Of a stretch of 64,000 nucleotides of DNA, positions 1-64,000 are shown piece after piece. The stretch spans positions 1 to 64,000 of the forward strand of contig CANSSP010000018.1 of NCBI GenBank assembly GCA_947649645.1, in the 5' to 3' direction. Source of the stretch: an uncultured Roseburia sp. (GTDB lineage Bacteria; Bacillota; Clostridia; Lachnospirales; Lachnospiraceae). Positions within the stretch are counted from its first letter, which is position 1. Each line of letters starts with the position of its first letter. The notes under the pieces were generated by a model. It saw only the letters and a program-made list of their open reading frames with translations, ran no database searches and was not told where the DNA came from. The position numbers were made by a program, and so were the translations under genes.

Positions 1-1
1 A

Positions 2-679
2 TCAACGGTCAATACCTTTATATACGGATTCGGCAGCACACTGCTCCAGAATATCCTGGGCCTTTCTGTTGCGCTGCTGGTAAACAGGCAGTTTAAAGGG
101 CGCAATTTTGTGCGTCTGATCTGCTATATGCCGATTATGATTTCGGGTGTGATTATGGGCGCGATCCAGTACTATATCTGGAATTATGAAAACGGTGTTA
201 TGAACAATCTGCTGAATCTCTTCGGCATTGCAAATATCTACTGGATGAAAACCGGCCCCGGGGCAGTTCTGATCATTACTTTAATCAACAGCTGGCAGGC
301 CATGGGATTTTGTATGCTGATCTATCTGGCGGGCCTGCAGAATATCCCGAAAATGTACGAAGAAGCAGCATTGCTTGACGGCGCTACAAAACGCCAGATC
401 TTTTTTAAAGTCGATATCCCGCTTCTGATGCCCGCAATCACAACCGCAGTCATCACGAACCTGATCGGCGGATTTAAGCTTTTTGACATTATCGTCACAC
501 TGACAAACGGCGGTCCAAACCGTAAATCCCTGTCACTGTCCTACTATATCTCACTGCTCTATTTTAACGACGAGAAAGCCGGATATTCGTCCGCTGTCGG
601 AATCGCATTGTTTCTGATTATTTTCATCGTCGCTGTTCCGATCAACCAATACCTCAGAAGCAAGGAGGTGGAATACTGA
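2..679 (+). CDS. Carbohydrate ABC transporter permease, MalF/UgpA type (5' partial)
   Basis: Inner-membrane permease half of a sugar ABC importer. The reading frame is already open at the first bases, so the start and the first membrane spans lie outside the window; 225 residues are visible. The permease signature that docks on the ATPase (EEAALLDGATKRQ) lies in the middle, and hydrophobic spans surround it. The stop overlaps the start of the next permease by one base (TGATG), with an AGGAGG site just upstream, so the two are translationally coupled. The pairing with a MalG-type permease and a downstream sugar isomerase points to a carbohydrate importer; the substrate cannot be read. The binding protein probably lies upstream, outside the window. 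Confidence 0.9.
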   Translation, partial: STVNTFIYGFGSTLLQNILGLSVALLVNRQFKGRNFVRLICYMPIMISGVIMGAIQYYIWNYENGVMNNLLNLFGIANIYWMKTGPGAVLIITLINSWQAMGFCMLIYLAGLQNIPKMYEEAALLDGATKRQIFFKVDIPLLMPAITTAVITNLIGGFKLFDIIVTLTNGGPNRKSLSLSYYISLLYFNDEKAGYSSAVGIALFLIIFIVAVPINQYLRSKEVEY

Positions 680-1551
680 TGAAATCCGCAGCATATGAAA
701 AAGTAAAAATGAAAGAACTGACGGCTCCGGATAAAAAAGTACATGCCGGCGTCTATATTGCATCCGTTTTTCTGATTCTCTTGTACCTGCTTCCGATATA
801 TGTTATGCTGAATCAATCCTTCCGGTATATGACAGACCTGACGCCGCGCCTGTATTTTCCGGAAAAGTGGACATTTGACAATTATATACAGGCGTTTTCG
901 ACGCCGGAACTGATTAACGGGTTTAAAAATTCCATCATATATGTGCTGGAAGTGTGTGCCATCGAAGTTGTCTTCGGCGGTCTGGCCGCCTACGGGCTGG
1001 CACGGGCAGGAGGACGCCTTTCCTCTGCTCTGCGAACCTTTAATATCTGTATCATGATGATTCCCAGCCTGTCTCTTTTAGTCGGTACTTATTCATTGAT
1101 GGTAAAATTCAGCATGATCAACAAGATATGGGCTCTGTCGCTTCAGACAGCGGCCATCGGAATGGCCGGAACCATGTTTTTTTATACATCTTTTATCGTA
1201 TCCATACCAAAAGATCTCGACGAAGCGGCAGCCATCGACGGCGCAGGAATCTTCCGGACTTTTTTCCAGATCATTCTTCCTCAGCTGAAACCCGTCACGG
1301 TGACAAGGCTTATTATGATCGCCGTCGGAACCTGGAACAACTATGCGATGCCGACCTATCTTCTGACAGATTCCCGCAAGGCAACCGTAATCCTGATTGT
1401 CCGCAAAGCGTTTTCCGTCGCGGCGGGAGCCGTTCAGAATGTACCCCTGGCCTGTGCCGAATGCGCAGTCGCCCTTCTTCCCGTCATCGCACTTTATATC
1501 CTGCTGCAGCGCTATATTATCGAAGGCCAGCTTGATTCAGTGAGTAAATAG
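679..1551 (+). CDS. Carbohydrate ABC transporter permease, MalG/UgpE type
   Basis: Second permease of the sugar importer, 290 residues, the usual length for the family. An N-terminal hydrophobic span (about residues 28-48) is followed by a periplasmic-side loop and five further spans. The coupling motif (DEAAAIDGAGIFRTFF) lies near residue 183 and would contact the ATP-hydrolysing subunit, which is not encoded here; family members often share one MsmK-type ATPase from elsewhere. The start overlaps the stop of the upstream permease. It is followed after 19 bases by a sugar-phosphate isomerase in the same direction, probably the same operon. Confidence 0.92.
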   Translation: MKSAAYEKVKMKELTAPDKKVHAGVYIASVFLILLYLLPIYVMLNQSFRYMTDLTPRLYFPEKWTFDNYIQAFSTPELINGFKNSIIYVLEVCAIEVVFGGLAAYGLARAGGRLSSALRTFNICIMMIPSLSLLVGTYSLMVKFSMINKIWALSLQTAAIGMAGTMFFYTSFIVSIPKDLDEAAAIDGAGIFRTFFQIILPQLKPVTVTRLIMIAVGTWNNYAMPTYLLTDSRKATVILIVRKAFSVAAGAVQNVPLACAECAVALLPVIALYILLQRYIIEGQLDSVSK

Positions 1552-1570
1552 AGTAAAGGAGTCTGTCAGA

Positions 1571-2413
1571 ATGTATCATTGGAAAAAAGGAATCTCTCTC
1601 AGTTTTTTTGAAGAAGAAAAAAGGGAAACGTGGGAAGACTGCCAGGCTGTCCTGAAAAAAGTAAGAGACTGCGGTTTTGACTGCGTTGAACTGTCATTTT
1701 CACATGACGATTATTTTGAGAAATATCATTTTACGGAAGAAAAAAACGCCCGGGAGTTCGGCGCATACTGCCATCTCCTGGGGCTGAATCCCTGGAGCAT
1801 CCATCTGCCGTTTTCAGAAAAATGGGATTTGTCAAGGGATGACGCCGAAGAAGTCCTGCGGGACGATATTGAGCTGATCAGAGCCGCTCACACGGCCGGA
1901 ATCTCTGTCGCAGTCATCCATCCAAGCTTTGAACCGGTAGCGCCGGAAGAACGGGATCACCGGATCGCAAACGTCATCCGGAATCTGAAGACGCTTGTCA
2001 CAGCCGCAAAAGAAAATGAAATGCTTCTCGGTCTGGAAAACCTTCCACGTTCCTGCCTGGGAAACACTTCCGGCGAAATGGCAGATCTCCTGGACGCCAC
2101 CGGAGCTTCTTTTGTTTTTGACACCAACCACTCTCTGTCGGAAGACAACGTTTCGTTCCTTCAGAATATGCTGCGGCGCGGATACTGCCCCGTATCGCTG
2201 CATCTGTCGGACTATGACCGGACTGACGAGAGACACGATCTGCCCGGGCGCGGCGTAAATCCGTGGAAAACACTGCTTGATCTGCTGCAGACGGCCGCTT
2301 ACAGCGGACCCGCTCTGTACGAGATACGGCGCACGATTTCCCCCGGACACACCGTCTCCCTCACAGAACTCACAACAAATATCAACGCACTTTTAAACGG
2401 AGAAATCTCCTGA
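1571..2413 (+). CDS. Sugar phosphate isomerase/epimerase family protein (TIM barrel)
   Basis: 280-residue protein of the xylose-isomerase-like TIM-barrel superfamily (AP endonuclease 2 fold). Visible features are the early GFDCVELSF strand-helix, the IHLPFS strand, AVIHPSF, LGLENLP with the likely metal-binding Glu, FVFDTNHS and a late LHLSDYD strand with His/Asp. These Glu/Asp/His positions form the divalent metal site in the family. It follows two sugar permeases after 19 bases, so it probably acts on the imported sugar or a derivative, as an isomerase or epimerase. The exact substrate is unknown. It is followed after 31 bases by MgtC. Confidence 0.8.
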   Translation: MYHWKKGISLSFFEEEKRETWEDCQAVLKKVRDCGFDCVELSFSHDDYFEKYHFTEEKNAREFGAYCHLLGLNPWSIHLPFSEKWDLSRDDAEEVLRDDIELIRAAHTAGISVAVIHPSFEPVAPEERDHRIANVIRNLKTLVTAAKENEMLLGLENLPRSCLGNTSGEMADLLDATGASFVFDTNHSLSEDNVSFLQNMLRRGYCPVSLHLSDYDRTDERHDLPGRGVNPWKTLLDLLQTAAYSGPALYEIRRTISPGHTVSLTELTTNINALLNGEIS

Positions 2414-2444
2414 AAGGCAGCGTACCAGACAGGGAGCCTCGCAT

Positions 2445-3137
2445 ATGCAGACAGCATCCATGATTTTTAAAATACTAAAAGAACTGAATCTGATATCCGT
2501 CAGTTTCCGCATTTTCCTCGCGATTTTGTGCGGAGGCTTCATCGGCGCGGAACGCGGCCGGGCGCACCAGCCTGCCGGGATGAGAACCTATATGCTGGTC
2601 TGTCTGGGTGCGGCGATCGTGATGTCAACCGGTCAGTATATGTACGATTCCTTCGGAGCCGGAGATCCGGCAAGACTGGGTGCGCAGGTGATCAGCGGCA
2701 TCGGTTTTCTGGGCGCGGGAAGCATCATTACCTCCGGCAAGACAAGAGTCAGAGGACTCACGACCGCAGCCGGACTGTGGACCGCAGCCAGCATCGGACT
2801 GGCGATCGGCATCGGCTTTTACAGCGCCGGAATCATCGCCACAGCCGTTGTCTATCTTATCATGACCCGGTTTAAAAAAGTGGAATATATTATGTCTGCA
2901 GACGCCGTCTGCTACGGTGTATATATCGAACTTTCAAATGACGTATCCATTGCGGGCATCTCCCAAAAGGTGATCGACTATGGACTTGAAATTGAAGAAG
3001 TGCAGATTGGAAAACGGACCCGGAAACTGCAGAGAGCAATCATCACTCTGAAGGTTACAAGAAATGAGACGCGCGAATCCGTCTTAAAATTATTTGAAAA
3101 AACAGACGGTGTGACATTTGTAAAATATATCTATTAA
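2445..3137 (+). CDS. MgtC/SapB family membrane protein
   Basis: 230-residue inner-membrane protein. The first 140 residues carry the conserved MgtC/SapB core: FIGAERGRAHQPAGMRTY, then GAQVISGIGFLGAG and the TTAAGLWTAASIGLAIG helix. The C-terminal ~85 residues form the soluble ACT-like domain seen in longer members. The family is linked to magnesium homeostasis and, in pathogens, to inhibition of ATP synthase; its role in Clostridia is not settled. It may belong to the preceding sugar operon only by position, since nothing in the sequence ties it to sugar use. Confidence 0.88.
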   Translation: MQTASMIFKILKELNLISVSFRIFLAILCGGFIGAERGRAHQPAGMRTYMLVCLGAAIVMSTGQYMYDSFGAGDPARLGAQVISGIGFLGAGSIITSGKTRVRGLTTAAGLWTAASIGLAIGIGFYSAGIIATAVVYLIMTRFKKVEYIMSADAVCYGVYIELSNDVSIAGISQKVIDYGLEIEEVQIGKRTRKLQRAIITLKVTRNETRESVLKLFEKTDGVTFVKYIY

Positions 3138-3217
3138 AAACAGGTATTGTACACGGCAGTATTTTCAGATATACTCATCTGGAGAAAAACTTATCACAAT
3201 CAAAAGGAGACACTGCC

Positions 3218-3559
3218 ATGCCATTTATCAACACAAAAACTACCGTCCCTGTGGACAATACGAAAAAAGAAATGCTGACAGCGGCCTTAAACCGCATTAC
3301 CCGCGAATGCCTTGGAAAAGGTGAAAACTGGGTGATGACTGGTTTCGAAGACAATATGAGCCTTTCTTTTCAGGGCAGCACCGCAGATATCGCCTATGTA
3401 GAGGTAAAAATTTTTGGCACACTGTCCTCTCCGGCTGCCAGCCGCATGACCGCAGAAATCTGCACCCTTTTTGAGCGGGAGCTTTCCATTCCGGCAGACC
3501 GTATCTATGTTGCCTACTACCCAACCGGGAACTGGGGCTGGAACGGAAGCAATTTTTAA
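3218..3559 (+). CDS. Phenylpyruvate tautomerase / MIF-related protein
   Basis: 113 residues, the normal size of the tautomerase superfamily. Met is followed by Pro2, which becomes the catalytic N-terminal proline after Met removal. The C-terminal stretch (IYVAYYPTGNWGWNGSNF) matches the MIF subunit-interface end with the NWGWNGS motif. It probably catalyses keto-enol tautomerisation of phenylpyruvate-like substrates as a trimer in the cytoplasm. AGGAGA lies 7 bases before the ATG. It stands alone between MgtC and the convergent aro genes and shares a bidirectional terminator with aroK. Confidence 0.88.
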   Translation: MPFINTKTTVPVDNTKKEMLTAALNRITRECLGKGENWVMTGFEDNMSLSFQGSTADIAYVEVKIFGTLSSPAASRMTAEICTLFERELSIPADRIYVAYYPTGNWGWNGSNF

Positions 3560-3577
3560 TACGTAAATAATGTTCGG

Positions 3578-3613
3578 GAAAAAGGAGACAGAATGATATC
3601 TGTCTCCTTTTTC
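3578..3613. terminator. Bidirectional intrinsic terminator
   Basis: A 15-bp perfect inverted repeat (GAAAAAGGAGACAGA with its complement) around a 6-base loop, with A/T runs on both sides. It ends the tautomerase gene on the plus strand and aroK on the minus strand. Confidence 0.85.
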
Positions 3614-3619
3614 CTGCCC

Positions 3620-4129
3620 TCATCTCCATCCGGCCTTCCGGAGAATCTCATCACAGATCTCTCCGATCTTCCTGCCATCCGTCTCCACTGTGATATCCGC
3701 TGCCGCTTCATAACAGCCCCGCCTCTTCTCCAGCAGTTCCCCAATATATGTAACATTCATATTTCCGTTCAGCACCGGGCGGTTTGTACTGTCTTTTACA
3801 CGTTCATAGATCGTCTCTGGCCGTGCCGCCAGAAAAACAATGCATCCGTTTTCTTTCATAAGCGCCACATTTTCTTCCCTCAGAACGCTCCCGCCGCCGC
3901 AGGAGACGATGTGGCCTTCTCTTCCGCAGAAGGAACGCAGCAGTTCTGTCTCCAGATCCCTGAAATGCGGCTCGCCATAGCGTTCAAAGATCCCGGTAAT
4001 CGCCATGCCCTGCTCCTGTTCAATCAGCCCGTCCATTTCCAGATGAACGGCCCCTGTCATTTTTCCAAGTGCTCCTGCAACAGAACTCTTTCCCGCTCCC
4101 ATAAACCCGATCAGATAAATATTCTTCAT
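3620..4129 (-). CDS. aroK: Shikimate kinase
   Basis: 169 residues, typical for AroK. It phosphorylates shikimate at the 3-hydroxyl in the pathway to chorismate. The Walker A loop GFMGAGKSS is at residues 8-16; the shikimate-binding Asp (LEMDGLIE), the Arg of RYGEPHFRDLE and the SCGGGSVLR loop follow in the expected order, and RPETIYERV marks the lid region. GAGAGGGAG precedes the ATG. It is 12 bases downstream of aroE on the same strand, so the two consecutive pathway steps are probably one transcript. Confidence 0.95.
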   Translation of the reverse strand: MKNIYLIGFMGAGKSSVAGALGKMTGAVHLEMDGLIEQEQGMAITGIFERYGEPHFRDLETELLRSFCGREGHIVSCGGGSVLREENVALMKENGCIVFLAARPETIYERVKDSTNRPVLNGNMNVTYIGELLEKRRGCYEAAADITVETDGRKIGEICDEILRKAGWR

Positions 4130-4141
4130 CGCTCCCTCTCT

Positions 4142-5011
4142 TTACCCAAAAAACAATTCCTTTACCTCTTCCACCGGCATATCCATTCCGGTATACAGCT
4201 TAAACGCCGAGACGCCCTGCCAGAGCAGCATTCCCTTTCCTCCGATGCATGCGCAGCCCGCAGCCTTCGCCTCCCGAAGAAGCCTCGTCTCTTCCGGATT
4301 ATAGACGATATCCGCCACGACAAGCCCCGGGGTAAACGCCGAAGTATCTCTTACCACACTCTCCTTTTCCATGGGCTTCATACCGACAACCGTTGCATTT
4401 GTAAACAGGTCACTCGAACGGATTTCTTCCGTCATCTTCTCCGTATCCGCAATATCATAGACATTTACAACACATCCCGGCACTTCTGCGCGGATTTTTC
4501 CCGCCGTCTCCAGCGTGCGCTCAAAAAACGCATCCTTTATATTAAAAACAGAAATCTCCCGCGCACCGTCCAGCGCACACTGAACCTGAATCGCTGTCGC
4601 CGCGCCGCCGCCGCCGGCTATCGTCATCTTTTTCCCACGAATCTCGAATCCATGGTCCCTTAAATTATTGACGAACCCTTCTCCGTCCGTCATATAGCCT
4701 GTCAGCTCCCCGTTATCATTTACAATTGTATTAACCGCGCCGACCATCTTTGCCGCCGGGGACAGTTTATCCATATACCGGAACGCTTCTGTCTTGCACG
4801 GCATTGTCACATTGCATCCCCGCATCCGAAACGTCCGCATCGCCGCAATTGCGTCTTTCACCGTATCCTCTTTCACGTCAATCGCAACATAGACGTAATC
4901 AAGCCCCAGTTTTTCAAAACTGTAATTATACATCATCGGGGAACCGGAATGCCCCACCGGGGAACCAAACAGCGCCAGCAGCCCCGTATGTCCGGAAATT
5001 CTTTTCTCCAT
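4142..5011 (-). CDS. aroE: Shikimate dehydrogenase
   Basis: NADP-dependent reduction of 3-dehydroshikimate to shikimate. The start at 5011 (MEKRISGHTGLLALFG) gives 289 residues and has AGGGAGG upstream; a longer frame to 5098 exists but adds 29 unconserved residues. The N-terminal substrate domain shows SPVGHSGSPMMYNYSF; NVTMPCKTEA holds the catalytic Lys; AGGGGAATAI is the Rossmann glycine loop, and ADIVYNPEETRLL and GKGMLLWQGVSAF follow. It is the first gene of an aroE-aroK pair. Confidence 0.95.
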   Translation of the reverse strand: MEKRISGHTGLLALFGSPVGHSGSPMMYNYSFEKLGLDYVYVAIDVKEDTVKDAIAAMRTFRMRGCNVTMPCKTEAFRYMDKLSPAAKMVGAVNTIVNDNGELTGYMTDGEGFVNNLRDHGFEIRGKKMTIAGGGGAATAIQVQCALDGAREISVFNIKDAFFERTLETAGKIRAEVPGCVVNVYDIADTEKMTEEIRSSDLFTNATVVGMKPMEKESVVRDTSAFTPGLVVADIVYNPEETRLLREAKAAGCACIGGKGMLLWQGVSAFKLYTGMDMPVEEVKELFFG

Positions 5012-5084
5012 TGTCAATCCTCCCTGCCAGAGCACGAATCGCCCGGCACAAACTATCATAACCGCTTCCCTTCTTTTTTTCAAT

Positions 5085-5118
5085 AAAAAATCCACCATTT
5101 GGGGGAATGGCGGATTTT
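5085..5118 (-). terminator. Intrinsic terminator after map
   Basis: On the minus strand a 13-bp stem (AAAATCCGCCATT with AATGGTGGATTTT, one G-U pair) is followed directly by six T. It lies between the map stop and the aroE start, so map is probably transcribed separately from aroE-aroK. Confidence 0.75.
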
Positions 5119-5249
5119 AAAAAGGGGGAGAATTTATGAAAAAAAGTCTTATCACACTTGGTGACATCTATTAATATACCCCCCATTTGTGAAATCAGAT
5201 TGTATAAATTTTGAATTGTCTTTGAACGATATGTAAAAATTTAAAAGAC

Positions 5250-6125
5250 TTACCAGCAGAGCACCTCATGGCCCGTACTGGTCACAAGAACCATGATCTC
5301 CCACTGCGCCGAGGGAAGCCCGTCTTCCGTGTATACCTCCCAGTCATTTTCCGGGTCGACATAGATTTCCACTTTCCCCATATTAACCATCGGCTCGATC
5401 GTAAATATCATCCCGGGAACCAGAAGCATCTCCTGTCCCCGCTTTGTATTATAGCCTACCCACGGCTCCTCGTGAAACTTCAGCCCTACGCCATGCCCGC
5501 CAATCTCCCTGACGATGGTATAGCCGTTTGCAAACGCATGGTCATGAACTGCCTGCCCCATATCGCCGAGATATCCCCAGGGCTTTACTTCCGCCAGCCC
5601 GCGTTCCACACACTCCTTTGTAACCTCAACCAGTCTGCGCTTCTCCGGTGTGACCTCGCCGATACAGTACATCCGGGAAGAATCCGAAAAATATCCGTTC
5701 AGATTTGTGGACGCATCCACATTGATAATATCACCTTCTTTTAAAATCACATGCTCAGACGGAAATCCATGGCACACCTGATCATTGACCGAAGTACACA
5801 CACTGTAAGGATATCCCTCAAAATGAAGCGGCGCCGGAACCCCGCCCATATCTGTCGTCATCTCGTAGACAATCCTGTCAATCTCCGCCGTATTCATCCC
5901 CGCATGGATGTGCTCCCCGATATAATCGAGCACTGCTATATTGATCTTACAGCTCTCTTTAATCGCCGCTATCTGCTCCTCATTTTTAATGATGTCGCGC
6001 GTCGGAACAATATGTCCACGCGACGACGCCAGTGCGATTCTGTCGTCAGACGCCTGATGACACGCCTTATACTTCCGCCCGCTGCCGCACCAGCACGGGT
6101 CATTTCTGCCAATTTTTCTTATCAT
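5250..6125 (-). CDS. map: Methionine aminopeptidase, type I, with N-terminal SEC-C motif
   Basis: Removes the initiator Met from nascent proteins; needs two divalent metals. The start MIRKIGRNDPCWCGSG at 6125 gives 291 residues and has GTGGGAG upstream; a GTG at 6140 lies in that ribosome site and is less likely. Residues 1-27 are a SEC-C zinc motif (CWCGSGRKYKACH), a common N-terminal extension in Clostridia thought to place the enzyme at the ribosome. The catalytic domain shows NVDAST, the FSDSSRMYCIGE metal ligands, GHGVGLKFHEEPW and FTIEPM in order. It is divergent from the penicillin-binding protein gene. Confidence 0.95.
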   Translation of the reverse strand: MIRKIGRNDPCWCGSGRKYKACHQASDDRIALASSRGHIVPTRDIIKNEEQIAAIKESCKINIAVLDYIGEHIHAGMNTAEIDRIVYEMTTDMGGVPAPLHFEGYPYSVCTSVNDQVCHGFPSEHVILKEGDIINVDASTNLNGYFSDSSRMYCIGEVTPEKRRLVEVTKECVERGLAEVKPWGYLGDMGQAVHDHAFANGYTIVREIGGHGVGLKFHEEPWVGYNTKRGQEMLLVPGMIFTIEPMVNMGKVEIYVDPENDWEVYTEDGLPSAQWEIMVLVTSTGHEVLCW

Positions 6126-6324
6126 CTCTTCTGCTCCCACTTATTGCTGTACCTGACTGACATGTATCGATTTCACATTCGATTCAATTATAACACTTTC
6201 TCATAAAAAAAACAAAAAATATTATGACAATTGCATTGAAATATAATGTGTCCGTCTTGAAAACCGGACCCGGAAGTATTAGTATAAAAGTATCAAAAAC
6301 AACAAAAAGGAGAGACAGGACGCC

Positions 6325-8595
6325 ATGGGCGCAAAACCATACAAAAGAACAAGCCTCAGAAAAAAAAGGTATCGCGAACATCTGCTCCGGCGCCTGCTTC
6401 TCGTCGGCATCATCCTCGCAGTCTCCGCCGCCATTTTCGCCGTTTCCGCAAGAATCCTCCATAAAATAAGCGAAGAACGCCGTCTGGCGCAGGAGTACAA
6501 AAAGATCGGACAGATGCTTGAACAATATTTTTCTTATCTGAATGGCAGGGACTACGAAAAAATGTATGAGATGCTCGATGAAAAAAGCCGTTCGGCCATA
6601 TCCATGGCAGACTTTCAGTCCAGAAACAGCCATATCTACGACGGCATCGAGGCAGACAGGATAAACATACAGATCACAGATATACAGGACCGGCCGGAAA
6701 ACCGGATTGTCATTTCCTACGACGCAAAAATGGACACCGTCGCCGGTGAAGTTTCCTACTCCAATATGGCCGTGTTTACAGCAGGAACTGTAAAGACACA
6801 GCCTTACGCCTTGTCATGGAACGATACTTTAATCTTTCCAGAACTCGTATCGGGCGATAAAATACGCGTATCGGTAAAAGAAGCAAAGCGCGGCCGTATT
6901 CTCGACAGAAACGGAGTCGTCCTCGCCGGTGAGGGAACCGCCACACAGGTCGGAGTCGTGCCGGGAAAAATGCGCGCGGACAATCTGGCAGATCTTTCAT
7001 CCATCGCAGAAATCCTGGGCATCTCCGCGGAAAGCATCGCAAAAAAGCTGGACGCAGAGTGGGTAAAAAGCGATTCTTTTGTCCCTTTAAAAACGGTGGA
7101 AAAACTGACTCCGCTGGAGCAGATGTCCCAAGAACCAAATGAAAAAACCACCCTGAAAATCCAACGGGACGCAGCGCTTTTACAGATTCCGGGCGTAATG
7201 CTCTCCGACGTCACAATAAGGCAGTATCCGCTCGGTGCGGCAGGTTCCCATCTGATCGGCTATATCCAGAACGTGACGGCGGAGGATATGGAAAACCACC
7301 CGGGGGAACGCTATACCGAAAACAGCAGGATCGGAAGGAGCGGCATCGAGAGCCTGTACGAAAAAGAACTGCGCGGCCAGGACGGATACGAGATCGCCAT
7401 CCTGAGCGCGGACGGCGAAAAAAAACGCGTGCTGGCAAAAACGCGCAAAATGGACGGCAGTGATGTGCGGCTCACCATCGATTATCATCTGCAGCGCATC
7501 GTCTATGAAGCTTTTGCAGACGACAACAGCTGCTCCGTGGCCTTAAATCCCTACACGGGAGAAGTCCTGGCGCTGGTCAGCACTCCTTCCTTTGACGGCA
7601 ATGACTTTGTACTCGGAATGTCGGATGAATTGTGGCGTTCCCTTAACGAAAATGAAGGAAAACCGCTCTATAACCGGTTCCGGCAAAAACTGTGCCCCGG
7701 TTCTACCTTAAAGCCGATCGTCTCCGTCATCGGACTTTCCACGGGCGCCTTCGACCCGGATGAAGATTTCGGAAACGAGGGCCTCCGCTGGCAGAAAGAC
7801 GAAAGCTGGGGAAAATACCATGTGACAACCCTGCACGTCTGCTCCCCTGCCACAATGGAAAACGCACTGATCACTTCTGACAATATTTATTTTGCAAAGG
7901 CTGCTCTGAAAATCGGCGCCGGGCCCCTGCAAAAGGAACTTGACAATCTGGGCTTTAATCAGGCACTTCCGTTTGAAATAGCCACGGCCAGTTCCCAGTA
8001 TTCAAACACAGAAACCATCGAATCGGAAATCCAGCTTGCAGACAGCGGTTACGGTCAGGGACAGGTCCTGGTAAACCCGGTCCACCTGGCCGCCCTCTAC
8101 ACAGGATTTGCAAACGGCGGAGACGTCCTCACCCCCCGCCTTCTCTATCAAAGAGATATCCAGCCGGAAATATGGCTGAAGGAAGCCTATCAGCCGGAAC
8201 ACGCCGAACGCATCCGGGCCGCGCTGATGCAGGTCGTACAATCGGAGAACGGAACCGGACACGGCGCATACCGTCCCGATATTGCGCTGGCCGCCAAAAC
8301 TGGAACCGCAGAAATCAAACAATCCAAAGAAGATGTGGACGGAACGGAACTGGGATGGCTCTGTATCTTTACGGCCGATCCGTCCACAGAAAATCCTCTT
8401 CTGCTTTTAAGCATGGCCGAAGACGTAAAGGACCGCGGCGGAAGCGGCTATGTCGTGGGAAAAGTAAATCAGATTCTGGACGGCTGGTTTGCCCCGGACG
8501 AAATACCCGGTACGGAAAATGCCCGCCAGGTTAAGAATCCGCAGCCAGAAGACGAAATACATAACACAGATCAGAATACGTCAAAAGAGCAGTAA
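6325..8595 (+). CDS. Class B penicillin-binding protein with MecA-type N-terminal domain
   Basis: 756-residue peptidoglycan D,D-transpeptidase anchored by one N-terminal span (about residues 23-45). Residues ~55-175 look like the NTF2-like MecA_N domain (YFSYLNGRDYEKMYEML), followed by the PBP dimerisation domain with RGRILDRNGVVLA. The transpeptidase domain carries the three active-site motifs: STLK with Ser460 and Lys463, SDN at 518-520 and KTGTAE from Lys658. This layout is that of PBP3/PBP2a-like enzymes common in Firmicutes and is not by itself evidence of beta-lactam resistance. A hydrophilic tail follows the catalytic domain. Ribosome site AAGGAG is well placed. Confidence 0.93.
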   Translation: MGAKPYKRTSLRKKRYREHLLRRLLLVGIILAVSAAIFAVSARILHKISEERRLAQEYKKIGQMLEQYFSYLNGRDYEKMYEMLDEKSRSAISMADFQSRNSHIYDGIEADRINIQITDIQDRPENRIVISYDAKMDTVAGEVSYSNMAVFTAGTVKTQPYALSWNDTLIFPELVSGDKIRVSVKEAKRGRILDRNGVVLAGEGTATQVGVVPGKMRADNLADLSSIAEILGISAESIAKKLDAEWVKSDSFVPLKTVEKLTPLEQMSQEPNEKTTLKIQRDAALLQIPGVMLSDVTIRQYPLGAAGSHLIGYIQNVTAEDMENHPGERYTENSRIGRSGIESLYEKELRGQDGYEIAILSADGEKKRVLAKTRKMDGSDVRLTIDYHLQRIVYEAFADDNSCSVALNPYTGEVLALVSTPSFDGNDFVLGMSDELWRSLNENEGKPLYNRFRQKLCPGSTLKPIVSVIGLSTGAFDPDEDFGNEGLRWQKDESWGKYHVTTLHVCSPATMENALITSDNIYFAKAALKIGAGPLQKELDNLGFNQALPFEIATASSQYSNTETIESEIQLADSGYGQGQVLVNPVHLAALYTGFANGGDVLTPRLLYQRDIQPEIWLKEAYQPEHAERIRAALMQVVQSENGTGHGAYRPDIALAAKTGTAEIKQSKEDVDGTELGWLCIFTADPSTENPLLLLSMAEDVKDRGGSGYVVGKVNQILDGWFAPDEIPGTENARQVKNPQPEDEIHNTDQNTSKEQ

Positions 8596-8629
8596 GTGAA
8601 AACCGCAAAACAGCGGGGGAGGGATTTGT

Positions 8630-9202
8630 ATGAACATCTCAAAAACAAATTACGGCGGTTCCAGAAAAACCTTCTATGCCGGGAATCTTCTGACCGGAAG
8701 GAACACCGGATTAAAAAGCACACAGGAAAAGCTGGATCGTCAGCAGAAAGCCACAAACCAGATTGATTTCTGGGAAAAACAGAAAGATAATCTGAAAAAT
8801 ATGAAATGCGATACCCTGGAAGATATCGCGCGAAAGCTGGAAATGTTCCACACCTACGAAGACGAAATCGCGGCGGCAAAAGCAGCTTACAACCAGGAAC
8901 AGATGATACATGTCCTCGACGAGGCAGAGGAAAAAGCAGAAAAAATCGCAGAAGCAGCCGAAAAAACAGAGCCGAAAACACCGGAAGAAAGAAAAGAAGA
9001 AGCGCAGAAGGAAGCGGCCGGAACCGATGAAAACAGCGGCCTTCTCACAGACCTGCTGGACAATGCGGTAAAACCGGTCGAAAGCGAAACAGCCACAGAG
9101 CCGACAGAACCGTTGAAAGATGCCGGAGAAATCTTTAAAGAGCTTGCCGAAAAAGCCTGGGAAGAGCAGCAGGCCTATCGGCCGTTCGATACGCGAGTCT
9201 GA
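8630..9202 (+). CDS. Hypothetical charged coiled-coil protein
   Basis: 190 residues, not recognised. GGGGAGGG precedes the ATG. No signal peptide or membrane span is seen. Residues 30-70 are polar and helical (KSTQEKLDRQQKATNQIDFW), 80-130 are Glu/Ala/Lys-rich and predicted coiled coil (AEEKAEKIAEAAEKTE), and a low-complexity acidic Thr/Pro stretch follows before a helix near the end. It starts 34 bases after the penicillin-binding protein and is closed by a strong terminator, so the two are probably cotranscribed. A structural or regulatory role near the cell wall is a guess from position only. Confidence 0.75.
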   Translation: MNISKTNYGGSRKTFYAGNLLTGRNTGLKSTQEKLDRQQKATNQIDFWEKQKDNLKNMKCDTLEDIARKLEMFHTYEDEIAAAKAAYNQEQMIHVLDEAEEKAEKIAEAAEKTEPKTPEERKEEAQKEAAGTDENSGLLTDLLDNAVKPVESETATEPTEPLKDAGEIFKELAEKAWEEQQAYRPFDTRV

Positions 9203-9220
9203 ATACGGCGGTTTCTATTA

Positions 9221-9268
9221 AAAAAAACGATGAATGAACTGGATACCAGATTCATTCATCGTTTTTTT
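9221..9268 (+). terminator. Intrinsic terminator
   Basis: An 18-bp perfect inverted repeat (AAAAAAACGATGAATGAA and complement) with a 12-base loop and a T-run. It ends the PBP/coiled-coil unit and insulates the downstream ibrA-like pair. Confidence 0.9.
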
Positions 9269-9309
9269 ATTCATTCTGTCTCCCGAGCGGCATTTCCTGT
9301 CAGAAAATG

Positions 9310-9338
9310 TTGAAATTTCACTTTTAATATGCTAAATT
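9310..9338 (+). promoter_or_regulatory. Putative sigma-70 promoter of the ibrA/ibrB-like pair
   Basis: TTGAAA at 9310-9315, 17-base spacer, TAAATT at 9333-9338. The -10 is weak. An inverted repeat AATTTCC-N7-GGAAATT at 9351-9371 lies just downstream and could be an operator; this is inference. Confidence 0.5.
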
Positions 9339-9391
9339 AACAATCAGATCAATTTCCAGAAATTGGAAATTTTTAATTTACAGGTGATGAT

Positions 9392-10723
9392 ATGATTCGA
9401 GAATACACAACACAGAATGTCTTTGACGCATTACAGGAACGCCTGCGATTCCTGTTTGAAGAATTTGATAACATCTATATTTCTTTTTCCGGTGGAAAGG
9501 ACAGCGGTCTTCTTCTGAACATGACGCTTGATTTTCGCAGAAAATACTATCCCGAAAAAAAGATCGGTGTTTTTCACCAGGATTTCGAAGCGCAATACAC
9601 CGTGACATCAGAGTATGTCGAAAGAACCTTTGAAAAAATCAAGAATGATGTCGAGCCCTACTGGGTCTGTCTGCCCATGGCCACCAGGACAGCGCTGAGC
9701 AGCTACGAAATGTACTGGTATCCGTGGGACGACCGTAAAAAAGAAGCGTGGGTCAGAAAAATGCCGGACAAAGAATACGTGATCAATCTGGATAATAATC
9801 CGATCACGACATACCGCTACCGGATGCACCAGGAAGATCTCGCAAAACAATTTGGCCGCTGGTACCGGATTGCCCATGGCAATAAAAAAACCGTCTGCCT
9901 TCTGGGAATGCGGGCAGCAGAATCCCTGCAGCGCTACAGCGGTTTCCTGAATAAAAAATACGGATATCACGAAGAATGCTGGATCAGCAGACAGTTCAAA
10001 GACGTCTGGTGCGCGTCTCCACTGTACGACTGGACATCGACAGATGTCTGGCACGCCAATTATCTGTTCGGCTATGAATACAATCCTCTGTATGACCTCT
10101 ACTACAAAGCCGGACTTAAAGTTTCACAGATGCGGGTTGCCTCCCCGTTCAACGATTATTCCAAAGATTCACTCAATCTGTACCGCGTCATCGACCCGGA
10201 AGTCTGGGTAAAGCTGGTTGGCAGGGTCCAGGGTGCAAATTTCGCCTGCATCTACGGCAAAACCAAAGCGATGGGCTACCGCAATGTCACGCTGCCGGAA
10301 GGCCATACCTGGAAATCCTACACCATGTTTCTGCTGGATACGCTTCCGGTGCGGCTTCGCAATAATTATGCAAAAAAATTTAACACTTCCATCGAATTCT
10401 GGCATAAAACGGGAGGCGGACTTGACGAGGAAACAATCCAGGAACTGGAAGAGCACGGATATCAGATTATGCGCAACGGCGTTTCAAACTATACACTGAA
10501 CAAGAAATCTCGAATTATTTTCCTTGGAAATATTCCGGACAACACAGACGATATCAAATCGACGAAAGACATTCCAAGCTGGAAAAGAATGTGCTATTGC
10601 ATCCTGAAAAACGATCACATTTGTCGTTTTATGGGATTTGGCATGAGCAGGCAGCAACAGAAACGCATTGATCTGATCCGGCAAAAATACAAAGGAGTAG
10701 AGGAGATGGATTATGGAATATAA
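9392..10723 (+). CDS. IbrA-like DUF3440 protein (PAPS-reductase fold)
   Basis: 443 residues. The PP-loop ATP pyrophosphatase signature SGGKDSG is at residues 33-39, followed by the PAPS-reductase-like domain with conserved Trp/Tyr-rich segments (YWYPWDDRKKEAWVRKMP) and a C-terminal region typical of DUF3440. E. coli IbrA is the named family member; with IbrB it activates eib genes. DndC, the PAPS-reductase-fold protein of DNA phosphorothioation, is a more distant relative. The downstream gene overlaps by 11 bases and encodes an IbrB-like ParB protein, so the pair is translationally coupled. Its biochemical activity is unknown; no DndA, DndD or DndE homologue is nearby. Confidence 0.85.
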   Translation: MIREYTTQNVFDALQERLRFLFEEFDNIYISFSGGKDSGLLLNMTLDFRRKYYPEKKIGVFHQDFEAQYTVTSEYVERTFEKIKNDVEPYWVCLPMATRTALSSYEMYWYPWDDRKKEAWVRKMPDKEYVINLDNNPITTYRYRMHQEDLAKQFGRWYRIAHGNKKTVCLLGMRAAESLQRYSGFLNKKYGYHEECWISRQFKDVWCASPLYDWTSTDVWHANYLFGYEYNPLYDLYYKAGLKVSQMRVASPFNDYSKDSLNLYRVIDPEVWVKLVGRVQGANFACIYGKTKAMGYRNVTLPEGHTWKSYTMFLLDTLPVRLRNNYAKKFNTSIEFWHKTGGGLDEETIQELEEHGYQIMRNGVSNYTLNKKSRIIFLGNIPDNTDDIKSTKDIPSWKRMCYCILKNDHICRFMGFGMSRQQQKRIDLIRQKYKGVEEMDYGI

Positions 10724-11240
10724 AAGCCCGGCCTATGGCGTGATCGCCGTACCGATTCAGAAAATAAAACCCAATACCTATAATCCAAATACGGTCGCAC
10801 CTCCGGAAATGAAACTTTTGTATGAGAGCATAAAACAGGACGGGTATACGATGCCCATCGTCTGCTATCACGACTATAAAAACGATACTTATATCATTGT
10901 AGACGGATTTCACCGCTATCGCGTCATGCAGGAGCACGACGATATCTTTGAACGGGAAAAGGGGCTCCTGCCGGTATCCGTCATCAACAAACCACTTGAC
11001 CAGAGAATGGCAAGCACCATCCGCCATAACCGGGCGCGTGGAAATCACGATGTGGATCTGATGAGCAATATTGTAAAAGAGCTTCACGAGCTGGGCAGAT
11101 CAGATGCGTGGATATCGAGACATCTGGGCATGGAGCGAGACGAGATTCTTCGGTTAAAACAGATTACAGGACTTGCGGCGCTGTTTAAAGACGTGAAATT
11201 TGGCAAGGCATGGAAGCCCATTGACGAGACGGAACCATAA
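10713..11240 (+). CDS. IbrB-like ParB/sulfiredoxin-fold protein
   Basis: 175 residues. The ParB N-terminal (ParB/Srx) fold is visible: the PIQKIKPNTYNPN strand, then DGFHRYRVM (box I) and TIRHNRARGNHDVD (box II), followed by a short helix-turn-helix-like region (RSDAWISRHLGMERDEILRLKQ). AGGAGTAGAGGAG precedes the ATG, which lies inside the end of the ibrA-like gene. ParB-fold domains bind or hydrolyse CTP or ATP; here the partner is the PP-loop protein. It is too short to be a chromosome-partition ParB and no parA is adjacent. The pair stands alone between terminator-like hairpins. Confidence 0.82.
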   Translation: MEYKSPAYGVIAVPIQKIKPNTYNPNTVAPPEMKLLYESIKQDGYTMPIVCYHDYKNDTYIIVDGFHRYRVMQEHDDIFEREKGLLPVSVINKPLDQRMASTIRHNRARGNHDVDLMSNIVKELHELGRSDAWISRHLGMERDEILRLKQITGLAALFKDVKFGKAWKPIDETEP

Positions 11241-11245
11241 CCAAC

Positions 11246-11278
11246 GCGGGGGATGAGACAACCTATCTCACCCCCCGC
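11246..11278. terminator. GC-rich hairpin between convergent genes
   Basis: GCGGGGG and TGAGA pair with TCTCA and CCCCCGC around a 7-base loop with one mismatch. No clear T-run follows on either strand, so termination is likely but not certain. Confidence 0.45.
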
Positions 11279-11291
11279 TGATATGTACCCT

Positions 11292-12119
11292 TTATACTTC
11301 GTTCTCCACACAGATCATTTTATCCGATCTTAAAATATGGTTTGACAGCCAGCCAAACAAAAACTCCATCAATTCTTCCAGATACTCCTGCTGCTTTTCA
11401 TCGATCTCATCCAGATTGATCTCGCGCAGCTTTGTGATAAAGATCTGATGCGCTCTCTTCTGCGCTTCCAGACCGGAATACCCGATATGCTCCATGTATT
11501 CCTCTTCATCCCCGAAATGTTCTTCCGTGTACTCCCTCAGCCGGTTAATAATCTTCATAATCTCATCGTATTTGTCAAAGATCATCTCATCTTTCACAAG
11601 GTTTGTCGCCTCCGCAATAATCTGAAACAACATCTCATGCTCTCTGTCGACAAGCTCAATCCCGGTTCTGTACTCGTCTGTAAACACACAGGGATTATCT
11701 TTCCCGAGCCATTCCTTTAACGGGGGCATCTTTCCGATCAGAATGTCACTGCTTAAAATATGCTGATACAGCCATCTTGTCAGATAGATCATCAGTTCTT
11801 TCAGCGCACCTTCCTGCGCTTCAAACTCATCGATATTCCGGAATGTCATCTCACTTATCTTCTGGCGAAACTCCATATGCTGTTTTTTCTGAAATTCAAT
11901 CTCCGGATCATTGATCGCCGCCATATGTGCTTCCTCACGGTTAAAGTGATGATCCGCGTACTCCTGCAGCTCGTCAAAAACCTCCTTCGCCTGATTATAC
12001 TTATCCTGCACACGGCTGCCAAGCAGATCCATAACCTGACCCATCAGTTCAAACAACTTTCTGTGGTCGGCGTCAATCTGTTCAATCCCTGTAAGGCAAT
12101 CATCTGTAAAATAAAACAT
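11292..12119 (-). CDS. Tandem bacteriohemerythrin
   Basis: 275 residues made of two hemerythrin domains, residues ~5-130 and ~142-268. Each keeps the di-iron ligand pattern: TGIEQIDADHRKLFE, YADHHFNREEAHM and QHMEFRQK in the first, and TGIELVDREHEMLFQ, YTEEHFGDEEEYM and RAHQIFITK in the second. Such proteins bind O2 reversibly and may store, sense or scavenge oxygen in an anaerobe. There is no fused receptor or GGDEF domain and no signal peptide, so it is cytoplasmic. A consensus-like promoter sits 34 bases upstream of the start. Confidence 0.9.
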   Translation of the reverse strand: MFYFTDDCLTGIEQIDADHRKLFELMGQVMDLLGSRVQDKYNQAKEVFDELQEYADHHFNREEAHMAAINDPEIEFQKKQHMEFRQKISEMTFRNIDEFEAQEGALKELMIYLTRWLYQHILSSDILIGKMPPLKEWLGKDNPCVFTDEYRTGIELVDREHEMLFQIIAEATNLVKDEMIFDKYDEIMKIINRLREYTEEHFGDEEEYMEHIGYSGLEAQKRAHQIFITKLREINLDEIDEKQQEYLEELMEFLFGWLSNHILRSDKMICVENEV

Positions 12120-12152
12120 GTTTCTTCTCCTTTTCTATATTAACCTGCCGAT

Positions 12153-12181
12153 ATTATAACGCGTTCCCAGACAGGGGACAA
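12153..12181 (-). promoter_or_regulatory. Putative sigma-70 promoter of hemerythrin gene
   Basis: On the minus strand TTGTCC, 17-base spacer, TATAAT. Upstream of it (12182-12390) no gene or clear structure was found. Confidence 0.6.
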
Positions 12182-12390
12182 TACCCAATCCATTATCTCT
12201 TTACCATATTTTAGAAAATTGTTATGGCTTCTTAAGAGATTCTTCATTTTGCAGTCAAGAATCCGTCACATTTCTCCTGTAAGATAGGAACCATCAAAAG
12301 GAGCTGTTGAGTTTCGACGGAAGATTCGGGGTTCTGTCAGTTCCGGCAAAAAACTCTCCCAAAGGTTTCCGCCCTTGGGTTATACATAAA

Positions 12391-12433
12391 AAAAGACTTT
12401 CGAAAGTTCCTCCTCCTCTTTCGAAAGTCTTTT
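12391..12433. terminator. Bidirectional intrinsic terminator
   Basis: A 16-bp perfect inverted repeat AAAAGACTTTCGAAAG with an 11-base loop and A/T tracts on both sides. It ends the AI-2E transporter gene on the minus strand. Confidence 0.85.
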
Positions 12434-12437
12434 CTTT

Positions 12438-13586
12438 TTATGCCTTCCACTTATCCGCCGGAACTTTTCGCTCTTTAAGTCTTTGCTTTATAAAATCACG
12501 AAACAACGCATATATGACCGAACAGAGCGGAATAAACAGAATGATTCCCAGTATTCCGAACAGGTTTCCGCCGAGCGTCACGGCGGCGAGCACCCAGATT
12601 GACGGCAGCCCCACCGAACCGCCGACAACATGCGGATAAATCAGATTTCCCTCCACCTGCTGCAGTACAAGAAACAGGACGAGAAACCAGACTGCCTGAA
12701 CGGGACTGACCATCACAATCAGAAGTATCCCGACCACACAGCCGATAAACGCGCCGAAAATCGGAATCAGTGCCGTCAGCGCGATAACGATTCCCGTCAG
12801 CATCGCATACGGCATCCTGAAAATCGTCATGGAGATCACAAACATTGTTCCCAGAACCACGGCCTCCACACACTGCCCCGAGAGAAAACTCGAAAAAATC
12901 TGGTTGGAAAGCCCTGCCACGGACAGAACCCTTTCGGTAATTCTGTCCGGAAACAATGCGTACATCACCTGTTTTCCCTGTGCGGCCAGCTTTTCCTTCT
13001 GAAATAATACATAAATAGAAAATGTAAATCCGATCACGAATGTCGTCACTCCATTTACAATCCCGGAAAAAACGCCAACCCCGGAACTGACAATGCCGGA
13101 GGCGACAGACTGCACAAATCCGACTGCCGCCTCTGATATGGAAGACCAGTCAATGTTGAGATCCTCAATTGCAGGCCCAAGCCACGGCCATTTTTCCGGC
13201 ACCGCGTCCAGCCACTCCTGCATGCCCGAAAACGCCGCCGGAATCTGCGTGATCAGAAGCTTCACCGTATTTCCAAGCTCCGGAATCACAACCACAAGCG
13301 CCAGCGCAATCACACCGATCACACAGACCAGGGTCAGCAGATATGCCAGAGGCCGCTTAAGCTTCTCCCTCTTTTTATTTTTCACAAACAGACACTTCTC
13401 AATCCGTTTCATCGGCACATTCAGAATGAACGCAATCGCACCCCCGATAAGAAACGGCGCCAGAAGCCCCGTCACAAAACGAAACGCCGCGATCACCACA
13501 TCAAAGTGTTCAATTCCACAATACAGCAGGACCACCGCCGCCGCAATCTCCACGAGATGCCTTCTGGTCTGCTTTGATAATTCCAT
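12438..13586 (-). CDS. AI-2E family transporter (permease-like membrane protein)
   Basis: 382 residues with about eight hydrophobic segments in the arrangement of the AI-2E/PerM family: two N-terminal spans (APFLIGGAIAFILNVPM), a long periplasm-side insert near residues 100-180, and the conserved C-terminal half with AVVLGTMFVISM, LIPIFGAFIGCVVG, QQVEGNLIYPHVVG and a PLCSVIYAL end. Despite the name, most members are of unknown substrate and some move ions or lipid-linked compounds. It lies 15 bases after the TraX-like gene on the same strand, in a probable pyrF-traX-perM transcript. Confidence 0.88.
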   Translation of the reverse strand: MELSKQTRRHLVEIAAAVVLLYCGIEHFDVVIAAFRFVTGLLAPFLIGGAIAFILNVPMKRIEKCLFVKNKKREKLKRPLAYLLTLVCVIGVIALALVVVIPELGNTVKLLITQIPAAFSGMQEWLDAVPEKWPWLGPAIEDLNIDWSSISEAAVGFVQSVASGIVSSGVGVFSGIVNGVTTFVIGFTFSIYVLFQKEKLAAQGKQVMYALFPDRITERVLSVAGLSNQIFSSFLSGQCVEAVVLGTMFVISMTIFRMPYAMLTGIVIALTALIPIFGAFIGCVVGILLIVMVSPVQAVWFLVLFLVLQQVEGNLIYPHVVGGSVGLPSIWVLAAVTLGGNLFGILGIILFIPLCSVIYALFRDFIKQRLKERKVPADKWKA

Positions 13587-13601
13587 AAATCTCTTCCCCC
13601 T

Positions 13602-14375
13602 CTATACAACCGCGATACCGCCGATCCCCATTCCCCAGCATACCAGGTAAATCAGCAGAAGATGAAGCGGGTAAAACAGATAAAAAAAGTACTTTAAGTT
13701 CCATCCCTTTTTTCCATTGTAAAGTGCGATCGGCACAAATGCGATCAGCGCCGGCAATTCCCACCAGAAAAACACCAGGCATCCTGCCAGAACCTGCATC
13801 CTTCTGTTCTTCCGGAAAAAGTACAACACCATGATACACAAAATCCCTTTCGCACTATAATCCGTCTTCAGAAATTCCGCAGCCCCCATGCATACCGCAA
13901 CCACAAGTATCTCAAGCAGAATCCGCACAATCTGGTTAAAATCGGCATCCTCCACATACTGGCAGCCGATCATCGCAGCCAGCCCTAAAAACAGGGTAAA
14001 AAACACATTCTGATAACTAAATTCGAGCAATGTCCCCCGAAACGCCAGATCAAACGGAATCTCCGAAATCAGCGCAAACACCGCCAGCCTTGCCGCATAT
14101 CTGACACGGTTTTTCGTGTGTTCTGCCCCTTCCACCAGAAGAAAACAGAAAATCGGAAATGCAATCCGCCCGATCATACGCATTACCGAATAAGTCATAT
14201 AGAGTGAGACATGGTCCATAAGCCATCCCATACTCGTCTCCTCTGTCGCCATCGCCTCCATCATCCCGCTCGTCATAAGAAAGCGGCCGACAAACGCCGC
14301 TCCCACATGATCGATAAACATGGTAAGGATCGCAATCATTTTCAGCGTACTGCCGCTGAGTCCTTTTCTTTCCAT
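13602..14375 (-). CDS. TraX-like acyltransferase-type membrane protein
   Basis: About 257 residues, polytopic. The conserved TraX start LKMIAILTMFIDHVGAAF is followed by a long loop and repeated hydrophobic spans, including RMIGRIAFPIFCFLLVEG, which matches the family core. TraX acetylates F pilin in E. coli; in Clostridia the chromosomal homologues have no known substrate and there are no conjugation genes here. The start is uncertain: ATG at 14375 (MERKGLSG) is chosen because homology begins there, but an in-frame ATG at 14429 with GGCGGGATG upstream would add 18 residues. It sits between pyrF and the AI-2E transporter. Confidence 0.85.
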   Translation of the reverse strand: MERKGLSGSTLKMIAILTMFIDHVGAAFVGRFLMTSGMMEAMATEETSMGWLMDHVSLYMTYSVMRMIGRIAFPIFCFLLVEGAEHTKNRVRYAARLAVFALISEIPFDLAFRGTLLEFSYQNVFFTLFLGLAAMIGCQYVEDADFNQIVRILLEILVVAVCMGAAEFLKTDYSAKGILCIMVLYFFRKNRRMQVLAGCLVFFWWELPALIAFVPIALYNGKKGWNLKYFFYLFYPLHLLLIYLVCWGMGIGGIAVV

Positions 14376-14450
14376 AAATTTCTCATTTCTGCCCTGCACT
14401 ATGCATATGGGCGACTTTATGACAGGCATATTTTCATCCCGCCGGCGCTT

Positions 14451-15167
14451 TTATTTTCCCCGGACAAACGCATCCACACATCTTAAGTATGCGGCCACCG
14501 GATCCGCATCCTGCGTGACCGGCCTTCCGACAACAATATAGTCGGCTCCAAGTTCTCTTGCGCGCTCCGGCGTTGTCACACGCTTCTGATCCCCGACATC
14601 TCCTCCTGCAAACCGGACTCCGGGCGTCACTGTGATAAAACGCTCCCCGCATGCGGCGTGAACCTCTCCCGCCTCAAGCGGCGAACAGACGACACCGTCC
14701 AGTCCTGCCTCCATGGCGTTTTTTGCGTAATGCATCACCGTCTCTTTGACGGGCGCCCCGATGAGAAGTTCCCCGCGCATCATCTCCTCGCTCGTCGAAG
14801 TCAGCTGCGTCACCGCAATCAGAAGCGGTCTCGTGCCATCCGGCCTTGTGAGCCCCTCAACAGCCGCCCGCATCATCGCTTTTGTGCCCGCCGCGTGAAC
14901 ATTACACATATCAATATCAAGCCCCGAGAGAACCGACATTGCCTTTTTCACCGTATTCGGGATATCATGCAGCTTCAGATCGAGAAAAATTCTGTGCCCC
15001 ATCGCCTTGATCGTCCGCACGATCTCAGGCCCCTCCGCATAAAAAAGCTCCATCCCGATTTTCACGAACGGCTTTTCTTCCTTAAATTTTCCCAGAAAAT
15101 CAAGTACCTCTTCCCGGCTGCTGAAATCGCATGCAATTATCACATCTTTTCCCATCATTTCCTCCAT
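14451..15167 (-). CDS. pyrF: Orotidine 5'-phosphate decarboxylase
   Basis: 238 residues, the usual bacterial PyrF length. It decarboxylates OMP to UMP, the last step of pyrimidine synthesis. The catalytic network [10 protein letters not shown] is present with Asp63, Lys65 and Asp68. The start [29 protein letters not shown] and the phosphate-binding [12 protein letters not shown] follow in barrel order. The rest of the pyr pathway is not in the window, so pyrF is dispersed here. Confidence 0.95.
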
Positions 15168-15390
15168 TTTCTCTTTTTCCCGTCACTGTCCTTTTCTGAC
15201 TCTGTCTTTTTTGCACATCTCTTCCGCGCCTGTGGCACGCTGCCTGGCGCAGGTCCGGACTGCAACTGCAATTATACACTTCCCCCTCACCTTTGGCAAG
15301 AAATTTGAAAGTTCATTTATTTCATGGTATTTTAATGATATACTGTTATCATCGTGATATGCAACAGACAAAGAAAGGATTGAATCACCC

Positions 15391-17910
15391 ATGAAACAAT
15401 TGAAACATCCGTTTTTTTTCCCCGTGGTATTGCTGCTTATACTCATCGGAACCGCCCTGCTGGTACCCGAAACGATGCAGGCGGCAGACATGCCGGTATC
15501 CGTTTCCACATGCAAATTAAACCACAATGGAAAAAAACTCACCGTAAAGGCGAAAGTAAAACAGAAAACCTCCGACATGGGAAAAAAACTTTACCTTCTC
15601 GCCCTGGATGCCAACGCCGCAGAAAGCGGAAAAGTAAGTGCGAAACCTCTGACCTCTTTAAAAACCAGAAAAGGCACCCTGACTTTTACCGTAAAATATA
15701 ACAAAACCATGCTCTGCCAGAAATTTGTAATTGCCGCAAAATCCGGAAATAAATATAAAATCATGAGCACGGTCCGCTATATCACAAATCCGGAGGTTCT
15801 CGCCACTTATACCGGAAGCGGCCCCAAAACACTTTCCAAAAAAGGTCTGCAGCCCGAAGATCTCTCCGAAGCTCTGGACTTACGAATCAGCCACGCCGTA
15901 GTCAACTGGACTTTAAGCTCCCTTCTTACAACAGACAAAAAAAACGGGACACCTTACAAATACCGGGGAAAAACTTACTATTTCAACCCCGGTGTACTCC
16001 TGGAAAACGACACACAGGTAAAAGCATATAACGCGGCAAAAGCAAAAGTTACCGTCATTCTGCTTCTGCCAAATGACTTCTCACCGGCAACTGCCGCGAT
16101 GCGCTTTCACTGTCCCGAATCGGCCCAGTATTCTTCCGTCAAAACATCCACGGAAAAGGGATGCCGTACCTTTGAAGCCGTAATGACCTTCCTCGCAGAG
16201 CGCTATGGGACGAAAGAAAACCTCGTCTCCGGCTGGATTCTCGGAAACGAAGTCAACAATCCGGGAACCTGGAATTACAACGGCGGCAAATCCCTCGGAA
16301 GCTATATGAAAAACTATGCGCGAAATTTCCGCATCTGCTACAACGCCGTAAAGAGCGTGAGCAAAAATGCCAAAGTCTATATCAGCCTGGATTACAACTG
16401 GAATTACGACGCCGACCAGAAAGGGAAACAATACTTTTCCACAAAATCTGTCCTGGACCGCTTTTACGATACCATAAACAGCCAGGGGCGTATTGTATTT
16501 CATATCGCATACCACGCCTATCCACAGGGGTTGCGCGACCCGGTTTTCTGGGACGATTCCCACGCGAAAAATTCCGTGGATACCGACTTTGTCACATTCC
16601 GCAATCTGAAAGTGCTGACCGACTATGTAAAGAAAAACTTCGGAAAACAATACACCATCATGCTTTCCGAACAGTCTTTCAACTCCAGCAAAGGCGAACT
16701 CGTACAGGCAGCAGCCTATGCCTACGCCTACTATATGAGCGAAGGGAACAGCATGATAGAATCGTTCATTTACGGGCGGCAGTTCGACCACCCCGTCGAG
16801 ACACAGGACGGCCTGTACTGGGGCCTCAGCAGCAACCAGCGGCAGAAACGGCTGATCTGGGATGTTTTTCAGTACATCGACTCGAAAGACTCCTTTAAGT
16901 TCACCAACCCTCTTCTGCCCTATACAAATCTGTCAAAGTGGAGCAAAATATCTGGATTTAAGAAATCCAGATATCAGAACATGCCGTCGGCGCGGGTAAA
17001 ACCATCAATTGCCGGCATCTCCAGCAATACCGCAACCTCCGTCTCGCTGTTCTGGAACCGGATCCCCGCCTGTGACGGATACGTCGTGTACCGGGACAAC
17101 GAACTTATCGCACATTGCCCCGGCAATACCACACAGGGCTACACCGACACAGGTCTGACGCCCGGAAAAACCTACTCCTACAAGCTGAAAATGTATAAAC
17201 TGGCCCCCTCCGCAGAGGACCCGAACCAGAAAACAGCGCTTTACGCCCCCGCCTCCAGTGCGAAAAAAATTACCGTTACCGGAAGCAGGCCCATGTGGAA
17301 TCAGCAGGAATGCCAGGTATCCGGATCGCAGATCACTCTGAGCTGGATAGCCCAGGAGGGCGTAGACGGATATGAACTTCTTCGCTCCGAGTCGGAAAAT
17401 GGTTCATACCGGACCATCGCGGCCACAGATAAAACCAGATACACGGATACCGGGACAACATCCGGAAAGACTTATTACTATAAAGTCCGCTCATTCATAA
17501 ACACCGGAACCGGCACCTACAGAGCCCCTGTGTCCGATCCGATCGCAAAGGAAGCCCTGATACAGCTTGACGCGAAGATCGTGAGCGGCGATGTTCTCCT
17601 GAACTGGAGTTCCTGGCCAGGCGCCGTCTCCTATCAGATCTACGTCGCCAAAGGATCCGGGAACACCTTTACACGCGTCAAAACAGTGGCGGAACTGAAA
17701 TATCTCTGCACACAATACAAAAACACAGACGGCCAGAAAGAAGATTTCCGCAAGGGCAGCTCCTACCGCTTCCGTGTGCGCGCCGTGCTCTCAGACGGCT
17801 CCCGCAGCCCCTATTCCAACGTCGTGGAGGTTGCCATTCCCAGGGAGGCCGCTGCCGGAAAGAAAACACGAAACAGCGATCCGAAAGCGTTTTTGTCGGA
17901 AAACACATAA
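15391..17910 (+). CDS. Secreted DUF5722 glycosidase-like protein with fibronectin-type repeats
   Basis: 839 residues. A signal peptide is clear: KQLKHP, a hydrophobic core FFFPVVLLLILIGTALLV, and probable cleavage after MQAAD near residue 32. Residues ~35-130 form a beta-rich domain; 140-540 match a DUF5722-type domain with barrel-like strands (GWILGNEVNN, VYISLDYNWNY, VFHIAYHAYP, IMLSEQSF) whose Asn-Glu and late Glu resemble catalytic acids of clan A glycosidases. Residues ~550-835 contain three fibronectin-III-like repeats, each with Ser/Leu-Trp and Tyr-Tyr-Lys strands. No LPxTG or SLH anchor is seen. It probably acts on an extracellular glycan; the substrate is unknown. The gene is monocistronic. 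Confidence 0.82.
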   Translation: MKQLKHPFFFPVVLLLILIGTALLVPETMQAADMPVSVSTCKLNHNGKKLTVKAKVKQKTSDMGKKLYLLALDANAAESGKVSAKPLTSLKTRKGTLTFTVKYNKTMLCQKFVIAAKSGNKYKIMSTVRYITNPEVLATYTGSGPKTLSKKGLQPEDLSEALDLRISHAVVNWTLSSLLTTDKKNGTPYKYRGKTYYFNPGVLLENDTQVKAYNAAKAKVTVILLLPNDFSPATAAMRFHCPESAQYSSVKTSTEKGCRTFEAVMTFLAERYGTKENLVSGWILGNEVNNPGTWNYNGGKSLGSYMKNYARNFRICYNAVKSVSKNAKVYISLDYNWNYDADQKGKQYFSTKSVLDRFYDTINSQGRIVFHIAYHAYPQGLRDPVFWDDSHAKNSVDTDFVTFRNLKVLTDYVKKNFGKQYTIMLSEQSFNSSKGELVQAAAYAYAYYMSEGNSMIESFIYGRQFDHPVETQDGLYWGLSSNQRQKRLIWDVFQYIDSKDSFKFTNPLLPYTNLSKWSKISGFKKSRYQNMPSARVKPSIAGISSNTATSVSLFWNRIPACDGYVVYRDNELIAHCPGNTTQGYTDTGLTPGKTYSYKLKMYKLAPSAEDPNQKTALYAPASSAKKITVTGSRPMWNQQECQVSGSQITLSWIAQEGVDGYELLRSESENGSYRTIAATDKTRYTDTGTTSGKTYYYKVRSFINTGTGTYRAPVSDPIAKEALIQLDAKIVSGDVLLNWSSWPGAVSYQIYVAKGSGNTFTRVKTVAELKYLCTQYKNTDGQKEDFRKGSSYRFRVRAVLSDGSRSPYSNVVEVAIPREAAAGKKTRNSDPKAFLSENT

Positions 17911-17927
17911 GAAAACAGATAATACAG

Positions 17928-17959
17928 AAAAAAGATGGCTCTTATCCGCCATCTTTTTT
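17928..17959. terminator. Bidirectional intrinsic terminator
   Basis: A 12-bp stem AAAAAAGATGGC with its complement, an 8-base loop and T-runs both ways. Shared by the DUF5722 gene and the convergent ferritin-like gene. Confidence 0.88.
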
Positions 17960-17995
17960 CTTTCATCCTTTATGACCCCGTTTCCCCGAATCACC

Positions 17996-18541
17996 TTACC
18001 ACGTCTGCGCCATGGCATGAAGAAGCATAATATGATATTCTTCATCTTTTATGATTCTCGCCAGCACAGCGTTTACATCCTTATCCTTTATCATCTTAAT
18101 GTGCATCTGATACTGACTGATCGCCGCCTTTTCTGCTTCGATATCCGCCATAATCATTTTCCCGCCATTCTCCGGGATCGTCAGATATGCGGGCGTCCAC
18201 ATCTGCGGCCTTCCTCCGCGCTGCCGCACTGTAAAATCGATATTGCCTCCCAAAAGGACAATAAGCTCCCCCAGCTTCTGCAGATGCATCATTTCCGCCA
18301 TCGCAATTCCCAGAATTGTCCGCGCCATTGGACAATTTTCACAGGAAAGCCGGTTTTCATTATTGATGTATTGTGTAACTGCGGACATCTCGGACACTGC
18401 GCCACAGTAATCGACACTCAGCAGATTTGCATATTCCGGATTTTTTGCGCCAACCTTAACCGGCGGGTACGGCAGTTCCATCACGGCCGGTTTCACGCCC
18501 GCAAAACCACAGTCGTTTGTGGCGGCTGTTCTCTCTCCCAT
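17996..18541 (-). CDS. Ferritin-like di-metal protein
   Basis: 181 residues. Four helices carry the ferritin-like metal ligands in order: a Glu in the YCGAVSEMSAVTQY helix, Glu and His in AMAEMMHLQKLGE, a Glu in DIEAEKAAISQYQ, and Glu plus His in DEEYHIMLL. This resembles the CotJC/manganese-catalase and rubrerythrin branches, without a rubredoxin domain. The N-terminus is Pro/Tyr-rich and lacks a signal peptide. A role in peroxide or oxygen defence is likely from the fold but unproven. It is the last gene of a minus-strand envelope cluster, 82 bases after cvpA. Confidence 0.8.
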   Translation of the reverse strand: MGERTAATNDCGFAGVKPAVMELPYPPVKVGAKNPEYANLLSVDYCGAVSEMSAVTQYINNENRLSCENCPMARTILGIAMAEMMHLQKLGELIVLLGGNIDFTVRQRGGRPQMWTPAYLTIPENGGKMIMADIEAEKAAISQYQMHIKMIKDKDVNAVLARIIKDEEYHIMLLHAMAQTW

Positions 18542-18623
18542 ATTGATCGTCTCCCTGATCTCGCTCTCTATGATAATATATTGGAGTTTTTCAATAATGT
18601 GCCGGACCTTTCAGAAGAAATGC

Positions 18624-19334
18624 CTAAAACCTGCGCAGAAACAACAGAAGAAACAGATTTTTTTCATAAAGAAACGTCAGAAACGGATTCCGACGGATAT
18701 TCTCTATGACAGCCGCTCCGGGCCCGCTGGCGCTGCAGAGGGCAGCGATATAAAACACAATCCATACAAGGACCAGTCCGTAGAATCCTCCCACAAAAAT
18801 ACCGAGAAAACGGTTCAGTCCGTTTATCACCGGTATATGAGAGACAATTCCAAGAATCTGCAATATCAGATGTACGACCAGCCATGCTCCCGTCAGCGCT
18901 GTCAGATATGCAATCCCTTCCACGACAAAACAGGCAATCCCCTTTGATAACTCCCCGTAAATACCGCTCTCTTCCAGAAAGCTGTCCGCTGCACCTGTAA
19001 TATTTTCTAATATATCCTCCGCCACAGCCTCGGGCAGAACAATTCCCAGCTTTGCAAATTCCGCGCCGGCACTTTCCCGATCCCGTATCGTTGCGATTTC
19101 TTCCTCTCCCACAGCCGCGCGGCTTATCGTATCTTCACACTGCCTCTGAATCGTCTCATACAGCGACGTTTGTGTCATCAGATAATCCTTTATATACGGC
19201 GCAGACCATGACACAAAAATCAGAACGACCGCCCACGATACCAGCGAAAAAACCATTCGCAGCAATCCTCTCCTCCAGCCCGAAGCCATGCCGGCCGCCA
19301 TTGTCGTCAAAACAAGTACCAGTACCCAGTTCAT
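18624..19334 (-). CDS. CvpA family membrane protein
   Basis: 236 residues with four to five hydrophobic segments. The N-terminus (SGWRRGLLRMVFSLVSWAVV) matches the CvpA signature of a glycine-rich turn after the first span. A long charged loop (residues ~50-125) precedes the C-terminal spans with NRFLGIFVGGFYGLVLV. CvpA proteins are linked to envelope integrity and, in E. coli, to colicin V production. It begins 9 bases after the DUF5711 gene, so the two are cotranscribed. Confidence 0.85.
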   Translation of the reverse strand: MNWVLVLVLTTMAAGMASGWRRGLLRMVFSLVSWAVVLIFVSWSAPYIKDYLMTQTSLYETIQRQCEDTISRAAVGEEEIATIRDRESAGAEFAKLGIVLPEAVAEDILENITGAADSFLEESGIYGELSKGIACFVVEGIAYLTALTGAWLVVHLILQILGIVSHIPVINGLNRFLGIFVGGFYGLVLVWIVFYIAALCSASGPGAAVIENIRRNPFLTFLYEKNLFLLLFLRRF

Positions 19335-19343
19335 ATGTATCTC

Positions 19344-20540
19344 CTATTTCAGTCTCACTTTCTCTGTTGCATCACTCAGTACAAATGTATAATTGAGTCC
19401 CGAAACGCCGGGAATTACTTTGTACAATTCTTCCGGAAATTCGTAATGAAATTTGTAAATTCCACCTAAGGTATAGATATCGCAGACCGTCCTGCTGCGG
19501 ATGCAGATTTCATTGCTGGATAAAAATTCAATACTCTCATACTCCATATCAATATCCTGTTCTAAAAGCAGTCTTCCCCGCGTGTTGTATACCATTATAT
19601 GGCGCGTCACCTTTTCACCCTCGTTGCTGGTCACGACGCCGATGTATTTTTCATTGTAAAAAATACTCTGTGCCTGTTTTTCCAGTGGAATCTCCTCCGC
19701 CACCTGTGGGCGCTGCCCTCCCTCGAAAAAAATAAGCTTCGTATCGCCAAACGCGATCATACTCTCATCCGCTGTAAACTCCATTTCCGGGATGACCATA
19801 TCCTCAAAAGTGCTGACGCCCACACAGTTATCGATCTCATTCTGCCCTACCGAGCTGTAATTATAAAACGCAATTGTACTCTTAATCCCCGCATCGTTAA
19901 TATCAAGCATGGATACCGCCAGTTTTATCGCATCATGAGAAAGCGCAATCGCAATCGGATATCCTCCCTTTTCCCCATATATCGCACCGGACGCCAGATT
20001 TTCCCCGCTTCTGTCATACAAGGCAAGATGCCCGGCCCCTTCGTTCTGCATCAGCACCGCCACCACACCCTGCTCCGCCACGCACACCTGCATAATCGGC
20101 ATTGTAGTCTCAATGCTCCCCTGCAGCCCCTCCGGGGTCAGGATGTATATCCTGGTTCCTTTTTTATCGTAAATCGCAAGATAATCCCCACAGATATCAA
20201 TCTGAGGGGATGACATCTCATATGTCTGATTCCAGATCAGTTCATTCGAGGTATCCGTATAAAATGCACCGTCATTGCTGTATTTTAAAATATTACCACA
20301 AAATTCCTCAAATATGGTCGCCTCCGTGTCCGAACGCGCCACGGAAAATCGTACATCATAAGCCTCATAATGCCTGAGCGCCAAAAAAAGTCCCACACCG
20401 GTTATCACCGCCAGACACGCCACCAGCACCACCGCCGTGCGTTTTATGATTTTCCTGCGGTGTGTCCGAAGTTTCTCCCTGTATTCCTCCATATCGGACT
20501 CTTCCACCGTGTGAAGACCGTTTCTTTTTTTCTCTTCCAT
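19344..20540 (-). CDS. DUF5711 family membrane-anchored beta-propeller-like protein
   Basis: 398 residues. A cytoplasmic charged N-terminus (MEEYREKLRTHRRKIIKR) leads to one span at about residues 35-53. The outer part is a repeat of strand motifs such as ICGDYLAIYDKKGTRIYIL and SMIAFGDTKLIFFEG, which look like beta-propeller blades. DUF5711 proteins are typical of Lachnospiraceae and their function is unknown. It lies between a LysM protein (42 bases upstream) and CvpA, suggesting an envelope role. Confidence 0.82.
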   Translation of the reverse strand: MEEKKRNGLHTVEESDMEEYREKLRTHRRKIIKRTAVVLVACLAVITGVGLFLALRHYEAYDVRFSVARSDTEATIFEEFCGNILKYSNDGAFYTDTSNELIWNQTYEMSSPQIDICGDYLAIYDKKGTRIYILTPEGLQGSIETTMPIMQVCVAEQGVVAVLMQNEGAGHLALYDRSGENLASGAIYGEKGGYPIAIALSHDAIKLAVSMLDINDAGIKSTIAFYNYSSVGQNEIDNCVGVSTFEDMVIPEMEFTADESMIAFGDTKLIFFEGGQRPQVAEEIPLEKQAQSIFYNEKYIGVVTSNEGEKVTRHIMVYNTRGRLLLEQDIDMEYESIEFLSSNEICIRSRTVCDIYTLGGIYKFHYEFPEELYKVIPGVSGLNYTFVLSDATEKVRLK

Positions 20541-20582
20541 AGTTCCTCGTTTCCGTTATTCATGCAGAGCGGCCATCTGCTC

Positions 20583-22385
20583 TCACTGCGGCAATGTCAG
20601 ATACTGTCCGGCATAAATCGCATTCGGGTCGTCGATTCCATTTGCCTCACATAATTTGTCCATCATCGCTGTCGTCTGATATACTTTCCTGCAGATGCCG
20701 ACAAGGCTGTCCCCCTTCTGCACAATATAATACCCCTGTTTCAGATATGTCTGTGCCTCCGTCATTGCCGCAGTCTCCGTGGTTTTATCCGTATCTTCCT
20801 CTTCCGGCGCCTGTGTTTCCTGTTCTGTCGTCTCTGCCCCGGGAGCAGGCACATCGCCTCCGACGTCCGTTCCCGGCTGCGTCGTCTCTTTATCCGGTTC
20901 CGCTCCCGGCGACGCCTTATCCGCCCCGGACGCGTCTGCTCCCGGCTGTGTCTTTATGTCGGCCGCCGCTTCCTGAGAACCTGTCTTTTCTGAGCCGCCC
21001 GCCTGCGACGCCACATCCGCAGAAGACGGTCCGGCCGCCGCATCGACGTCCTTCGTCTCCTGCTTTCGGACATTTCCCGCGACTTCTTCTATTTTTATCG
21101 TTTCCGTAGACTGCACTGTATTGGTCGTTTTTCCACTGTTCATCCGGGCGATCGTCTCTTCCATCTCGTTCATTTTCTGATGATTCAGATATGCCGTGAC
21201 ACCCAGCGCACAGACAACCGCCATCAGCAGAACAGACGGTGCGTAGGAAAGCGCTTCTTTCTCCTGTCTGTACTTTACATTTTCTCTCTGGTAATGTCCG
21301 CCGCGCGTCGACGCGTTAAAAAAAGCATGTATTGTACCGTTTTTCCGCTTTGCCGCATGTACCCCCCAGCCGTCTCTTGCCCGGTCTGCTTTTCTTCTCG
21401 CTTCCTCTCTCCGTCTTACATCTTCCCATTTTTCGCGCTCCCAGGCATCTGACCTGAAATCGCCGCCATTCTGTACTTTTTCATTTATGCCCTCTGTCCG
21501 GCCCCGTCCGTCGGCCTGTTCCGTTTCGCTCCCGCTTCGCCGCTCCGCCGTCCGCAGAACGACACTGTCTTCGTATTCTGACTTTTCCGTCCGTCGGCCC
21601 GTTTCCTCTTCCTGCTCCCGTGCCTCTCCGGCGCCGGCTGTGCCGTCCCCCTGTCCCGGGGACTCCGTCCGGCTGCCCTTCGTCCTCCCATGGTCCGGCT
21701 CCTCCGTCTGACGATGCATACCGCCGGCATCCTCCGTCGGCTCCGCCGTAAAAAACGCTTCCTTTTTCCAGTCCGCCGCATCCTCCGTCGGGCTCTCGGG
21801 CTCGTCCGCTTCCGCAAAAGCCCTGGCCACACGTTTCATCCCTGCAGCTGCCTTTTTATCATAATATATGTAAAATCCATCTCTCCGGCCAAAATGTCCG
21901 TCTTTGTTCCCGTAAAAAACTTCCTCACGCTCAAGCGTGTCCATCAGAAGCAGAATCTGGCGCTCACCGCCAAAGTAATTCTGATGAAGCGCTTCCAGCC
22001 GCTCCGTCATCTGCGGGAGCTGTCCTCTTTTATCCAGCGCCCATCCTGCAATCACCATACTCTCATATTCACGCTTTAACTGCCGGTATATGTAGGCCCA
22101 TGTATCGTCATTCCATATCGGCAGCTCCGCGTCAAACTTTATTTCGGCCAGCCGTATGGCAGCTTCTATAAACGTACACTGCTTTCCGGCATAATTTTCA
22201 AATCTTCCCAGCAGAACATATGCCGCCTTTTCCTCTCTGCTCCCGCATGGATGCAAAAACTGATATACCTGATTTTCCACGTAAATCCGGTCGCCGATAT
22301 CCGGCCGTCCGATCTGCTTTATATCCTTTGGCAACGCCTTCTTTTCCGCGCTTTCCCATCCCTCTTCCCGAATAATCTCTATCAT
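20583..22385 (-). CDS. LysM-domain membrane protein with Lachnospiraceae-type N-terminal domain
   Basis: 600 residues. Residues 1-190 form a globular domain without a recognised family (YFGGERQILLLMDTLERE). Residues ~195-365 are low-complexity Glu/Arg/Gly-rich. One transmembrane segment (VLLMAVVCALGVTAYL) lies near 390, followed by a short coiled coil and an acidic Ala/Gly/Thr/Pro linker. The C-terminal 45 residues are a LysM module (YYIVQKGDSLVGICRKVY ... AIYAGQYLTLP) that binds peptidoglycan. The domain order implies a cytoplasmic N-domain and a wall-bound end. It heads the LysM-DUF5711-CvpA group and lies 123 bases after recR. Confidence 0.85.
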   Translation of the reverse strand: MIEIIREEGWESAEKKALPKDIKQIGRPDIGDRIYVENQVYQFLHPCGSREEKAAYVLLGRFENYAGKQCTFIEAAIRLAEIKFDAELPIWNDDTWAYIYRQLKREYESMVIAGWALDKRGQLPQMTERLEALHQNYFGGERQILLLMDTLEREEVFYGNKDGHFGRRDGFYIYYDKKAAAGMKRVARAFAEADEPESPTEDAADWKKEAFFTAEPTEDAGGMHRQTEEPDHGRTKGSRTESPGQGDGTAGAGEAREQEEETGRRTEKSEYEDSVVLRTAERRSGSETEQADGRGRTEGINEKVQNGGDFRSDAWEREKWEDVRRREEARRKADRARDGWGVHAAKRKNGTIHAFFNASTRGGHYQRENVKYRQEKEALSYAPSVLLMAVVCALGVTAYLNHQKMNEMEETIARMNSGKTTNTVQSTETIKIEEVAGNVRKQETKDVDAAAGPSSADVASQAGGSEKTGSQEAAADIKTQPGADASGADKASPGAEPDKETTQPGTDVGGDVPAPGAETTEQETQAPEEEDTDKTTETAAMTEAQTYLKQGYYIVQKGDSLVGICRKVYQTTAMMDKLCEANGIDDPNAIYAGQYLTLPQ

Positions 22386-22508
22386 GCCATGCTGTTCCCC
22401 TTTCTTTCCCCGTCTGGATTTTCAAGGAGAATATAGCACAGCATATCCGAATAATTTGGTGTATTGTGGTCTGATTGCGAAAAATATTTCGACAAAAACA
22501 GGCAGCGT

Positions 22509-23105
22509 CTATAGCTCTCTGCGGCCTTCCAGCGCCCGCAGCAGCGTTACTTCATCTATATATTCCAGATCGCCGCCCACAGGCACCCCGCTCGCAATCC
22601 GGGTCACGCGAATGCCGGTCGGCTTGATCAGCTTGCTGACATACATCGCTGTCGTCTCTCCCTCCAGGCTGGAATTGGTCGCGATGATCACCTCGTCTAC
22701 TTCCTTCGCGAGACGCTGCATCAGTTCCTTCAGACGTATATCGTTCGGCCCGATTCCCAGCATCGGAGAGATCGCGCCGTGGAGCACATGGTAAACGCCT
22801 TCGTACTTTCCCGTCTTCTCATAGGCCGCAAGGTCCCTCGTATTTTCTACTACCATAATAACCTTGTGGTCCCTCGCACTGTCCTTACAGATCGGACAGA
22901 GCTCCTCGTCTGTCAGCGTATAGCATTCCCGGCAGTAACAGACGTTCTGCTTCGCCTCTATAATTGATGCAGATAGCGCCTGCACTGCCTCCTCTGACAT
23001 ATTTAAAATATGGAACGCCAGACGCTGGGCCGTCTTCGCGCCGATTCCCGGCAGCGCAGACAGTTCCTGTATCAGTCTGCTTATCTGTCTGCTGTAATAT
23101 TCCAT
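22509..23105 (-). CDS. recR: Recombination protein RecR
   Basis: 198 residues from the ATG at 23105 ([15 protein letters not shown]), which has AGGGGAT upstream; this equals the standard RecR length. RecR is the clamp-like mediator that works with RecF/RecO in gap repair. The helix-hairpin-helix [17 protein letters not shown], the four-Cys zinc motif CYCRECYTL ... CPIC, and the Toprim domain ([14 protein letters not shown], later [14 protein letters not shown]) are all present. It is separated from dnaX-ybaB by an opposite-strand DUF6062 gene, while these three are usually adjacent. Confidence 0.96.
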
Positions 23106-23254
23106 TCTGTATCCCCTGCTTCTCTGATTTGCCGTCTGTGGCATTCTCTTATATTACTTCATTCTCTCTGTTTTTACAAGACCTCCCACGCCGAAAACCC
23201 TTTGCCCTCTGCGGCAATGCATGGTAAAATAAACCTGTGAAACGGAGGTCCGTT

Positions 23255-24022
23255 ATGAAAGAAAACATATCCACAATCCCATTAACCGATGCCTTTTCTG
23301 CCGACGATGAGTGCCCTTTCTGCTATCTGGAACGCGAAGCGGAACAGCACGCCGTCTCTTTTATTTTAGGCTCTGCCTATATGGAGGACGATATTCGCGA
23401 AGAGACAGACGCGGTCGGCTTCTGCCGCCATCATTTTAAGATGATGTATGACTATGGAAACCGTCTCGGAAGCGCGCTGATCCTCTCCACGCATCTGAAA
23501 AAATTAAACCAGGAGCTTCGCGAAGCGTGCGAAAAATCCGCACCGCAAAAAACAGGCATATTCCGTCGGAAAAAACACAATGCAGCTGCGGCGGGAAATG
23601 CCAGAACACCTCTTGGCGCCTGGGTGCGCAAAAAAGAGCAGTCCTGCTATGTCTGCGATCATTTCCGCACAATTTACAGCCTCTACCTCGATACCTTTTT
23701 TGATCTTTACCGGAAAAGCGATGAATTTCGTTCGATTTTTGAAAACTGCAAAGGGTTCTGTCTGCCCCATTTCGGCGATCTGATCGAAGCGGCGGAAGAA
23801 AAATTAAACGATGCGCACAAAGAGGCATTTTATCCGAAAGTATTTTCACTGATGCAGGAACACATCGACCGGGTTCAGAGAGACGTGTCCTGGTTCGTGG
23901 AAAAAAATGATTACCGGAATAAAGATAAAGACTGGAAAAATGCTGCGGACAGCATCCAGAGAGCAATGCAGAAATGTGCCGGCGGATATCCGGCGGACGG
24001 GATCTTTAAAGCAAACCTGTAA
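23255..24022 (+). CDS. DUF6062 family cysteine-rich protein
   Basis: 255 residues from the ATG at 23255, chosen because ACGGAGGT lies 5 bases upstream; a GTG at 23237 lies before that site. Pairs of Cys and His recur: DECPFCYLE, GFCRHHF, SCYVCDHF and GFCLPHF, in two similar halves, suggesting two metal-binding or redox units. No signal peptide or membrane span. DUF6062 proteins are common in Clostridia and have no assigned function. It is transcribed against ybaB/dnaX and recR, between them, and ends in a terminator shared with ybaB. Confidence 0.82.
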   Translation: MKENISTIPLTDAFSADDECPFCYLEREAEQHAVSFILGSAYMEDDIREETDAVGFCRHHFKMMYDYGNRLGSALILSTHLKKLNQELREACEKSAPQKTGIFRRKKHNAAAAGNARTPLGAWVRKKEQSCYVCDHFRTIYSLYLDTFFDLYRKSDEFRSIFENCKGFCLPHFGDLIEAAEEKLNDAHKEAFYPKVFSLMQEHIDRVQRDVSWFVEKNDYRNKDKDWKNAADSIQRAMQKCAGGYPADGIFKANL

Positions 24023-24067
24023 AAACGTACGGCTTTTCGTCTTCCAGACAAAAAGCCGTACGTTTTT
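24021..24067. terminator. Bidirectional intrinsic terminator
   Basis: A 17-bp perfect inverted repeat AAAAACGTACGGCTTTT with a loop of about 13 bases. It overlaps the DUF6062 stop and also serves ybaB on the minus strand. Confidence 0.9.
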
Positions 24068-24086
24068 ATACCGTGCCAAAAAAACC

Positions 24087-24437
24087 TCAAAAGGGAAGTC
24101 CGCCCAGTCCGCCCATACCTCCGGTGATTTTTGACATGGAATTTGCCGATGCCTCTTCAATCTGGCGAAGCGCCTCGTTTGTCGCCGCCATAATCAGATC
24201 TTCCAGCATCTCTATGTCATCCGGATCCACAACCTCCTCGGAGAGCTTCACCTTCGTAACTTCCCGCTTACCGGAAATTGTCACTTCCACAGCCCCGCCG
24301 CCCGCGGCCGCCGTGACTTCTTTTTCCTCCAGCTCCTTCTGCGCTTCCTCCATCTGACGCTGCATCTTCTGGGCCTGCTTCATAAGGTTGTTCATATTTC
24401 CCGGCATACCTCCCGGAAAGCCGCCTCTTTTTGCCAT
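24087..24437 (-). CDS. YbaB/EbfC family nucleoid-associated protein
   Basis: 116 residues. The Met/Gly-rich start ([20 protein letters not shown]), the helical [16 protein letters not shown] segment and the core [17 protein letters not shown] followed by [15 protein letters not shown] identify YbaB, a small dimeric DNA-binding protein. The ATG directly follows the dnaX stop (TAAATG) with its GGAGGA inside dnaX, so translation is coupled. The GGLGGLPF tail is the usual glycine-rich end. Confidence 0.94.
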
Positions 24438-26006
24438 TTAAAAATCCTCCTCTTCTATTTCAAATTGTATCAGCTCTCCCAGTTCCGGATAGACCTCCTC
24501 ACCCGGCTGCCCGCTGTCATTGTATTTAACCTGTATTTCAATCTGTTTTCCGGTACGCTCTGCGGCCGCCTCCTTTAAGGCGTCCTGGCATCCCGAACGG
24601 TTTTCCGCAATGTAGGAATAGGCATTCGCATCGTCAAACACCAGCAGAAGCGCATTGTCCGCCCCGAGAGATTTTATGGCCTTTTTCAGATAATTCCGTG
24701 TAAGCCCTTCCATTGCAGACATGATACTGTTCCAGCCCGCGATCACCGCTTTGATATCCTCCGGAATCGCTTCCGGCAGCTTCTCTTTCACCCGCTTCTG
24801 GCCGGCCGTCTGCGTTGTTCCCGTGGCGCTGCCCTGCGGCGCCGTGAAAACACCGTTTTCCATTTTCTTTTCAATGCTGTCTATACGGTCGATGAGCGAC
24901 GAATAATCTCTTTCCATCCCGGGCCTGCACAGCTTTATCAGCGCAATCTCGATCAGAATCCGTTTCTGGACCGCATATCTGATCTGACTGCCCAGTTCAG
25001 AAAAAATGCGGATATACCGCATAAGAATCTCCGGCTCCACCATCTGCGCCTCTTCTCTCAGAAGCGCCAGATGTTCGGCTGATACGTCCAGCACTTCTTC
25101 CATATCGTCCGAACTCTGAATCAGCATCAGATTCCGCAGATACCAGGTAAAATCCGTCACGAACTGTCCCAGCTCCCGCCCCTCGATGACCATCTCTTCC
25201 AGCGTGCCGACAGCACCCGTGATATCCTTTTCCAGAATCCGGCGGAGCAGCCTGCTGAACACCTCCGTATCCACAGCCCCCAGCGTTTCCAGCACTTTGT
25301 CATACGTCAGGTCCTGCCCAAGGTAAAATGCAATACACTGATCCAGCAGACTGAGCGCATCCCGCATCGAACCGTCCGCCGCCTTCGCAATATAGCGCAG
25401 CGCCTTTTCTTCTGCCGGAATCTGTTCTTTTTCCATCAGTCCGGCAAGGCGTGCGGCAATGGTTTCAATCGCAATTCTGCGAAAATCATACCTCTGGCAT
25501 CTCGAAAGAATCGTGACCGGAATCTTATGCGCTTCGGTTGTCGCCAGAATAAATATGACATAGGACGGCGGTTCCTCAAGCGTTTTTAAAAGCGCGTTGA
25601 AAGCTCCTATCGACAGCATATGAACCTCGTCGATAATATATACTTTATATTTTCCTTCTGTCGGCCGGTATTCCACCTCTTCCCTGATCTGGCGGATATT
25701 GTCGACGCCGTTGTTGGAAGCGGCGTCGATTTCGATGACATTCATGGAATTACCCGCCGCGATCGCCTTACAGGCTCCACATTCCCCGCAGGGTCCGCCG
25801 TCCACCGGATTTTCACAGTTGACTGCCTTTGCGAAAATCTTCGCAATCGTAGTCTTTCCAGTTCCTCTTGTTCCGCAAAACAGATACGCATGCCCGATCC
25901 GGTCTGCCTTGATCTGGTTTTTTAACGTTGTCACAATATGTTCCTGGCCTTTTACATCCGCAAACTCCTGTGGACGAAATTTACGGTACAGCGCCGTGTA
26001 TGACAT
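24438..26006 (-). CDS. dnaX: DNA polymerase III subunit gamma/tau
   Basis: 522 residues. Clamp-loader ATPase: Walker A GTRGTGKTT at 45-53, the four-Cys zinc module (C64, C73, C76, C79), Walker B IIDEVHML, the LLKTLEEPPSYVIFILATTE sensor region and SRCQRYDFRR arginine finger. The C-terminal third, after residue ~370, is the variable tau part. No obvious slippery heptamer was noticed. It starts 16 bases after pfkA and is followed without gap by ybaB, giving a pfkA-dnaX-ybaB transcript. Confidence 0.96.
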   Translation of the reverse strand: MSYTALYRKFRPQEFADVKGQEHIVTTLKNQIKADRIGHAYLFCGTRGTGKTTIAKIFAKAVNCENPVDGGPCGECGACKAIAAGNSMNVIEIDAASNNGVDNIRQIREEVEYRPTEGKYKVYIIDEVHMLSIGAFNALLKTLEEPPSYVIFILATTEAHKIPVTILSRCQRYDFRRIAIETIAARLAGLMEKEQIPAEEKALRYIAKAADGSMRDALSLLDQCIAFYLGQDLTYDKVLETLGAVDTEVFSRLLRRILEKDITGAVGTLEEMVIEGRELGQFVTDFTWYLRNLMLIQSSDDMEEVLDVSAEHLALLREEAQMVEPEILMRYIRIFSELGSQIRYAVQKRILIEIALIKLCRPGMERDYSSLIDRIDSIEKKMENGVFTAPQGSATGTTQTAGQKRVKEKLPEAIPEDIKAVIAGWNSIMSAMEGLTRNYLKKAIKSLGADNALLLVFDDANAYSYIAENRSGCQDALKEAAAERTGKQIEIQVKYNDSGQPGEEVYPELGELIQFEIEEEDF

Positions 26007-26022
26007 GCCCTCTGCCCCTTTC

Positions 26023-27096
26023 TCAATCGCCGAAGCTGATGCCGGTGCGCTTTGCCTCTTTGATCATCTGACTGCCCGGCTCCACCATTTTTAATTTTCC
26101 GGCCACCTCGCCGAGCGGTACACGCTTCGTCTTTCCATTTACCATGGCAATCATATGACCATAATCCTCGTCCATAATCGCCTTGGCCGCCGCCGCCCCA
26201 AGCCTTGTGCAGAGCACACGGTCGTACGGGCATGGGCTGCCGCCGCGCTGTGTATGCCCCGGCACCGTCACGCGCACTTCCACGCCGGCCTCCTTCATAA
26301 TGCGATCCGCAATTTCATAGGACACAGACGGATATTCGCGCTTTGCCACCTTTTCTTTGTATTCTTTTTTGGAGAGCGCGGCATCTTCTTTGGAGATTGC
26401 CCCCTCCGCCACAGCCAGTATGGTAAATCCTTTTCCTGCCCTGGTACGCTTGTTGATCGCTTTGACCACTTTATCGACATCATACGGAATCTCTGGCAGA
26501 AGAATAATATCTGCGCCTCCGGCAATCCCTGCATAAAGCGTCAGCCAGCCAACCTTATGTCCCATGACTTCCACAATAAAAACACGATTGTGACTTGCCG
26601 CTGTGGTGTGGATACAGTCGATGGCATCTGTCGCAATATTGATGGCGCTCTGAAACCCGAATGTAACATCCGTTCCATAGATGTCATTGTCGATCGTCTT
26701 CGGAAGATGAATGATATTAAGCCCCTCCTCCCGCAGAAGGTTGGCCGTCTTCTGGGTTCCGTTTCCTCCCAATATCACCAGGCAGTTCAGATTCAGTTTG
26801 TAGTATGTCTGCTTCATCGCTTCAACTTTATCCAGTCCGTTCTCATCCGGCACACGCATCTGCTTAAACGGCTGCCTGGACGAACCAAGGATGGTTCCGC
26901 CTTTTGTGAGAATCCCCGAAAAATCTGTAGACGTCAGAAGACGGTAATTTCCGTAAATCAGTCCCTTATAACCGTTTAAGAAACCATAAACCTCCAGTCC
27001 GTCCACATTTTCACTCAGTCCCTTGACCACACCGCGCATTGCCGCGTTCAGTGCCTGACAGTCTCCGCCGCTTGTCAGCAATCCGATTCGTTTCAT
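26023..27096 (-). CDS. pfkA: 6-phosphofructokinase with mixed ATP/PPi signature
   Basis: 357 residues from the ATG at 27096 (MKRIGLLTSGGDCQALN), with AGGAGG 9 bases upstream; a longer frame to 27234 runs through the leader and is not conserved. It phosphorylates fructose 6-phosphate. Substrate motifs PKTIDND (132-138), EVMGHKVGWL and PGHTQRGGSP are present. The loop that selects the phosphoryl donor reads GGNGT (110-114): Gly113 matches the ATP-type Gly, while Lys133 in PKTIDND is the residue usually found in PPi-dependent enzymes. This places it in the group III kinases, where the donor must be tested. Confidence 0.92.
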   Translation of the reverse strand: MKRIGLLTSGGDCQALNAAMRGVVKGLSENVDGLEVYGFLNGYKGLIYGNYRLLTSTDFSGILTKGGTILGSSRQPFKQMRVPDENGLDKVEAMKQTYYKLNLNCLVILGGNGTQKTANLLREEGLNIIHLPKTIDNDIYGTDVTFGFQSAINIATDAIDCIHTTAASHNRVFIVEVMGHKVGWLTLYAGIAGGADIILLPEIPYDVDKVVKAINKRTRAGKGFTILAVAEGAISKEDAALSKKEYKEKVAKREYPSVSYEIADRIMKEAGVEVRVTVPGHTQRGGSPCPYDRVLCTRLGAAAAKAIMDEDYGHMIAMVNGKTKRVPLGEVAGKLKMVEPGSQMIKEAKRTGISFGD

Positions 27097-27292
27097 CTGC
27101 TTTTCCTCCTGTAATTCATTTCCGCTTTCATGATACCCCTGTGTCCTGCCTTTCGCGGCAACACCATACAACAGAGAGGGTACTGTCAGCTTCCGGCAGA
27201 TGCACTCAGCCCGCTTCGCAGGCTGGTGCCACACAAAGTCCGCAGCAGAGTGCGGACTCCTGATTGTAAGTTTTCAAAAGCTTTCCTTCATA

Positions 27293-27321
27293 ATACTACG
27301 CTTTTCCACTTCATTTTGCAA
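27293..27321 (-). promoter_or_regulatory. Putative pfkA promoter and structured leader
   Basis: TTGCAA, 17-base spacer, TAGTAT on the minus strand. The transcript would have a leader of about 190 bases containing a hairpin AGTCCGCA-N6-TGCGGACT at about 27237-27258. No known riboswitch was recognised and no terminator is visible in the leader. Confidence 0.5.
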
Positions 27322-27351
27322 TAGGTTTCACCGCAACCTGTCTGCACAGCG

Positions 27352-27630
27352 CTAATAATCAACATGAAACCCGTGCTCATCCGAAAGTTCCGGAATCCGC
27401 TCCCTGGACATTTCATCCACACGGATATAGCGATCCTTATACAGCTCTGCGAGGAGCACCTCTATTTCCTCCGGCCGACCCTGCATTTCCGCCGACACCG
27501 TCCCGTCATACTCATTCCTCACCCAGCCAGTCAGCCCATAACGCCCCGCAAGATGAGACAGCCTGTAGCGGAACCCCACTCCCTGGACTCTGCCCTTAAA
27601 AGAAATATACTCTCTGACTCTGTCACTCAT
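27352..27630 (-). CDS. acyP: Acylphosphatase
   Basis: 92 residues, standard size. It hydrolyses acyl phosphates such as 1,3-bisphosphoglycerate. The phosphate loop GRVQGVGFRYRL holds catalytic Arg21, and GWVRNEYDGTV holds Asn39. The C-terminus (HGFHVDY) closes the ferredoxin-like fold. Its start overlaps the end of the ArsC-like gene by 8 bases, indicating one transcript. Confidence 0.95.
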   Translation of the reverse strand: MSDRVREYISFKGRVQGVGFRYRLSHLAGRYGLTGWVRNEYDGTVSAEMQGRPEEIEVLLAELYKDRYIRVDEMSRERIPELSDEHGFHVDY

Positions 27631-27985
27631 CGCAGAGCACCTCTTCCCATTCCGCCTCCTTAAAACCAGTCAGAACGGTCTCATCCGTCACAAGAATCGG
27701 ACGCTTTACCAGCATCCCGTCCGTGGCGAGCAGGGCATACTTCTCCTCCATCGACATTCCGGGCAATTTGTCTTTAAGCTTCTTCTCTTTGTAAAGCATC
27801 CCGCTGGTGTTAAAAAACCTTTTGATATCAAGGCCGCTCTTTACATGCCATGCTTTCAGCTCCTGTACCGTCGGGTTGTCTTCCTTAATATTGCGTTCAC
27901 TGTAGGCGATCCCGTGCCCGTCAAGCCATGCTTTTGCCTTTCTGCAGGTGGAACATGCAGGGTACTGCACAAATAAGATATCCAT
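27623..27985 (-). CDS. ArsC/Spx family thioredoxin-fold protein
   Basis: 120 residues. Thioredoxin-like fold of the arsenate reductase family with CSTC at 11-14 (YPACSTCRKAKAWL), then the GIAYSERNIKEDNP strand, the TSGMLYKE helix and KRPILVT near residue 95, where arsenate reductases have their substrate Arg. It could be a YffB-like reductase or a redox regulator of the Spx/MgsR branch. No ars operon is nearby, so an arsenic role is not supported. GCGGAGGA precedes the ATG. Confidence 0.88.
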   Translation of the reverse strand: MDILFVQYPACSTCRKAKAWLDGHGIAYSERNIKEDNPTVQELKAWHVKSGLDIKRFFNTSGMLYKEKKLKDKLPGMSMEEKYALLATDGMLVKRPILVTDETVLTGFKEAEWEEVLCDE

Positions 27986-28160
27986 AATTTTCCTCCGCGC
28001 CGTTTACGGCTGTTTTTTTAGTCTGCCTCGCCATTTCTGTCGATATTATAATATGTTTCCACGGGAAGCACAATCTATTTTTCCACATAGATTGACCACC
28101 CTGCACAAAACAGGTATAATAATACCGTTAAAAAGAAACCTTGAAAGAAATGAGGTCAGA

Positions 28161-29135
28161 ATGAAATCATACAACTGGGTCGTCATAGGCTGCGGTGACA
28201 TCGCAGGTCAGTTCGCGGCGGCCATGCAAAAAGAAGGACGAAGCCTTTACGGAGTGGCAAACCGGACGCATGCTAACGCCGTCGCTTTTGCCGGAAAATA
28301 CGGGGCAGCAAAGGTCTATGACTCGATACAGGACGTTTTTACCGACAGAAACGCGGATATCGTTTACATAGCAACTCCCCATAATACGCACATTCATTAT
28401 CTGAAAGAAGCCCTGCGGCACGGAAAACATGTCCTCTGTGAAAAATCCATCACCCTGAATTCGGAAGAGCTCAGTCAGGCCCGGGTCTTTGCGGAGGAAC
28501 ATCACGTGATTCTGGCAGAAGCAATGACAATCTATCATATGCCACTGTACAAAGAGCTTCACAGACGGATGAAAAGCGGCATGTGGGGCAGGCTTAAAAT
28601 GATTCAGATGAATTTTGGCAGCTATAAAGAATACGACGCGAACAGCCGCTTTTTTTCTCCCGGCCTCGCCGGCGGCGCCCTGCTGGATATCGGGGTATAC
28701 GCTCTTTCCTTTATCCGGTGGTTTTTCTCCGAATCCCCGGACCAGATCGCGTCACAGGTAAAATTTACGCCAGGCGGGGTTGACGAGCAGGCCGGCATCC
28801 TGTTGATGAACCCTTCCGGTGAAATGGCGGCCGTCACGCTCTCATTCCTCGCAAAACAGCCGAAAAGAGGCATGATTGCATTTGAAAAAGCCTATATTGA
28901 AATTTACGACTATCCGCGGGCAGATAAAGCAGTCGTCACTTATACAGAAGATAACCGCCGGGAAACGATCACATGCGGAACGGCAGACGATGCCCTGCGC
29001 TATGAAATCCGCGATATGGAGCAGGCCGTATCCGGCTCCTCCAATGAAATGCAGCCCGGCTATACGCTCGACGTCATGTCGGTTATGACGCGCCTTCGAA
29101 ATACATGGGGCCTGTCCTATCCGGAAGAAATGTAA
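28161..29135 (+). CDS. Gfo/Idh/MocA family NAD(P)-dependent oxidoreductase
   Basis: 324 residues from the ATG at 28161 (MKSYNWVVIGCGDIAGQF), preceded by TGAGGT; an open frame continues upstream to 27948 but overlaps the divergent gene. The Rossmann fold VIGCGDIAG is at the N-terminus, and the catalytic Lys lies in HVLCEKSITLN, the EKP-type motif of the family (here EKS). The C-terminal sheet domain holds GGALLDIGVYALSF with the expected Asp. Typical substrates are sugars or inositols; no sugar locus is adjacent, so the substrate is open. It ends in its own terminator. Confidence 0.9.
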   Translation: MKSYNWVVIGCGDIAGQFAAAMQKEGRSLYGVANRTHANAVAFAGKYGAAKVYDSIQDVFTDRNADIVYIATPHNTHIHYLKEALRHGKHVLCEKSITLNSEELSQARVFAEEHHVILAEAMTIYHMPLYKELHRRMKSGMWGRLKMIQMNFGSYKEYDANSRFFSPGLAGGALLDIGVYALSFIRWFFSESPDQIASQVKFTPGGVDEQAGILLMNPSGEMAAVTLSFLAKQPKRGMIAFEKAYIEIYDYPRADKAVVTYTEDNRRETITCGTADDALRYEIRDMEQAVSGSSNEMQPGYTLDVMSVMTRLRNTWGLSYPEEM

Positions 29136-29139
29136 TTGC

Positions 29140-29174
29140 CGGCAGCATCGCGTTAACCACGCCTGCCGTTTTTT
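29140..29174 (+). terminator. Intrinsic terminator
   Basis: CGGCAG pairs with CTGCCG across a 17-base inner region, followed by six T. It ends the oxidoreductase gene. Confidence 0.65.
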
Positions 29175-29183
29175 AAAAATTGC

Positions 29184-29211
29184 TTGCAAAAAGAAAAAAA
29201 TGTGGTATACT
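29184..29211 (+). promoter_or_regulatory. Promoter of tRNA-Ser
   Basis: TTGCAA, 16-base spacer, TATACT, about 42 bases before the tRNA 5' end. Confidence 0.6.
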
Positions 29212-29252
29212 GAAGAAGTGTCTGATGGCGATACATCGGATACCTCTGACAA

Positions 29253-29343
29253 GGAGAGTTATCGAAGTGGTCATAACGAGCTGCACTCGAAATGCAGTTG
29301 TCCATTCCTGGGCACGTGGGTTCGAATCCCACACTCTCCGCCA
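29253..29343 (+). tRNA. tRNA-Ser(CGA)
   Basis: A 91-base class II tRNA. The acceptor GGAGAGT pairs with ACTCTCC, the discriminator is G, and CCA is encoded. The anticodon arm is CTGCA-CTCGAAA-TGCAG, giving anticodon CGA, which reads UCG serine codons. A long variable arm (GTCCATTCCTGGGC region) and the T-loop TTCGAAT are visible. It stands alone with its own promoter and terminator. Confidence 0.95.
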
Positions 29344-29352
29344 GACGCTTAC

Positions 29353-29387
29353 GCCCACAAGCGGTTTTGCCGCTTGTGGGCTTTTTT
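29353..29387 (+). terminator. Intrinsic terminator of tRNA-Ser
   Basis: A 12-bp stem GCCCACAAGCGG with its complement, a 5-base loop TTTTG and six T, 9 bases after the tRNA CCA. Confidence 0.93.
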
Positions 29388-29436
29388 ATTGCCGACAGGC
29401 AGGATACAGACGAAGCACAAATACAGGCAGACCTGA

Positions 29437-29466
29437 AAAGCCCCTGCTCTACGGCGGCTTTTTTAT
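29437..29466. terminator. Terminator-like hairpin after ABC permease gene
   Basis: AAAAGCC pairs with GGCTTTT, with T-runs in both directions. It lies 24 bases beyond the stop of the minus-strand ABC permease and probably ends that operon. Confidence 0.55.
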
Positions 29467-29489
29467 TTGCGGCCGCAAGGCCGGATCGT

Positions 29490-30248
29490 TTACCTGACTT
29501 CTTCCTTTTTAAATCTGAACAGGCTCGCGGCAACCGCCAGTATGCTCATAACCAGAATAATTATGAATGAACTCTCTTTCGTACAGCCTGACCCGGATAA
29601 GCGTCCCATTACAAGAAGATAGGAAGCTGACCACGGATAAAATCCTGCTATCCCCGAATTTGACAGGACAACATTGATCAGGCTGACTGCCGCGATGGCA
29701 ATCAATGGTGCGACAAAACCCTTCGACCTTATTGTAAGATAAATAAAAGGGGTCTGTGTAGCGCATAATAATATCCCTCCAAAAAGCATTTTTATCAGAA
29801 AAAACAGAAAAGACGGAATCGTAATCTGCTCTACCGGAATAAAACAGCTGCACAGGAGGGCTGACACCAGAATTTCCAGCCATGAAATCAACATAAACAA
29901 GAAAATCAGCATAGCAAAAAAAAGCAATTTGCCGCAAAGGAATGTCACCCTCGAAACCGGAATCGCAAAAATATTTTTCAATGTCCCGTCCGTATATTCC
30001 CGACTGATTATCCATGCACCCATAATGGTCAATACGATTGGCCCGGATAATAACATAAGAAACATCAGCGCATTGTCATAAAGGGTAAATACACTTATGA
30101 CATTACCGGGATCAGAAAGGTAATTTGTCACAGCTCTCACACAGACTAATAAAGGAACAATGAGCGTGCCCAGCATTCCGATCAAAAGAAACTTTGAGCG
30201 TTTCAGTTTTATACATTCGCATTTTAACAATCTAAGCAATTCCCTCAC
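29490..30248 (-). CDS. ABC-2 type transporter permease (bacitracin/lantibiotic export type)
   Basis: 252 residues with six hydrophobic segments. The N-terminus (LLKCECIKLKRSKFLLIGML) is typical of permeases in BcrAB- and LanFEG-like exporters, and EYTDGTLKNIFAIPVSR is the conserved cytoplasmic loop of ABC-2 permeases (DGTLK motif). Its start lies inside the end of the ATPase gene (17-base overlap). Only one permease is present, as in BcrAB-like systems; the substrate, perhaps a membrane-active peptide, is not known. Confidence 0.88.
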   Translation of the reverse strand: MRELLRLLKCECIKLKRSKFLLIGMLGTLIVPLLVCVRAVTNYLSDPGNVISVFTLYDNALMFLMLLSGPIVLTIMGAWIISREYTDGTLKNIFAIPVSRVTFLCGKLLFFAMLIFLFMLISWLEILVSALLCSCFIPVEQITIPSFLFFLIKMLFGGILLCATQTPFIYLTIRSKGFVAPLIAIAAVSLINVVLSNSGIAGFYPWSASYLLVMGRLSGSGCTKESSFIIILVMSILAVAASLFRFKKEEVR

Positions 30249-31152
30249 CTCCGGTTATTCGTTTGAAATGTTCTTCCAGGCTGCCCTCGCAGGTATGCGC
30301 TTCAGAAACTTCCAGACCGTTTTCTACAAAAACGCTGACGATCTTTGTCACCGGCAAAGCAGAATGATACAATTGAATATTGTGGTCGTCCCGAATCGTA
30401 AATTGTTTTTCCTGAAAAGACTGTTCTAAAATCCTCGCTGCCTGTGCCGTGTCCGATACAGTAAAATGAATATATTTACTGCTTTTTTGTTCCAGTTGCG
30501 CAAGACTTTCCTCTTCCAGCAATATGCCTTTGTCAATAATACCGATAACATCGGCAAGCAGCGAAACCTCAGATAAAATATGACTGGAAATAAAAATTGT
30601 TTTTCCCCCTTTTTCACATAACCGCCGCAGGAGTAAGCGGACCTCTGCAATGCCAATCGGGTCAAGTCCGTTAATCGGTTCATCGAGAATTAAAAGCTCC
30701 GGGTCATGCATGATTGCAAGGGCAATTGCCAGCCGCTGCTTCATGCCAAGGGAATACTCTGAAAACAATTTCTGATCCTTATAAGGCAGGCTGACTAAAT
30801 CCAGCGCATCCTTTATAGCATGGCGGCCCGGCACTCCCCGCAAGGTGGCAAAAATATGCAGATTTTCCGCTGCAGTCAGATTCGGATAAAAACCAGGAGC
30901 TTCAATCAGGCTGCCGATACGCGGAAGCAATTTCTTTTCATTCCCCCACAAAGCCTTCCCCCATATCCTGATTACGCCCGACGTGGGCCGGGTAAGCCCA
31001 AGCAGCATTTTCATTGTCGTAGTCTTTCCGGCGCCGTTTCTTCCAAGCAGGCCGTAAATTTTTCCTTTCTCTACATGGAGACTGAGATCGGCGACGCTTA
31101 TCACGGCGCCGTACTTCTTTGTGAGATTCTCTGTTTCAATGATGTAATCCAT
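30232..31152 (-). CDS. ABC transporter ATP-binding protein (BcrA type)
   Basis: 306 residues from the ATG at 31152 (MDYIIETENLTKKYG), preceded by AGGAGGTG; an upstream in-frame start at 31200 overlaps the promoter region. Walker A GRNGAGKTT at 37-45, signature SLGMKQRLAIA, Walker B LLILDEPINGLD and the H-loop SSHILSEV are complete. The C-terminal 90 residues are the regulatory extension of the bacitracin-exporter group. It is cotranscribed with the permease gene. Three tandem 11-bp repeats lie across its promoter. Confidence 0.92.
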   Translation of the reverse strand: MDYIIETENLTKKYGAVISVADLSLHVEKGKIYGLLGRNGAGKTTTMKMLLGLTRPTSGVIRIWGKALWGNEKKLLPRIGSLIEAPGFYPNLTAAENLHIFATLRGVPGRHAIKDALDLVSLPYKDQKLFSEYSLGMKQRLAIALAIMHDPELLILDEPINGLDPIGIAEVRLLLRRLCEKGGKTIFISSHILSEVSLLADVIGIIDKGILLEEESLAQLEQKSSKYIHFTVSDTAQAARILEQSFQEKQFTIRDDHNIQLYHSALPVTKIVSVFVENGLEVSEAHTCEGSLEEHFKRITGGEGIA

Positions 31153-31177
31153 ATTCACACCTCCTGTTCTGTAAGAT

Positions 31178-31229
31178 ATTTTATCACGCCGGTCTTGCAT
31201 TAACCTTGCATTAACCTTGTATTAACCTT
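31178..31229 (-). promoter_or_regulatory. ABC operon promoter with three 11-bp direct repeats
   Basis: On the minus strand the unit AAGGTTAATGC is present twice, and a third copy with one change (AAGGTTAATAC) adjoins, covering 31197-31229 with exact 11-base period. A TAAAAT -10 lies at 31178-31183, so the nearest repeat falls over the -35 position. Head-to-tail repeats with this spacing are the usual binding site of OmpR-family response regulators that activate from the -35 region. No such regulator is encoded in the window. Confidence 0.7.
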
Positions 31230-31274
31230 GCAGTCCAAAACGACTGTCCTCGAAAAGGTTTCTGATAAATAATT

Positions 31275-31306
31275 AAGGCTCCCGCCACAAAAGGCGCGGG
31301 AGCCTT
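31275..31306 (-). terminator. Intrinsic terminator after the histidine kinase
   Basis: An 11-bp stem AAGGCTCCCGC with its complement and a 10-base loop, overlapping the kinase stop and followed by an AT-rich tract without a long T-run. It separates the kinase from the ABC genes. Confidence 0.7.
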
Positions 31307-32222
31307 AGCTGACCAGCGGGAAAAGCAGAGTAAATGTCGTCCCGTTCCCCCGTACGCTTTTTACCGTAATTGAACCGTTCATTTTTTCCACAAGCTGATA
31401 AACAATCGATAAGCCAAGACCGCTTCCCTTTTCAGCGCCACCCCTGTCACATTTGTACAGTCGTTCAAAGATATGCTTCAAATCCTCTTTTTCAATTCCT
31501 ACGCCATTGTCTGTTAAAATAATTTCCATATTGCTATTTTTCCTCGACAAAATTATTTCTATTCTGTCGGCACGACTATGCGCAACCACATTCTGAATAA
31601 GATTGTTTACTATGCGCATATACCCGTCTGTATCAAGGTTTACCTTAAACGGCTGTTCGGGAATAACAATGTTATAATCGATCTGGCGCTCTTCCAATAT
31701 CGGTATCCAGTCACTCAGCATATTTCTTGTCAGTTCGGCAGCTTCAACCGTCTTTATCTCCATAGACAGCTCATCTGAATTCAGCTTGAACCAGTCAAAA
31801 AGCACATCTATATATTCCTTCAGATCGTGCGCTTTGCAGCGGGCAATTTCTATATAATTATCACGGTCTATCCCGGTGACAACCTCTTTATGCACTGCAT
31901 CCAGATACCCTATCAGCGTTGTAAGGGGTGTTCTGACGTCATGCGAAAGGCTTGTCATAAGCCGTTTGTTTGTCTCCTCTGTCTGACGAAACGCAGAAAG
32001 CCTGTTCTCATAAGATACGATCATATCATTGATTTCATAGGCAAGCGGCGCGGCAAATTCATCCGCGGCTGATAAAATGCGCCTGTTTCCATTTCCACTC
32101 TTTACATCAGCCAGTACTTCCGTCATTTCAGAAACCCGCTTTTTCACCCGTCTGACAATAAAGCATGAAATGAGAGCAGAAACAATGGCAGCCAGAACGG
32201 AAATAATAACGACAAATTTCAT
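31305..32222 (-). CDS. Sensor histidine kinase without adjacent response regulator
   Basis: 305 residues. One N-terminal membrane segment (VVIISVLAAIVSALISCFIV, residues 4-23) is followed directly by a HAMP-like linker, with almost no extracellular sensor, as in kinases that listen to an ABC transporter. The H-box SLSHDVRTPLTTLIGYL has His94; the N box (IVNNLIQNVVAHS), the G1 motif DNGVGIEKEDL and GSGLGLSIVYQL are intact. The gene has its own promoter and is bounded on both sides by terminators. The usual partner response regulator gene is missing upstream and downstream. Confidence 0.9.
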   Translation of the reverse strand: MKFVVIISVLAAIVSALISCFIVRRVKKRVSEMTEVLADVKSGNGNRRILSAADEFAAPLAYEINDMIVSYENRLSAFRQTEETNKRLMTSLSHDVRTPLTTLIGYLDAVHKEVVTGIDRDNYIEIARCKAHDLKEYIDVLFDWFKLNSDELSMEIKTVEAAELTRNMLSDWIPILEERQIDYNIVIPEQPFKVNLDTDGYMRIVNNLIQNVVAHSRADRIEIILSRKNSNMEIILTDNGVGIEKEDLKHIFERLYKCDRGGAEKGSGLGLSIVYQLVEKMNGSITVKSVRGNGTTFTLLFPLVS

Positions 32223-32289
32223 ATATAATCATACCTCCCTGTTAAAACCTGCGTCTCTTTTGCCCTCTGGCAAAACTTTATCAGCTCTG

Positions 32290-32318
32290 ATTATATATGG
32301 CCAGGAAGATAAAAACAA
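32290..32318 (-). promoter_or_regulatory. Putative promoter of histidine kinase
   Basis: TTGTTT, 17-base spacer, TATAAT on the minus strand. Start to kinase ATG is about 60 bases, with no room for another gene. Confidence 0.55.
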
Positions 32319-32350
32319 GAAACATGTCCTCTTTTTCTCCCTGGAAACGC

Positions 32351-32387
32351 AAAAAAGGGAGAATGCGTCGATGACTGCTATTCTCCC
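32351..32387 (-). terminator. Intrinsic terminator of the NRPS-like operon
   Basis: GGGAGAAT pairs with ATTCTCCC around a 15-base loop, then six T on the minus strand, 20 bases after the AMP-ligase stop. Confidence 0.82.
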
Positions 32388-32407
32388 CTGGAAACAATAT
32401 GCGATTT

Positions 32408-33916
32408 TCAGTAACGTTTGATTTTTTTCGACGGTGTCTTGTCAAACTCCGTCTCCCGCACCTTTAAGCGGTACACTTTGCGGTACGGAGGCTCGCCCAG
32501 ATTATAGTCATCAATCACTTTCTGCAGTGCCGCCTGGATATCCCTGATCCCTTTCTTTTTCGCATAATCAAAATCCGGAAAAATCTCCGCCTCGATCACA
32601 CCCTCGCTCTCACGGACCAGAACTTCCTGCACCAGGCGCTGCGCCCCGATTTTGTTTTCCAGCTCTTCCGGCGAGACATTCTCACCATTTTTCGTGATGA
32701 TCAGATTTTTCTTTCTGCCCGTCAGGAACACAAAACCATCTTCATCCACATAACCGAGATCTCCTGTGACAAGCCAGCCATCTTTCAGCGTTTCCGCCGT
32801 CTCCTCTGTCATTTTATAATATCCCTGCATCACACTGCTGCCGCGCACCCACAATTCGCCGTCCACCGTCCTGGCCTCACAGTTTGGCATGAGCTTACCG
32901 ACCGACTCCCTCTTTTTGTTCCAGCTTAAATTGGTACTGATCACCGGAGCGCACTCCGTCATTCCATAACCCTGCAGAATCGTAATGCCATATTTTCCGA
33001 ACAGATCAAAATAAGCCGGGTTGAGGTAAGCGCCTCCGCTGCAGATCGTATGAAACTGCTTTCCGAACACCTTTGCTTTCACGACGGCCGCCGGAAGCCA
33101 GGATGTCTCTTCCAGCTTCTTCGCAAGGGTCTCGATCATCAGCGGTACCATCAGTATCATCTCTGGTTTAAACAATTTGATATTCCTGGCCACACGGATC
33201 AGCGAGTCGTTGATACAGATGACACTGCCCAGCGAAACGGCTTTTAAAATATCCATGGAAAGACAGTATGCGTGGTGGATCGGCAGCACTGACAGCAGTA
33301 CGGTCCGCTCCGGAATCTTCATATCCAGACAGGTGGCATTCTCCGCCAGATTCCGCTGCGTAAGCATAACGCCCTTGCTCTTCCCCGTCGTACCGGAGGT
33401 AAACATGATCGTACAGAGCTGTTCCGGATCCGGTTCATAGTCAAAGCTTCCTCCATGCCCGCGCAACAGTGCAAAAAACGATAAAGCCGTCCCGTCGTTC
33501 TCCTCTTTCTGCATCAGGATCAGATGCTTTAACTTCGGACAGCGCTCCTTTACGATCGCCGCGACATCCCCCCTGGCTTCATCCAGAACAAACACCCTTG
33601 CATCCGCACGGTCGATCAGCTCGCACAGCTCCTCCGCCGGCAGGGAAGCATCCAGAGGCACAGCCACGCTCCCGCTGTTTACCGTTCCGAAATAGGAAAC
33701 CAGCCACGGATACGACGTCGGTCCCGTTATTGCAATATGGCTTCCCTGCTCTCCCAGCGACTTTAACACACAGGAAAAGCTTTCACTGTCCTCCCGAAGC
33801 TGCCTGTATGATTTTGCCTCGATTTCATCCTTTTTCTTTTTATAGCGGATGGCGTCTTCCGCCCCAAAACGCCGCTCTGCCCCCACTAATATTTCACGAA
33901 TTGTTTTACAGACCAT
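32408..33916 (-). CDS. Stand-alone AMP-forming acyl/amino-acyl ligase (adenylation enzyme)
   Basis: 502 residues from the ATG at 33916 (MVCKTIREILVG) with GCAGGGAT upstream; an in-frame ATG at 33940 has no good ribosome site. ANL superfamily: phosphate loop FTSGTTGKSKG near 172-182, GYGMTECAPVIS, the YYKMTEETAETLKDGWLVTGDLGY region with its hinge Asp, and GRKKNLIITKNGENVSPEELE; the C-terminal catalytic Lys lies in the TPSKKIKRY end. It is closest in pattern to long-chain acyl-CoA ligases, but with a carrier protein one gene upstream it probably loads that carrier. Last gene of a four-gene operon. Confidence 0.88.
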   Translation of the reverse strand: MVCKTIREILVGAERRFGAEDAIRYKKKKDEIEAKSYRQLREDSESFSCVLKSLGEQGSHIAITGPTSYPWLVSYFGTVNSGSVAVPLDASLPAEELCELIDRADARVFVLDEARGDVAAIVKERCPKLKHLILMQKEENDGTALSFFALLRGHGGSFDYEPDPEQLCTIMFTSGTTGKSKGVMLTQRNLAENATCLDMKIPERTVLLSVLPIHHAYCLSMDILKAVSLGSVICINDSLIRVARNIKLFKPEMILMVPLMIETLAKKLEETSWLPAAVVKAKVFGKQFHTICSGGAYLNPAYFDLFGKYGITILQGYGMTECAPVISTNLSWNKKRESVGKLMPNCEARTVDGELWVRGSSVMQGYYKMTEETAETLKDGWLVTGDLGYVDEDGFVFLTGRKKNLIITKNGENVSPEELENKIGAQRLVQEVLVRESEGVIEAEIFPDFDYAKKKGIRDIQAALQKVIDDYNLGEPPYRKVYRLKVRETEFDKTPSKKIKRY

Positions 33917-33952
33917 TTTTATCCCTGCCTTTCCAGCCATGCAGATACCGAC

Positions 33953-34186
33953 CTATGACTCCGCGGACAATTTTTCCAGATAATCGCACGCTTCCTGCAC
34001 GGTGCGTATCTCCGCCACTTCCTGCTGGTCGATCTCCACATCAAACGTATCCTCCAGATCTCCGAGCATACTCATAAAATCAAACGATGTAAATCCAAGA
34101 TCCTCCATAAAGCGGGACTCGGGACGAATTGCGTCCTTATCGATTTCAACATAATTTACAATCATTTCCGTCAGCTTTTCAAACAT
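33953..34186 (-). CDS. Free-standing acyl/peptidyl carrier protein
   Basis: 77 residues, typical carrier size. The phosphopantetheine attachment site is LGFTSFDFMSML with Ser34; the usual DSL triad reads TSF here. Helices MFEKLTEMIVNYV and FEDLGD-type loops fit the four-helix fold, with the acidic second helix (GDLEDTFDVEID). It lies 16 bases after the condensation gene and just before the ligase, in the order condensation-carrier-ligase. This is unlikely to be the housekeeping AcpP because it sits outside any fatty-acid locus. TTCTCCTT (AAGGAGAA) precedes the ATG. Confidence 0.9.
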   Translation of the reverse strand: MFEKLTEMIVNYVEIDKDAIRPESRFMEDLGFTSFDFMSMLGDLEDTFDVEIDQQEVAEIRTVQEACDYLEKLSAES

Positions 34187-34202
34187 TTTTTCTTCTCCTT
34201 AT

Positions 34203-35606
34203 TTATACTGCGCTTATAATCTCACCAATTTTTTGTTCTGGATTTTCAATTCCCTTAAACATAATTTTACAGAGATAATAGTACATGTACTCCAGTTTTT
34301 CACGGGATACCGCCTTGATCTGGTGTTCAAAATTAAAGTCAAGCCCGTTGTCGTCCGACCGGTGCATCACAGTCAGATACATCGCCTGTGTTGTAGCGCC
34401 ATTGGGATACCATCTGGTTTTATAGTGGATTCCGCCCAGCTTATCCAGTCCTTTTTCCCGAAGCGTAAGAGGCTGATAGGTCAGCGACATCGGCTCATAT
34501 GTGCCTCCGGCCTCTGCCGGATAAAGTTTACCACGATATGCAAAATAAGAAACCGGATCAAAATTGGCATGGCGGAACAGCTCATTCTGCTTATCCCGCA
34601 TCAGATAAACGCCCTCAAGGAAGGTCTTGTCCTCCGATAAAATAGTACGGAACGGAAAGGAATGAATCCGCGTGCCACCCGATTTCTTCTCCTGCAGCGT
34701 CGCCCTTCTGGCAATCGCCGTGTTGATGGACACATCGTCATTTCCGTTCATCTTCTGAAAATAAGTACGCAGCCCCATCATAAGAAGACATACGAGGGAC
34801 ACATGATATTTTTCGCAAAATTCCATCAGCCGCGCTGTCGGCTCCGCCTCCAGATGAAAGATATCCAGCGCAGAATCCACGGAGTCCGACACGTTGACAG
34901 CAGCCCGCACATTCGGATTGTTCGTCCGCGCTCTCGCCTCATCGAGGCGTACCGTACCGTCAATCCCATTGTAAATCGGTTCGGAAGATTCGATCAGCCT
35001 GTGGAAAAACTCCGTATCGCGCTCCTTTGCACGGCATCCCGCCTCATAATCCAGATCTTTTTTCAACTGTGCAATATAGGAAGCCATATCTTTTGGATAT
35101 GGTACATCCTCGTACATCGTATTACAATATAGCTCAATGATATCTTTAAGGAAGCAGATAATCGACTGTGCGTCCATTGTCAGGTGATCGACCAGCAGAT
35201 AGACGCCGTTGTGCCCGTCGGAAGTCTGAATCATGACAATCCGGTTCATCGGCGCGTCATGATGTTCAAACGGGATCTCCGTCCATCCCCGCATCACGCT
35301 CTCCGCTTCATCCATCGATTTTTCCCTGAAGTCGACAAGTTCAATCTCCCGCTCCTCTTTATCAGCCAGATACTGATACCAGTTCCCCTCTTTGTCCTGC
35401 GCAAAACGCAGCCGCATCGATTCACAGCGCTCATACGCCTTATAAATAGACTGCCTCAGCACTTCAAAATCCAGATCCACTTCAATGGTGAGGCTCGTAC
35501 CGATATTCAGCACCTGTTTTTTCGGACAGAAATCCAGATAAAAAAAGTGAAACTTCTGTGCAACGGTCAACGGGTAAACCTTATGTCCTTTTCTTGTTTT
35601 CATCAT
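34203..35606 (-). CDS. Stand-alone NRPS-type condensation domain protein
   Basis: 467 residues, the length of a single condensation domain. The N-terminal VYPLTVAQKFHFFYL corresponds to core C1, and the active-site motif reads VDHLTMDA (His141, Asp145), versus the common HHxxxDG; the second His is kept and the first is Asp. C4- and C5-like segments (VSLVCLLMMGLRTYF, DDVSINTAIARRATLQ, FPFRTILSED) follow in order. The enzyme would join an acyl or amino-acyl group to a nucleophile. Its ATG overlaps the hydrolase stop (ATGA), so translation is coupled. The acceptor substrate cannot be inferred. Confidence 0.85.
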   Translation of the reverse strand: MMKTRKGHKVYPLTVAQKFHFFYLDFCPKKQVLNIGTSLTIEVDLDFEVLRQSIYKAYERCESMRLRFAQDKEGNWYQYLADKEEREIELVDFREKSMDEAESVMRGWTEIPFEHHDAPMNRIVMIQTSDGHNGVYLLVDHLTMDAQSIICFLKDIIELYCNTMYEDVPYPKDMASYIAQLKKDLDYEAGCRAKERDTEFFHRLIESSEPIYNGIDGTVRLDEARARTNNPNVRAAVNVSDSVDSALDIFHLEAEPTARLMEFCEKYHVSLVCLLMMGLRTYFQKMNGNDDVSINTAIARRATLQEKKSGGTRIHSFPFRTILSEDKTFLEGVYLMRDKQNELFRHANFDPVSYFAYRGKLYPAEAGGTYEPMSLTYQPLTLREKGLDKLGGIHYKTRWYPNGATTQAMYLTVMHRSDDNGLDFNFEHQIKAVSREKLEYMYYYLCKIMFKGIENPEQKIGEIISAV

Positions 35607-36547
35607 CTCACAACTCCTCCTATAAATTGATCCAGCGCCCGCTCATAAGCCTGCATGTCTTTATAATAACTCTCCGCATGGGCCGCACCTTTCACAATCA
35701 GCTTCTGTTTTGGCGAGGCACAGTTTTCATAAATCTCCTCACACATACGGACCGGTACAAATGTATCCGCGTCACCGTGAATCATCAGAACAGGAACGAC
35801 GGCTTTCCTCACTTCCCGCGCCGCATTGCATTCATCCATTCCATATCCTGCTTTTCTTCTATTGATATAATCGGCCATCGGTATGACCGGAAACGCGGGG
35901 AGGTGATACATCGTGTGGAGCACATGGGTGAAAACCTCCTTTGGAGAGGTAAAGCCGCAGTCTGAAATAATCCCTTTTACCTGCCGCGGAAGCGTAAGAC
36001 CGCTCGCCATCAGAACCGTTGCTCCCCCCATTGATGTCCCATGCAGCAGAATCTGCACCTGCTTTCCACAGTTTCCGACTACCCAGTTCACCCAGAGGAG
36101 GGCGTCTTTCCGGTCAAGACAGCCAAAACCGATATACTCTCCCTCGCTCTTTCCATGTGCACGCTCGTCAACAAGCAGCATACTATACCCATGTTTCAGA
36201 TAATAATCTGAAAGCGCAATATAATCTTTCATCCCCTCACTCGTATACCCGTGAAAACATACGACCACTTTCGATTCATCCTCACGGGGAAAATACACGG
36301 CGTGCAGCTTCAGTCCGTCTTCTGCAGTTATCCACACGTCCCGGTGCGTCTGCGCATGCAGATACTCTTTTCTGTCGCTGAGCAGCGCTGTATACTGAGA
36401 CCAGTCCGTGCCAGCCATCTTCATCGTGCGCTCTGTTCTGGCTTCATTCCGCTTCATCGTACGCCGGTAAAAATAAATAGATTCGCCCGCTCCGACGATG
36501 GCGGCACCCGCTCCGAGCGCGAGCACTGTTTTTATAAACCCTCTCAT
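35603..36547 (-). CDS. Membrane-anchored alpha/beta hydrolase
   Basis: 314 residues. One N-terminal hydrophobic segment (residues 4-20, TVLALGAGAAIVGAGES) suggests an anchor or uncleaved signal. The oxyanion motif FHGYTSEG (98-105), nucleophile elbow HGTSMGG with Ser172, the acid in HGDADTFVP (Asp261) and His290 in KGAAHAE form a complete triad. Members of this branch act as esterases, lipases or thioesterases. It is the first gene of the operon controlled by the palindromes upstream, and could release or trim the product of the condensation-carrier-ligase set; this is inference. Confidence 0.87.
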   Translation of the reverse strand: MRGFIKTVLALGAGAAIVGAGESIYFYRRTMKRNEARTERTMKMAGTDWSQYTALLSDRKEYLHAQTHRDVWITAEDGLKLHAVYFPREDESKVVVCFHGYTSEGMKDYIALSDYYLKHGYSMLLVDERAHGKSEGEYIGFGCLDRKDALLWVNWVVGNCGKQVQILLHGTSMGGATVLMASGLTLPRQVKGIISDCGFTSPKEVFTHVLHTMYHLPAFPVIPMADYINRRKAGYGMDECNAAREVRKAVVPVLMIHGDADTFVPVRMCEEIYENCASPKQKLIVKGAAHAESYYKDMQAYERALDQFIGGVVR

Positions 36548-36571
36548 ACGTTTTCAATCCCCCTGACATTT

Positions 36572-36587
36572 TTCGACCATTGGTCAA
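36572..36587. promoter_or_regulatory. Putative TetR operator, copy 1
   Basis: TTCGACCATTGGTCAA, an imperfect palindrome (GACCAT-N-GGTC core), 25 bases upstream of the hydrolase start. An almost identical copy follows 44 bases away. Confidence 0.7.
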
Positions 36588-36615
36588 CTTTTGTTCTCCT
36601 ATACCTTATCACCTT

Positions 36616-36631
36616 TTCGACCATCGGTCAA
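36616..36631. promoter_or_regulatory. Putative TetR operator, copy 2
   Basis: TTCGACCATCGGTCAA differs from copy 1 at one base. The 44-base centre spacing is about four helical turns, so two repressor dimers would bind one face. It lies between the hydrolase operon and the divergent tetR. Confidence 0.7.
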
Positions 36632-36771
36632 CACTCAGTATGTAAAATCTGCACGGTTTTTCCTCTCTTTTTCTGTCCTTTTTGCCAATTGCCGTTGTTG
36701 TTTCCGACATGCTATACTAAAAAAAGTTTCATATTCACATATTTACTGACTTATAAGGAAGGCTTGAAGAA

Positions 36772-37401
36772 ATGGCAAATCATGAAAAATACGATCTGAT
36801 TCTGGATGCACTGGAAAAGCTTCTCACCGGCAGAAATCTTCAGACAATTTCCGTCAGCGAGATCGCACAGACTGCCGGCATTGGGAAAGGAAGCATCTAT
36901 TATTATTTTCCTTCAAAGGAAGCCATCTTTGAGGCATTGGTGGAGCGGAACTATGAAAAACCGCTGGAGACGGCAAAAAAACTGGCGGGCCAGACTCATA
37001 TTTCCCCTTTCACGCGTATGGCCATGATCTTTCAGGCATGCCGCAGTTCATCCTCTGCGTTCTTAGACCGTCAGCCGAGTCCGCTGCAGGCAAATCCACA
37101 GGAAAGTTCCCTGCTTCACCAGAAATATATGAACCATCTGATCACAGAGGTAAAACCTGCTCTGACAGAAATCATACGGCAGGGCATCAGCGCCGGCCAG
37201 ATTCACTTCGACTATCCGGCTGCCCTCGCGGAGATCGTTCTGATTGTCCTGACCGTAAAACTGGACAATTCCCTTGTCCCTTCTCCGGTTGAAGACATAG
37301 AAGAAACTCTGCTCGGTCTGATTTCCCTTCTGGAAAAGGGAACGGGCAATCCGGTGGGATCTCTCAATTTCCTGACCACCTGCATGCAGACACCTTCCTG
37401 A
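36772..37401 (+). CDS. TetR/AcrR family transcriptional regulator
   Basis: 209 residues. The N-terminal helix-turn-helix is standard: ILDALEKLLTGRNLQTISV, EIAQTAGIGKGSIYYYFPSKEAIFEALVER. The ligand domain is all-helical and ends in a variable tail. AAGGAAGG precedes the ATG. The gene is divergent from the hydrolase-condensation-carrier-ligase operon, and two near-identical palindromes lie between them, which fits a repressor of that operon and of itself. The inducer may be related to the operon product. Confidence 0.92.
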   Translation: MANHEKYDLILDALEKLLTGRNLQTISVSEIAQTAGIGKGSIYYYFPSKEAIFEALVERNYEKPLETAKKLAGQTHISPFTRMAMIFQACRSSSSAFLDRQPSPLQANPQESSLLHQKYMNHLITEVKPALTEIIRQGISAGQIHFDYPAALAEIVLIVLTVKLDNSLVPSPVEDIEETLLGLISLLEKGTGNPVGSLNFLTTCMQTPS

Positions 37402-37470
37402 CCTCCGGTCGATGCACGCAGATTTCTCTGCAGACTCCCCCTTATAAATGATGAATCTTTCACAGCAGAC

Positions 37471-37507
37471 AAAAAACCGGACAGACGACACTTCATCGTC
37501 CATCCGG
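37471..37507 (-). terminator. Terminator-like hairpin (minus strand)
   Basis: On the minus strand a 12-bp stem (with two G-U pairs) and six T. The opposite strand has two mismatches, so the orientation is toward decreasing coordinates, downstream of tRNA-Pro. Confidence 0.5.
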
Positions 37508-37582
37508 CCTCTCTGACCACTCCTGTATTTTATTTCACCGCCGGCCGGCAGAAGAGCCGTTCATGCGTCCGTCAACAGAAGA

Positions 37583-37615
37583 AAAATAAAAAAGTGACTG
37601 GAAACAGCCACTTTT
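37583..37615 (-). terminator. Intrinsic terminator of tRNA-Pro
   Basis: AAAAGTG pairs with CACTTTT, with inner CTG/CAG pairs, followed by a T-rich tract on the minus strand just past the tRNA. Confidence 0.7.
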
Positions 37616-37625
37616 CAACAAAAAA

Positions 37626-37699
37626 TCGGAGCAACAGGATTTGAACCTGCGACCTCACGGCCCCCAGCCGTGCGCGCTACCAAACTACGCCATGCTCCG
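37626..37699 (-). tRNA. tRNA-Pro(GGG)
   Basis: 74 bases. The acceptor CGGAGCA pairs with TGCTCCG, discriminator A; CCA is not encoded (the next bases are T). The anticodon stem CACGG-CTGGGGG-CCGTG gives anticodon GGG. The T-arm CAGGTTCAAATCCTG and D-arm are regular. The plus-strand MCP gene begins 140 bases away. Confidence 0.95.
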
Positions 37700-37839
37700 A
37701 TGTCTTACTTTGGCATTATAACACATCTGTTTCTGTTTTTGAAGCCCTTTTGTAAAATTTTTTTCTTGCATTTTCTCAGAATCCTCTATAAAATGCTTAA
37801 TATAAGGTTATTTTTTATCAACATACTGAGGTGAAAGAC

Positions 37840-39519
37840 ATGAGTAATCTGAAGGCACTAACAAAAACCAAAAAGACACGACATCTCGGACGCAAAGTGA
37901 GCATTCTGGTGGCATGTCTGCTGGCAGTCAGCATTATCGCAGTCGTCTGTCTGTGTATCTTCATATTTAACAGGCTTACAACAAATATGCTGAAAGACCA
38001 GTGTATAAGCGGTACAAATATACTGGCTTATCAGCTCGCACAGGACGACGGGACAAAAGACCAGACAGAACTCCTCGACGATCTGAAAGAACAGCTGGGA
38101 TGTGAGTTTACCATCTTTGAGGGGAACACGCGCGCCTGCACGACGATTCAGCAGGACGGCACACGTGTCGTCGGGACGACACTATCGGACGAACTCGCGG
38201 AGATTATCCTCACACAGGGAAAGAGTTATGTCGGAAAGGCCGATATTCTGGGCGTGGAGCATCTCTGCTCTTATGTCCCGACCACCGGCGCAGACGGCCA
38301 GGTAAACGGACTTATATTTGCCGGCATATCCATGGCAGACGTCTCTGAACAGACAAATCTGGCAATCAGACTTTCCTGCGCAGCCGGAATGTGCCTGATT
38401 GTCATCAGCTTCATTCTTCTGACCATTTATGTGAGATACCGCATCTCCGTACCGCTTTCCCGGCTGACGACACTGGCCTTGAAAATGGAAGAAGGCGAAC
38501 TCGGCCTGGACGGAAACAGTTCTCTGACCGCCAATGTAAAGTCCAACGATGAGATCGGTCTTCTTGCCGACATCTTCGAAACCACGACGCTGCGGCTGCG
38601 CAGCTACATCGGGGAAATTTCTGCCGTCCTGAAGGCGATTTCAGACGGCGATCTGGATAAAAAAACAACACTCGACTACGTCGGCGATTTCTCCTCGATC
38701 AAAACGTCCTTGGACGATATTCTTGCGAAGCTCAACAGTACCATGTCGCAGATTGTCGAAAGTTCCGCTTATGTCTCAAACGGCTCGGAACAGATGTCCA
38801 TCGGTGCGCAGGCTTTAAGCCAGGGAGCCGTCGAGCAGGCAGGCGCCGTCGAAGAGCTGGATGAAAACATCCGCGAAATCTCCGGACAGGTGACTGAGAC
38901 AGCGGAAAATGCACGGCTTGCAAACGAGAAAGTGGAATATGTCGCGCGGCAGCTTCTTGAGAGCAACCAGAAAATGCACGAAATGATCGATGCAATGGAA
39001 GAAATCAACGCCAGCTCCAGCGAAATCGGAAAGATCTTAAAAACCATTGAGAGCATCGCATTCCAGACCAACATTCTCGCCTTGAACGCATCCGTGGAGG
39101 CAGCACGGGCGGGAACAGCCGGAAAAGGGTTCGCCGTAGTGGCTGAAGAGGTACGGAGCCTCTCGACCAAGACCTCAGAAGCTTCCCAGTCAACGGCTGA
39201 GCTGATTGAGCGCTCCATCGGCGCCGTAGAATATGGAACAAAAATCGCCAATGAGACGGCGGCCCGCCTGGAATCTGTTGTACTTGGGGCAAACGAAGTC
39301 ACGGAAGCGACAAACCGGATTGCCGACGCCTCCCGCACCCAGGCCGACGCCATCTCCCAGATACAGGAAAGAATCAGTCAGATCTCCGATGTCGTACAGA
39401 CCAATTCCGCGACTGCGGAGGAAAGCGCAGCCACCAGCCAGGAGTTAAGCTCCCAGGCCGGACTGCTGAAAAAACTGATCGGGATCTTCCGTTTAAAATC
39501 TTCGGGATCTTCGTTCTAA
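37840..39519 (+). CDS. Methyl-accepting chemotaxis protein (sCACHE-like sensor)
   Basis: 559 residues from the ATG at 37840 with GAGGTGAAAG upstream. First span ~22-46 ([21 protein letters not shown]), then a periplasmic sensor of about 130 residues, a second span near 175-198 ([20 protein letters not shown]), HAMP ([21 protein letters not shown]) and a long coiled-coil signalling domain with the hairpin tip [23 protein letters not shown]. It transmits ligand signals to CheA/CheW at the cell pole; no che genes are in the window. The terminal SSGSSF lacks a CheR-binding pentapeptide. Confidence 0.93.
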
Positions 39520-39549
39520 GCCAGCGCTTCTATAACTCCAGAGCTTACA

Positions 39550-39582
39550 GCAGGAGCCCGCACTTTCGGTGCGGGCTCCTGC
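39550..39582 (+). terminator. GC-rich hairpin after chemotaxis gene
   Basis: A 14-bp perfect stem GCAGGAGCCCGCAC with a TTTCG loop. No T-run follows, so it may rather be a 3'-end stabiliser or a bidirectional stop. Confidence 0.6.
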
Positions 39583-39660
39583 TATGCCAGTCCGTACATC
39601 CGCCGGAGGCGCCTGTGAAACCTTCTTTCCTTCATTCTGGTATCGCAAGTCAGGCTCTGC

Positions 39661-40833
39661 CTATCCCTGGCCGACATACGACTTTTCAATCTGCATAATG
39701 ACAAAATATTCTCTTCCGAGCCGCTTTTTTATCTTCTCCCCGATTATGCGCTCCAGCTCCTCGTCCCCGATATAAAACCGATGCGGCACAACCACGTCAA
39801 AGATAAGGTTTGTATGTGTGGGCCCCTCCACAGCCCGGAAATCGTGTATGGAAATCGTCTCGTCAATACAACCGATCACGGATGTCACCGCACCCTTAAG
39901 GGCAGAAATTTTGTCATCAGAAGTCACAATGGGATCCATGTGTATGACGGCATCACATGCAAGCTGCGCCTTAAGTTCTCTCTCAATATTGTCAACAACA
40001 TCATGAAGCGCCAGAATATCCCCGTCGGACGAAACCTCGGCATGGAGCGAAATCATCCGGCGGCCCGGCCCATAATCATGCACAATCAGATCGTGCATCC
40101 CGCAGACCTCCGCGTGCGCGGTCACGATACGTCCGATTTCTGCGACAAACTCCGCGTCGGGCGTCTGTCCAAGCAGCACATCAAGCGTCTCCCGCGCGGC
40201 ACAGATTCCCGTATAAAAAATAAAAAGCCCTACCAGTACACCGCAGAATCCGTCCATCTTCCATCCGGTAAAATAACTGACAAACGCAGAGAGCAGCACA
40301 ACTGCCGTGGCACACACATCACCCAGACAATCAGATGCCGTTGCCCGCATTGCTGCAGAATCAATCTTTTTGCCGACCTGCATGTTGTAAAATGCCATAT
40401 ACAGTTTGACCGCAACAGACGCTCCGAGAATCACTGCCGCCGTCACCGAAAACTGTGTCTGAACAGGATGCAGCATTTTTTCCACAGATTCCCGCAAAAG
40501 CTCATACGCCATCAACAGGATCGCCGCTGATACAGCCAGTCCGGAAAGATACTCCATTCTTCCATGGCCAAACGGATGCTTCGGATCCGGTTTCGCCCCG
40601 GCAAGCTTAAACCCCACCAACATTACGAACGAAGAACCGGCATCCGACAGGTTATTAAACGCGTCCGCCCTGACCGCAACCGAACCGGCAGAATTTCCTG
40701 CCAGAAACTTTCCCACTGCGAGCAGAATATTCAAAAATATCCCTACAATCCCGCAAAGCATGCCGTACGACTGTCTGACCTCTGATCTGTCATCCGTTTC
40801 TCTGATAAAGATCTTCGCAAGAAGTGATATCAT
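39661..40833 (-). CDS. Cation diffusion facilitator family transporter
   Basis: 390 residues, six membrane spans followed by a cytoplasmic domain. The metal-binding site in span 2 is present (ADAFNNLSDAGSS), as is the matching span 5 site (ATASDCLGDVCATA), and the loop HPFGHGRMEYL. The C-terminal domain ends with a second metallochaperone-like region after residue 290. It exports a divalent cation such as Zn2+, Fe2+ or Mn2+ in exchange for protons; the metal is undetermined. It follows lepB by 15 bases. Confidence 0.92.
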   Translation of the reverse strand: MISLLAKIFIRETDDRSEVRQSYGMLCGIVGIFLNILLAVGKFLAGNSAGSVAVRADAFNNLSDAGSSFVMLVGFKLAGAKPDPKHPFGHGRMEYLSGLAVSAAILLMAYELLRESVEKMLHPVQTQFSVTAAVILGASVAVKLYMAFYNMQVGKKIDSAAMRATASDCLGDVCATAVVLLSAFVSYFTGWKMDGFCGVLVGLFIFYTGICAARETLDVLLGQTPDAEFVAEIGRIVTAHAEVCGMHDLIVHDYGPGRRMISLHAEVSSDGDILALHDVVDNIERELKAQLACDAVIHMDPIVTSDDKISALKGAVTSVIGCIDETISIHDFRAVEGPTHTNLIFDVVVPHRFYIGDEELERIIGEKIKKRLGREYFVIMQIEKSYVGQG

Positions 40834-40848
40834 TGCCGCTCCCCCTTA

Positions 40849-41427
40849 TTACAACTTTCCGATATCCTCAAACGGCCAGTAAATCACTACCGCCTTCCCC
40901 AGTATCTTTTCGCGCTTTACATATGTGTTCTCCCAGTACCGGGCATCCCAGGAATCGTTACGGTTGTCACCGAGCATCAGATATGACCCTTCCGGTATTT
41001 CAAAATGATACGGTCCTGTCGACACAAACCAGCTGTTCTTCAGATAACGCTCCTCAAGCGGTTGCGTCGAATCGTCTATGTAGACACGGCCGTCCTCAAT
41101 CGTGACCGTCTCCCCGGGAAGACCGATAATGCGCTTTACATAGAGATCTTCCTCATTATCCGGGTAATGAAAAATCACGATATCTCCCCGACTGGGCTCT
41201 GTATTCAGATATGCCAGCCTGTTTCCGATCAGCCTGTCTCCCGGCATAATGGTATTTTCCATTGAACCGGTTGGAATATCTGCATTGATAATCACATAAT
41301 TTTTAAGGACAACTGCCACCAGCATCGCCACCGCAAACGTCGCAATCCAGCTTATCATTTCTCTTATCACAGATACTTTCGGCTCCTTTACCTCTTTTTC
41401 CACTGTTTCTCTGCTCTGACCATCCAT
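40849..41427 (-). CDS. lepB: Signal peptidase I
   Basis: 192 residues, the short Gram-positive form with one N-terminal span (residues 27-45, SWIATFAVAMLVAVVLKNY). The catalytic Ser55 is in PTGSMENTI and the Lys98 general base in YVKRIIGLPGETV; GDNRNDSWDARYWG-type box E reads GDNRNDSWDARYWE. It cleaves signal peptides at the outer membrane face. AGAGAGTTGAAG precedes the start. It is followed by the CDF transporter in the same transcript. Confidence 0.94.
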   Translation of the reverse strand: MDGQSRETVEKEVKEPKVSVIREMISWIATFAVAMLVAVVLKNYVIINADIPTGSMENTIMPGDRLIGNRLAYLNTEPSRGDIVIFHYPDNEEDLYVKRIIGLPGETVTIEDGRVYIDDSTQPLEERYLKNSWFVSTGPYHFEIPEGSYLMLGDNRNDSWDARYWENTYVKREKILGKAVVIYWPFEDIGKL

Positions 41428-41505
41428 ATATGCTTCAACTCTCTTTCTGCTTTTCTGCTTCTTTTTCTCATTCTAACACAGATAGACGAAAATAGAAACC
41501 ATAAG

Positions 41506-41547
41506 AAAAAACGTATGGCCCACGGAATGATTCCCGCAGGCCATACG
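41506..41547 (-). terminator. Intrinsic terminator of nifS-nifU
   Basis: A 9-bp stem CGTATGGCC/GGCCATACG with an 18-base loop and six T on the minus strand, 10 bases after the nifU stop. Confidence 0.82.
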
Positions 41548-41556
41548 GCTCTTATC

Positions 41557-42000
41557 CTAGTATTCTTCTTCCTCTTCCTCCTCTTTCTCACCAATATCGC
41601 TCACCGGCCGCTCCAGACCTTCGATGGTGATTCCGTTTTTCTCCGCATAATCCCAGAGCGCCGCATGAATCGCTTCCTCGGCAAGAAGAGAGCAGTGTAC
41701 TTTGACCGGCGGAAGTCCGTCAAGCGCCTCCATCACCGCTTTGTTGGTAACGGCCAGCGCCTCGCGCACCGTCTTTCCCTTCACCAGCTCCGTCGCCATA
41801 CTGCTGGTCGCAACGGCTGCACCGCAGCCAAATGTTTTAAACTTCACGTCCTGTATCCTGCCTTCGTCATCGATGTCCAGATACATACGCATGATATCGC
41901 CGCACTTTGCATTTCCGACCGTACCCACACCACTGGCGTTTTCAATCTCGCCCACATTTCTCGGATGGTTAAAATGATCCATCACTTTTTCGCTGTACAT
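41557..42000 (-). CDS. nifU: Fe-S cluster assembly scaffold, NifU/IscU type
   Basis: 147 residues from the ATG at 42000 (MYSEKVMDHFNHPRNVG) with GGGGAGGTAGAGGG upstream; the frame is open a little further but lies inside nifS. The three scaffold Cys are present: C33 in AKCGD, C59 in FKTFGCGAA and C103 in VHCSLLAEEAI. It has only the N-terminal IscU-like domain plus a short acidic tail of Glu residues. It is transcribed directly after nifS (4-base gap). Confidence 0.94.
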   Translation of the reverse strand: MYSEKVMDHFNHPRNVGEIENASGVGTVGNAKCGDIMRMYLDIDDEGRIQDVKFKTFGCGAAVATSSMATELVKGKTVREALAVTNKAVMEALDGLPPVKVHCSLLAEEAIHAALWDYAEKNGITIEGLERPVSDIGEKEEEEEEEY

Positions 42001-42004
42001 CCCT

Positions 42005-43195
42005 CTACCTCCCCGAATCTTTCTTTTTGATAAAATCCTCATAGAGCGGCGACATCTCCCGCAGACGCCCGATAATCTTCTTCAGCTCGTCCACCGTATA
42101 ATCAATTTCCTCCATTGTATTCTGCTCTGAAAGTGTAAGCCGCAGCGAGCCGTGCGCAATCTCATGAGGAAGCCCGATCGCGAGCAGGACATGGGACGGA
42201 TCCAGCGAACCCGATGTGCACGCCGAACCACTTGAACCGCAGATTCCCGCCTGATCCAGAAGAATCAGCATTCCCTCACCCTCAATAAAGCGAAAACAGA
42301 AGTTCGCATTATTGGGAAGACGCTTTTCTCTGTCGCCATTTAATCTGGCATATGGAATCTCCTCCAGTACCCGCCGGATCAGATGATCCCGCAGTCCGCG
42401 CTCTTTGCCGGCGCGTTCTTCCATCGCCGCTGCGGCAAGACGGGCAGCCGCGCCAAAGCCGACGATTCCCGGAACATTCAGCGTCCCGGCGCGCCGCTTT
42501 CTCTCCTGTGCGCCGCCGTGGATAAAAGAGCGTATTTTAACGCCTTTGCGAATATAGAGCATTCCGATCCCCTTAGGGCCTCCCAGCTTGTGTGCGCTGG
42601 CACTGAGCATATCGACCGAAAGCGCATCAACGTCCAGTGGAATATGTCCGTACGCCTGGACTGCATCCGTATGAAACAAAATTCCATGCTCATGCGCAAT
42701 TGAGCCGATCTCCTTTAGCGGCTGTATCGTACCGATCTCATTGTTCGCCGCCATCACGGAAATCAGAATGGTATCCGGCCGGATCGCCGCCCGCAGCTCA
42801 TCGAGCAGCAGAAATCCATTCTCATCCACGTTCACATATGTGACATCATATCCTTTCTTCTCCAGATATGCACATGTGTGAAGCACCGCATGATGTTCGA
42901 TTGTACTGGTGATAATGTGTTTTCCCTTTGTTGCATATGCCTCCGCCGCCGCTTTGATCGCCCAGTTGTCCGACTCACTGCCCCCGGCCGTAAAATAAAT
43001 CTCTTCCGGCTTTGCATGAATCAGACCGGCCGCTGCTTCCCGGGCATCACTCACTGCTTTCTGGCCTGCTCCCGCAAAACGATAGACTGCGTTGGGATTG
43101 CCATATATGTCCGAAAAATAGGGCAGCATCTCGTTTAGCACTTCCGGAATGACCTGCGTTGTCGCCGCATTGTCCAGATAAATTGGTGTCTGCAT
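42005..43195 (-). CDS. nifS: Cysteine desulfurase NifS/IscS type
   Basis: 396 residues. PLP-dependent removal of sulfur from cysteine for Fe-S clusters. The PLP Lys203 is in SASAHKLGGPKG, the His stacking on PLP is in TIEHHAVLH, and the mobile active-site Cys326 is in SSGSACTSG. The N-terminus YLDNAATT is standard. GGGAGGAG precedes the ATG. A strong promoter lies 108 bases upstream. No IscR/Rrf2 gene is adjacent. Confidence 0.96.
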   Translation of the reverse strand: MQTPIYLDNAATTQVIPEVLNEMLPYFSDIYGNPNAVYRFAGAGQKAVSDAREAAAGLIHAKPEEIYFTAGGSESDNWAIKAAAEAYATKGKHIITSTIEHHAVLHTCAYLEKKGYDVTYVNVDENGFLLLDELRAAIRPDTILISVMAANNEIGTIQPLKEIGSIAHEHGILFHTDAVQAYGHIPLDVDALSVDMLSASAHKLGGPKGIGMLYIRKGVKIRSFIHGGAQERKRRAGTLNVPGIVGFGAAARLAAAAMEERAGKERGLRDHLIRRVLEEIPYARLNGDREKRLPNNANFCFRFIEGEGMLILLDQAGICGSSGSACTSGSLDPSHVLLAIGLPHEIAHGSLRLTLSEQNTMEEIDYTVDELKKIIGRLREMSPLYEDFIKKKDSGR

Positions 43196-43303
43196 TTTCT
43201 CCTCCCTTTCTGTCCCGGCACTTTCTTCTATATTTATGCAGGACGGGGAGATGATGTCCTCCTGCCCTGCACTTATTTCCTAGCATTTTGATAGGACATG
43301 AAT

Positions 43304-43331
43304 ATTATACACCATTTCCAGCCCTTGTCAA
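43304..43331 (-). promoter_or_regulatory. Promoter of nifS-nifU
   Basis: TTGACA, 16-base spacer, TATAAT on the minus strand. Downstream of the -10 an inverted repeat TCCTA-N9-TAGGA spans the start site and may be an operator; the binding protein is unknown. Confidence 0.7.
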
Positions 43332-43397
43332 TAGTCCTGATTCTTCTTGTAAAATCTGAAGATACAGGTTAAAATAGAAAAAACACAGGAGGGCAGC

Positions 43398-45026
43398 ATG
43401 AATAAGGAAAAAAAATCACCCGATAAAAATATATTATCCACCCTGACACTTATCGGCATCATCAGCATCTGTCTTGTGATCGGCGCCATCTTTGTCAGCC
43501 GTATCTTTCCGGATAACAGCATCGGCACACAGGCACGCGCCGTTCTTTGCACGCTGACAGCCATTGAAATTATCTCCCTTCTGCTCTATTTTGCAGGTGT
43601 CCTGACAAGAGTCCGCACGCGGACGGCACAACAGGAACGCCGCCTTGCACAGACGCTCTATATGTATGATGTCCAGCAGACCTTATTTGATGCACACAGG
43701 AGTCCCGGGCTCATTGTCAGCGCACTGCAGAAAGCTGCGGATATACTGACTGCAGAATCCGCATTTCTGCTTCATTTTGACCGAAACGCCATTCTGGAAT
43801 ATTATATCTGGCCGCCGGCCCCGGAAAATGAAAAAAAACTTCCATCCGGGGAAGGCATGCGGCGCACATTACCGGAAGTCAGCGCTCTTCTTTTCGGCGG
43901 AAAAAAGGCTCTGTTCTACCTGGACAGCCGGATACCGGCGCTTGACGACCGCGACCGGATGACACTGGAGCAAAACAATGTTCACAGTCTTATGCTGGTT
44001 CCTGTCGTAGACTCCACCGGCCGACTGACATGCGCGCTTGGCGGAATCAATATGAAGCACAGATGGACGGATTCCGGCCTTCTGGAGTGTGTCGCAAGAG
44101 ATTTCCAGATGGCTCTGACCAATGTTAATTACTATCGCCTCATTCACGAGATGGGCACGCTCGATGTGCTGACCGGGCTGAAAAACCGCAACTGTTATGA
44201 ACACTCTCTGGCAGACTACACAGCTTTAAAAGACACTCCCCTCTGCTGCCTTTACATAGACGCCAACGGCCTCCATGAGCTGAACAACCATCTGGGCCAT
44301 GCTGCAGGAGATGAAATGCTGATGTTCGTCAGCAATGCCTTACGTACCATCTTCGGAAATGATCACGCCTATCGCATCGGAGGTGATGAGTTTATCGCCT
44401 TCTGCTGCGGCTGTTCACAGGAAGAAGTGGCGGCGCGCATCCGGAAATTTCATGCGCTGCTCAATGAAAGATCCTACCACGCTTCCATCGGCCTCGCATG
44501 GAGAGAAGATTCCGCCAGTATCCCCACAGTCGTGTCTGCCGCCGAGAGCAGAATGTACGAAGCCAAACGCCAGTATTACCAGGAAAAAGGAGATGTCTCA
44601 AAAGCACGCGAGATGAATCAGAAACTGGAACAGATTCTCAAGGAAAAAAGAGATGCCGATACGTTTCTTTCTATTATCTCCGACTACTTTAAGGGGGTTT
44701 TTATCGTGGATCTGAACACGGACGATGTCAGAACTATCTATACCCCGTCCGGTTTTACAGACTTCCTGGAACAGAGCAACTACAAATTCCAATGTGCGCT
44801 CTTAAAATACATTGATATCCACGTACACCCCGACTACCAGACCTCGTTCCGCAGCTTTCTGCATTTTAGAACCATCGAGGAAATGCTTCTCGCCGGAAAT
44901 GTGCCAAAATACCACTACCTGGAAACGAACGGCACGCCAGTCTCTCTCACTGTCTACCCGGCTTCTGATTATGCGAAGCATAAAAAAGAAACCTTCTGGC
45001 TGCTGGAAGAATGCCAGAGAGCATAA
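43398..45026 (+). CDS. Membrane GGDEF-domain protein (probable diguanylate cyclase)
   Basis: 542 residues. Two spans near 15-35 and 54-74 anchor the N-terminus. Residues ~100-240 form a GAF-like domain. The GGDEF domain (about 255-385) has LTGLKNRN, LYIDANGLHELNNHLGH and an intact active-site loop GGDEF at 328-332. The inhibitory-site Arg of RxxD was not clearly seen. The C-terminal 150 residues look like a PAS-type domain (VDLNTDDVRTIYTPSGF) that is unusual at the end. It would make c-di-GMP in response to a GAF/PAS-bound signal. Two chemotaxis receptors are nearby. Confidence 0.9.
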   Translation: MNKEKKSPDKNILSTLTLIGIISICLVIGAIFVSRIFPDNSIGTQARAVLCTLTAIEIISLLLYFAGVLTRVRTRTAQQERRLAQTLYMYDVQQTLFDAHRSPGLIVSALQKAADILTAESAFLLHFDRNAILEYYIWPPAPENEKKLPSGEGMRRTLPEVSALLFGGKKALFYLDSRIPALDDRDRMTLEQNNVHSLMLVPVVDSTGRLTCALGGINMKHRWTDSGLLECVARDFQMALTNVNYYRLIHEMGTLDVLTGLKNRNCYEHSLADYTALKDTPLCCLYIDANGLHELNNHLGHAAGDEMLMFVSNALRTIFGNDHAYRIGGDEFIAFCCGCSQEEVAARIRKFHALLNERSYHASIGLAWREDSASIPTVVSAAESRMYEAKRQYYQEKGDVSKAREMNQKLEQILKEKRDADTFLSIISDYFKGVFIVDLNTDDVRTIYTPSGFTDFLEQSNYKFQCALLKYIDIHVHPDYQTSFRSFLHFRTIEEMLLAGNVPKYHYLETNGTPVSLTVYPASDYAKHKKETFWLLEECQRA

Positions 45027-45053
45027 AAAAAGAGTGCGCCGCACTCTTTTTTT
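45025..45053. terminator. Bidirectional intrinsic terminator
   Basis: A 13-bp stem AAAAAAAGAGTGC and complement, a 3-base loop, and T-runs on both strands. It is shared by the GGDEF gene and the convergent chemotaxis receptor gene. Confidence 0.88.
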
Positions 45054-45060
45054 ATGTTTC

Positions 45061-47118
45061 TTATTCCGTTTTAAAAACAGAGATCTCCGTTTTCAGCCCA
45101 TTCATATTGTCGCCAAGATTTTCCGCCGTCCCGTTCAGATTCTCAACATTCTGCTGCAGATGTTCGACAACATTTTTTACAATTGCCGCGCTCGCCGCCG
45201 TCTGATCGATAATCAGAGAAATATTGCGCACCGCCTCAAGCGTATCCTCTCTCTCCCTGTCTGCCCGCTCCGTGCTGACCAGTATTTCCTTAAGCCCTTT
45301 AAAGAGCTCATCCATAGATTCACTCATGCTCTCAAACACACCGGTCACTTCCTCCACAGCCTCTGTCTGAAGCGCGACCATGGCGCCTGCCTGTTTTGCA
45401 TTCTCAACGCTCACTCCCGTCTGCGCGCTGATATGCTCTACGTTGTGACGGATCTCACCTGCCGCCTCCGCAGAACTGTCCGCAAGCTTGCGGATCTCCT
45501 CCGCCACGACGGCAAACCCGCGTCCCGCCTCACCGGCTCTGGCAGCCTCAATCGATGCGTTGAGCGACAGCAGATTGGTCTGCTCTGAGATATCGGTAAT
45601 CGTCGCCGCGAACTGGTTGATGATCTCGGACTCTTTTTTCAGTTCCTCAATACTCTCCTCCACCTTCGCCGTCACCGCCGTCGTCTCGCCGGCCCGTTTT
45701 CCCAGAAGCTCCACCAGACCGATTCCACGTTTTATCATCTCCTCGGAACCGGCCACCAGAGACTCAACATCCCTTGCAACCCTGCCGACTTCCTGTATTT
45801 CATCGGAAAGGGTATCTGTCTTTCTGACACATTCCTGCGCATGGACAGACTGTTGCTCCATTCCCTCATTGATTTCACTGACGGCCTGGGCGATATCCCT
45901 GGAATATTCGTGGAGAACTCCGGAGCTCTCCGTCACCTCCCCGGCAGAAATTTCCAGCTTGTCGGTTGCCTGGCTCACTTTCTGCACCAGTTTTTTATTG
46001 TTTGCAATCATATTATTGGCTGCAGACGCCAGCCCCCGAAATTCATCCCGTCCTTTAACCGCGACCTGTGTCGCCAGATTGCCTTCCGCAACCACTTTCA
46101 GACTCCCCGAGATACGCTTCATGTTCCTGCGAATGCCGGACGTAATCCACATGCCGATAAAAACGGCAATAATGCTGCAGACAATCACCCCCATCATCGT
46201 CATTTCCTTGATGGAGTCTGCCCGCCCCGTCACTATTTCCATTGGAACCAGTGCGCACAGAGACGCATTTGTCCTTTCGCTTCTGCTGTGGAAATAAAGA
46301 TACCGTCTCCCCGAAAACACAACTTCCTCGGAACCTGCTTCCGCGTCGGGACGGTAGAACGCCTGGCCGGAAAATACCATCTGATCCTCTCCGTACGCCG
46401 CCTCGTCTCCGCTCCCTGCAATAATCTCCCTGCCGTTTTCCGTGATAAAACCGACAATGCTTCCCTCTCCAAGATCAAGTTCGCTCAAAAAGTTCCGGAC
46501 AGTGTCTGTCTTTATGTCAATGACGATAACCGCCTTTCCATTCTGGGCGGGAATCTGACAGGAAAGTATGTAATCCGAACGGTCCAGACTCAGCTTTTCA
46601 TCCAGTACATCGTGATAATCCACCCATCTCTTCAGTCCCGCCTTTTCATTCGGAGCCGTGTTCATCTCCTCCATGTATTCGTCATAAAATCCGTCAGCAG
46701 TGCCGATCTTGGTGCTCATCATCTTCAGATCACTCTGCGGAATCAGATGAATATTGCTCACAAAATCATTCCCGATCTGTGAAGCAAGGATTCTGGTCCG
46801 CGTGCTGTCCGTCAGGGAACGTATTTTGGACAGATCGCCATCATACAGCTTCATAAAATATCTGGCCAGATCGGCATCCACCACATATTTTAAAGCCTCC
46901 GCTTCAATATATGAATTGCTCAGATCAATGTACTCAGACGCCATACCGACTGTCTGCTGCGTCGATTCCCGAAACGCATCGTTCATTCCCTGCGCCGCTT
47001 TCTGGTAAGATACGGCTCCAAGCAGGATCATAAACAGAATAGGCACAAGAAAGCACACAATAATTTTATTGCGAATGCCAAAAATAAGGATCCTCTTTTC
47101 TGTCTGTCTCATATTCAT
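45061..47118 (-). CDS. Methyl-accepting chemotaxis protein (dCACHE-type sensor)
   Basis: 685 residues. First span ~17-36 ([19 protein letters not shown]), a large extracytoplasmic region of about 255 residues with a dCACHE-like pattern ([20 protein letters not shown]), second span near 305-325 ([19 protein letters not shown]), HAMP and a coiled-coil signalling domain with the tip [23 protein letters not shown] at 47118 has AGGAAGAG close by; an ATG two codons later is possible. The ligand is unknown, but the sensor layout is often used for amino acids. It is convergent with the GGDEF gene. Confidence 0.92.
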
Positions 47119-47204
47119 CTCTTCCTATCTTCTATTGTAATATAACTATTATACAAGAATCTTTGGAAGATTTCTATAGGCATTTGGTAAAAACGCATAA
47201 AAAA

Positions 47205-48446
47205 TTAAATGGAAAACGACTCCACAATCTTTACTTCCCCAATACGCTTTCCCGACATTTTTGTGACTTCTACCGTAAGGCCGTCGCTCGAAAAACTCTC
47301 GCCCTCCGCCGGAATACATCCCAGCTTCTCCATGACCCAGCCGCTGACGGTGAGAACGTCAAATTCCTTCTCCATGCCAAGGTGCTCAAACACCTTCTCC
47401 ACATTTGCTTTTCCCGACACACGGTACTCCCTCTCACCAATCTTCTCAATCTCACGAACCACCTCATCATGTTCATCCCAGATTTCTCCGACCAGCTCCT
47501 CAAGAATATCTTCCAGCGTCACAATCCCCGCCGTTCCGCCATATTCATCCATAACGATGGCAATATGTAATTTTTTCTGCTGCAGCTCCTTCATCAGATC
47601 GTCAATCTTCTTATTTTTTGCCACATACAAAACCGGACGGACCGCATCGCGAATCTCAATATCCGTACCGGCAATAAAATTGTGAAAATCCTTCTGGTAC
47701 AGGATGCCCAGAATATGATCCATGTTTTCCTCGTACACCGGCAGTCTCGAATACCCTTTCTCCGCAAAGATTTCCGCAATCTGTGCCTTTGGCAGATCGA
47801 CCGGAACTCCCACGACATCCACCCGCGGCGTGATGATATCTACCGCCACAAGTTCATTAAACTCGATCGCGCTCCGTATCAGACTGCTCTCTTCTTTTCC
47901 GATACCGCCGATCGCCTCCGCCTCCTCCACAAGCGTGAGCAGCTCCTCCTCTGTTATTCCCGCATCTTCCGCCGTTTTAAATACACGGGAGAGCATCTTT
48001 TTCCATTGGCGAAACAGATAATTGAGCGGTGTAAGCACTTTGATCATCAAATGCAGTGCCGGCGCAGAAATCCTTGCAAACGCCTCCGGCGACTCTTTCG
48101 CGATGCTTTTGGGCGATACCTCCCCGAAAATCAGAATCACCACCGTTGTCAGCACCGTAGCCATACTTGCCCCGGCATCCTCCCCGAGCATTTTTACACA
48201 CAAGACTGTCGTAAGAGACGTAGCCCCGATATTCACAAGATTGTTCCCGATCAGAATGGTGGACAACAGGCTGTCATACTCCTCCACAAGGCGCAGCACA
48301 AGCGCTGACTTTTTATCACCTTTTTCCGCCATGTTTTTGACACGGATACGGTTCAGAGATGAAAATGCCGTCTCCGTTGCAGAAAAATAGGCTGACATAA
48401 CAACACAGAATAAAATAATAACGAGCGATAACATATCACTTTCCAT
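47205..48446 (-). CDS. CNNM/CorC-type hemolysin-family protein
   Basis: 413 residues. A DUF21/CNNM membrane domain of four segments (residues ~1-195; FSATETAFSSLNRIRVKNMA is characteristic), a CBS-domain pair (~205-325; ITPRVDVVGVPVD and VMDEYGGTAGIVTLEDILEELVGEI) and a C-terminal CorC/HlyC domain. The family is linked to Mg2+ or Co2+ efflux. Translation starts after AAGGAAGG with a rather long spacing. It is preceded by a 390-base leader with a short reading frame and a terminator hairpin, which suggests attenuation control. Confidence 0.92.
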   Translation of the reverse strand: MESDMLSLVIILFCVVMSAYFSATETAFSSLNRIRVKNMAEKGDKKSALVLRLVEEYDSLLSTILIGNNLVNIGATSLTTVLCVKMLGEDAGASMATVLTTVVILIFGEVSPKSIAKESPEAFARISAPALHLMIKVLTPLNYLFRQWKKMLSRVFKTAEDAGITEEELLTLVEEAEAIGGIGKEESSLIRSAIEFNELVAVDIITPRVDVVGVPVDLPKAQIAEIFAEKGYSRLPVYEENMDHILGILYQKDFHNFIAGTDIEIRDAVRPVLYVAKNKKIDDLMKELQQKKLHIAIVMDEYGGTAGIVTLEDILEELVGEIWDEHDEVVREIEKIGEREYRVSGKANVEKVFEHLGMEKEFDVLTVSGWVMEKLGCIPAEGESFSSDGLTVEVTKMSGKRIGEVKIVESFSI

Positions 48447-48485
48447 AAAACAGTAAAACCTTCCTTTTCTTTGTGTGATAAACTG

Positions 48486-48683
48486 TTACAGTTCAGAAAG
48501 TATCTGAAAAGCACAAAAAGACATAACCGCGTCTTCCCGTGAGAAGACACAGTCATGTCCTTTCATATAAATCTGCAGACAAAAATAATACTCCGTCTGC
48601 AGAAAACGCAGACTCTTCTGACAACAAAAACCTTCACGTGCAATCTGACTCTGACAAGGACCTCCGTCCGTATCGTCTGACAT
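48486..48683 (-). CDS. Possible leader peptide, Cys-rich, overlapping a terminator
   Basis: 65 codons, beginning MSDDTDGGP, with GGGGAGG 6 bases before ATG 48683. It contains six Cys and ends 39 bases before the CNNM start. A 17-bp terminator hairpin (48515-48559) and another 9-bp hairpin (48572-48603) lie inside its 3' half, which is odd for an ordinary gene and more like a leader whose translation could prevent termination. No relative is recognised. It could also be a chance open frame. Confidence 0.4.
   Translation of the reverse strand: MSDDTDGGPCQSQIAREGFCCQKSLRFLQTEYYFCLQIYMKGHDCVFSREDAVMSFCAFQILSEL
48515..48559 (-). terminator. Leader terminator before CNNM gene
   Basis: A 17-bp stem (GACATGACTGTGTCTTC with GAAGACGCGGTTATGTC, allowing four G-U pairs), a 6-base loop and five T on the minus strand. 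It precedes the CNNM gene and lies in the short leader frame. Confidence 0.72.
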
Positions 48684-48719
48684 AATAATCCTCCCCGTCA
48701 AAACGTTTCTGCGCAGACA

Positions 48720-48830
48720 CCGCGCCCGAAATGTCAGATTCCGGGCTGCGGTTCAGATTTGTGGCTCCGACACAAACCCAGGTGTAAAAGAGAAGCTATC
48801 CGGCTTTTCTTCACACTGCCTCCGAACCGT
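48720..48830 (-). promoter_or_regulatory. Structured 5' leader of unknown class
   Basis: On the minus strand CGGTTC (48824-48829) pairs with GAACCG (48749-48754), enclosing two hairpins (one with GTGT...ACAC, one TTTGTG-N7-CACAAA). A further hairpin CCCGAAA-N7-TTCGGG-like lies next to it. This multibranch fold is followed by the short frame and terminator. It does not match a riboswitch class known to me; Mg2+ or Mn2+ sensing is a guess from the CNNM gene downstream. Confidence 0.45.
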
Positions 48831-48846
48831 AATAATATTACATATA

Positions 48847-48875
48847 ATTATACCAGAATCTCCTGCACGATGCAA
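48847..48875 (-). promoter_or_regulatory. Promoter of the CNNM leader
   Basis: TTGCAT, 17-base spacer, TATAAT on the minus strand. The transcript would start about 48840, giving a leader of about 390 bases before the CNNM gene. Confidence 0.65.
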
Positions 48876-48898
48876 TATCTGATTTACCGATCCCCATT

Positions 48899-50497
48899 TC
48901 AGGAGGCGCCCAGCAGTCCGCCAATCCCCTCTTTCCGGAACACTTCCTTATAGTAACCGATTTCGTCCCTGATCAGCTCGTCAATTACACGCATTCCAAG
49001 TAACTCCACCGGCGCCTTGTCATCCGTAAGGATATACGCCCCTCCCTCATACGCAGCCAGTCCGCTGTACACCGTCCGCAGCATTTCCATCAGCTCGTCG
49101 TCTCCGGGCTCCGCCATATTCTCCTCAAACCGCAGCAGCAGCTCTGCATTTTGTGAGGCAAACAGCTCACGATTCGTAGCATACGGCACATCCACAGTAT
49201 ACACATGATCAAACACATCCGCAATCGTATCCGCCAGATACGTATTGATACTTCTCTCACCGTCCGATTTCATATTCATGTTTACCACCATCACGCCGTT
49301 TTCCGTCAGATGATCCCGCACAAGCTGAAAAAATTCCGTCGAAGACATCTGGAACGGAATTGTAATATCCTGATAGGCATCCACCATAATAACGTCGTAT
49401 TTCCGGTCCACTGCCTGCAGATAGGCTCTGCCGTCATAAGTCGTCACCTGTACACCATCCGGAAGCGCGAAATAAGTCTTCGAGAGATCCGTGATTTTCT
49501 GGTCGATCTCCACCCCTTCTACCCTCACATGCTCAAAATATTTCATGCACTGTCTGGCATAAGTTCCCGTTCCCATGCCGAGCACAAGAATATCCGCCGT
49601 ATCTCCTTCACCGACCCCCGCCATCAGAGGAGCGGCAAGCGCATAATCATAATACATTCCTGTCAGGGAATCATCTTTTGTCATAATCGACTGAACGCCG
49701 AACAATACATTTGTAGATAGAATGACACTCTCGTCCGTCTCCTTTACCTGCAGGTAATTGTAAACAGATTCTCCCTCATAGACCAGATTCGTCTCCCAGA
49801 ATGCAAATCCGGCGGAATGACCAGATACACTGCAAAACACAAAAACTGCCAGAGAGATCGCACAGGCCTTCTTTCCTGTTCCTTTCACCCAGAAATAAAC
49901 AAGTCCGAGAAGAAGAAGGATCCCGGAAAAAATCAGAAAAGTAACGCATGTACCGACTGCCGGAATCGTAACGAACGTAGGAAGAAATGTCCCGATAATA
50001 CTCCCCACCGTGTTAAACGCTCCGAGCGTTCCCACCGTCTTTCCACTGTCGTCAAGACTGTCCACCGTATATTTCGTCAGGGACGGTGTCACAGTCCCAA
50101 GCAGAAAAAGCGGAAACACAAAAATCAGCATACAGGCGCTAAACGCCGCCAGAATCAGAAAATTGGTGCTGACTGCGAGCACCAGAAGCGCAGAAACGCC
50201 AAGAATAATATATTTCCCGACAAGCGGTATCGCGGCAATCCAGACAGACGCGACGAGAAGCCGCAGATAAAGTCTGTCCGGGTCTGGATTTTTGTCCGCC
50301 TGTCTGCCGCCCCAGATATTACCCAGCGCCATCGCGATCATAATCGTACCAATAATAATCGTCCACACAATCTGTGACGAACTGAAATACGGTGCGAGCA
50401 GACGGCTCGCACCGAGTTCAACCGCCATCACAGACACCCCTGCAAAAAATTCCGTCAGATACAGATAATATTTGTGCTTTAAGAGATTTTTTTTCAT
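48899..50497 (-). CDS. Fused membrane protein with spermidine-synthase-like domain
   Basis: 532 residues. The N-terminal ~220 residues form six to seven spans (YLTEFFAGVSVMAVELGASRLLAP is the conserved start). The C-terminal 290 residues are a methyltransferase-fold spermidine-synthase-like domain with the glycine loop ILVLGMGTGTYARQCM, the acidic residue in GVEIDQ, DGRAYLQ and the IMVDAYQD motif. Many such fused proteins lack known polyamine synthase activity. Ribosome site GGAGGC. It is a single gene here with no speE/speD neighbours. Confidence 0.9.
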   Translation of the reverse strand: MKKNLLKHKYYLYLTEFFAGVSVMAVELGASRLLAPYFSSSQIVWTIIIGTIMIAMALGNIWGGRQADKNPDPDRLYLRLLVASVWIAAIPLVGKYIILGVSALLVLAVSTNFLILAAFSACMLIFVFPLFLLGTVTPSLTKYTVDSLDDSGKTVGTLGAFNTVGSIIGTFLPTFVTIPAVGTCVTFLIFSGILLLLGLVYFWVKGTGKKACAISLAVFVFCSVSGHSAGFAFWETNLVYEGESVYNYLQVKETDESVILSTNVLFGVQSIMTKDDSLTGMYYDYALAAPLMAGVGEGDTADILVLGMGTGTYARQCMKYFEHVRVEGVEIDQKITDLSKTYFALPDGVQVTTYDGRAYLQAVDRKYDVIMVDAYQDITIPFQMSSTEFFQLVRDHLTENGVMVVNMNMKSDGERSINTYLADTIADVFDHVYTVDVPYATNRELFASQNAELLLRFEENMAEPGDDELMEMLRTVYSGLAAYEGGAYILTDDKAPVELLGMRVIDELIRDEIGYYKEVFRKEGIGGLLGAS

Positions 50498-50542
50498 CGC
50501 TCTGCCTCCGGTTTTCTCAGATATGACTTAGAATATCATTTT

Positions 50543-50740
50543 TCAAACAGGATGTACAGCACATTCTTCCTGTGACGGCCGCGCTACAGATGACGCTGGT
50601 GATAAGAGCTCCTTTATCTGCCTGAGAATTTTTTCTTCCACTGAACTCCCTGGCTTTTCATGCAACTTTTCATGCAGCCTTGCCTGCAGGATTACATGCA
50701 GTTCTGCAGGCAGTTCTGCAGTAAAAAAACTGTCTTTCAT
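50543..50740 (-). CDS. Possible small hypothetical protein coupled to chbG
   Basis: 65 codons starting inside the chbG stop (TAATG). No good ribosome site of its own is seen, so it would depend on coupling. The protein is a charged helix (LHVILQARLHEKLHEKP) with a Pro/Ser tail. The DNA carries short direct repeats of TGCAGGCAGTTCTGCAG type, which may be the main cause of the open frame. Not recognised. Confidence 0.3.
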   Translation of the reverse strand: MKDSFFTAELPAELHVILQARLHEKLHEKPGSSVEEKILRQIKELLSPASSVARPSQEECAVHPV

Positions 50741-51495
50741 TAAGGAAGATCATCATAAGATACAACATGAATCTCATTTTCCTCCAGCCATCTGCGAACT
50801 GACGGGTCGGTGGCCATCGCCACTTCTCTGGTGCGCGGAACCGTAAGCGATGACGTCCGCAATATCTCATCGTCCAGATAACCCGGATGACAGACAAACA
50901 TACAGCAGCCATCCGGCCCATAATCCCCCAGCGCAGCCGTTTTCAGACTTCGGACAGGATCATAATCCGGCCTCATGCTGTCCATGTACGGATACAGCAT
51001 GGTATTGCGGAAACGAACCGGTCCGTTCACGGAAAAGGAAAGCAGCGGAAGATCATGGCGTCCGGCAACAACAGCCAGCCCTCTAAAAAAATTTTCACTT
51101 GACACGGCATGCCCTTCAAAATAATGCGGCTGTTCTCCGGTCAGCTCCACGAACCGCTGATACTGAGCCTCAATTTCCAGAATCACCTCGTCCAGAACCA
51201 CAAAGTCCTCGTCGGCCGCACGGTACGTCTTACTTGACTTAAATGTTCCGTCTTCCTGACAGAGACTTGGAATCAGACCAGGATCCGTCAGCGGTCTGCC
51301 CACGCAGATGTTGGTGTGCTGACCGCAGCAAAAAGAAACGCCTTTCAGCAGATTAAGGCCCTGGCGCGCGGCCGGCATATTCGGCATCAGACCCACAGAC
51401 TTTATAATACCCTCCCTCACCGACTTTGCAATACCATAGTTGATCGCCTCGGTCCAGCCCAGATCATCCGCGCGAATCAGAATACGTTTTGACAT
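50740..51495 (-). CDS. ChbG/HpnK (YdjC) family carbohydrate deacetylase
   Basis: 251 residues. The start RILIRADDLGWTEAINYGI carries the first Asp pair of the metal site; HTNICVGRPL gives a His, and YFEGHAVSS and MFVCHPGYLDDE give the remaining metal/catalytic His. ChbG removes the acetyl group from chitobiose 6-phosphate or similar sugars. AAGGAGG precedes the ATG. It follows the PTS EIIBC gene, suggesting the imported phosphosugar is acetylated. Confidence 0.9.
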   Translation of the reverse strand: MSKRILIRADDLGWTEAINYGIAKSVREGIIKSVGLMPNMPAARQGLNLLKGVSFCCGQHTNICVGRPLTDPGLIPSLCQEDGTFKSSKTYRAADEDFVVLDEVILEIEAQYQRFVELTGEQPHYFEGHAVSSENFFRGLAVVAGRHDLPLLSFSVNGPVRFRNTMLYPYMDSMRPDYDPVRSLKTAALGDYGPDGCCMFVCHPGYLDDEILRTSSLTVPRTREVAMATDPSVRRWLEENEIHVVSYDDLP

Positions 51496-51534
51496 AAAAA
51501 TCCTCCTTTCAATTCGTATGCCGTATTTAAATGC

Positions 51535-52938
51535 CTAACACGAGGATACAGTCAGCTCCTCTTTGCGAAATCCAATCAGATACGTTGCCACTGCCGCTGC
51601 CAGAAGCGAGAGAATACACGAAATAATGCCATTCACCAGATTTGCGTTTGACCCGCCCGTATATGCAAGCAGCGATAAAAAGTTTGTACTTGCCATCAGA
51701 TAACTTCGCACATCTGTGATCCCTGCATAGGCTCCGCCCACTGCGCCTCCGATCATAAGAGATAAGAAGCAACGGCGGAACTTAAAACACAGACCATATA
51801 ACGTCGGCTCCGTCACACCGCCCACAATCCCTGAAACAAAGAAACCGAAACTCATGGATTTATTTTCTTTATCTCTCAGCCTTAAAAATGCCCCCAGAGC
51901 CACGCCAAAGCACGCCCATGTCGCACAGGCTGCTCCCAGAATCGCGCCGCTCTGATAACCAACCTCAAAAAACTCCAGCATAAAGGGCATCATAACCACC
52001 ATATGCATACCCGTCATTACCAGAAAACTCCAGATCGCACCGATCACAGCCGTACCGATAAAACCGGTGGCTCTGCTGAATGCGGCCAGACCGCCGCCCA
52101 CCATATCACCAACGATGGTCCCTAAAGGCGCCAGAAGAAGCAGTGCCAGCGGCACACAGATGAGCATAGTGAGAAACGGCGTGAAGATCGTCGACAGTGC
52201 GTCCGGCATGATCTTTGCAATCAGCTTGTAAATCAACGCCAGTGCGGCGACACACACCACAATAGGCAGGACAGTCTGACTATAATTATTCATGATAACA
52301 GGGATCCCGAAAATGGTAAACGGCGTCTCATTTGCCACCATATCCATAAAATCCGGGGCAAGCAGGATCGCTCCCATATATGCACCCAGAAGCGGCGGAA
52401 CATTCAGCTTCTTCGCCGCATTGTATCCGATCAGTATGGGCAGGAAATAAAACCCGGCGTCATAGAGAAAATCCAGCAGAAGATACAGGTGATTTTCTGC
52501 GGTGACAACCCCCAGCAAATCCGGCCCGATCAGCGCCATCACGGCCTTAAAAAGTCCTGCTGCCATCATCACCGGAATCAAGGGCGTCATGGAGCCCGAC
52601 AGATAATTCATAATATTGCTGCCGATTTTTTTCGGTGTCAGCTTTTCCTTCGGTCCGTCAAGATTCTCGTCGACAGCATTTCTGGCGGTAAATCCACCCA
52701 TTTTACACACCTCGGCATACACCTTTGGCACATTCTGTCCAATGATAATCTGATATTGTCCTCCGGAACGGGCCACGCCCAGCACACCCGGAATTTTTTT
52801 TACCTTCTCATCCTCCGGCAGATTCTGGTCTTTCAGGCTGAAGCGCAGACGGGTCATGCAATGTGTCACCTGCATCACATTTTCCTTTCCTCCAACGGCT
52901 TCCAGCACATTTTCTGCAATCTGTTTGTCATTTGCCAT
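51535..52938 (-). CDS. PTS EIIBC component, beta-glucoside family
   Basis: 467 residues. Residues 1-85 are EIIB with the phosphorylated Cys in QVTHCMTRLRF; about ten spans follow to form EIIC (AGFYFLPILIGYNAAKKLNVPP). No EIIA domain is present at the end, so EIIA must come from another protein. It transports and phosphorylates a sugar, probably a beta-linked or acetylated disaccharide given the ChbG neighbour. Ribosome site AAGGAGGAAA. A RAT-terminator lies in the leader, so expression depends on the adjacent antiterminator. Confidence 0.92.
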   Translation of the reverse strand: MANDKQIAENVLEAVGGKENVMQVTHCMTRLRFSLKDQNLPEDEKVKKIPGVLGVARSGGQYQIIIGQNVPKVYAEVCKMGGFTARNAVDENLDGPKEKLTPKKIGSNIMNYLSGSMTPLIPVMMAAGLFKAVMALIGPDLLGVVTAENHLYLLLDFLYDAGFYFLPILIGYNAAKKLNVPPLLGAYMGAILLAPDFMDMVANETPFTIFGIPVIMNNYSQTVLPIVVCVAALALIYKLIAKIMPDALSTIFTPFLTMLICVPLALLLLAPLGTIVGDMVGGGLAAFSRATGFIGTAVIGAIWSFLVMTGMHMVVMMPFMLEFFEVGYQSGAILGAACATWACFGVALGAFLRLRDKENKSMSFGFFVSGIVGGVTEPTLYGLCFKFRRCFLSLMIGGAVGGAYAGITDVRSYLMASTNFLSLLAYTGGSNANLVNGIISCILSLLAAAVATYLIGFRKEELTVSSC

Positions 52939-52994
52939 GTCAGTTTTTCCTCCTTAAAATATATTTTTACCGCACCATTTCCGCAGCATATAAA

Positions 52995-53044
52995 CAAAAA
53001 AATAACCTTCGACACGGATGTCAGAAACCACCCGCATCAAAGGT
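52995..53044 (-). terminator. Conditional terminator in PTS leader
   Basis: On the minus strand ACCTTTGATGCGGGTG pairs with the next arm CATCCGTGTCGAAGGT in 16 consecutive pairs (some G-U), with an 8-base loop and a TTATTTTTTT tail. Its first arm overlaps the RAT element, as in BglG/LicT systems. Confidence 0.82.
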
Positions 53045-53077
53045 CAAGCCCCTGTCTGTGCAGGGAAGCAAATCCTT
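53041..53077 (-). promoter_or_regulatory. RAT antiterminator element
   Basis: GGATTTGCTTCCCTGC through GGGGCTTGACC on the minus strand, about 11 bases past the bglG-type stop. It resembles the ribonucleic antiterminator of LicT/SacY (GGAT start and GACC/ACC end) and overlaps the terminator, so binding of the neighbouring protein would stop termination before EIIBC. Confidence 0.65.
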
Positions 53078-53086
53078 CTGGCTGTT

Positions 53087-53932
53087 CTATTCAATTTCAC
53101 CGCTGCACACCCGGTTGATGTGCATAATAAGATAAAGCTGTTCTTCTTTATTCAGACGCGCCGACAACTCTCTTTCGTAATAACTACTGATTGCATCCAC
53201 ACAGGAAGCTACATCCTGGTATTCTTCTCTGATTTTGTCATAGAGCAGAAGATTATTGCTGTCAATATGCTTTTGCTCTGCCAGCCGTCTGAGCAGATAC
53301 CTGAGATGTGTGGCAAAACGGGCATAATTAAAAGTATCTCTGCGGACCCTTAATTCCATCTCCCACTCAATCATCTGTGTCGTCTGTTCCAGAATATCTT
53401 CATATCTCTGCTCTGCCGCGGCGTCTGCCCTGGCAGCAGGCGTCCTGGCAGCCGTCCGTGCATTGATAAAATGCATGGCCACTCCCTGCACCTCCCCCGA
53501 GAGAAGCCTGATATGAAACGTCCGTTCAAGTGAAGAGACAATCCGTCGGCCAATTCTGATCTCCAGAGGATAACCTGTCTCCATCTCATAGATGGAAGGC
53601 ATCGGAACAAATATTCCCCGCTTTGCACGCTCCATCGCAAAAGCCAGATGATCCGCCAGCGTCAGCACCAGATTGGAATTCGTCTCATAGGGAAGATGGT
53701 CCTGAATATCCAGCATCTGCCCGGCCGTAAACGCAAGCACTTCCGGCGGTATATCTTTAAGCAGATCCAGATAACACTCGTTGACATCATAAAAAGTTCT
53801 CTCAATTCTGCTAAGCGGAATCTCCCGGGGAGGCTTGACCGTCCCGACGCCTTTTCCAAACACAACTACTTCTTTTCCACGGCTGTCCACGCAAAGAGAA
53901 ACATTGTTGTTAATATTTCTGACGATAACCAT
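53087..53932 (-). CDS. BglG/LicT family PRD-containing transcription antiterminator
   Basis: 281 residues. The N-terminal ~55 residues are the CAT RNA-binding domain (IVRNINNNVSLCVDSRGKEVVVFGKGVG). Two PRD domains follow, each with the conserved His phosphorylated by the PTS: TLADHLAFAME in PRD1, with VAMHFINA at its end, and LRYLLRRL in PRD2, with MHINRV near the C-terminus. The PTS-controlled phosphorylation decides dimerisation and RNA binding. It is followed by a RAT and EIIBC, so it probably controls sugar-induced expression of this unit. Confidence 0.94.
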   Translation of the reverse strand: MVIVRNINNNVSLCVDSRGKEVVVFGKGVGTVKPPREIPLSRIERTFYDVNECYLDLLKDIPPEVLAFTAGQMLDIQDHLPYETNSNLVLTLADHLAFAMERAKRGIFVPMPSIYEMETGYPLEIRIGRRIVSSLERTFHIRLLSGEVQGVAMHFINARTAARTPAARADAAAEQRYEDILEQTTQMIEWEMELRVRRDTFNYARFATHLRYLLRRLAEQKHIDSNNLLLYDKIREEYQDVASCVDAISSYYERELSARLNKEEQLYLIMHINRVCSGEIE

Positions 53933-54006
53933 TCAAACAAACATCCCCCTTTTCTCTCTGGCTCCTGGTTCCTTGCCACAAACAAAAAAACGGAGTACTT
54001 TACACA

Positions 54007-54037
54007 CAAAAACATCTGCAGTAAACCTGCATCATGT
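54007..54037 (-). terminator. Terminator-like hairpin in antiterminator leader
   Basis: On the minus strand ACAT-GA-TGCAG pairs with CTGCA-G-ATGT, then a short T-run. It lies between the promoter and the antiterminator ORF and could be a second, autoregulatory target. No clear RAT was found next to it. Confidence 0.4.
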
Positions 54038-54089
54038 CTTTACGGAAAAGCCTCCTTCGAGTAGCAAACCGCTTATATTCCTTTTTTTT

Positions 54090-54118
54090 ATTTTAATATT
54101 TAATTAAAAGGATGTCAA
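54090..54118 (-). promoter_or_regulatory. Promoter of the antiterminator-PTS unit
   Basis: TTGACA, 17-base spacer, TAAAAT on the minus strand, with an AT-rich upstream region. This is the main signal in the gap 53933-54255. Confidence 0.65.
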
Positions 54119-54210
54119 CCCGCAAAAACAACCAATTTGACGGGACATAAATTATGCATAATTGCAGAATCGTCATCCAGGCCCTGCCCTCCCTTGTATC
54201 CCTTCATATC

Positions 54211-54246
54211 AAAAAACAGCCGGCTTCTGTCTAAGAAGCCGACTGT
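54211..54246 (-). terminator. Intrinsic terminator of symporter-TM2 unit
   Basis: A 12-bp stem ACAGTCGGCTTC with its complement (one G-U pair), a 7-base loop and six T on the minus strand, 9 bases past the TM2 gene. Confidence 0.85.
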
Positions 54247-54255
54247 CTTTCTGTC

Positions 54256-54630
54256 TCATATAAGTACTATACCATGCTCATCCGCAGGCTTTGGGATGAT
54301 AACCATTAAATCAATCATCGTATTAACAATTCCAAACCCGGACCAGCAAAGGAGCAGATATAACAATCCTACCTTCCACTGTCTGGCGTAAAAGCGGTGA
54401 CCGCCCATCCATCCGGTAAAGACAGCGAGGAGAATGTATTTCTTTTTTTCCAGTGGAACAGCCTCCCGCGTGTCTCTCCGCTCGAAAAAGCTGGAAACGG
54501 CGTGGGACAATCTGCCCTCTTTTATCTTGATGCCCTGTTCTTTTTTAAGCTCTTTTAACTCTTCCTCGAGCAGCGCCATCTTGACAAGATCCAGTTTTTC
54601 ATCCTTTTTTTCTTTCCTCACGTCTCTCAT
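54256..54630 (-). CDS. TM2 domain membrane protein
   Basis: 124 residues. A charged N-terminal coiled coil (LLEEELKELKKEQGIKIK) is followed by a TM2 domain: two spans with the short loop KYILLAVFTGWMGGHRFYARQWKVG and a second span LLYLLLCWSGFGIVN, then a DLMVII end. The TM2 family has no assigned function. Its start overlaps the stop of the GPH symporter (ATGA), so they are coupled, though no functional link is known. Confidence 0.88.
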   Translation of the reverse strand: MRDVRKEKKDEKLDLVKMALLEEELKELKKEQGIKIKEGRLSHAVSSFFERRDTREAVPLEKKKYILLAVFTGWMGGHRFYARQWKVGLLYLLLCWSGFGIVNTMIDLMVIIPKPADEHGIVLI

Positions 54631-56141
54631 TTCCCTTTAGCAGCTTTCAGCTTGATTGCCGTAACTTCACGCTGGATCTCCGCCATCTTCGCTTTTGTGA
54701 GCGGATAGAACTTCAACGCGACCAGATTGGCGAGAAGACCAAGGATAATCAGACCATTTGCCAGGAATGCAACGCCGATTCGCAGCTCCATTGTGACCGG
54801 GTCGCCCTGTACCGGATTGTGATCGGTAAAACCGACCGATGCAAACACAATTCCGGCGATCATCGGTGCGAACGACGATACCATTTTATCTACGAAAGAG
54901 AACAGCGTTCCCATAAGTCCGGGGACATATTTTCCGGTACGATATACCTCATAGTCCGCACAGTCCGCCGTCATCGGGATGACAAGGCTGCCCGAAATCG
55001 CCATAAAACCGGTCTGCGTCAGCGTTAACACCAGATGCAGAATCAGGAAATATCCCCAGCGCAGAGCGCCTGTCGAAGGATCCGACGTCATGGAACTGGG
55101 ATCACCCACCAGCCAGAGAACAATCAGCAGCGCATTCACAACAATACCGCCGATGGAACCAAATACCATGGCTTCTTTCTGCCCCATCTTCGGAGCCAGA
55201 ATGGAAACGGCCAGAAAACCGATAATCATGGACGGAATCGTAACCAGCGCGGTTACACTTCCCTGCAGCAGGGTAGAACCTGCGATACACGCAAACATCG
55301 CAACTGTCACGGCACTCGTTCTCGCCGATGAAGCGAGCTTATCTGTCGAAGCAGAGATAACCAGCATCTGAATAGCCCGGTTCCCCTTTAAGGTCTCCCA
55401 GTAATCCCGCAGACCAATTCTGATCGGTTCGCCGGTGCCGAAAAATTCGGTGCGGTCTTTCGGTGAGATTGCGATCACTGCAAGCGTGGTAAAAATGCCG
55501 GATACGACCGCAACTCCCATCCACATAATGTGGAAAAACTGTGTGCTCGTGTACCCGCCGACATCCTGAAGGCTATTGGCGATATTTGCGGAAATAATAC
55601 CGACAAAAGCAAACAGGAATGTGTTGTATACACTGTCAAATGCCGCAAACAGCGGACGCTGCTTCGGGTCATTTGTCAGAACACTCTGCGCACTCTTTGT
55701 GACGACACACTGTGCCGTATATCCCAGATAGTAGATACAGGATATCAATATAAAAAAGATAAAGCGGAACCCTTCCGGAAGCAGATGCGTCACATGAAAT
55801 AACACAAAACTGGTTACCAGAAGCGTAATGTTACCAATCACCATAAACGGACGGTTCTTACCAAATCTTCCATTCATCTTGTCAACCATAAAACCGACGA
55901 ACGGGTCTGTCACACCATCCCACATACGCATTATCATTGAAAAACTGGATGCCACAACCATACCGATGCCGACCCAGCCCATCAGATAATAACTGACGTA
56001 CCCCATCAGGAACAGATACAGGTTGGTCGCCGTATTGTTGAGTGCAAAACAGCCGATACGCCAGAGCGGAACACGATGAATACCATTATGTTCATAATCT
56101 TTGTCATAAAACTTATCGGGTAGTGTTCGAACTTGTGCCAT
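54627..56141 (-). CDS. GPH family sugar:cation symporter
   Basis: 504 residues with about 12 spans. The glycoside-pentoside-hexuronide signature is visible at the loop between spans 2 and 3: MIMRMWDGVTDPFVGFMVDKMNGRFGKNRPFM, and in CIYYLGYTAQCVVTKSAQSVLT later. Members take up oligosaccharides, glycosides or glucuronides with H+ or Na+. The sugar is unknown; no glycosidase is adjacent. A near-consensus promoter lies about 250 bases upstream. The gene following is TM2. Confidence 0.92.
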   Translation of the reverse strand: MAQVRTLPDKFYDKDYEHNGIHRVPLWRIGCFALNNTATNLYLFLMGYVSYYLMGWVGIGMVVASSFSMIMRMWDGVTDPFVGFMVDKMNGRFGKNRPFMVIGNITLLVTSFVLFHVTHLLPEGFRFIFFILISCIYYLGYTAQCVVTKSAQSVLTNDPKQRPLFAAFDSVYNTFLFAFVGIISANIANSLQDVGGYTSTQFFHIMWMGVAVVSGIFTTLAVIAISPKDRTEFFGTGEPIRIGLRDYWETLKGNRAIQMLVISASTDKLASSARTSAVTVAMFACIAGSTLLQGSVTALVTIPSMIIGFLAVSILAPKMGQKEAMVFGSIGGIVVNALLIVLWLVGDPSSMTSDPSTGALRWGYFLILHLVLTLTQTGFMAISGSLVIPMTADCADYEVYRTGKYVPGLMGTLFSFVDKMVSSFAPMIAGIVFASVGFTDHNPVQGDPVTMELRIGVAFLANGLIILGLLANLVALKFYPLTKAKMAEIQREVTAIKLKAAKGK

Positions 56142-56394
56142 TACTTAAATCTCCTTTCAAGTCAAGGTACATTTTTGTACGTTAAATCCCGAACAGCAGG
56201 ATTCCTTCATAAAACAACGCCCTTTGCCCACTGGAACCGTGAAATTATTGTTCATTCCCCATTCCTGTCTGCTGAAATGAAGTTGTGCGGGTTTCCCCTC
56301 CTCATGGAAACCATCCGTCCGCAAAATTTCTCTCCGCAAAGTGCTCCGGCCTGTTTTATGCATTGGAGCATATTCCCCAATTGATTATATTTCC

Positions 56395-56423
56395 ATTATA
56401 ACATCAATGTATATATCAGTCAA
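56395..56423 (-). promoter_or_regulatory. Promoter of the GPH symporter gene
   Basis: TTGACT, 17-base spacer, TATAAT on the minus strand. The leader runs about 245 bases to the ATG; no riboswitch or clear operator was recognised in it. This covers the gap 56142-56589. Confidence 0.65.
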
Positions 56424-56589
56424 TCTTTAATCTCTTTCCCTTTTATGCATTATGCAGATTGCACAAACCTGTTTTACTTTCCTCGTATTCCCCGCAGTCC
56501 GGGCACATGACCTGACACCCGGACGGTTCCAGACGCATATGATAAAAAATATCATCTACTGCATTCACCTGCACGAGGAGGTTTTTTCA

Positions 56590-58188
56590 ATGGCATCTTC
56601 CGAAACAACCCGCACATTCACTTTCTCCCTGCTCGTAACAGATACCGTCGGAACCTCCGCCGGCAAACCGGCGGGAACACAGGCGTTTTTTGTCTCTGAG
56701 GAAGAACTTATATCTACAGGAGGCACCGATGCTTTTCTGCGGGAGATCCTGACCGGAAACCGGATCATGGAACCACTCGTCCTCCGTGCATCTGTCGGGG
56801 AAAAAATCTGTGTCCGCCTTATCACACCGCGCCCTGCGCAGACAGACAAAACCAGTCCGGTCATCGACAGCCCGCTCTCATTTACAGACGAAAACGGCAG
56901 CATGCTCACCCCGGATCCGGTTTCCGGAAGCGACGGCGATAAAATGCACATCTGGTATTTTCCGGCCAGAAAACAACCTGGCATTCTCTTTTTCCGGAAC
57001 TGCCTTCCCTCTCTCACGGGAAATCAGGACGCCTTTGGCGTCCTGCTGATCGAAGAAGAGCAGTCCTCCTTCCATGCCGTCCGTACCGGCGCCCGTCTGC
57101 GCAGCGGAACAAAGGCCGTCATCCAGAGAGCCGGAAAAAGTGCATTCCGTGAATATGTCCTGTTTATACACCCTATTGCACACCCTGGTACTTTATGCAT
57201 CAATTACCAGGCAGAACCGATTGACGGACGACTGAAAAATCATTGCGACCCCTCCTATGCCTTCAGCTCCAGAGTCCATCACGACCCGGCAACACCGATT
57301 CTGGAAGCCTACCCCGAAGATACCGTTGTCATCCGGATATTTGACCTTACAAAAAATGAGCCTTCTTTCCGCCTTTTCGGAATGGACTGTCATACCGTTT
57401 CCCTGGCCGCACCGGGCTTTTTTGAAGTCCGCATCCCGAAAGCCGGCGCACCGGGCGACTATCTGTACACTTTAGGTACGACAGACAATGCCTGGGAAGG
57501 CCTGTGGGGCATTTTCCGCGTTCACCCAAAATTAAAAAAAAGGCTGCTGCCGCTTGATCCGGCAGACCGCCATACCTTTTCCCGTATGCCCGTCCCAAAA
57601 AAAGACGATGTTATCCGCAGGTATCAAATTATGGCAATCCGGAAAAGGCGCACGGATTCCTCCGGGCCGGAATGGCTCTTTGTCCCCGAAAAAGATAAAA
57701 ACCGTGTTATGCAGACCGGCTACCGTCCAAAACCGATGGTCCTGTCTGCAGATCCCGGAGACTGGATCGAAATCACACTCTGCAATCTGTCCGCAGATCC
57801 CGATGATATATCTTTAAACCTCCCTGCAAAAGAAAAATACCCGGCATATTCCAGACGTGTCTCTCTGCACCCGGAATATCTCTCCTGTGATCCTGTCTGC
57901 GCTTCGGGCATCAATGTCGGATACAATAAAACAGAGCAGACCGTTCCCCCGGGCGGCCATATCACTTATTTGTGGCATGCCGGAACACCGGGCATAACAT
58001 GCCGTCTGCTCCCCTTTGGCGATATCCGTCTTTGTAAGACAGAAACCCCCGGCGTTGTCATCCGTGTCAGACCGGAGACAAACGGCTTTCTCCGTCGTCT
58101 CCGCAGGTATATCTCCCGCGCAAAATCGCGCGCCGCAGACAGCCTTGCGCCTTATACACATTTTCTGAAACGCTGCCGGAAACAATAA
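56590..58188 (+). CDS. Multicopper-oxidase-like (cupredoxin-fold) protein with degenerate copper sites
   Basis: 532 residues from the ATG at 56590 (MASSETTRTFTFSLLV), with GAGGAGG upstream; an open frame to 56452 adds unlikely residues. The arrangement resembles the large MnxG/copper-oxidase branch: DPSYAFSSRVHHDPATPILEAYPEDTVVIR, then GDYLYTLGTTDNAWEGLWGIFRVHP. Where related enzymes have copper-binding His (about HSFxxHGxRWH), this one has PSFRLFGMDCH, and no C-terminal HCH triad is visible; the end reads YLWHAGTPGITCRLLP. No signal peptide is present. It is probably not an active four-copper oxidase. The function is unknown. Confidence 0.72.
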   Translation: MASSETTRTFTFSLLVTDTVGTSAGKPAGTQAFFVSEEELISTGGTDAFLREILTGNRIMEPLVLRASVGEKICVRLITPRPAQTDKTSPVIDSPLSFTDENGSMLTPDPVSGSDGDKMHIWYFPARKQPGILFFRNCLPSLTGNQDAFGVLLIEEEQSSFHAVRTGARLRSGTKAVIQRAGKSAFREYVLFIHPIAHPGTLCINYQAEPIDGRLKNHCDPSYAFSSRVHHDPATPILEAYPEDTVVIRIFDLTKNEPSFRLFGMDCHTVSLAAPGFFEVRIPKAGAPGDYLYTLGTTDNAWEGLWGIFRVHPKLKKRLLPLDPADRHTFSRMPVPKKDDVIRRYQIMAIRKRRTDSSGPEWLFVPEKDKNRVMQTGYRPKPMVLSADPGDWIEITLCNLSADPDDISLNLPAKEKYPAYSRRVSLHPEYLSCDPVCASGINVGYNKTEQTVPPGGHITYLWHAGTPGITCRLLPFGDIRLCKTETPGVVIRVRPETNGFLRRLRRYISRAKSRAADSLAPYTHFLKRCRKQ

Positions 58189-58205
58189 TTTTTAAAACGC
58201 AGCAA

Positions 58206-58235
58206 AGCCGCAGAAACCCTTTTGTCTCTGCGGCT
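58206..58235. terminator. Terminator-like hairpin between convergent genes
   Basis: AGCCGCAGA pairs with TCTGCGGCT around a 12-base loop. T-tracts are short on both strands. Confidence 0.5.
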
Positions 58236-58298
58236 CTTTCACAGACTCCTGCACCGCCCTTTCATTTCCCGTCTGCGTCTGCAGCAACAGATGATTTT

Positions 58299-59429
58299 TC
58301 ATATTTCCCGTGAAATGAAAAAACGATCCAGCCGTGCTCCCAGACGGCTGGCAATTTCGTTCGCAATGGTGCCCGACCACGCCGCGTACTGCTCCATTGT
58401 AACCACTGTTTCTCCCTGTCTGCCGATGAGCACCGCTTCGTCTCCCGCCTGCGCCTCCGGAATATCCGTCACATCCACAAGCATCTGATCCATGCAGATA
58501 CGCCCCACGACAGGCGCTGCCTTTTTGCAGACCACAACATACCCCTTCCCTCCCAGGTTTCTCGGTATTCCGTCCGCATACCCCGCCGAAAGCACGGCAA
58601 GCCTTGTATCCCTGCGCGCTACAAACGCAAGACCATATCCGGCCCCCTCCCCCTGGTTCACCAGACGGACACACTGGATTCGTGCTTTTAAGGAAAGCAC
58701 GGGATAAAGATCGGCCGGAATCTTTGTCCGGTCATCCCCTCCGCTTAAAATCCCGTAAAGCGCAATGCCGGGTCTCACATAATCAAATGTGCAATCCGGA
58801 TAATTGAGAATCCCATAGCTCCCCTGCAGATGGCTTGAAAATCCCTTTATTCCGGCTTTCTCAAGCCGGCCTGCCAGCGCCTTAAACCGCGCAATCTGCA
58901 TTCTCGTAAAACGCTCCGGCTCTTCTCCTCTCTCGTCTGCGGCACACAGGTGCGAATAGATTCCTGTCACCTTAAGTCCTGGCATCCGCCATATTTTTAA
59001 GACCTCATCCCCGGCGTCCCAGCCAATCCCCAGCCGGTGCATTCCGGTATCAATCCCGATCTGCACCAGAAATTTCTTCCCACACTTGTGCAGCACATCG
59101 GCATAGCCTTTATCCACAACCGTCTGCGTCAGCCGGTATTTTTCCAGAAGATTCAGATTTTCGGGGTGCGTATAGCCCAGCACCAGGATCTGCCCTTCAA
59201 TTCCCGCTTCACGCAGTGTCATTCCTTCCTGCGCAGACGCAACACAGAAATCAGAAATCCCCATTCTGTTTAATTCCGCCGCAATCAGAACGGCTCCGTG
59301 GCCATATGCGTCCGCCTTCACCGCCGGCATCAGTCTGCATTTTTCCGGCAGAATACGTCGAAAAAAGTATACATTCTTTTTCAGGCTTTCCGCATCCAGC
59401 TCAATCCACGCTCTCCCTTTTCTGTACAT
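58299..59429 (-). CDS. Alanine/serine racemase, VanT C-terminal-type, separate gene
   Basis: 376 residues. PLP Lys38 is in AVKADAYGHG; the other catalytic Tyr is in GEGAGYGLAF. The start MYRKGRAWIELDAESLKKNV matches the beginning of the racemase half of VanT proteins, and the C-terminal SRLGARL places Ala at the position of Tyr354 of the Geobacillus alanine racemase, as expected for a serine-tolerant pocket (alignment made by eye). A GGAGG lies 8 bases upstream of the ATG, inside the acyltransferase gene, so it is translated independently. Its neighbours (VanT N-half, VanXY, VanG-type ligase) suggest it makes D-Ser, though it may supply D-Ala. Confidence 0.85.
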   Translation of the reverse strand: MYRKGRAWIELDAESLKKNVYFFRRILPEKCRLMPAVKADAYGHGAVLIAAELNRMGISDFCVASAQEGMTLREAGIEGQILVLGYTHPENLNLLEKYRLTQTVVDKGYADVLHKCGKKFLVQIGIDTGMHRLGIGWDAGDEVLKIWRMPGLKVTGIYSHLCAADERGEEPERFTRMQIARFKALAGRLEKAGIKGFSSHLQGSYGILNYPDCTFDYVRPGIALYGILSGGDDRTKIPADLYPVLSLKARIQCVRLVNQGEGAGYGLAFVARRDTRLAVLSAGYADGIPRNLGGKGYVVVCKKAAPVVGRICMDQMLVDVTDIPEAQAGDEAVLIGRQGETVVTMEQYAAWSGTIANEIASRLGARLDRFFISREI

Positions 59430-60519
59430 AACCGTTCCCTCCTCTCCGCCACAATTTTGCGGTCCGCTCCTTAATCAGCGTACAGATGACCCCGGCCGCA
59501 GACGACATAACACAAACTTCCAGATACAAAATCAGACTCTGATCCACCATAACGCTCTCCCATCTGAGTGCCCCCGCCGCTCCGCGCACCAGTACGATAA
59601 AAAGCGGATGTAAAAGCCAGACCCACACTGCCGTCTTTCGCAGAAAAACAGGCGAAAATATGTGGCGGAAAAACACAGGCATCTCCTCTGTGCACAGCTT
59701 ACGGCGCAGCGCCGTCTCCTTTCCGCGCAGTCTTAAAAGAAGCAGAAAACCAAAAAACAGAACCGGAAACAGGCTTATGTACATACTGTTATGCCTCTGC
59801 CAGCCCATGAACCTCGTAAATCCTCCCTCTGCCAGCAGCACGCAGAACGAAATTCCACATCCCCAGAAAAGTGTGCGTCTTTTTATGCCGCACGCGAATC
59901 CGTTTGCCAGCATCGCCCCTGTACACAAAAAGACAGGGGCGAAAAAAAGGCCGTTTCTCGTATAACTGCCCACCTCAAAAAGTCCGGCGTAAAACGCGCG
60001 CAGCGGAGGCGCCTGTACCGCAAGCCCGTACCAGCTGTCCCCGAACACGCCGGTCAGATACAAAAATAATGTCACCGCAAAAGCTCCCGCAGGCCGCAGG
60101 AACGATAGCAGAAACGCCGTGATCAGGCAACCCGACATGACGGCCGGCAGATACCAGAGATGATAAAATGTCCCGTCGAGCACCAGGGCACGCAGCGCCT
60201 CCCAGAGCGTCTCCGGAAGATTTCCCGCATACCAGGCCAGCGGCAGATACAAAACCGTGACCGCCAGATACAACAGCCCCACTCTGCCGGCAAACCGCCA
60301 CACTTTTTTGAAATATACCTTCCTCTCAAAATCGGAAAGCACAAAGTATCCCGTCACCATCAGATAAAAAGGAACACCAATTCTTCCGATCACGTACGTC
60401 AGATAAAAATCCAGTGTTTCACTGATACAGGAAAACGGCCCGATATGAATCGCCACAACCAGAAACGCCGCAGCCAGTCTGAAATCATCCAGTATCGCAT
60501 ACTCTTCCGTTTTCTTCAT
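59401..60519 (-). CDS. Acyltransferase-3-type membrane protein, VanT N-terminal-type, separate gene
   Basis: 372 residues with about ten spans. The start DDFRLAAAFLVVAIHIGPFSC with IGRIGVPFYLMVTGYFVL matches the membrane half of VanT serine racemases, where this domain is thought to bring L-Ser across or near the membrane; it also belongs to the acyltransferase-3 family. It stops 29 bases into the racemase gene in another frame, so a VanT of normal total size is encoded as two overlapping genes. Its ATG overlaps the carboxypeptidase stop (ATGA). Confidence 0.85.
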   Translation of the reverse strand: MKKTEEYAILDDFRLAAAFLVVAIHIGPFSCISETLDFYLTYVIGRIGVPFYLMVTGYFVLSDFERKVYFKKVWRFAGRVGLLYLAVTVLYLPLAWYAGNLPETLWEALRALVLDGTFYHLWYLPAVMSGCLITAFLLSFLRPAGAFAVTLFLYLTGVFGDSWYGLAVQAPPLRAFYAGLFEVGSYTRNGLFFAPVFLCTGAMLANGFACGIKRRTLFWGCGISFCVLLAEGGFTRFMGWQRHNSMYISLFPVLFFGFLLLLRLRGKETALRRKLCTEEMPVFFRHIFSPVFLRKTAVWVWLLHPLFIVLVRGAAGALRWESVMVDQSLILYLEVCVMSSAAGVICTLIKERTAKLWRRGGNGYVQKRESVD

Positions 60520-61310
60520 CGCTCCCCTGCCTCCACCGTGACAATCACACCGTCTATATTATCTCCCGAGATCGAAACAGTTCCGTTTCCGGGCACGGCA
60601 ATGTATACATTTTCTCCCCTGTCTGAAACCCTCAGATAGCCGATTGCCGCCGTTTTTCCTCCCGCACAGTATAAAAAAGGATTGTCCGACAGCTCATACT
60701 GCCTGATCCATCGCACATATTCCTCCAGCACCATTCCCCTCTCCGCCATAATCTGCGCGTGAGGCGTGCCGACATACCGAAAATGCCATGGCTCCGCGCC
60801 GATCCCCGTCTGCTCTTCTCTTCCCGCCGGATAACGCTCCACAAATCCATACTCCGGCGCCAGCCTGCGGAACACCCCGAACATCCCGTCACGTGGAAAT
60901 TCCGGACAGATAAAATCAATCTCTTTCTGTTCTTTTCCAAGATCCATCGCCAGCCCCGTCTCATGTTCACTGCAGCCGGGATATGCAACGTAAGTCTCCG
61001 TAAACACCTGCCCGTTCTCAGCAAGCGAACGCGCAAAAATCCCTGCCTGCTCTTCTCTGCTCCGGTATCCGCTGACACAGACAATCCTTTCTCTGTTTTT
61101 CTCCTCCTGCCAGGCCGCACGCTCACTCGCCGCAATCAGCGCAGTGAGCGCCTGCGCCGCCACAGTCTGCATCCGCATCTTAAGTCGGCTGTCCCGGACA
61201 GCCGAAAGCTCCGGCTCCCGCTCTTCCCGAAGCCGGTGCTTTGCGTTTACCAGGATCAGGCTGCCGCAAAATACGGATTCCCGCGCTATTTTTCTCTGAC
61301 ATATCTTCAT
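60516..61310 (-). CDS. VanXY/VanY-like D,D-carboxypeptidase
   Basis: 264 residues from ATG 61310; a GTG at 61328 adding six residues is also possible. The M15 metallopeptidase core is complete: SGYRS (80-84), SEHETGLAMD with His116 and Asp123 as zinc ligands, and EPWH with catalytic Glu173 and ligand His176. VanXY removes the terminal D-Ala from dipeptide or pentapeptide precursors, sparing D-Ser ends. A C-terminal extension of ~55 residues with beta-strands is unusual. No signal peptide is visible, as in VanXY. Placed between ligase and VanT, as in vanG and vanC operons. Confidence 0.87.
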   Translation of the reverse strand: MKICQRKIARESVFCGSLILVNAKHRLREEREPELSAVRDSRLKMRMQTVAAQALTALIAASERAAWQEEKNRERIVCVSGYRSREEQAGIFARSLAENGQVFTETYVAYPGCSEHETGLAMDLGKEQKEIDFICPEFPRDGMFGVFRRLAPEYGFVERYPAGREEQTGIGAEPWHFRYVGTPHAQIMAERGMVLEEYVRWIRQYELSDNPFLYCAGGKTAAIGYLRVSDRGENVYIAVPGNGTVSISGDNIDGVIVTVEAGER

Positions 61311-61341
61311 TTTCAATCTTTCCTCCACCTCCCCTCCGTTA

Positions 61342-62418
61342 TCACACCGTCAGCCTGTCGATCATTTCCGAAAAGCCGATCCCGGCCGCACGCATCATAC
61401 CCGGAAAACGACTGTGCTCTGTAAATCCGGGTATTGTGTTTACTTCGTTAAAATAAATCTGTCCCTGTGGCGTCAGAAACAAATCCACCCGCGCGAATCC
61501 ACTCAGCCCGAGCGCACGGTAGATCGCCTTCGCCGTCCGCTTTATACGCCCCGCTGTCTCTTTATCGACGCGTGCCGGCACATGAATCCTGGACGTCTTA
61601 AGGTGATACTTTTCCTCATAGTCAAAAAAACCTTCTGACAGCTCGATCTCGTCCACTTCCCCTGTCACGAGCTTCCCCTTTTCCTCGAGAATCGCACATC
61701 CCACTTCAAAACCAGGTATCATCTCCTCCGCCGTCACCAGATCATCGTATTCCAGCGCCCTCTGCACCGCCGCTTCCAGTGCCGAAGGCTCCATCACTTT
61801 TGTTATGCCAAAGGATGAACCCGCCCTGAGCGGCTTGATAAACAGTGGATATCCCAGCTCCCTCGCCCGCGCCATACCTGCCGTCCGCTCTTCTTTAGAA
61901 AAAACGACAGAGGACGGAACGCGCACGCCGGCAGAAGCGGCTACACGGTGCGCCAGCTCCTTGTCCATACAAAGGGCAGACGCCAGCGTCTTACAGCCGA
62001 TCACCGGAATCCCTGCCAGCTCCAGCGCACCCTGCACCGTACCGTCCTCCCCGTTTCTCCCGTGCAGGATCGGAAGCGCCGCGTCTACCGGTAAAAGTTC
62101 CAGCGACACGCCTGTCTCTTTTTCCGGATCCGTTTTTTTCCGCCGCCACCCGTCCGTCCCCCGGCACACCAGAAAGCCATGCCGGTCCCGGTCCAGACAA
62201 AGCGTCAGCGGATAGCATTTATCCCCCGCTTCCCAGGTATCTTCCGGAATCCTCTCCGGCACGCCCTCATACAGATACCACCGTCCCTCCCTGCTGATAC
62301 CGACCATAACCGCTTCCCAATGCGTGCCGTTTCTATTTTTCAACACCGCATATGCAGACTGCAGCGACACCGCATACTCGCTGGAACAGCCGCCAAATAT
62401 AACCGCAATTTTTTTCAT
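61342..62418 (-). CDS. VanG-type D-alanine--D-serine ligase
   Basis: 358 residues from ATG 62418 (MKKIAVIFGGCSSEYAVSLQSA) with AGGAGG upstream. ATP-grasp enzyme making the C-terminal D-Ala-D-X dipeptide. The motifs LPILHGRNGEDGTVQGALELAGIPVIGC, FIKPLRAGSSFGIT, FEVGCAILEEKG, FFDYEEKYHLKTS and FNEVNTIPGF are clear. The segment EKYHLKTSRIHVPARVD closely resembles VanG (EKYTLKSSKIYMPARID as remembered), rather than the D-Ala-D-Ala Ddl or the VanA lactate form. Specificity for D-Ser is thus likely, not proven. It is followed by VanXY and the split VanT; no vanR/vanS is next to it. Confidence 0.88.
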   Translation of the reverse strand: MKKIAVIFGGCSSEYAVSLQSAYAVLKNRNGTHWEAVMVGISREGRWYLYEGVPERIPEDTWEAGDKCYPLTLCLDRDRHGFLVCRGTDGWRRKKTDPEKETGVSLELLPVDAALPILHGRNGEDGTVQGALELAGIPVIGCKTLASALCMDKELAHRVAASAGVRVPSSVVFSKEERTAGMARARELGYPLFIKPLRAGSSFGITKVMEPSALEAAVQRALEYDDLVTAEEMIPGFEVGCAILEEKGKLVTGEVDEIELSEGFFDYEEKYHLKTSRIHVPARVDKETAGRIKRTAKAIYRALGLSGFARVDLFLTPQGQIYFNEVNTIPGFTEHSRFPGMMRAAGIGFSEMIDRLTV

Positions 62419-62554
62419 TTCACACTTTCCTCCTGTTCCGGAACGCGTTTTACCGGTTCCCTGAGACAAGATTATCACGTGAACTCCACTCTGTTCTTAA
62501 CGGATACCTGCAGAATCATTAAGAAATTGCGAATATTTTTTGAAAAAAATCTGA

Positions 62555-62583
62555 TTGACAAAAGCACAACGGCCCGATATACT
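62555..62583 (+). promoter_or_regulatory. Promoter of the rib operon
   Basis: TTGACA, 17-base spacer, TATACT. It points into the FMN riboswitch. Confidence 0.78.
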
Positions 62584-62599
62584 GACTTTATAAATTGAA

Positions 62600-62711
62600 C
62601 AGAATCTTCGGGGCAGGGTGCGATTCCCTACCGGTGGTACAGCCCACGAGCCGCAAGGCATGATTCGGTGTGATTCCGAAGCCGACAGTATAGTCTGGAT
62701 GAGAGAAGATG
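62600..62711 (+). ncRNA. FMN riboswitch (RFN element)
   Basis: The conserved RFN core can be read: CTTCGGGGCAGGGTG, ATTCCCTACCGGTGG, AGCCCACGAGC, then GTGATTCCGAAGCCGACAGT and GGATGAGAGAAG, in the right order. FMN binding would reduce expression of the following ribD. It is about 20 bases from the promoter -10. Confidence 0.95.
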
Positions 62712-62752
62712 ACAACATGCAGAATATTTATATTCCGCATGAGAAGAGATGC

Positions 62753-62781
62753 TCCGGGTGTTTTTACATTCCGGATTTTTT
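62753..62781 (+). terminator. Riboswitch-linked terminator candidate
   Basis: TCCGG pairs with CCGGA across 13 bases and is followed by six T. Short stem; it could be the switching terminator of the FMN riboswitch. Confidence 0.5.
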
Positions 62782-62894
62782 ATGTGCATTATCCTGATTC
62801 ACGGCAGATTTTACCGACGAATGAATAACCATTACGTCCGCGAAACTGCCCGGATCACATCTTTGTGCACAGTTTCTTTTCATCTGCGCTGCCT

Positions 62895-62927
62895 TACCCC
62901 GGACGATCTCATCCGGGGTATTTTTAT
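62895..62927 (+). terminator. Second terminator in the ribD leader
   Basis: TACCCCGGA pairs with TCCGGGGTA, an 8-base loop and five T. It is stronger than the first hairpin. Whether it alternates with the aptamer cannot be told by eye. Confidence 0.6.
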
Positions 62928-63022
62928 TGCACACAGCGCGGTCTGCCGCCAAAGCAGCACACGTAACGTGCAGCGGGCAGGGATACCATCTTCCCTTACC
63001 GCTTTTTCGGGAGGTAACTGTT

Positions 63023-64000
63023 ATGAACGACAAAGAATATATGCGGACGGCAATACGACTTGCAGAACAGGGCACCGGATGGACGGCGCCCAATCCCCTG
63101 GTTGGCGCCGTCATTGTAAAAGACGGAAAGGTCATCGGACAGGGATGGCATGAAAAATACGGACAGCCGCATGCGGAACGGAATGCGCTGGCTTCCTGCA
63201 CGCAATCACCCAGTGGCGCCGACATCTACATCACACTGGAACCCTGCTGTCATCACGGAAAACAGCCGCCCTGCGTCGACGCCATCCTGAAATCCGGCAT
63301 CCGGCGGGTCATCATCGGTTCCGCGGACCCCAATCCGCTCGTAAACGGTAAAGGCATCCGGATTCTGCGCGAACACGGCGTAAAGGTGACGGAACACGTT
63401 CTCACAGAAGACTGTGACCGGCTGAATGAGATATTCTTTCACTATATCCGGACAAAACGCCCCTTTGTGACGATGAAATATGCCATGACAATGGACGGCA
63501 AAACCGCGGCTTTTACAGGTGCTTCAAAGTGGATTACAGGGGAAGCAGCCCGCTCACATGTTCACCGGCAGCGCCATCGCTTTACTGCGATTATGACAGG
63601 AGTCGGAACTGTGATCGCGGATGATCCACTTTTGACCTGCCGGATACCCGGCGGAAAAAATCCGGTCCGCATTATCTGCGATACGCACCTGCGCACACCG
63701 CTTACTGCCCAGGTCGTCTCCACCGCAGGACTGGTCCCCACCATCCTGGCTACCTGCTGCACGGACAGGAAAAAACACCTTCCCTACGAACAAAAAGGGT
63801 GCCGTATCCTCTGTATGGACGAAAAAAACGGCCACACTGACTTACAGAAGCTTATGGAACGCCTTGGGCAGGAAAAAATCGACAGTATTCTTCTGGAAGG
63901 GGGCGGCGCCTTAAACTGGGCCGCCTTAAAAAGCGGAATTGTGCAGAAAGTGCAGGCCTATATCGCCCCGAAGCTGTTCGGCGGTGCGGACGCAAGGACC
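63023..64000 (+). CDS. ribD: Bifunctional riboflavin deaminase/reductase RibD (3' partial)
   Basis: 326 codons are visible; the gene runs off the window. The ATG at 63023 is preceded by GGGAGGT. The N-terminal deaminase domain has the zinc motif HAE (50-52), and TLEPCCHHGKQPPC with Cys75 and Cys84. The C-terminal reductase domain begins near residue 150 (FVTMKYAMTMDGKTAAFTG), and LLEGGGALNWAAL is the NADPH-binding end. It converts the pyrimidine intermediate of riboflavin synthesis in two steps and is controlled by the FMN riboswitch upstream. Confidence 0.95.
   Translation, partial: MNDKEYMRTAIRLAEQGTGWTAPNPLVGAVIVKDGKVIGQGWHEKYGQPHAERNALASCTQSPSGADIYITLEPCCHHGKQPPCVDAILKSGIRRVIIGSADPNPLVNGKGIRILREHGVKVTEHVLTEDCDRLNEIFFHYIRTKRPFVTMKYAMTMDGKTAAFTGASKWITGEAARSHVHRQRHRFTAIMTGVGTVIADDPLLTCRIPGGKNPVRIICDTHLRTPLTAQVVSTAGLVPTILATCCTDRKKHLPYEQKGCRILCMDEKNGHTDLQKLMERLGQEKIDSILLEGGGALNWAALKSGIVQKVQAYIAPKLFGGADART

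What the first reader, a model, noticed from the sequence alone, without database searches (positions are those of the whole stretch)
58299..62418. vanG-type cluster with VanT split into two independently translated genes
Seen: ligase, VanXY-like peptidase, acyltransferase-3 protein and racemase follow in the order of vanG-vanXY-vanT. The last two would form one VanT protein, but here overlap by 29 bases in different frames. The racemase has its own GGAGG eight bases before ATG. Known: VanT in VanC and VanG clusters is a single membrane racemase. Inference: this is a genuine split (or an ancestral unfused state), not a simple frameshift, because a ribosome site exists.
Basis: partly seen in the sequence, partly recalled or inferred. 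Interest (0 to 1): 0.72.

Follow-up and report, generated by a model that had tools for sequence, protein, structure and literature searches.

The report
Vancomycin-resistance racemase split into two genes
In this bacterium of the Lachnospiraceae family a protein that makes D-serine for a vancomycin-resistant type of cell wall is encoded as two neighbouring genes instead of one; the split is real and shared by relatives, but such a split was already known from one enterococcal gene cluster.

Summary
In detail: a VanG-type ligase, VanXY-like peptidase, AT3 membrane protein and racemase form one minus-strand operon. The last two overlap by 29 nt in different frames, and GGAGG stands 8 nt before the racemase ATG. 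It is not a sequencing error: G050 of the same genus (racemase 69% identical) and seven further loci have the racemase starting at the same MY site. An ancestral unfused state is disfavoured: on a rooted racemase tree this split derives from a fused ancestor. Over the Clostridia sampled, splits arose more than once (one clade rejected, AU p 6e-12). The racemase keeps its PLP lysine, tyrosine and serine-racemase asparagine; the membrane half keeps R-X10-H.

So this is a VanG-type variant of a known arrangement. Its recurrence, and clusters with no membrane half beside the racemase, bear on the open question of what VanT's AT3 domain does.

The parts
61342..62418 (-). VanG-type D-Ala--D-Ser ligase (first gene)
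   Evidence: VanG model 489.4 bits (cut-off 495); best solved relative 4fu0 (E 8e-116); EKY in the stretch aligned to 4fu0, also EKY there
60516..61328 (-). VanXY-like D,D-peptidase
   Evidence: Pfam VanY 98 bits (cut-off 25); VanXY-G model 212.6 (cut-off 500), VanXY 185.7 (cut-off 250); SEHETGLAMD and EPWH present in the translation (that these are the metal-binding motifs is recalled)
59401..60519 (-). membrane half of VanT (AT3 / acyltransferase-3 domain), stand-alone gene; overlaps the VanXY gene by 4 nt
   Evidence: Pfam Acyl_transf_3 85.2 bits (cut-off 31); matches positions 4-326 of the 697-position VanT-CELN model; VanT-L membrane subunit 139 bits; R-X10-H present; all-helical AlphaFold2 model, pLDDT 82
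58299..59429 (-). racemase half of VanT (serine racemase catalytic subunit), stand-alone gene
   Evidence: NF033131 above cut-off; best solved relative 4ecl; K38, Y265, N357
59401..59429 (-). 29-nt overlap of the two halves, different frames
59430..59449 (-). Shine-Dalgarno-bearing stretch of the racemase gene (GGAGG, 8 nt, ATG)
58204..58237 (-). intrinsic-terminator-like hairpin after the racemase gene
   Evidence: 14 pairs; 7 such sites found in 58000-63100 against a mean of 5.8 in shuffles, so not significant by itself

Best explanation
This is a VanG-type D-Ala-D-Ser operon (ligase, VanXY-like, membrane AT3 half, racemase half) in a Lachnospiraceae genome in which VanT has undergone gene fission at the AT3/racemase linker. 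A soluble serine racemase is translated from its own strong ribosome site, overlapping the end of the membrane gene, and makes D-Ser from L-Ser in the cytoplasm. The ligase joins D-Ser to D-Ala and VanXY trims D-Ala-ending precursors. The AT3 half is made as a separate membrane protein that keeps its AT3 signature and does its own, still unproven, job (L-Ser entry or transmembrane acyl transfer). The split derives from a fused ancestor and has been inherited by a clade of relatives. Shown: gene order, split, shared junction, conserved residues, purifying selection in the pairs measured. Supported by the tree: the derived state. Inferred: enzyme activities, cytoplasmic location, resistance, and whether the halves still touch.
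For: Anatomy and ribosome site. Serine-racemase signs: K38 in 77 of 77, Y265 in 76 of 77 (one unreadable) and N357 in 77 of 77 VanT-type racemases, against Y at the N357 site in 2 of 2 plain alanine racemases, one being the own genome's; 4ecl has N there too. Shared junction: 9 loci have the racemase start at MY, 8 of 9 with the same +1 offset, overlaps 8-56 nt. Ribosome-site energy in these 9: median -8.5 against -2.9 at the same place in 51 fused genes (Mann-Whitney p 5e-5). AT3 R/K-X10-H in 18 of 18 split and 45 of 48 fused proteins (the 3 misses are matches lacking the N-terminus). dN/dS window vs G050: AT3 0.27, racemase 0.145. The AT3 and racemase trees both pair the window with G050 (99; 100/100) inside largely the same wider group. 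Ancestral states.
Against: No expression, racemase or resistance data. Ligase and XY score under their NCBIfam cut-offs. No VanS-like kinase beside the operon. dS between window and G050 is near saturation (1.3-1.7). The clade holding all nine MY-type splits has only moderate support (88/92) and contains three fused rows. In the AT3 tree (quick, SH-aLRT only) the split label needs 11 changes against 8 in the racemase tree, and some loci move: L106 leaves the group, L083 and L087 are not sisters, and L059/L060 sit with L070-L075 instead of with the window. AT3-racemase distances correlate less in split loci (r 0.57, n 19) than in fused ones (r 0.77, n 48), so some halves may have separate histories. 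Foldseek gave no solved match to the AT3 model.
Confidence: 0.8

Rival explanations
1. Ancestral unfused state: AT3 and racemase were always separate here and fused elsewhere.
For: Three fused rows (L059, L060, L071) lie inside the window's mostly split clade, so fusion may also happen; with fission made three times as costly as fusion, a split root is cheaper (14 against 16), and at two to one they tie at 13.
Against: At equal costs a fused root needs 7 changes against 8; Mk root P(split) 0.03-0.06; the node directly above the clade P(split) 0.04-0.05. The plasmid VanN VanT (2103 nt), the Subdoligranulum vanT call (2175 nt) and the Enterococcus sp. BWB1-3 gene are fused.
Confidence: 0.1
2. 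Sequencing or assembly frame error in a normally fused gene.
For: The genome is a 41-contig assembly; 10 of 12 VanT-type racemases found in the genus are fused.
Against: A like junction in G050 and seven other loci from other genomes, with varied overlap lengths; dedicated ribosome site; start codon at the linker.
Confidence: 0.02
3. Programmed frameshifting joins the two frames, so that a fused protein is also made.
For: Long overlap and a constant +1 offset in 8 of 9 loci.
Against: Overlap lengths range from 8 to 56 nt, the offset differs in L070, and no shared slippery site was seen by eye in the nine printed junctions; that +1 shifts are the rarer kind is recalled.
Confidence: 0.04
4. Decaying cryptic cluster: the split is a step in the loss of an unused resistance operon.
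For: The VanRS-like pair is unlinked; no XY match at the sister locus L058 and at other loci; an incomplete vanG operon without racemase is reported in C. bolteae (PMC5073890 passage).
Against: Both halves open and dN/dS below 1 in the pairs that could be measured; active-site residues in 19 of 19 split racemases and the AT3 motif in 18 of 18 split AT3 halves.
Confidence: 0.1

Closest known systems
VanL cluster of Enterococcus faecalis N06-0364 (vanTmL + vanTrL)
   Same: VanT encoded by two genes, membrane half and racemase half, in a D-Ala-D-Ser cluster (PMC9404765 passage and PMC11597547 figure legend; NCBIfam NF000033 and NF033133). The original paper (Boyd 2008) is not held and was not read.
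   Different: The window's proteins score far better on VanG-type than VanL models (racemase 512.7 against 289.1 bits; ligase 489.4 against 271.1), so probably a separate fission; a VanL sequence was not placed in the tree.
VanG clusters (vanURS, vanY-W-G-XY-T in E. faecalis BM4518; PMC4405338 passage)
   Same: Order ligase-XY-VanT and ligase/racemase family
   Different: VanTG is one protein, here two. No vanR/vanS neighbour; vanU, vanY and vanW were not seen among the neighbouring ORFs read by eye, but were not searched for.
NCBIfam NF033131 'serine racemase VanT catalytic subunit'
   Same: The racemase passes its curated cut-off; the name suggests that the curators met catalytic parts on their own (inference)
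   Different: The model says nothing about gene structure or history

Membership tests
VanG-type D-Ala-D-Ser cluster | VanG-type ligase | tested here: inconclusive
   Best model VanG, 489.4 bits, 5.6 under the cut-off of 495; best solved relative VanG 4fu0
VanG-type D-Ala-D-Ser cluster | VanXY | tested here: inconclusive
   Best model VanXY-G but 212.6 against cut-off 500; general VanXY 185.7 against 250
VanG-type D-Ala-D-Ser cluster | serine racemase catalytic domain with the serine-specific Asn | tested here: met
   NF033131 above cut-off; N357; that this Asn marks serine racemases is recalled from Meziane-Cherif 2015 (not read)
VanG-type D-Ala-D-Ser cluster | VanT as one membrane-bound protein | tested here: not met
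   Two genes, 29-nt overlap, different frames
VanG-type D-Ala-D-Ser cluster | linked vanRS | tested here: not met
   A VanS query from L069 finds its best match on contig C11 (49%); the only listed match on the window's contig is a weak one (27%) at 31356-32210; no RR/HK pair beside the operon
VanG-type D-Ala-D-Ser cluster | vanU, vanY, vanW in the cluster | not tested
   not searched for
VanG-type D-Ala-D-Ser cluster | low-level vancomycin resistance by D-Ala-D-Ser precursors | not testable with these tools
   needs the strain
VanL-type (split VanT) | separate VanT membrane and racemase genes | tested here: met
VanL-type (split VanT) | VanL-family ligase and subunits | tested here: not met
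   VanL ligase 271.1 against cut-off 750; vanT-L-cat 289.1 against 750; vanT-L-mem 139.4 against 675
AT3 acyltransferase family | Acyl_transf_3 domain with R/K-X10-H in the first helix | tested here: met
   Pfam 85.2 bits against 31; motif present; that it is the AT3 signature is recalled

The most novel reading that the evidence does not exclude
In Clostridia the AT3 and racemase parts of VanT behave as two separable functions. Fission at the linker has happened repeatedly, some clusters have no AT3 part beside the racemase, and the stand-alone AT3 keeps an acyltransferase signature. This would mean the AT3 part is an independent envelope-modifying or serine-handling enzyme rather than a mere anchor for the racemase.
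Probability: 0.35. Interest if true: 0.6.

Novelty: new variant of a known kind. Interest (0 to 1): 0.4.

Why it matters
What VanT's membrane domain does is an open question: a serine transporter has been proposed, and recent work argues that an acyl-transfer function has been overlooked (PMC9558356 and PMC12423673 passages). Naturally separate halves, and clusters without the membrane half beside the racemase, let each part be studied alone with native ends. They also matter for annotation: a resistance-gene caller that expects one long vanT may miss or misname both halves (inference).

Tried and rejected
Rejected: frame error (recurs in relatives); ancestral unfused state (disfavoured); programmed frameshift (no shared slip site seen, varied overlaps); one single origin for all splits (AU p 5.8e-12). 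Not settled: whether L059, L060 and L071 re-fused. Holding the nine MY-type splits together without them is not rejected (p 0.156). Both AU tests were run after seeing the tree.

Led nowhere: fold search of the AT3 model in solved structures, 0 of 288 matches at E 0.001 or better, so the AT3 assignment rests on sequence; PHROGs on two neighbours, nothing; the named genome scan returned 80 loci of which 7 had ligase or AT3 matches beside the racemase; the ribD comparison used a wrong query and was redone (no hit in 74 stretches). A VanL sequence could not be added to the tree.

Rows dropped or not looked at: in the family search I fetched the best 43 non-window matches (of more than 150 listed, the list itself being cut) and went no further down; L108, L109 and L111 of these are not counted as VanT (no ligase or AT3 beside them; they group with the own genome's alanine racemase). 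L108 and L109 were left out of the tree, L111 kept as outgroup. L132 and L137 repeat L072 and L120 and were left out; L085 and L133 are identical in the racemase and both kept. Of 30 class-level genomes with a match two were already held, 20 were fetched and 8 were not looked at (G596, G548, G364, G370, G383, G526, G689, G625). L071, L092 and L128 count as fused although their AT3 match lacks the N-terminus.

Full report
Observation. On the minus strand the window carries a ligase (61342-62418), a VanXY-like peptidase (60516-61328), an AT3 membrane protein (59401-60519) and a racemase (58299-59429). The VanXY and AT3 genes overlap by 4 nt, the AT3 and racemase genes by 29 nt. The racemase lies in the +1 frame of the AT3 gene, and its ATG follows GGAGG by 8 nt. 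The finding's description is confirmed.

Host. The genome is G000, 41 contigs. It shares its family code with G062, whose contig C48 has the length (14444) and the racemase coordinates of a named 'Lachnospiraceae bacterium' record (L132), so I infer Lachnospiraceae.

Identity. NCBIfam puts the racemase above the cut-off of 'serine racemase VanT catalytic subunit' and the ligase just under that of VanG. VanXY-G is the best but weak model for the peptidase. The AT3 half matches positions 4-326 of the 697-position fused VanT model and the separate 'VanT-L membrane subunit' model, both under cut-off. The best solved relatives are 4ecl (serine racemase) and 4fu0 (VanG). The own genome also has a second racemase (35% identical to this one) and a further ligase-like gene (33%) plus a weak third match, so this cluster appears to be an extra set.

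Is the split real? In the genus (62 genomes) 12 have a VanT-type racemase at E 1e-85 or better: two split (window and G050), ten fused. G050's racemase is 69% identical and overlaps its AT3 gene by 35 nt in the same +1 offset. Its operon also faces, convergently, a 44% relative of the window's 56452-58188 gene; no hit was found in the other 73 fetched stretches, which are only about 4-16 kb each. So this looks like the same locus, split in both. In the family-level search (299 genomes) I examined 41 VanT-type loci, window included: 15 split, 22 fused, 3 without an AT3 match beside the racemase, 1 at a contig end. In the class-level search (391 genomes) I examined 20 of 28 new hits: 2 split, 16 fused, 2 at contig ends. 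One further named split locus is an Anaerocolumna MAG (L136).

Junction. Nine loci (window, L058, L069, L070, L072, L073, L074, L075, L113) have the racemase start at MY just before the RAW motif; L073 may start five codons earlier. Overlaps run from 8 to 56 nt (L073: 14 nt from its earlier start, none from MY). Eight of nine share the +1 offset; L070 does not. Fused genes have no start codon at that place in 48 of 51 cases, and their ribosome-site energy there is weak (median -2.9 against -8.5 in the nine; p 5e-5). The other ten split loci have different junctions: nine were printed, and L136 was seen only as ORF ranges, with a gap.

History. The tree of 79 racemases (51 fused, 19 split, 4 without AT3, 3 unknown, 2 alanine racemases) needs 8 changes of the split label, and well-supported branches force at least 6. 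Treating the 7 undecided rows as unknown and leaving out the outgroup, 7 changes suffice. One clade for all splits is rejected (AU p 5.8e-12). With the root on the alanine racemases, the node directly above the window's clade is fused (P split 0.04-0.05) and the clade is split (0.88, rising to 0.98-0.99 inside). That argues for fission. If fission is held to be two or three times as costly as fusion, the root state is a tie or turns to split. Three fused loci inside the clade could be re-fusions, but this is not shown (p 0.156).

Do the halves travel together? The AT3 tree (quick method, SH-aLRT only) also pairs the window with G050 (99) and finds an eleven-row group (98) that shares ten loci with the racemase tree's eleven-row group (99/96); L073 is only in the former, and L082, only in the latter, has no AT3 sequence. 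But there are disagreements: the split label needs 11 changes on the AT3 tree, L106 falls outside, L083 and L087 are not sisters, and L059/L060 join L070-L075. Over all split loci the AT3-racemase distance correlation (0.57, n 19) is lower than in fused ones (0.77, n 48). So co-inheritance is good near the window and not proven everywhere.

Function. PLP lysine 38 is present in 77 of 77 VanT-type racemases, tyrosine 265 in 76 of 77 (one unreadable) and asparagine 357 in 77 of 77; the two alanine racemases have Tyr at the last site. That the Asn marks serine racemases is recalled. AT3 halves keep R/K-X10-H in 18 of 18 split and 45 of 48 fused proteins; the three without it are matches lacking the N-terminus (L136 and the other loci were not in that count). 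dN/dS is below 1 in the pairs that could be measured (window vs G050: AT3 0.27, racemase 0.145, with dS near saturation; L074 vs L075: 0.39 and 0.225; L074 vs L072: AT3 0.15, racemase dS saturated). AlphaFold2 gives an all-helical AT3 model (pLDDT 82, seven sequences); the fold search gave no solved match. Most likely: a soluble D-Ser-making enzyme translated on its own, plus a separate AT3 membrane protein. Published proposals for that domain are L-serine transport and transmembrane acyl transfer (passages of PMC9558356 and PMC12423673); the membrane domain of VanTG has been expressed alone in E. coli (PMC6182600 passages). Loci with ligase and racemase but no AT3 match beside them (L077, L107, L134) suggest that the AT3 part is not always needed in the cluster, although an unlinked copy was not looked for.

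Regulation. No two-component pair flanks the operon. A VanRS-like pair lies on another contig (HK 358.8 bits against cut-off 400, RR 342.0 against 350), and G050's counterpart of the kinase (67%) is likewise on another contig than its van operon. The related split loci L069 and L070 have VanRS directly upstream of the ligase.

Known or new. PMC9404765 states that VanL's VanT is encoded by vanTmL and vanTrL (passage); PMC11597547 lists vanTm and vanTr in a figure legend. The split as such is therefore known, contrary to the finding's premise. A split VanT in VanG-type clusters of Lachnospiraceae was not seen in eight paper searches (listings) or in the passages found in nine opened papers. The library lacks most subscription journals, including Boyd 2008. 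Verdict: a real, inherited, recurrent variant of a known arrangement.

Noticed in passing
L216 7336-9178 (own genome, contig C11); G050 contig C36:29451-30560: VanRS-like regulator pair lies on another contig than the van operon in this genome; the kinase likewise in G050, and kinase matches and VanT lie on different contigs in G055 and G011.
   Followed up: partly
window 56452-58188 (+): 578-aa protein with only a weak multicopper-oxidase-like hit (MnxG, 18.8 bits) and no Pfam match, convergent with the racemase gene; a 44% relative sits in the same place in G050, with no hit in 73 other fetched stretches.
   Followed up: partly
window 62555-62714 (+): FMN riboswitch (RF00050, 110.6 bits) behind a TTGACA-17-TATACT promoter-like site, divergent from the van operon and ahead of genes that read like a riboflavin operon (names recalled, not run against families).
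   Followed up: partly
L077, L107, L134; L079: Ligase-racemase clusters with no AT3 match beside them; L079 has a VanT-type racemase with neither a ligase nor an AT3 match in the fetched stretch.
   Followed up: no
L058, L069, L070, L072 and fused L062-L066: No VanXY match listed in the fetched stretch of many loci, including the window's nearest relative.
   Followed up: no
L085 3989-6856: VanXY homologue in two pieces about 2 kb apart, as if interrupted.
   Followed up: no
L059, L060, L071: Fused VanT genes whose linkers differ from the others, nested in the mostly split clade: possible re-fusions.
   Followed up: partly
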